From Myxococcota bacterium (GTDB lineage: Bacteria; Myxococcota_C; UBA6777), in the NCBI GenBank assembly GCA_023150835.1, contig JAKLKB010000161.1:1-19191 (forward strand): 19,191 bases of DNA, in the 5' to 3' direction. Each line of letters starts with the position of its first letter. Positions within the stretch are counted from its first letter, which is position 1. The position numbers were made by a program, and so were the translations under genes. Under the pieces are notes generated by a model that searched no databases, was not told the origin of the DNA, and saw nothing but the letters and a program-made list of their open reading frames with translations. Shown piece by piece: positions 1 to 19,191 of the stretch.

Positions 1-217
1 CGAACTGAGGCGGCATTCGAGGGTCTCTACATGCTCTCTATCGTTTACTAACAACTTGGCTTGCGCCACTTCCTCTGTTGTCGTCTGGTCAACCGGACTT
101 GCCGAAACAAGCCCGCCCCTTTAGGGGTGGGTCATTGACCAAATACCTCCCAAAGCGCGTCGGATGGGGAAGTTGCGTCATACAACCGCCACCGTGAGAC
201 GGCGCGATCTTGTGATG
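1..217. other. gene-free left edge
   Basis: No convincing gene is visible. A plus-strand frame open from base 1 ends at a TAA at 49-51 and could be the last 16 codons of a gene lying outside the window, but it is too short to identify. The block also holds the hairpin at 112-131 and a small perfect palindrome (GGTCATTGACC) just after it. The minus-strand TPR/PEGA gene ends at 218, and no strong terminator with a T tract is seen for it here. Confidence 0.4.
112..131. repeat. Hairpin resembling an IS200/IS605 right end
   Basis: An 8-bp stem (CCCGCCCC with GGGGTGGG, one G-T pair) closes a TTTA loop and is followed by GTCATTGAC. Short subterminal hairpins with a CTTTAG-type tip and a mismatched base are typical of IS200/IS605 right ends. 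No transposase gene can be recognised in the few bases left of it, so this may be an element remnant or only a weak terminator. Confidence 0.3.
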
Positions 218-1408
218 CTAAGGCGCTGTGTGGTACAGCACGGTCGCACGACTGCGTTGTACTGGGGCGTTGGGGTGCGGGATCTGTTGAAAACTGGTTT
301 TGGGTTTGTCAGTGTTCTCGGCTTTTTCAGGAGCGACTCCAACGCGAGTAGCAAAGAAGATCACCGACAAGACAAGCAATCCACCGCCGGCCCCTACGAT
401 GCCATAGCCGATGCGTTCTTCGCCGGCGTGTTGGTTCCATTTGTTGGTGAGGTCTCGTTGGCTGAGGCTATGCGAATCAGGAGCATTCGCTTGGGTTTTA
501 ACGGACTGAAAGCCCGAATTGGCACCCGCAAGCAACACAGCCCCTGTCACACCGGCGGCAACACCAAGAGCCAACAACGTCCATCCCGGCCAACTTTTGA
601 CCCAAGGTCGTTCGCCGACTTCGGTCGGACCCGAAGCGCCTTGAACGAGGACCACCGAGAGACTCTCGGCTTGTTCGGGAGAGACACTGACTTGGCGATT
701 GACTGATTGGTAGCCGGGGTATTTGATCTGCACAACATGCGAGCCGATGGGGATCTTGAGGTTTTCAAGCGGTGTTTTACCCCAAGAACGACCGTCGATC
801 TCGACATCCGCGCCGCTTGGGGTGCTGGTGACGGAAAGCTGGCCTGTGACGGGCTGCAAGGTAAAGGTCATCCGCAGTTCTGCACCACCGACAACGTTGA
901 TCCCTTGGACGATCTTGGCGTGGTTGGGGTGAGAGAGCTCGATCTTGTGTTCACCTGCATCCAAGGGCAATGGACGAAGCGGCGCGGTTCCCACGACTTT
1001 GCCGTTGATCGATACGGTGGCTCCAGAGGGCGAGATCAACAGGTTGAGTGTGCCTTTGGAAAGCGTTGTTTTGAGAAAAGCGATCTTGCTTTCAAAGCGG
1101 GCTTTGAGGACGGCGGGGGGATTTTCGTTGATCCCACGCTCGGAGGCTTGGAGGGCTTCACGATAACGCTTAAGCGCCTCAAGACATTTGACGATGGCGA
1201 AGGTGATCTTTGGATTGGCCCAGAGTGTGTGCGCTTGGGTGTAAAGGCCGAGAGCCTTTTCGTAGTCTCCTTTGTCGTAGGCGACAGCGGCATCGGCGCT
1301 CAGTTTGACGACTTTTTTGGCGTCCTCTTCGGAGGGGTTGTTTTGGGCCAAGACAGGGAAAGCCCCAAACAGAAAACATCCCAACACAAAAGAAATTACA
1401 TACTTCAA
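218..1408 (-). CDS. Exported TPR and double-PEGA domain protein
   Basis: A 396-residue envelope protein. Residues 1-21 form a Sec signal peptide ending in VLA before QNN. Residues 28-110 are helical and TPR-like (AYDKGDYEKALGLYTQAHTL and a second repeat near 70-95). Two PEGA domains follow, at about 119-184 and 188-255, each with the SPSGA or TPSGA plus G-KTPL or G-TAPL signature. Two hydrophobic segments lie at about 274-295 and 334-353. PEGA domains are surface or periplasmic beta folds often attached to bacterial kinases. The start is TTG at 1408, chosen because GGGAGG lies nine bases upstream. It begins only 20 bp after the stop of the kinase-PEGA gene, so the two are probably co-transcribed. 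The orientation in the envelope and the ligand are unknown; a role as partner or output of the kinase is inference. Confidence 0.85.
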   Translation of the reverse strand: MKYVISFVLGCFLFGAFPVLAQNNPSEEDAKKVVKLSADAAVAYDKGDYEKALGLYTQAHTLWANPKITFAIVKCLEALKRYREALQASERGINENPPAVLKARFESKIAFLKTTLSKGTLNLLISPSGATVSINGKVVGTAPLRPLPLDAGEHKIELSHPNHAKIVQGINVVGGAELRMTFTLQPVTGQLSVTSTPSGADVEIDGRSWGKTPLENLKIPIGSHVVQIKYPGYQSVNRQVSVSPEQAESLSVVLVQGASGPTEVGERPWVKSWPGWTLLALGVAAGVTGAVLLAGANSGFQSVKTQANAPDSHSLSQRDLTNKWNQHAGEERIGYGIVGAGGGLLVLSVIFFATRVGVAPEKAENTDKPKTSFQQIPHPNAPVQRSRATVLYHTAP

Positions 1409-1428
1409 GGTCTCGTTCCTCCCGTAGT

Positions 1429-3417
1429 TTAAGGGACTTCGATGTTGATTTCGCGCAGTCGAACATTGTAAGATTTACGATTCGCTTTCGCAGGGATGAC
1501 GAGTTTTGCAGAAAAGAAACCACCGCGCTTGATCTGCAAAGTCATGGGCTGATGGTTCGGCTTCTTGACAGTCAAGGGAGTTTTGCCAAGGGCTTCTCCG
1601 TCAGTTCCAAGCACCGTTGCTCCAGACGGAGAAGACGTCACACGAATCTCGGTATAGCGAGACTTTTTGCGCGGAAACTTTCGAGGATGGCTCCGAACTG
1701 TCGGAGGTACGGGCCGATCTTCGACTTCGCGGTGCGGGGGGGTAGGACGATCGGTGGTCTCGCGGCGCGGGGTGGGTTCTGTGCGGCGTTCTGGGGTGGG
1801 TTCTGTGCGGCGTTCTGGGGTGGGTTCTGTGCGGCGTTCTGGGGTGGTATTGCGTTGCGCAGGAGCAGCGCCACGCTGCGCAGGATTGGGCGTGTTGGGC
1901 GTGGCATCACGGGGGTTTGTGGGTGCATGAGCCGAAGCTACAGTTGTTCCTTTGGTGGGCTGGTCTGGTTTGGTCGAAGAAAACCACCAGACGCCAAGCA
2001 ACAACACGGGGATCGCCAAAAAGATCGAGGCTTTGCCATAAACGCTGCCAAAGAATCCGCTGCGTTGGGGGCTAAAGGTGGTGCTACCGCTGAAGCTATT
2101 GCTTTTGAGTTCGTTTTCGATGGACTTGAGTTGTTCGAATACTTCTTCGGCGGTGGGACGGCGTTTTGGGTCTTGTGCAGTCATGCGTTCATACAACGAA
2201 CGCAGCGTTGGTGGGATCTCCAGATTTTTCGGTAGATGAACGCCTTTTCCTGTGATGCGGCTGATGCGCACCATATCTTGAGAAGCATCCCCAAAGGGTT
2301 TTTCGCCTGTGAGCATATAATACAAGATCAGACCGATCGAGAAGATATCCGCAGGATACGAGACTTCTTTGGGAGAAGTGATCTGTTCGGGAGCCATATA
2401 ACGCGGCGTCCCCAGAACGACGCCTTGGCGTGTGAGATCGGATTCTTCGGGCCCGTCAGCAAATTTGACCACACCAAAGTCAAAGATCTTCACAAAGTCG
2501 TCATGACCTTTGAGGTGCAACAACATAATGTTAGAAGGCTTGAGATCACGGTGGATCAGGCCGCTGGCGTGGGCTTCCATCAACGATTGCGCGATCTGTT
2601 TGGTGATATGGACGGCGCGCTCGGTGTCAAAGGCTTCGCCTTTTTTAAGGATCTGGTTGAGGTTGGTGCCTTCGACAAACTCCATCACAAGGTAGGGTTC
2701 GCCCCATTGGCTGACGTTGTAGTCGTAGACACGGACGGTATGGGGACTCGACAGCAGCGTCGATGCCTTGGCTTCGCGCACGAAACGGCGGCGTGATTCT
2801 TCGTTGCTGAGGGTGCCGGGGGCGATCACTTTGATGGCAACTTGTTTTCCGAGCTTGGTATGGGCGGCTCCGTACACGATACCCATGCCGCCTTCGGCGA
2901 TCTTGTGAGTGATGCGATATTTGTTGTCGAGAACAGAGCCGACGCTCGTAAACGCGGGGCGTTTGTTTTCGAGAGGCAGATCCACTTCGGAAGCGTCTTC
3001 AAAGCGTTGGATGCGGTTAAAGATCGAATCATCATTGGGGGGTCGAAGGCCGCTCAAGCTATTGATCGACATCGACATCGAAGAATCGCTGCTTGGGGGA
3101 GGCGAAAAGTCTTCGGGGTTGGAAGACAGAGAAGCCGACTCGTCTTCGAGTTCTTTGAGATCGGCAAGGTGGTTGGGTTTCGATGAAGACGAGCGAAACT
3201 CCACAGGCAAAATGTCGGGTGGGGCATCGCTGTTTTGGTTGTCTTTCCACGCAGCGATGGAGTCTTTGGTGTTCATGGATGGCGTGGATGCTCCGTTGGT
3301 TGGGGGAGAGGCGGCGTTCTCCGCAGAAGAAGACAGCGCGGTACGCTCAGCAGCCTCTTCGCTGGATGGACTGACTTCGCTTTTGATTTGGTTTGCTTTG
3401 CCTTCTTTTTCGTTCAT
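1429..3417 (-). CDS. Transmembrane Ser/Thr protein kinase with C-terminal PEGA domain
   Basis: A 662-residue Hanks-type kinase. Residues 1-165 are low-complexity and Ser/Pro/acidic-rich. The kinase domain is about 167-430 and looks active: a glycine loop (AEGGMGIVYGA), the VAIK lysine at 196, HRDLKPSN at 289-296, DFG at 313-315, and the TPRYMAPE activation segment end. One membrane helix lies at about 463-481. It is followed by a Pro/Arg/Thr-rich linker with three 8-residue copies of the TPERRTEP type, then a PEGA domain at about 588-655 (SSPSGA, GKTPLTV). This predicts a cytoplasmic kinase with an extracytoplasmic PEGA sensor. The ATG at 3417 has AAGG eight bases upstream, and a good promoter lies about 90 bp upstream. 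The next gene downstream also has PEGA domains. Substrates are unknown. Confidence 0.95.
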   Translation of the reverse strand: MNEKEGKANQIKSEVSPSSEEAAERTALSSSAENAASPPTNGASTPSMNTKDSIAAWKDNQNSDAPPDILPVEFRSSSSKPNHLADLKELEDESASLSSNPEDFSPPPSSDSSMSMSINSLSGLRPPNDDSIFNRIQRFEDASEVDLPLENKRPAFTSVGSVLDNKYRITHKIAEGGMGIVYGAAHTKLGKQVAIKVIAPGTLSNEESRRRFVREAKASTLLSSPHTVRVYDYNVSQWGEPYLVMEFVEGTNLNQILKKGEAFDTERAVHITKQIAQSLMEAHASGLIHRDLKPSNIMLLHLKGHDDFVKIFDFGVVKFADGPEESDLTRQGVVLGTPRYMAPEQITSPKEVSYPADIFSIGLILYYMLTGEKPFGDASQDMVRISRITGKGVHLPKNLEIPPTLRSLYERMTAQDPKRRPTAEEVFEQLKSIENELKSNSFSGSTTFSPQRSGFFGSVYGKASIFLAIPVLLLGVWWFSSTKPDQPTKGTTVASAHAPTNPRDATPNTPNPAQRGAAPAQRNTTPERRTEPTPERRTEPTPERRTEPTPRRETTDRPTPPHREVEDRPVPPTVRSHPRKFPRKKSRYTEIRVTSSPSGATVLGTDGEALGKTPLTVKKPNHQPMTLQIKRGGFFSAKLVIPAKANRKSYNVRLREINIEVP
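1771..1842. repeat. 24-bp tandem repeat, three copies, in kinase linker
   Basis: Three near-identical 24-bp units start at 1771, 1795 and 1819. They code on the minus strand for an 8-residue Pro/Glu/Arg/Thr repeat between the membrane helix and the PEGA domain of the kinase. The period keeps the frame, so copy-number change would alter only the length of the stalk. Confidence 0.85.
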
Positions 3418-3504
3418 CGCAGATGCCTTTTGTGATGGGCGTGGAGTCCGAGCAAGACCGAATCCTCGGGTTCCTATCGCAACATGCCTTGTCGCATCCC
3501 TCGC

Positions 3505-3534
3505 ATTGTATTCTCAAACTGTGATGCGGGTCAA
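3505..3534 (-). promoter_or_regulatory. Sigma70-type promoter of the kinase-PEGA gene
   Basis: On the minus strand TTGACC (3529-3534) and TACAAT (3505-3510) are separated by 18 bp. Five of six bases match consensus in each box. The predicted transcript would start near 3498, about 80 bases before the kinase ATG at 3417. Confidence 0.6.
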
Positions 3535-3632
3535 CAATACCGTTTCAACAGTCTGCTTGTTTGCATGATGCTTCTTCCCCAAAGAAAATAAAACCGACCA
3601 CCACAAACGGCTGCGTATTTTTGGATGAAAAG

Positions 3633-3654
3633 CCTATTTTTTATTTCAAATAGG
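3633..3654 (-). terminator. Terminator-like hairpin after the second kinase gene
   Basis: On the minus strand CCTATTT and AAATAGG form a 7-bp stem with an 8-base loop, followed by CTTTTC. It lies about 90 bp after the stop of the kinase that ends at 3746. The stem is AT-rich, so it may be weak. The opposite strand also has a T-rich tail, so it could act both ways. Confidence 0.4.
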
Positions 3655-3745
3655 TTATTTTATTTCAATTGGGTTCAGGGAGTAAAAGAAAAAACAATGT
3701 AAAGGAAAAATAGCTGAGGCGGGGATAGAAAAAACATAAGATCTT

Positions 3746-5443
3746 TCAGGCAGGAAGAAGCCAATCAAGCAGCTTAAAGACGATCGCCAACAGCAGCAAA
3801 CCGTGCAAGCCGACAAACAGCGCATACGCCAAACGAGGCGAGCGATCAATAAAGTGAAGCACCGAAAAAACAGTACGTTTCATCAGCGTGGTCGGGCATT
3901 GGATGGGGAAATAACCGCTATGGATTTTTGCAAGAGCGTCCAACATCTCTTTGGCCGACTGAAAGCGTTCCTCGGGGTGCTTGCGCATCCCCTTTGAGAG
4001 GAAATGCGCCACTTCGATCGGGGTGTTGGGCTGTGCTGGATGGCGCAGGACAAACACCGAACGCGGTTCTTCTTTGGCGACGGCAAAAAGGATCTCAAAG
4101 AGGCTTTCTTTGTTGCCGAGATAGTGTTGAAGGGAAAGGAATTCGTAGAAGACCACGCACAAGCTGTACAGATCGCTGCGTGTATCGATGCGATCGTTGA
4201 GTCCAAGCGCTTGCTCGGGGGACATATACATCGGCGTGCCGATCAATCGGTTGTTTTGGGTTTGGAGATGTAGCTGTTCGGAAAGATGCTTGCGATCTTG
4301 TTCGAGCGCATGGGCAAGTTCATCCATTGAGTCAGATGTCGCCGATGTCGCCGATGTCGCCGATGTCTGCGATGTCTGCGATGTCTGCGATGCCTGCGAT
4401 GCCTGCGATGCCTGCGATGCCTGCGATGTCTGCGATGTCTGCGATGTCTGCGATGTCTGCGATGCCTGCGATGTCTGCGATACCTGCGCTGCTTGTGATG
4501 TTAAGGATGCTGTGTTCGATGGGGCGGACGAGTTGATGCGTTTGGCGATGCCCCAGTCCATGACAAGGACTTCAAAGTGGGGGCCGATCATGATGTTGGC
4601 GGGTTTGAGGTCACGGTGCAAGATGCCCTGAGCATGGGCAAAATCGATGGCTTTGAGGATATCGATCAAGATCTGGAGGCGTTGCGTGAGCGGAAAACGG
4701 GCATGATAGGCGGGATCGCCCGAACGGAGTTTGTCGATGATATCTTCGAGGGTTTCGCCTTGGACGTACTTCATCACAAAGTAGTAGCATCCGTCTTTAT
4801 CGAGGCCGACATCGTGGATTGGGACGATATTTGGATGTTCCAATTGTCCGACGATACGGACTTCTTCGGCAAAGCGAACGACGGGTGCGGTGGTGTGGAG
4901 TTCGGACTTTAGGCGCTTGATCGCGACCATGCGTTGGATGTCTTTGTCGAAGGCGAGGTCGACTTCTCCCATCGCGCCGCTGCCAAGCGAACGCTTGCTT
5001 TGGTAGCGTTCTTGTCCGTCGATCACCAGTTGAGGCGCTGCTGAATCAGACGACTTTTGTAAGCGCGGAAGGATGGTGGTTCGGAGTCCTTGTAGTCGGA
5101 TCTGCTGTAGTTCTACCGAAGATGTACGGATGCCAAGACTGTAAATTCCCGAGGGTGCGGGAGATCGCGTTGCCAAGGAAAGATCGCCTTCGCTGTCGAA
5201 AGGGGAGTGAGATTGGCTCGTTGCCCTTGCATCGTCTGCGAAGGTTCTCTCAGCCTCGGCAGACAGGGCATTTGCAGCCTCGGCAGACAGGGCGTTTGCG
5301 GAGTCGCAAGCAAGGACATTTGCAGAGTCGGCAAAGAGGTAGGCAAAGGGATCAAGGGCGGGGTTGTCGTCAAGGGAAGTCGCAAAACCGAGGGCAGGAG
5401 ACCCCAAAGATGCGGTCTGTTGGGCGGATTCTTGTTTGGTCAT
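3746..5443 (-). CDS. Ser/Thr protein kinase with expanded activation loop
   Basis: A 565-residue Hanks-type kinase. Residues 1-145 form a low-complexity Ala/Ser-rich N-terminus. Kinase motifs follow: glycine loop GSGAMGEV (154-161), VAIK lysine 176, HRDLKPAN (276-283), DWG (296-298) in place of DFG, and GTPMYMSPE (402-410). The DWG to SPE segment is about 110 residues, against roughly 20-30 in most kinases. It holds a run of Ser-Gln-Thr/Ala triplets (about 316-370) and then a predicted helix (371-400). A hydrophobic helix at about 538-562 ends the protein, so it is tail-anchored with no extracytoplasmic domain. The ATG at 5443 is preceded by GGGAG. Catalytic residues are intact, and DWG is common in active bacterial kinases. 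A role of the loop in regulation is inference. Confidence 0.93.
   Translation of the reverse strand: MTKQESAQQTASLGSPALGFATSLDDNPALDPFAYLFADSANVLACDSANALSAEAANALSAEAERTFADDARATSQSHSPFDSEGDLSLATRSPAPSGIYSLGIRTSSVELQQIRLQGLRTTILPRLQKSSDSAAPQLVIDGQERYQSKRSLGSGAMGEVDLAFDKDIQRMVAIKRLKSELHTTAPVVRFAEEVRIVGQLEHPNIVPIHDVGLDKDGCYYFVMKYVQGETLEDIIDKLRSGDPAYHARFPLTQRLQILIDILKAIDFAHAQGILHRDLKPANIMIGPHFEVLVMDWGIAKRINSSAPSNTASLTSQAAQVSQTSQASQTSQTSQTSQTSQASQASQASQASQTSQTSQTSATSATSATSDSMDELAHALEQDRKHLSEQLHLQTQNNRLIGTPMYMSPEQALGLNDRIDTRSDLYSLCVVFYEFLSLQHYLGNKESLFEILFAVAKEEPRSVFVLRHPAQPNTPIEVAHFLSKGMRKHPEERFQSAKEMLDALAKIHSGYFPIQCPTTLMKRTVFSVLHFIDRSPRLAYALFVGLHGLLLLAIVFKLLDWLLPA
4335..4487. repeat. 9-bp minisatellite in the kinase activation loop
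   Basis: Seventeen 9-bp units of the GATGTCTGC type run from 4335 to 4487, with a decayed eighteenth unit after them. Variants are grouped: three GATGTCGCC, three GATGTCTGC, four GATGCCTGC, four GATGTCTGC, then mixed. The grouping suggests expansion by slippage or unequal exchange. On the coding (minus) strand the units read Ser-Gln-Thr, Ser-Gln-Ala or Ser-Ala-Thr. Confidence 0.95.
5251..5346. repeat. 24-bp tandem repeat in kinase N-terminus
   Basis: Two almost identical 24-bp units (5251-5274, 5275-5298) are followed by two diverged ones up to 5346. On the minus strand they encode an 8-residue Ala/Ser-rich repeat in the disordered N-terminal part of the kinase. Confidence 0.75.
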
Positions 5444-5549
5444 TACGCACTCCCGACAACAAAAGAAAGAAGGTATCGGAAAACGTACCTAAGATGCACA
5501 AAACACGAATCCGTTGCTGCTCGGAAAAAGATAGCCGTGAAATTGTTGC

Positions 5550-5861
5550 AAAAAAGCCGTGTTCGCAGCACTTCAAGCGGCAGGGATATTTGTTTGAGAA
5601 ACGAACACTCAGAGGGTGTTTGCGAAAAAGGTTTGCTATGGAGAGAAGGTGGTTGGATCCGCGATGTTCTGACCCCTCACTTCTTGGGCAGCCACAGGGG
5701 GCTGCCCCTACGTTTTACGATAACTCAACGAGCGGATCTCGTATAAGAGGGTGTCTAAAGCAGCGATATCTGTTGGAAGCGTACACATACGGGAGCGATC
5801 CGTAGCCAAAAAAGCCGTGTTCGCAAGCGTTCAAGCGAGAGAGCTGTTGGCTTTGAAAAAC
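5550..5861. repeat. Pair of imperfect direct repeats, 258 bp apart
   Basis: The segment beginning AAAAAAGCCGTGTTCGCA at 5550 recurs at 5808. The two copies stay similar for about 50 bp (TTCAAGCG, then TTTGAGAAACG against TTTGAAAAACG). The palindromic repeat at 5686-5747 lies between them. Confidence 0.65.
5686..5747 (+). repeat. Dispersed palindromic repeat, copy A
   Basis: A hairpin core (GGGCAGCC, 6-base loop, GGCTGCCC) is followed by CCTACGTTTTACGAT, CAACGAGCGGATCTCGTATA and AG. The same order of motifs is found at 10593-10655 and, inverted, at 19006-19056, always between genes. Confidence 0.75.
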
Positions 5862-5952
5862 GCTGGCTAGACTATTCGGTGTTTCCACCTTAACAAGGCG
5901 CGTATGGGGTAGCCCCCCCCACAACACAAGCCCAACTGCGCTCGGTAGAAGC

Positions 5953-7026
5953 TCAAAAACCGTTAACAGGTACACGCAACTGGAGATCGGCGTATGGCAA
6001 AGAAAACGGCTTGACTTTCCATTGCCTGAGGCGCCAACACAAACACCAGTACAGCTTTGCGTTGGCTTTGATGTGGGCGGGGCTGGTATGGCGGCGGATA
6101 CCGACCTTGCCATCGGGGTACAAGCGCAAAGCAAGAGATAACGCCCCCAATGACGATGGGAATTGCAGCTTACGAAAACACGGAACCAAGCGCTTTTTGT
6201 GTTCTTCGATCTGCTTTCCGATCTCGATCGCTCCTGCAAGATCCGTCATCCCCCATTCGGCAGGGATCGAGAGCCAACCTTTCTTACGCGAGATTTGATG
6301 CAACAAGGATCGTAAAGCACCGATATGCCGATCGATAGAGCGTCCACGCGGTTGTTCAAACAATTGCCCGTCACGAAACAGCACCCACTCGCCTTTGTGA
6401 ACCGCTGCAAACGTAGCCTCTTCGGGTGTTTTCATTGCACGCAACAAGAAGCGATCGTGAGGCCCCCAAAAAGAAACCTGCACCAACGATCGCTCTGGAT
6501 CGAAACCCAAAGACCCGCTACAACGGTCCTCTTCACGTTCCGCATGACCCGCTCCACCACCCGATCGGTTTTTTTGAGATCCCTTTACGAGCGCGGGTTT
6601 GTTTTTTGCTGTGTCTGCCTTGGCTGACGGTGCTTCTTCACGACAGCGCGTTTTTTGCAGCCCCCAAAAAGCCCCCAACACCGCGTGGATCTCTTTGGTA
6701 TCGATCAGCATCACTTCCGTCTCTTGTTCCTTTGGTTGGCGCGACACCCACCACTCTTTACCCTGCCTTATGATCGTAAAGATCTGCTGCGCTTTGCCTT
6801 GCCCCCAAACCACTTGTATCCGTTGCGTCCCCTCCAGATCCACACGCAAGGTTCCTGCTTGATGAGAAGAAACTTGCGGAAGCAAGGCCAGAACCGAAGT
6901 CCGCAACAGCTCTGCCTTCGACAATCGCGGCAAAGAGGGTTCAGGCGCGATACTTGGCTGGCACCCCAACAACAACAACCCCATCCCACACAAACCTCGT
7001 ATCATCCGAGACTTCGCTTTGCGCAT
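5953..7026 (-). CDS. Lipoprotein with AgmX/PglI-like C-terminal domain
   Basis: A 357-residue protein with a lipoprotein signal (MRKAKSRMIRGLCGMGLLLL then G-C22). Residues 55-125 carry beta-rich sequence (VVWGQGKAQQIFTIIRQGKEWW). Residues 130-170 are a charged, probably disordered linker, and 185-260 form a second region. The C-terminal part, about 275-354, has the pattern of the AgmX/PglI C-terminal domain: a cysteine (C283) starting a helix, a G-x-L-x-L-x-L strand with LYPDGKV, a cysteine helix (WCLCWRLRQW), and a last strand (LQLRVPV). That domain occurs in myxobacterial gliding and envelope proteins. The middle part vaguely resembles DUF4340-type proteins, but this is not certain. The ATG at 7026 has GGGAG eight bases upstream. 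The gene stands alone and diverges from the HD gene. Confidence 0.7.
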   Translation of the reverse strand: MRKAKSRMIRGLCGMGLLLLGCQPSIAPEPSLPRLSKAELLRTSVLALLPQVSSHQAGTLRVDLEGTQRIQVVWGQGKAQQIFTIIRQGKEWWVSRQPKEQETEVMLIDTKEIHAVLGAFWGLQKTRCREEAPSAKADTAKNKPALVKGSQKNRSGGGAGHAEREEDRCSGSLGFDPERSLVQVSFWGPHDRFLLRAMKTPEEATFAAVHKGEWVLFRDGQLFEQPRGRSIDRHIGALRSLLHQISRKKGWLSIPAEWGMTDLAGAIEIGKQIEEHKKRLVPCFRKLQFPSSLGALSLALRLYPDGKVGIRRHTSPAHIKANAKLYWCLCWRLRQWKVKPFSLPYADLQLRVPVNGF

Positions 7027-7173
7027 CTTGCTTGCTCCCTACTCTTGACAAAACACTCGCCGACCCATTCCTGAACCTGCTATCCACAACTTCTTTTTCA
7101 ACAAAACACCCGTCCATTCGGGCCTTTCCCACCCTACCACGCCCACACACAAAGGCAAAAAATCCTCCTCACG

Positions 7174-7203
7174 TTGCCAAAAAGGCCAACGCTCCGCCAT
7201 ACT
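7174..7203 (+). promoter_or_regulatory. Candidate promoter of the HD phosphohydrolase gene
   Basis: TTGCCA (7174-7179) and CATACT (7198-7203) are separated by 18 bp. Five and four bases respectively match the sigma70 consensus. The transcript would begin about 70 bases before the ATG at 7279. Confidence 0.35.
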
Positions 7204-7278
7204 CGCTGCGTTCCAAAGAGATGCGGCGAACATCAAGGGTTCGTTGCTTCAAACCACCGATACACAAGGGCTTTGCTT

Positions 7279-8124
7279 ATGCCGATGTCGCTCGTCTTGT
7301 GGCTTTCCGAACAGATATCACTTCTCAAACAACTCCCCCGCACAGGTTGGTTGCATCGCGGTGTGCCACAACCTGAATCCGTTGCATCCCACAGTTACGG
7401 CGTGATCTTTTGGACATGGTGGTTGGTGTATCGCGCTCAACAACGCGGGGTATCGCCTTTGCCTGACCTCCAAACAGCCCTATTGCTCGCCCTGTTGCAC
7501 GATCTCCCCGAAGCTGGAACGGGTGACTTGGTGCCTCGCCAACGCCGCCTGCTTTTTGGTGATGACAAAAACACCCGAAACAACGCCATCCGCACCGCCG
7601 AAGCCCGCTTTTGGCAAGAAGCGCCCTCCCCTCCAAATTCTCCACCCATCCCCACCCACCCACTCTCCCTTTCCGAACAAGATGCCCACTCAGCCGCTTC
7701 GGAATCTTCACGCTCTCCCATCTCCGAGCAAGATGCCCACTCGACCGCTTCGGAATCTTCACGCTCTCCCATCTCCGAGCAAGATGCCCACTCGACCGCT
7801 TCGGAATCTTCACGCTCTCCCATCTCCGAGCAAGATGCCTACTCGACCGCTTCGGAATCTTCACGCTCTCCCACCCTCGAACGCGATCTCGCTCAATTCA
7901 TCGACAACGCCCACCAACGCTGGCAAACACTTCAAAACACCGAAACACCCGAGTCTCGCATCGTCAAACAAGCCGACAAATTGGATTGCTTGCTCCAAGC
8001 CTTGTTCTACTACCAAAAAGGCTACCCCCAAGCCCAAGACTTCGCCCGTTTGATCGATGACGCCGCTGGAGACGACGACGAACTCCGCACACAACTCCAC
8101 CAAGCTTGGCATCACTCCCTCTAG
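7279..8124 (+). CDS. HD-domain phosphohydrolase, HDDC2/YfbR-like, with repeat insertion
   Basis: A 281-residue protein. The opening LKQLPRTGWLHRGVPQPESV then SHSYG matches the HDDC2/YfbR family of nucleoside 5'-monophosphate phosphohydrolases. Likely metal and catalytic residues are H38, H74-D75 (LLHDLPEAGTGDL), E78 and D233 (KQADKLDCLLQA). The family hydrolyses deoxynucleotides; substrate choice here is not shown. Residues 113-200 are a Ser/Pro-rich insertion with four 17-residue repeats, between the HD motif and the last conserved Asp, where relatives have only a short connection. The start at ATG 7279 is preferred because AAGGG lies eight bases upstream and the family homology begins there. 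A longer frame from 7174 has no such support. A 9-bp minisatellite begins eight bases after the stop. Confidence 0.88.
   Translation: MPMSLVLWLSEQISLLKQLPRTGWLHRGVPQPESVASHSYGVIFWTWWLVYRAQQRGVSPLPDLQTALLLALLHDLPEAGTGDLVPRQRRLLFGDDKNTRNNAIRTAEARFWQEAPSPPNSPPIPTHPLSLSEQDAHSAASESSRSPISEQDAHSTASESSRSPISEQDAHSTASESSRSPISEQDAYSTASESSRSPTLERDLAQFIDNAHQRWQTLQNTETPESRIVKQADKLDCLLQALFYYQKGYPQAQDFARLIDDAAGDDDELRTQLHQAWHHSL
7675..7878. repeat. 51-bp tandem repeat, four copies, inside the HD gene
   Basis: Units start at 7675, 7726, 7777 and 7828. Copies 2 and 3 are identical; copies 1 and 4 differ by a few bases. Each encodes 17 residues (EQDAHSTASESSRSPIS). The high identity points to recent duplication. 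Confidence 0.95.
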
Positions 8125-8131
8125 CCCCGCC

Positions 8132-8446
8132 TCTTCCGTCTCTTCCGTCTCTTCCGTCTCTTCCGTCTCTTCCGTCTCTTCCGTCTCTTCCGTCTCTTCT
8201 GTCTCTTCTGTCTCTTCCGTCTCTTCTGTCTCTTCTGTCTCTTCCGTCTCTTCCGTCTCTTCCGCCTCTTCCGCCTCTTCCGCCTCTTCCGTCTCTTCCG
8301 CCTCTTCCGTCTCTTCCGTCTCTTCCGTCTCTTCCGTCTCTTCCGCCTCTTTCGTCTCTTTCGTCTCTTCCGTCTCTTCCGTCTCTTCCGTCTCTTCCGT
8401 CTCTTCCGTCTCTTCCGTCTCTTCCGCCTCTTTCGTCTCTTTCGTC
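8132..8446. repeat. 9-bp minisatellite, 35 units
   Basis: Thirty-five consecutive units of exactly 9 bp, type TCTTCCGTC, with variants TCTTCTGTC, TCTTCCGCC and TCTTTCGTC. The plus strand is almost pure pyrimidine with one G per unit. There are no insertions or deletions within the array. It starts eight bases after the stop codon of the HD gene. Confidence 0.97.
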
Positions 8447-8601
8447 TCTTCTTTCCGTGTTTTCCGTGTTTTCCGTGGACTCTTCTTGTGGATCAAAGAC
8501 GCTTTGGGATATCCTGCGAGGTGTATGCGTCCAACCTACCGTTTTCTCCCCAACAAGCCCGCATACGCTGTTGTCCCCAAACCTGCGCTTGGTACGGCGC
8601 G

Positions 8602-8608
8602 AAGGAGG
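8602..8608 (+). promoter_or_regulatory. Ribosome binding site deciding a TTG start
   Basis: AAGGAGG, a full anti-16S match, ends five bases before TTG at 8614. The peptide from this TTG is a clean signal sequence, whereas the longer frame from 8488 puts 42 unlikely residues before it. Confidence 0.8.
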
Positions 8609-8613
8609 TTCTT

Positions 8614-9414
8614 TTGAGTCGCCTTACAACTGTTTCCTTGGTGTTTGCTACGTTTCTTTTGGCTCCTTCTGCGTGGGGATGGGATTATCGCCCGGATCCA
8701 CGCGATCCACAAAATTGCATGATGCGTTGCCGTCAAGCCTGCCAAACCCACTACACCCGCCAATGTCAAACACGCACCGTTTGGCGTACCGAGTGCCGTG
8801 ACTACGTCAATTGGCAGACCCAATGCCGCGATTACACCCGTTGGCAGACCCAATGCCGTGATTACACCACGTGGCAAACACAATGCCGCAACTACCGCAC
8901 TCTCCAAACGCGATGCGCCCAATATCCCGCCGTCCGCCAACGCTGCCTTCGGATCGGTTGGCACACCGCCTTTTGCCGCAACTATCACCATATGCGTACA
9001 CAATGCCGCGAGTACGTCACCCTTCAACGTCGCTGCACACAAGTCCCGCAACAAAGCCGCCGCTGCGCCAGCGTACCCCAACGCTATCAACATTGCACTC
9101 GCGTCCCCCAACGCCACCGCCGCTGCGCCAACGTACCCCAACAACAACAGATCTGCTTTAACGTCCCCAAAACCTACTGCAACAACCAGTGCCAAACCCG
9201 TTGCCAACAACCCGCTCCCCCTCCCGTCTCTCCCGCCCCCGCCATCCACCCACGATGCGCCAAATTCTACCACCGTTGGCAAAGATACCGCCACCGCTAC
9301 GTCGACTCGGGACACCCCAAACATCGCCGCAAAGCCAAGAAAAACAAACGTCGCTACTTCCGCTGCCTTGAATGGGTGCGCAACAACCCCAACGACGAAG
9401 GCGACGATTTTTAA
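8614..9414 (+). CDS. Secreted protein with cysteine every tenth residue
   Basis: A 266-residue protein, not recognised as a known family. Residues 1-22 are a signal peptide (LTTVSLVFATFLLAPSAWG). From residue 51 to 181 a cysteine stands at exactly every tenth position: 51, 61, 71 and so on to 181, fourteen in all. Two unit types are seen. Type I (about 51-100) is C-R-D/N-Y-x-x-W/L-Q-T-Q/R. Type II (141-190) is C-x-x-V-P-Q-Q/R-x-x-R/H. More cysteines flank the array (35, 39, 43, 189, 193, 197). The C-terminus has a Pro-rich link, a very basic stretch and an acidic end. Export suggests disulfides and a regular solenoid or rod. It may share a transcript with the Gln/Arg-rich exported protein 134 bp downstream. 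Function is unknown. Confidence 0.85.
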   Translation: MSRLTTVSLVFATFLLAPSAWGWDYRPDPRDPQNCMMRCRQACQTHYTRQCQTRTVWRTECRDYVNWQTQCRDYTRWQTQCRDYTTWQTQCRNYRTLQTRCAQYPAVRQRCLRIGWHTAFCRNYHHMRTQCREYVTLQRRCTQVPQQSRRCASVPQRYQHCTRVPQRHRRCANVPQQQQICFNVPKTYCNNQCQTRCQQPAPPPVSPAPAIHPRCAKFYHRWQRYRHRYVDSGHPKHRRKAKKNKRRYFRCLEWVRNNPNDEGDDF

Positions 9415-9548
9415 TCTCCAAAAACCCCACCAAAATCGATCTGAATCTTTGCACCCTCCTTCCGTCTGAGTAGCCGCTGGCCTTCATCCTTGACCCCCCC
9501 CCACGCATCGGCCACACCCTATCCCCTACACATAAAGGAGACTCATCC

Positions 9549-10538
9549 ATGCACAAGATATCTTCGGTTGCCCTCTTTGTCGGACTTACAGCACTTTGCG
9601 TATCCGATGCCTACGCACAACAGTTCAACCCACCCCGCCCTTCGACGAACATCAACGTGCGCCGTGTCGCCCAACAAGCCCAAAACTACCGTTCCGAAGC
9701 AAACCGCCTTGATTCGACCTGCAACAGCACCCAACGCATCGCCAATCGATACCAACAAGACGCCCGTCGCTTCGCCTTATCCGCACAACGAACGCCCAAA
9801 GTCCGCGCCCACTACAAACGCCTCGAAGTCCAAAGCTACCAACTCGCTCAACGCTATCAACGCTTGCTCACCGTCTGCCGCCAACAACAAGTCCGACTCC
9901 GCCAAGCCGCCTCACAGATCACCCAAAGACCCAATCTCGTCCCCCAAAAAGAACGAGAGATCGGCAACACTCGCCGCCACTTCGACGAACAACTGCGCCA
10001 AGCCTTCCAACAACGCAACCAGTTCACCCAGATCTCCCGCTCGACGCTCGATCAAATCCAACGCGAAACCACGCGTGGTTTCCATATCCCCGGCTCTCCC
10101 ATCCCCTCATCTCGCCAACCTGCACCCCGCCCCGGTACTCCCCCTAGCCACACAGGTTTCGGCAAGCCTTCCTCCCCAAACACCGGCATCCGCGCCGTCA
10201 AGATCGAAAGCTTCTCGATCTCTCGCCTTGATATCAACGCACCTTCCTCTTATCAAAGCCGACTCAGTGGTCAGATCCGCAGCCAAGAAAGCGTGCTGCG
10301 CCGCTGTTATCAAAACGAATTAAGCGCCCTAAAATCCGCGACATCGGGTCAGTTTGCCTTTTCCTTCCAACTCCGACCCGACGGACGCACCACCTCCAAC
10401 CGTATCGTGCGTTGGCCCTCCGAAAGCTTCCGCGCTGCTGTCTGTATGCGCAATATCCTCAACAACACCACCTTCCCACTCCCCCCCAATAGCGCCGTCG
10501 TGGTCGGCATGGAGATCTTCGTCCGTACATCCAACTAA
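9549..10538 (+). CDS. Exported protein with AgmX/PglI-like C-terminal domain
   Basis: A 329-residue protein. The signal peptide is residues 1-23 (VALFVGLTALCVSDAYA before QQ). Residues 35-175 are Gln/Arg-rich and helical, probably coiled coil. Residues 178-212 form a Pro/Ser linker. The C-terminal domain, about 235-327, matches the AgmX/PglI C-terminal pattern: SVLRRCYQNEL with C253, FSFQLRPDGR, a second cysteine C299 (AAVCMRNI), TTFPLPPNSA and a final strand. The domain occurs in myxobacterial envelope and motility proteins, often behind TonB-like or membrane segments, which are absent here. The ATG at 9549 has AAAGGAG eight bases upstream. It follows the cysteine-decad gene by 134 bp on the same strand and shares its Gln/Arg/Tyr-rich composition, so the two may work together. 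Periplasmic or surface location is predicted. Confidence 0.8.
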   Translation: MHKISSVALFVGLTALCVSDAYAQQFNPPRPSTNINVRRVAQQAQNYRSEANRLDSTCNSTQRIANRYQQDARRFALSAQRTPKVRAHYKRLEVQSYQLAQRYQRLLTVCRQQQVRLRQAASQITQRPNLVPQKEREIGNTRRHFDEQLRQAFQQRNQFTQISRSTLDQIQRETTRGFHIPGSPIPSSRQPAPRPGTPPSHTGFGKPSSPNTGIRAVKIESFSISRLDINAPSSYQSRLSGQIRSQESVLRRCYQNELSALKSATSGQFAFSFQLRPDGRTTSNRIVRWPSESFRAAVCMRNILNNTTFPLPPNSAVVVGMEIFVRTSN

Positions 10539-10592
10539 TACGATATCCGAGTGATCTGTGATCGAAGGAGAGCGCGTAGACGCCCGATTGTT

Positions 10593-10655
10593 GGGCAGCC
10601 ACACCTGTCTGCCCCTACATTTTTACGATCACGCAACGGGCGGATCTCGCATAAG
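10593..10655 (+). repeat. Dispersed palindromic repeat, copy B
   Basis: The core GGGCAG, 10-base spacer, CTGCCC is followed by CCTACATTTTTACGATCACG, then CAACGGGCGGATCTCG and CATAAG. Just left, at about 10537-10565, lies TAATACGATATCCG and TGATCTGTGATCG, which resembles the right arm in inverted orientation, so the full copy may be a longer imperfect inverted repeat. It lies between two convergent genes. Confidence 0.75.
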
Positions 10656-10659
10656 TTCT

Positions 10660-10683
10660 GCGATCGAAAAAATCATCGCTTTT
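10660..10683 (+). terminator. Possible terminator after the AgmX-like gene
   Basis: GCGAT and ATCGC form a 5-bp stem around a 10-base loop and are followed by TTTT. The hairpin lies about 120 bp after the stop at 10538. The stem is short, so support is weak. A second perfect hairpin, GGGGA-GGCA-TCCCC at 10691-10704, follows without a T tract. Confidence 0.3.
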
Positions 10684-10739
10684 GCGGTGTGGGGAGGCAT
10701 CCCCGGACAGTTCGATAGGATCGGACAGTTCGGTCGGTT

Positions 10740-12380
10740 TTAAGAGGTGGGGAAGGATTGTTTGTAGGTTTTGTCGAGCAACACTTTTTCGTTGTCGGCC
10801 TGAATGAATTCGACGCGGACTTCATCCTTGATGGGATCGAACGTCAAGAAGGTTGCGGTGTTTTCACCATGAAAGAAATCGAATTGTTTGGCGGGGGCCA
10901 AGAGGTCGCGGTTTTCGGGCTGGGCTTGGTACACTCCCCACAAGACGCTGGAGTTTCCGCCCGGTCCCGCCAAGATCTCCCATGTCCCGTTCATCGGACC
11001 TGACGTATCCACCCGTGTCACCGCGCCCACATGAAAGTCACCGCTGACAAACCACACGTTGCGGATCTTGTTTTGCACGATATGATCAAACAACGCTTTT
11101 CGTTGAGTCTTGTAACCTTCCCATCGATCCGCCGCCATCACATCCCAAAGATCGGGGAAATCTGTGATCGGAACGGAGTTCAGCAGCACCTTGAAGTGAC
11201 AAGGGCTTTTTTGAATGCCCTCTTTCAACCAAGCAAACTGCGCAGCCCCCATATACACCGCATTGTCCGTCCCGTACGTCGTGATATCCCGTTCGGTGCG
11301 GCAGTCCAACAAGAAGATCTCCGCCACGTCGCCCCAACGGTAGCTCCGCCACAAACGCTTGTTGTCTGCGGGATCTTGGGCCACATGCTCAAAATAAGCC
11401 GCACGCGCCGTATCAAAAAAGATCGGCGTTTTTCCTTTGTAAAGCTCGTTGTTGTCGGTGTATTCGTGATCATCCCACACCGCATACGTGCCTGTACTCG
11501 AAAAAATCTCTGGATAACCCGGCAATTTCAACGTCCGACGCCACTTTGCGCGAAACTCTTCTTTGGTGTTGGCCCCATCGTTGTAAGACATATCGCCGAG
11601 GTGACAAAAGATATCGGCTTTGCGCTTCGCCATGATGTTGAGCGCAGGGAAGCTTTGATATTTTCCTGCATTCGTGCAAGCGGTGGCGGCCATCACAAGG
11701 GGCTGCAAACAACCTTCTGGAAAAGCTGTGCGAAAACGCCCGATCCGTGTGCGATCCGAAAAAGCATCGCTTGTGCCCGAAAAAAACGCATAAAAGTATT
11801 CTTGGTTGGGGACGAGATCTTTGACCGCTTGATGGAGATACCCTTCTTTCGGGGTCACACTTTGCTCAAAGACCAGCCACACCGAACCTGCTTTTTGGGA
11901 GGCTCGCCACACCCGCAGCGTCCGAGGTTGATCATCGCCTGCAAAGGTCCACAGCAGCGCCCCTTGCATCGTCACGCTGCCCGCTTGCACACCAAAAATG
12001 TATCGTGCGTTGTCTTCTTTGATGGTCTCTGGAGCGAAGCTGATCTCTTTGGCCTTGTCTTGGGTCGGATCGGTCTTGCACTTGGCTTGGGCTTGGCGGA
12101 TGCGTTCTTCTTCGAGGCGGCGCTTTTCTTCTTCTTCTTTGCGCTTGACGTCTTCGGGATTGACGCACGCCACCCCCAAAGACAACGCCACCGCAGAAGC
12201 CGCGCCCATCCTCAAAAAGTCCCGCCGACTCAGATCTCGCCGCTCACTTTCCGTTTCCCTTCTGGCACCCTCCACCAACGCCTCTTCGGGATTTGTTGGG
12301 TTTGATGCGAGCGATTCATGCGCATTCGCAGGCATTTTCGCCACGCTCTTGTTTTTGCGATTGTTTTTTTTCTCAGCCAT
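10740..12380 (-). CDS. Tat-exported PhoD-like metallophosphatase
   Basis: A 546-residue protein of the PhoD/purple-acid-phosphatase-like group, which hydrolyses phosphomonoesters or diesters outside the cytoplasm. A Tat motif SRRDFLRMGA (51-60) precedes a hydrophobic run ending at C72 (LGVAC), so it may be a lipoprotein. A charged helix (78-100) leads to a beta-sandwich N-domain (about 112-220). The metallophosphatase domain holds CHLGDMSYND (D263), YAVWDDHEYTDN (D303, D304, H305), LLNSVPI (400-405) and FVSGDFHVG (D448, H450), all expected metal ligands. An unusually long polar stretch (1-50) precedes the twin arginines. The start at ATG 12380 is preferred because AGGGGAG stands six bases upstream; an in-frame TTG at 12398 overlaps that site. 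It follows the VWA gene by 84 bp. Substrate is unknown. Confidence 0.9.
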   Translation of the reverse strand: MAEKKNNRKNKSVAKMPANAHESLASNPTNPEEALVEGARRETESERRDLSRRDFLRMGAASAVALSLGVACVNPEDVKRKEEEEKRRLEEERIRQAQAKCKTDPTQDKAKEISFAPETIKEDNARYIFGVQAGSVTMQGALLWTFAGDDQPRTLRVWRASQKAGSVWLVFEQSVTPKEGYLHQAVKDLVPNQEYFYAFFSGTSDAFSDRTRIGRFRTAFPEGCLQPLVMAATACTNAGKYQSFPALNIMAKRKADIFCHLGDMSYNDGANTKEEFRAKWRRTLKLPGYPEIFSSTGTYAVWDDHEYTDNNELYKGKTPIFFDTARAAYFEHVAQDPADNKRLWRSYRWGDVAEIFLLDCRTERDITTYGTDNAVYMGAAQFAWLKEGIQKSPCHFKVLLNSVPITDFPDLWDVMAADRWEGYKTQRKALFDHIVQNKIRNVWFVSGDFHVGAVTRVDTSGPMNGTWEILAGPGGNSSVLWGVYQAQPENRDLLAPAKQFDFFHGENTATFLTFDPIKDEVRVEFIQADNEKVLLDKTYKQSFPTS

Positions 12381-12427
12381 CAACTTCTCCCCTTGCAAAC
12401 AAGCGACATCCGCCGCTTCAAACCAAA

Positions 12428-12456
12428 AGCATAAACTTGTGCGGTGAGGGATGCAA
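12428..12456 (-). promoter_or_regulatory. Weak candidate promoter before the phosphatase gene
   Basis: On the minus strand TTGCAT (12451-12456) and TATGCT (12428-12433) are 17 bp apart, in the short gap between the VWA and phosphatase genes. The boxes match consensus only partly. Co-transcription from the VWA gene is equally possible. Confidence 0.2.
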
Positions 12457-12464
12457 CAAAGGCA

Positions 12465-13532
12465 CTAATCTTTTTCGTTTTTACTGCGGGATCGAAGCTG
12501 CAAACGGCCCGCAGGTGACATCCTGATCTGCCCCGAGTTAAAGCGCGGCATCCGCTTTGGATCGCAGTTTGGGCCAAAGCCTTCGGCGCTAAAGTTGTAC
12601 TCCAAGGACCCCCGTAAATCTTGTTTTTTGGCGACGATGCGCAAACGATGCTCGCCTGCTCGCGAAGGGGAGCAGTAAGACAACAGATAAAACTTTCCAG
12701 CAGAAGACTCGATGTATTGGGCGATCTGCTCAAAGGCAGCCTTGATCGAGGCGAGATCTTCGGCTTTGATATAGCCCGTTCGACCGATGCGTGCGAGGTG
12801 AGCTTCGGATATCTCGGGTCCCATGCCGATCGCAAAGATGTTGAGATTGGAACCGGAGACAGCGCGCAACATCTCTTCTTCCGTCACACGGTGAGCGCGA
12901 TCTGTTCCGTCGGAAAACACCACCAACGTCCCAAAGCGCAACGGCTGCTTGGCGCGGCTGATCTGTTTGTTGAGTTCGTCGATCGCATTGAGCACAGCCC
13001 CGTTGAGGTTGGTCGATGGATCACGCGGTTTGCGCCGACTGAGCGAGCGCACACCGCTCAATGCAGCCCCTCGACTGGCTGTAAAACTCACACCACGCAC
13101 AAGCTCTTTGGCTCCATCAAATCCAAAGATCCCGATCTTGTGCTCGTTGGACATCCGCTCGATAAACGCAGACGCCGCACTTCCCAGCTTTTCCGACGCC
13201 CCCGACTCCGTGATACTCGCCGAAAGATCCAACAGCAACAACACATAATGCGCCACCGCAACTTGCGGGTTGAGGATCGTTTGTTTGCTTTCATAAGGTG
13301 AGATCAACTGATCGTCTTCGTAGATATCAAAGGATTTTTCGTCGAGCTTTGCCACAGGTTGTTGGTTGGTCGTCTCTACTGAAAAATACAACGCGACGTT
13401 GCTCGGCTTTTCGACACTTGCGTTGTGCAACTCCAGACGCAAGCTCACACAGGCACTCATCGCCAAGCACATCCCCAATCCCAACCACCATCGGCCCATC
13501 TTCCGCTGTCTTCGCAAGGCTTGCTTTGCCAT
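12465..13532 (-). CDS. VWA-domain lipoprotein
   Basis: A 355-residue protein. The signal (MAKQALRRQRKMGRWWLGLG then MCLAMSAC) ends in a lipobox at C28. A short beta-rich region (40-92) precedes a von Willebrand A domain at about 95-280. Its metal-binding MIDAS site is complete: D102-L-S104-A-S106, T174 and D208 (VVFSDGTD). VWA domains mediate metal-dependent protein binding. The tail from 281 has three cysteines (287, 323 and the lipid-carrying one aside) and ends basic. The start at ATG 13532 is chosen because AAAGGTG lies six bases upstream; the longer start at 13562 has no ribosome site. The phosphatase gene follows by 84 bp, so the two may form an envelope-protein operon. The binding partner is unknown. 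Confidence 0.88.
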   Translation of the reverse strand: MAKQALRRQRKMGRWWLGLGMCLAMSACVSLRLELHNASVEKPSNVALYFSVETTNQQPVAKLDEKSFDIYEDDQLISPYESKQTILNPQVAVAHYVLLLLDLSASITESGASEKLGSAASAFIERMSNEHKIGIFGFDGAKELVRGVSFTASRGAALSGVRSLSRRKPRDPSTNLNGAVLNAIDELNKQISRAKQPLRFGTLVVFSDGTDRAHRVTEEEMLRAVSGSNLNIFAIGMGPEISEAHLARIGRTGYIKAEDLASIKAAFEQIAQYIESSAGKFYLLSYCSPSRAGEHRLRIVAKKQDLRGSLEYNFSAEGFGPNCDPKRMPRFNSGQIRMSPAGRLQLRSRSKNEKD

Positions 13533-13601
13533 CTCTCGCACCTTTCTCTTCGTCTTCCACATCAGCGCGCCAACACAGGCGGCGCGATCACAGCGCCTTC
13601 G

Positions 13602-13884
13602 TCAAACAAACCTCATCCCGCTGCCAAACAAGCCCATCCACTCGATGTTTTCGTCTTTGTTGTATCGGACCAAGGCAGAGAACGCCTTGTCAACATACAC
13701 GATCCGCTTGCGTTTGCGTAAGCTCCACACAAAAAAGCAGGGCGCGATCTTGGAGATCGTTGATCTTTGCCTTGACGAATCTGTATGACGCTGGTACATT
13801 TGCGAGCCTTGCGCTGAGGGAGTTCTCTATGCTCTCCCAAGTCAATTTAACTTTTTTCAATGGAATCAACCCATTGTCACACAT
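13602..13884 (-). pseudogene. Possible frameshifted small gene
   Basis: On the minus strand an ATG at 13884 opens a 64-codon frame ending at TGA 13690. In the +1 frame the reading continues to TGA at 13602. Both halves look protein-like. The first holds [20 protein letters not shown] then LFCVELTQTQADR; the second holds YVDKAFSALVRYNKDENIEW then MGLFGSG. Removing one base near 13695 would join them into about 94 residues with no stop. No ribosome site precedes the ATG, and the family is not recognised. It could be a decayed gene, a sequencing error, a programmed shift or chance. It lies 69 bp upstream of the VWA gene and overlaps the predicted rpsR promoter on the other strand. Confidence 0.35.
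13772..13800 (+). promoter_or_regulatory. Extended -10 promoter of rpsR
   Basis: TTGACG (13772-13777) and TACATT (13795-13800) are 17 bp apart, and TGG directly before the -10 box gives an extended -10 element. The transcript would start near 13807, leaving a leader of about 115 bases before the rpsR ATG at 13924. The leader includes a hairpin at 13858-13876. Confidence 0.55.
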
Positions 13885-13923
13885 TCAACGAGAACATCTC
13901 TACGATCCAAACAAGGAGAGACC

Positions 13924-14223
13924 ATGACCAACGAAAGAATGATGGAAGAAGAACAAGACGATATGGACGATGAGCGTGGTGGACGGGGTGGCTTTTCATC
14001 CCGCGCCCCCGGGATGCGTCGTGGTGGTTTCCGCAAACGCGTCCGCCGTATCCGTGGCCCCATCGATTACAAAGATGTTGAATTCTTGTCCCAATTTATT
14101 ACCGACCAAGGCAAGATCATGCCCCGCCGCCTCACCCGCGTCTCGGCCAAAGATCAACGCACCATCTGCGCAGCCATCAAACGCGCCCGCATGATCGGCC
14201 TTCTCCCCTACGCACGCCGCTAG
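13924..14223 (+). CDS. rpsR: 30S ribosomal protein S18
   Basis: A 99-residue protein, longer than the usual 70-90. Residues 1-45 are an extension: acidic ([12 protein letters not shown]), then Gly/Arg-rich and basic. The S18 core is 46-99: [20 protein letters not shown] then [14 protein letters not shown] and [16 protein letters not shown], the expected signature except that the usual Gly after PRRxT is Arg. The only cysteine is in TICAAIK, so this is the form without a zinc ribbon. S18 binds 16S rRNA beside S6 in the small subunit platform. AAGGAG lies five bases before the ATG. No rpsF, ssb/priB or rplI is adjacent, although S18 is normally encoded between them. It has its own promoter. It could be the sole copy moved elsewhere or a second paralogue. 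Confidence 0.95.
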
Positions 14224-14252
14224 TCTCCCCCCAAACTGCCGCCGTAAAGAAA

Positions 14253-14269
14253 AAGGCCCTCGCCGCCTT
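14253..14269 (+). terminator. Weak terminator-like hairpin after rpsR
   Basis: AAGGC and GCCTT form a 5-bp stem around a 7-base loop, preceded by a run of A and followed by CTCCTC. It lies 30 bp after the rpsR stop. The absence of a true T tract makes it doubtful. Confidence 0.25.
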
Positions 14270-14350
14270 CTCCTCTACGCACACCGCGAATCTCCCTCTC
14301 CCACCACACGACCGACTCTCCTCCCTCTGCCATGCCACTCGATCCACATC

Positions 14351-14665
14351 CGCATCCACAACATCCGTAATCGAGCGATTTCGGGCCAACCTCCCCTACA
14401 GGTGGTGGCATTTCGCATCCACAACATCCGTAATCGAGCGATTTCGGGCCAACCTCCCCTACAAGTGGTAGCATTTCGCATCCACGACATCCGCAATCGA
14501 GCGATTTCGGGCCAACCTCCCCTACAGGTGGTAGCATTTCGCATCCACGACATCCGCAATCGAGCGATTTCGGGCCAACCTCCCCTACAGGTGGTGGCAT
14601 TTCGCATCCACGACATCCGCAATCGAGCGATTTCGGGCCAACCTCCCCTACAGGTGGTGGCATTT
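14351..14665. repeat. 63-bp tandem repeat, five copies
   Basis: Units begin with CGCATCC at 14351, 14414, 14477, 14540 and 14603, and a sixth begins at 14666 but diverges after six bases. Copies differ by only a few substitutions (ACAACATCCGTAA in two, ACGACATCCGCAA in three). Each contains TCGAGCGATTTCGGGCCAAC and CTCCCCTACAGGTGG. Confidence 0.97.
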
Positions 14666-14726
14666 CGCATACGTGGTGTGTGGGAGTGAGCCGATTTCGG
14701 GCCTGTGGTCTTCACACGGCGATGCG

Positions 14727-16580
14727 TCAGCGTGGTGAGGGAGGGGAGAGTTTTGGATCGCGGAGGCGTTTGAGCAAGATCAGGGTGCAATCGTCTTGGG
14801 CAGGGAGAGGACCACGAAAGCGGGCGGCGGAGAGGAAGACTTGGGCGAGGATCGCTTCGGCGGGGAGTTGGTGATAGGCTTGGAGGAGAGCCTCAAGCCG
14901 TTCGATGTCGAACTGGTGGCCCGTCTGATCGGCAGTTTCGGTGATACCGTCGGTGTAAAGCAAGAGACAATCGTGAGGAAGAAGCTCGCCTTCGGCGTCT
15001 TGGTAGTGGGGTTTGAGTCTTGCCCAACGGCTCATACCGAGGGGGGAACCTTTGGCTTTGAGGCGTTGCACGCGATTTGTTTCGGCGTGAAGATGCAGCA
15101 GAGGCTCGTGGCCGGCGCTGGCAAATACAAACTGTCCGCTGTGCATATCAAGGATCACGAGCAGCATCGTGACAAACATACGGGGGAGCATATCTTCGGA
15201 GACGAGTTGATTGACTTGTTGGAGGACTTGGGCGGGAGAAGAAGCAGATTGAAGCGAGGCGCGCAGGACGCTCCGAGTCATCGCCATGATCAGCCCCGAA
15301 GACACGCCATGCCCCGACACATCGGCCACCACCAAAGCGATCCGATGCTCATCAAGCATCAGATAATCGAAGTAATCTCCACCGACTTGTTCCATCGCCA
15401 TGCTTTCGCCGACCAATTGGAAGTTCAAAAGCTGCGGGATCTCCTTGGGAAACAGAGAGCGTTGGATCTGTTGGGCGAGACGGATATCTTGTTCAAAGCG
15501 TTCTTTTTCAAGGGCGATCTGCAACAGGCGGGCATTTTCGATCGCAGAAGCGGCTTGGTTGGCAAAAGCGGTGAAAAAGTCGAGATCTTGTTTGGTAAAG
15601 CTCGAAGAGGTCGGGCGATGGCTGTCTGCATACAAGACCCCCAAGACACCGTTGGCGGTCTTTAAGGGGGTGCAGATACAGGTGCGGATCGCTTGGCCGA
15701 GAACGCTGCGCGCTCCATCAAGCCAGTCTTCGCGCTGTGCGTCTTGGGTCAGGACGGCCTTTTCATCGCGCAAGACACGCGCAACGATCGTCGAACTGAG
15801 TGCCACAGAGTCCGTCGGTCCGTTGCGATCGCGGAAAGCAGACCAATGAAAGGCGTTGCTTCGGGACTCCGCTTGTGCATAACGTTCGGCAGCTTCGGAA
15901 GGTGGGATCTGTGGGGCGAGGATCAACAACGCCGCACGATCGATCTCCATCGTATCGAAGAGCAGTTCCAAGACATGCTGGACTTTTTTCTCGATGGCCT
16001 CGGGCTTTGAGAGCGATTTGCTCACAGCAAGCAAGATCTCTAACATCCGCTCTTGGGGCGAACGTGTATCCGCCGAAACACGCGGTGGAACGGGAACACC
16101 CGGACGCGACAGAGAAGCCGATGGCATCGGCCCGATCGCGCCCCATCGCGTGCTGCCGATCAAGGTTCGTACATCATCCGTCAAAGGGCGAACGTCTTGA
16201 CTCGCCAAGACGATCGCCCCACCACTCGCACTATCCGAGGATCTTGGAGAGGGCGCGCTCGGGGCGCTTGTTTGTGGCGACAAGGTTGTCAGTCCGATCC
16301 GATCGCCATGTTTGAGTGTGGCTTCTTGGGCAGGCAGATCATTCACCCGCACATTGCCCTCCAAGGTCCGTAAGCACACCTCGCCCTCTTGCACACGCAA
16401 CTCAAGATGTCTTGGCGCGATCCCTTCAAACGGCAAGACGATATCGTTTGTCTCGGCCTGCCCCACCGACACGATCGCACTTTCAAGTCGAAAGACGCGC
16501 CCCGCAAACGGGCCATGCTCCGCCAAAAGGCGCGTCATCGGGCGTCCGTCTGGGCCACGTTGCTGAATGAATACAAACAT
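14727..16580 (-). CDS. FHA-GAF-PP2C phosphatase (RsbU/SpoIIE type)
   Basis: A 617-residue cytoplasmic regulator. Residues 22-100 form an FHA-like domain, but the usual phosphothreonine-binding Arg and Ser are replaced (VSVGQAETNDIVL, IAPRHLEL). A Ser/Pro linker (101-175) leads to a GAF domain at about 178-357 (LGVLYADS, FFTAFANQAASAIENARLL) and a signalling helix with LAQQIQRSLFP. The PP2C phosphatase domain is about 385-606 with all metal ligands: GGDYFD (D402), ADVSGHG (D420), YTDGITE (D544) and QDDCTL (D597). Such proteins dephosphorylate anti-anti-sigma factors or other Ser/Thr-phosphorylated partners; no such partner gene is nearby. The ATG at 16580 is chosen for AAGGACA upstream. It follows the lamin-tail gene by 96 bp on the same strand. 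The two kinases in the window are possible opponents, by inference only. Confidence 0.93.
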   Translation of the reverse strand: MFVFIQQRGPDGRPMTRLLAEHGPFAGRVFRLESAIVSVGQAETNDIVLPFEGIAPRHLELRVQEGEVCLRTLEGNVRVNDLPAQEATLKHGDRIGLTTLSPQTSAPSAPSPRSSDSASGGAIVLASQDVRPLTDDVRTLIGSTRWGAIGPMPSASLSRPGVPVPPRVSADTRSPQERMLEILLAVSKSLSKPEAIEKKVQHVLELLFDTMEIDRAALLILAPQIPPSEAAERYAQAESRSNAFHWSAFRDRNGPTDSVALSSTIVARVLRDEKAVLTQDAQREDWLDGARSVLGQAIRTCICTPLKTANGVLGVLYADSHRPTSSSFTKQDLDFFTAFANQAASAIENARLLQIALEKERFEQDIRLAQQIQRSLFPKEIPQLLNFQLVGESMAMEQVGGDYFDYLMLDEHRIALVVADVSGHGVSSGLIMAMTRSVLRASLQSASSPAQVLQQVNQLVSEDMLPRMFVTMLLVILDMHSGQFVFASAGHEPLLHLHAETNRVQRLKAKGSPLGMSRWARLKPHYQDAEGELLPHDCLLLYTDGITETADQTGHQFDIERLEALLQAYHQLPAEAILAQVFLSAARFRGPLPAQDDCTLILLKRLRDPKLSPPSPR

Positions 16581-16676
16581 CGGACTGTCCTTGATGGAGT
16601 GGCGCAGTACGCCAAGCAAAAACCACAACGCCCACGAACAACCGCAGCTTCGAGAGACAAAGCCACATCCCGCCTG

Positions 16677-18806
16677 CTAAAAGGGCGTGCCGTCGGCCTT
16701 GGTCCCGGGCGAATAGGCCCCCACAGCGCCCGTCATCGTGCTGTGTTGTGTGCAGGTTGCGGGGGTGAGATCAGGGGAGCGGTTCACCGATTGATCATTT
16801 GCACCGTTGCAAGGGGCTGCGGCGGTGTAGGCAAAGGAATCGATCGTGATCCCTGTGGCGTTTTGGAGGTTCACCGTAGCCCCGCTGTTGGACAAGACGA
16901 GTGCGATGCTGGCGACGTAGACAAGGGCGTTTCCAAAGTTGGAATGTGGCATCCCTGTGTTGACTTGGGGGTCAGCCGCCATCCCGCCGCTAAAGATTAC
17001 GATGGCTTTGCCGCTCGCCATAGCGAGTCCTTTGGGGAAGGTGTGTTTGAGCGTTGTACCCACAAGCAGTTTGACGCCCGATAGATCGAGCGTTTTTCCG
17101 CTGACATTCACGATCTCCACAAACTCATCTTGTGTGGAACTGATCGTACCGTCTTTGTTGACATCGCTGGTGGTCGAAGGATCGGCCAAGACTTCGTTGA
17201 TCAGGATATCGCCCGCAGCAGGGAGAGCACCGACGGGTTCGGGGGTCACTTCGGGTTGGGGTTCAGGCTGAGGTTCGTTTCCACCGTCTGCGGGCGGCTC
17301 AGCGATCGGCTCGGCGATCGGCTCGGGATCAGGATCGGAAAACAAGCGGCCATCGATCCGCGTCCCGGGTGAAAACAACGTACCGCTGGCGACCTCGGAA
17401 TGTTTCGCACAGGCCCCCTTGGTTTCGGGGAAAAGCGTCACCGATTGATTGATATCATCGCCCACATTGCAGGAGGTCGATGCACCGTAAGCAAAAGAGG
17501 CGATCGAAGTTCCTGTGCCATCCTTCAAAGCGATCACCGCACCACCGTTGGTCAAAGGAATCGATGCGGTAAAGACCATCGCTCCGCTGAATTTGGGGTG
17601 CGGCATCCCTGTATTGATCTGGTTATCGCCCACCATCCCGCCGCCAAAGATCACCACAACGCCACGTGGCTCGATCGCGATCCCCGCAGGGAAAGTAAAC
17701 TTATCACTACCACTCACGGTCAACACAATGCCCGATAAATCGAGCTTTTGTGCAGAGATGTTCACGATCTCCACAAATTCGTCTTGGGTCGCGCTGGTTG
17801 TGCCGTCTTTGTTGGCGTCTCCTGTTGTGCCTGTGGGAGGATCGAACAGGACTTCGTTGATCACAAGATCGCCCGCTGCTGGTTTCGGAAGCAGCGGTTG
17901 TTCCGAAGAAGGCTCGCCACCATCCGTCATCTCAGAGCTGGTCTCGACTGGAGGATCTTTAAACAACGTACCGTCTGCGCGGGTGCCCGGGGAAAACAAC
18001 AAGCCCGACGAAGAAGCGCGGGTGTGACGAGTGCAAAGACCTGCGGGCGCTTCGGGAGAGCGGGTCAACGATTGGTTGACCGCAGTTCCACTCAAACAGT
18101 CGCCTTGACCGTACGCAAAGGTGTCTAGCTCCTGCCCGTTTGCATCAAACAGCCCCAACGTTCGGGGATCTGTCACCAACCCCGATGAGGCGCGATAGAC
18201 CAACGCACCGCTGAACTTTGAATGGCCTTTGCCTGTGCCGACTTCGTTATCGCCTGTCATTCCGCCACCAAAGATCACAAGGGCTGTCCGTGCAGGAAGC
18301 ACCGCCGACGGAAGTGTAAACAGAACAGCATCGTTGACCTTCAACACAACGCCCGTCACATCGAGCGATTTGTCTGTGTGGTTGACGATCTCAACGAAGT
18401 CATCTTGGGTGGCATCGCGCTTTCCGTCTTTGTTGGCGTCGCCTGCGAGATCATCGGGCGGATCGAACAAGACTTCGTTGATGAACAGATCGCCTTTGAC
18501 GGGTTTGTCGGCGGTCGGGGTCTCGGGCGTAGGTTCGGGTAGCACGCCCTCGGGCAAAGGCTCGGTCGGCGTCGTCTCGCTACCTGTTCCGTCTGTGTTG
18601 GGCTCGATCGGTGGGATATCGGGATTGTTGGTCTCGCTGCCATCGGGCTTTGTGTCCACAACACACTTGCCTTCAATACAAACTTGCCCACCCGCGCAAT
18701 CCAACGCTGTACGACAGGTCGGGCCACACCCCACCCCATACAAAAGCCAACCCACCACCCCCAAGATCCCCACAACAGAAAACACACGCGACTGCAAACG
18801 AGACAT
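16677..18806 (-). CDS. Lipoprotein with three lamin-tail domains
   Basis: A 709-residue exported protein. The signal runs to a lipobox at C27 (WLLYGVGCGPTC), followed by a short Cys motif (CRTALDCAGGQVCIEGKC) common in myxobacterial surface proteins. A Pro/Glu/Thr linker leads to three lamin-tail (LTD) repeats at about 105-283, 311-488 and 531-709. Each begins GDLxINEVLxDP and has a DxNKDG loop, then QDEFVEIVN, FPxG, VIFGGGM and an SPGTxxDG end with a cysteine pair. The DxNKDG loop suggests calcium binding. LTDs are extracellular immunoglobulin-like folds in bacteria, often in nucleases or adhesins; no enzyme domain is present here. The start at ATG 18806 suits the signal peptide, though AAGG touches it; a TTG at 18875 would add 23 residues. 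A promoter and hairpin lie upstream. Confidence 0.88.
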   Translation of the reverse strand: MSRLQSRVFSVVGILGVVGWLLYGVGCGPTCRTALDCAGGQVCIEGKCVVDTKPDGSETNNPDIPPIEPNTDGTGSETTPTEPLPEGVLPEPTPETPTADKPVKGDLFINEVLFDPPDDLAGDANKDGKRDATQDDFVEIVNHTDKSLDVTGVVLKVNDAVLFTLPSAVLPARTALVIFGGGMTGDNEVGTGKGHSKFSGALVYRASSGLVTDPRTLGLFDANGQELDTFAYGQGDCLSGTAVNQSLTRSPEAPAGLCTRHTRASSSGLLFSPGTRADGTLFKDPPVETSSEMTDGGEPSSEQPLLPKPAAGDLVINEVLFDPPTGTTGDANKDGTTSATQDEFVEIVNISAQKLDLSGIVLTVSGSDKFTFPAGIAIEPRGVVVIFGGGMVGDNQINTGMPHPKFSGAMVFTASIPLTNGGAVIALKDGTGTSIASFAYGASTSCNVGDDINQSVTLFPETKGACAKHSEVASGTLFSPGTRIDGRLFSDPDPEPIAEPIAEPPADGGNEPQPEPQPEVTPEPVGALPAAGDILINEVLADPSTTSDVNKDGTISSTQDEFVEIVNVSGKTLDLSGVKLLVGTTLKHTFPKGLAMASGKAIVIFSGGMAADPQVNTGMPHSNFGNALVYVASIALVLSNSGATVNLQNATGITIDSFAYTAAAPCNGANDQSVNRSPDLTPATCTQHSTMTGAVGAYSPGTKADGTPF

Positions 18807-18920
18807 CCTTGCCGGTTTCTCAACACACAAGACGATTCCAAGATTCTTTCCTGTGAGGCCCTCACCGCCGCGCAAAGCTGAGAAACCGCCTCCTTCCTTG
18901 ATCTTTACGGAGCGACAAAA

Positions 18921-18938
18921 AGCCCCTAGATACGGGCT
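18921..18938 (-). terminator. Terminator-like hairpin in lamin-tail gene leader
   Basis: On the minus strand AGCCC and GGGCT form a stem around an 8-base loop, and the stem base runs straight into a run of five T. It lies about 15 bp after the predicted transcript start and over 110 bp before the ATG at 18806. It may be an attenuator, or end a transcript arriving from outside the window. Confidence 0.4.
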
Positions 18939-18954
18939 GTTGTTTCAGTCTCCA

Positions 18955-18983
18955 ACCATACAGCGCACCGCATCTTCGGTCAA
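18955..18983 (-). promoter_or_regulatory. Sigma70-type promoter of the lamin-tail gene
   Basis: On the minus strand TTGACC (18978-18983) and TATGGT (18955-18960) are 17 bp apart. Five and four bases match consensus. The start would be near 18948, giving a leader of about 140 bases. Confidence 0.5.
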
Positions 18984-19005
18984 GGCGTATCCAATCAGAT
19001 AGGAG

Positions 19006-19056
19006 TAATACGAAATCCGCCCATCGCGTGATCAAACGATGTAGGGGCGCTGCCCC
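19006..19056 (-). repeat. Dispersed palindromic repeat, copy C
   Basis: Read on the minus strand, GGGGCAGCGCCCCTACATCG is followed by TTTGATCACGCGATGGGCGG, then ATTTCGTATTA, the same order as copies A and B. On its far side (19053-19070) is a 17-bp segment also found, inverted, at 5893-5909. Confidence 0.7.
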
Positions 19057-19095
19057 ATACGCGCCTTGTGAAGCGGAGGAAAGCCCCCCACCCCG

Positions 19096-19119
19096 CCCTC
19101 CCCCGTGAACAGGGGAGGG
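19096..19119. repeat. Perfect GC-rich palindrome
   Basis: CCCTCCCC and GGGGAGGG form a perfect 8-bp stem around an 8-base loop (CGTGAACA). No T tract follows on either strand. This kind of sequence is a common intergenic palindrome in many bacteria. Confidence 0.6.
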
Positions 19120-19191
19120 AGCGAAAGTCGGAAGCCTCGGGGATTTTGTTTTTTCATGACGCACGCTGTATGCACGAAATGCAGACGCTGC

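Follow-up and report, generated by a model that had tools for sequence, protein, structure and literature searches.

Mirror-symmetric cysteine spacing suggests a long disulfide-closed hairpin in a family of exported bacterial proteins

The cysteine-ladder gene and its surroundings

The window, by which we mean the whole stretch of 19,191 nucleotides that was analysed, contains a gene that starts with TTG and whose translation yields a protein of 266 amino acids (encoded by 8614-9411), here called the cysteine-ladder protein. Its parts, and the features that surround it, are listed in Table 1. A purine-rich site is also found upstream of the start of the full-length homologue genes.

Table 1. 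Features of the window, with positions in nucleotides and residue numbers of the window protein.
Feature	Position	Strand	Remarks
In-frame 9-base tandem repeat in a serine/threonine kinase gene	4335-4501
In-frame tandem repeat in the HD-domain protein	7663-7873		51-base unit, 4.2 copies
Array of the 9-base unit CCGTCTCTT, then TTTCCGTGT repeats	8127-8477		36 copies of the 9-base unit (94% matches)
Antisense open reading frame	8536-9324
Ribosome-binding site aaggagg	8602-8608	+	5 bases 5' of the TTG start; read directly
Cysteine-ladder gene	8614-9414	+	266 aa; dN/dS ~0.10 versus the G001 orthologue
Putative export signal peptide, ~residues 1-22, MSRLTTVSLVFATFLLAPSAWG	8614-8679	+	SAWA in the orthologue; sequence reading
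N-terminal cap C35-x3-C39-x3-C43-x7-C51	8716-8766	+	spacing 4,4,8; kept in most members
N arm, six decads C51 to C111, mostly C-x-x-Y-T-x-W	8764-8946	+
Central turn unit CLRIGWHTAFC (C111-C121)	8944-8976	+	W116 is the mirror centre; AlphaFold2 inter-helix break at 115-118
C arm, six decads C121 to C181	8974-9156	+	C-x-x-V-P in the outer decads
C-terminal cap C181-x7-C189-x3-C193-x3-C197	9154-9204	+	spacing 8,4,4; mirror image of the N cap
Pro/Ala-rich linker, residues 198-214	9205-9255	+	sequence reading
Strongly basic C-x35-C module (C215-C251)	9256-9366	+	spacing 36 in four members
Acidic C-terminal tail, ends GDDF	9367-9411	+
Downstream gene for an exported protein	9549-10538		weak TonB_C-like C-terminus (E 0.1, below cut-off)
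63-base repeat	14351-14670		five copies, 97% matches, open in several frames

The protein is 95% identical to its orthologue from the same genus (L006, genome G001), with a dN of 0.025 and a dS of 0.26, and the lone cysteine codon that differs between the two genes is altered synonymously. The antisense open reading frame is less conserved (79%, versus 95% for the cysteine-ladder frame). By sequence comparison the reading frame is under selection, and a spurious open reading frame is ruled out by the dN/dS of ~0.10 together with the ribosome-binding site and the export signal.

The initial annotation had described the protein as secreted. This agrees with the putative export signal that can be read at its N-terminus, and an export-signal-like N-terminus can be read in every full-length member of the family. 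Cysteine accounts for 22 of the 266 residues, and the mature protein is strongly basic, with 48 Lys and Arg residues versus 13 Asp and Glu residues. The linker is longer by 5 residues in the orthologue, and the basic C-x35-C module is also C-terminal in L006, L016 and L020. The tails, attached to otherwise basic proteins, are acidic and end in DDF in the window protein or in EEF in L008 and L009, and the C-terminus of L016 is a run of Asp. Possibly the DDF/EEF tails are a sorting signal. Short repeats are frequent across the window, and the 36-copy array separates the HD-domain gene from the cysteine-ladder gene.

Cysteine spacing in the protein and its relatives

The cysteines of the protein are found at positions 35, 39, 43, 51, 61, 71, 81, 91, 101, 111, 121, 131, 141, 151, 161, 171, 181, 189, 193, 197, 215 and 251. 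Fourteen of them, from residue 51 to residue 181 (codons at 8764-9156), had been reported to lie ten apart with no slip. The translation shows that this is exact, and shuffling the mature protein 100,000 times produced runs of at most 6 ten-spaced cysteines. The description is incomplete, however, since the run belongs to a larger array of 20 cysteines that extends by 8, 4 and 4 residues to either side. These 20 cysteines (35-197) are spaced 4,4,8,10x13,8,4,4, which is a perfect palindrome. Its centre, (35+197)/2 = 116, is the Trp of the sole Gly-Trp unit, C111-LRIGWHTAF-C121, and both ends of the array bear the same cap in mirror image. When the spacings of one such array are shuffled, a palindrome arises in ~0.06% of the trials. 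A fresh DNA repeat is ruled out as the origin of this regularity, because the mean identity between decads is 43% in bases and, excluding the cysteines, 20% in residues; apart from units 61, 71 and 81 and some of the Val-Pro units, none looks recently duplicated. The two unit types that had been said to share one register indeed do so, and they turn out to be the two facing arms, of which the N arm is of the aromatic type and the C arm of the Val-Pro type.

Protein searches followed by profile searches detected members of the family in all five examined genomes of the phylum, and a single genome can have as many as three divergent copies. Three members are found in G000, the genome that contains the window (the window protein itself and one each on C220 and C17), two in G001 (C225 and C113), one in G002 (C481), three in G003 (one on C36 and two on C159) and two in G004, which also has a fragment truncated at the end of a contig (C81, C62 and C75). 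In contrast to this presence in the phylum, profile searches of more than 1,200 genomes outside of it (381 genomes across other families plus 291, 195 and 398 genomes of three other phyla, with a slight overlap) revealed no relative, and neither did a scan of viral contigs. The view that the pattern corresponds to no named family is upheld, as no Pfam, NCBIfam or PHROGs profile scored above its curated cut-off. Pfam searches retrieved no family for the window protein at E-values up to 5 and nothing relevant for 11 members, and no PDB chain was similar by sequence at E-values up to 10 in phmmer and profile searches. Literature searches for cysteines at every tenth residue, palindromic cysteine spacing and disulfide-ladder repeats found no description of any of them.

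A few candidate relatives were rejected. The weak match in G051 is an unrelated CRGEPLWSPR repeat, and the match L005 (C57) is an unrelated tandem-repeat frame. When 84,980 genomes were searched for four successive copies of C-x3-P-x5, those examined among the matches listed proved to be either low-complexity DNA or Cys-rich repeats unrelated to the family, and they are no guide to its distribution. The cap pattern, applied to the five genomes, recovered the known members amid tandem-repeat noise, with a backward control that was about equally frequent.

A chain that forms a hairpin should have a central turn unit and two arms that change together, whereas a solenoid predicts neither. In every array that has GW between decads, the GW unit is exactly central. 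It is flanked on either side by six decads in the window protein, L006, L007, L008 and L012, by seven in L009, by four in L016, and by nine in the second arrays of L007, L008, L009 and L012, the larger relatives having two arrays in tandem. L020 has nine decads on either side of an exactly central YG. Compared to its nearest relatives, L009 has one extra unit in each arm (alignment A1). Departures from the ten-residue step are mirrored as well: the spacing in L016 is 4,8,13,10x4/GW/10x4,16,8,4, and the first array of L020 is a minimal 4,4,8,[11],8,4,4. The divergent proteins L004/L014 (4,4,8,10,11,10,6,4/13/6,6,11,10,10,9,4,4) are still near-symmetric, with a p-value of <1e-4 in shuffles. L003, which has 19 cysteines, is symmetric in its inner rungs only; its outer C arm has no cap, and its asymmetry of 27 is no better than that of shuffles. 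The central units contain turn formers, namely GW, YG, NDKG, NNE and FG. Structural selection on the spacing, as proposed in the initial annotation, is borne out by homologues that keep it at 31-45% identity. Free drift of the spacing, which had been named as an argument against such selection, is not seen in them; drift is rare and mostly affects both arms, the outer end of L003 being the clearest exception.

The residues between the cysteines are in register with the same mirror. Among 80 full rungs, all 51 N-arm units that have an aromatic residue at offset 6 face a C-arm Pro at offset 4, as compared to 8 of the other 29. N6-C4 and N4-C6 are the two strongest associations of all offset pairs, and both add up to the antiparallel sum of 10. 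The phi coefficient is 0.79 at the true register, 0.55 and 0.63 when the centre is shifted by half a unit either way, and 0.19 or 0.38 when it is shifted by a whole unit; the values for the half-unit shift remain fairly high owing to the clustering of units of the same type. In eight of the ten GW arrays the N arm has as many aromatic-type units in a row as the C arm has Pro-type units (2/2, 4/4 twice, 5/5 and 7/7 four times), and in the remaining two the numbers are off by one. Array 2 of L020 retains the spacing and the centre and no longer follows the aromatic-Pro rule. The association statistics are based on 11 arrays from few lineages and, since rungs share descent, they overstate independence; the mirrored length changes are the more independent evidence.

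Probable hairpin topology and its secondary structure

Taken together, these sequence patterns suggest that the exported protein probably folds back on itself as a single, long antiparallel hairpin whose arms are joined by nested disulfides, and not as a solenoid; in the hairpin topology alone we have slightly greater confidence. The chain would run out along the N arm, turn at Gly115-Trp116 and come back as the C arm. Each N-arm cysteine, predicted to be oxidised, would be bonded to its mirror partner, resulting in ten nested disulfides (35-197, 39-193, 43-189, 51-181, 61-171, 71-161, 81-151, 91-141, 101-131 and 111-121). An eleventh disulfide, 215-251, would lie in the basic C-terminal module. 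Between the rungs the aromatic residues of the N arm, which are mostly Trp, would face the prolines of the C arm, and the larger relatives would consist of two tandem hairpins.

It had been suggested that the array might instead be a disulfide-stapled solenoid, in which neighbouring decads are joined. Beta-helical antifreeze proteins and pentapeptide repeats combine a short strict period with one-directional stacking and have no mirror centre. The cysteine array shares the short strict period with such solenoids, and its divergent units and the caps at both ends would also suit one, but it differs by its mirror centre and its coupled arms. Because each unit of a solenoid stacks on the next one, there is no need for a central GW or for coupled halves. 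Thus, the central GW, the equal arms of varying length, the mirrored deviations and the mirror-register pairing are all left unexplained by a solenoid, which we consider highly improbable. An antiparallel homodimer of head-to-tail chains, in which Cys i bonds Cys 232-i of the other chain around a two-fold axis at residue 116, would likewise produce this palindrome and this residue correspondence. Such a dimer, however, needs no turn formers at its centre, yet all the central units have them (GW, YG, NDKG and NNE), and for the tandem double arrays it would need an awkward double pairing. We regard it as very unlikely.

Two kinds of secondary structure could build the preferred single-chain hairpin. 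AlphaFold2, run without an alignment, models the array as a helical hairpin with a pLDDT of 61, which falls below 50 in the outer C arm. Residues 81-151 alone are modelled, also without an alignment, as two helical arms that turn at GW, with a pLDDT of 86. In both models the chain breaks at 115-118, and a beta ribbon is absent from these alignment-free models. They would fit a sub-case of the hairpin, in which the same nested topology is built by a long pair of alpha helices, resembling a twin-CX9C hairpin that has been over-extended to ten rungs. The central C-x9-C-x9-C-x9-C segment (C101-C111-C121-C131) has the twin-CX9C spacing, is modelled by AlphaFold2 without an alignment as a helical hairpin and, if its cysteines pair as predicted, would match the nested pattern of Coa6, whose disulfides are C58-C90 and C68-C79 (PMC6743065). 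Twin-CX9C or CHCH proteins of the mitochondrial intermembrane space, such as Coa6 and Cox17, are similar to the window protein in that they have cysteines ten apart and, as is predicted here, antiparallel arms, nested disulfides that join outer to outer and inner to inner cysteines, and oxidation after transport. They differ from it in having four cysteines and two rungs versus 20 cysteines and ten rungs; moreover, the window protein is bacterial, and one of its arms has a Val-Pro in each outer decad.

Other properties argue against the helix pair. On an alpha helix, a step of ten residues is computed to rotate the cysteine by about 80 degrees per rung (-80; -51 in a left-handed coiled coil), and six or more rungs would therefore leave the interface. 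The arm spacings (4, 6, 8, 10 and 16) have two as their sole common factor, 231 of the 235 being even numbers; even spacing would keep the cysteines on one face of a beta strand. In the outer C-arm decads Val-Pro recurs every ten residues, in the very region in which the full-array pLDDT is below 50. Furthermore, the secondary-structure propensities lean slightly to strand, and there was no CHCH match in Pfam. The hydrophobic moments are compatible with alpha and beta alike. On these sequence properties a beta ribbon appears slightly ahead of the helix pair, to which we nevertheless assign an appreciable, if minor, chance.

Foldseek and VIA-align searches with the AlphaFold2 models retrieved generic helical hairpins only. 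The top matches among them were coiled-coil hairpins, and these were weak (Foldseek E >1, Z <8). Like the window protein, the arm of seryl-tRNA synthetase and the coiled-coil hairpins of Rad50/SMC proteins consist of two arms of equal length with a turn in the middle, but they pack by heptads and have no disulfides such as those predicted for the cysteine ladder. These matches mean a common arrangement only.

Predicted disulfide formation and possible function

All five examined genomes of the phylum have a VKOR gene. In G000, the VKOR open frame (L179:1845-3659, minus strand) continues into two thioredoxin-like segments with the motifs CPFC and CPSC, which by eye appear DsbA-like. In addition, a DsbD-type transmembrane domain together with a thioredoxin is encoded at L176:7033-8457 (Pfam) and at L177:2333-3304 (97% identical). 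In both genomes of the window's genus these DsbD-type genes are convergent with a divergent cysteine-ladder paralogue. The VKOR, DsbA-like and DsbD-type genes make the predicted disulfide formation plausible, and the VKOR proteins would be what drives it. The same VKOR and DsbA-like segments, together with the export signal, speak against a metal-binding rod, the other structure that had been suggested, in which reduced cysteines would bind metal ions. Although the high cysteine content (22/266) would suit such a rod, the cysteines are gained and lost as mirror-coupled pairs and there are no CxxC clusters, and we judge it extremely improbable.

The neighbours of the cysteine-ladder genes vary from genus to genus. 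Two genomes that belong to the same genus have, as the next gene, one for a protein with SpoIID, MopE and Ig-like domains, which is a hint that points to the cell wall. In the window the downstream gene is the one with the weak TonB_C-like C-terminus, which is kept at the orthologous place in G001. Our tentative proposal is that the product may be a structural rod of the envelope or the extracellular matrix, highly cationic, resistant to stretch and proteases, and able to bind anionic polymers.

The main alternative to such a structural rod is a killing or membrane-active role, in which the product would be a secreted cationic protein comparable to a giant disulfide-closed hairpin antimicrobial peptide. 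It is rich in Arg, Trp and Tyr, has the 48 Lys and Arg versus 13 Asp and Glu mentioned above and is predicted to be closed by disulfides, and a cationic, Arg- and aromatic-rich, disulfide-closed hairpin is characteristic of protegrin-type peptides (PMC13001179). Beta-hairpin antimicrobial peptides and theta-defensins, with their cystine ladder, are likewise Arg- and aromatic-rich antiparallel hairpins with cross-strand disulfides, an arrangement that is predicted for the window protein too. However, antimicrobial beta-hairpins have ~16-25 residues and one to four disulfides, whereas the hairpin in the window would have ~160 residues and ten disulfides; with 266 amino acids and arms of ~80 residues, the protein is not a short peptide. 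That one genome may contain as many as three divergent copies also argues against a killing role, and no immunity gene or dedicated export gene was recognised nearby. We consider this role rather unlikely.

Nested disulfide hairpins are known from small proteins and peptides. No description of a ten-rung hairpin with matched insertions in its two arms was found in the databases and papers searched. Whether the family represents an undescribed architecture, in which the repeats of two arms are paired by one disulfide per ten residues, units are gained and lost in pairs and the distribution is confined to one small phylum, we put at about an even chance.

The usual view of repeat proteins is that they grow as units are added to a single stack. 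In this family the two arms that face each other appear to co-evolve unit by unit, which makes topology and disulfide pairing readable from the sequence. If this reading is right, the protein is a modular, length-adjustable and covalently stapled rod, and 11 to ~20 disulfides per chain would be exported and oxidised in a phylum that is represented by a handful of genomes. Should the arms form a beta ribbon, the rod would be a disulfide-stapled, two-stranded ribbon of ~25-30 nm in length.
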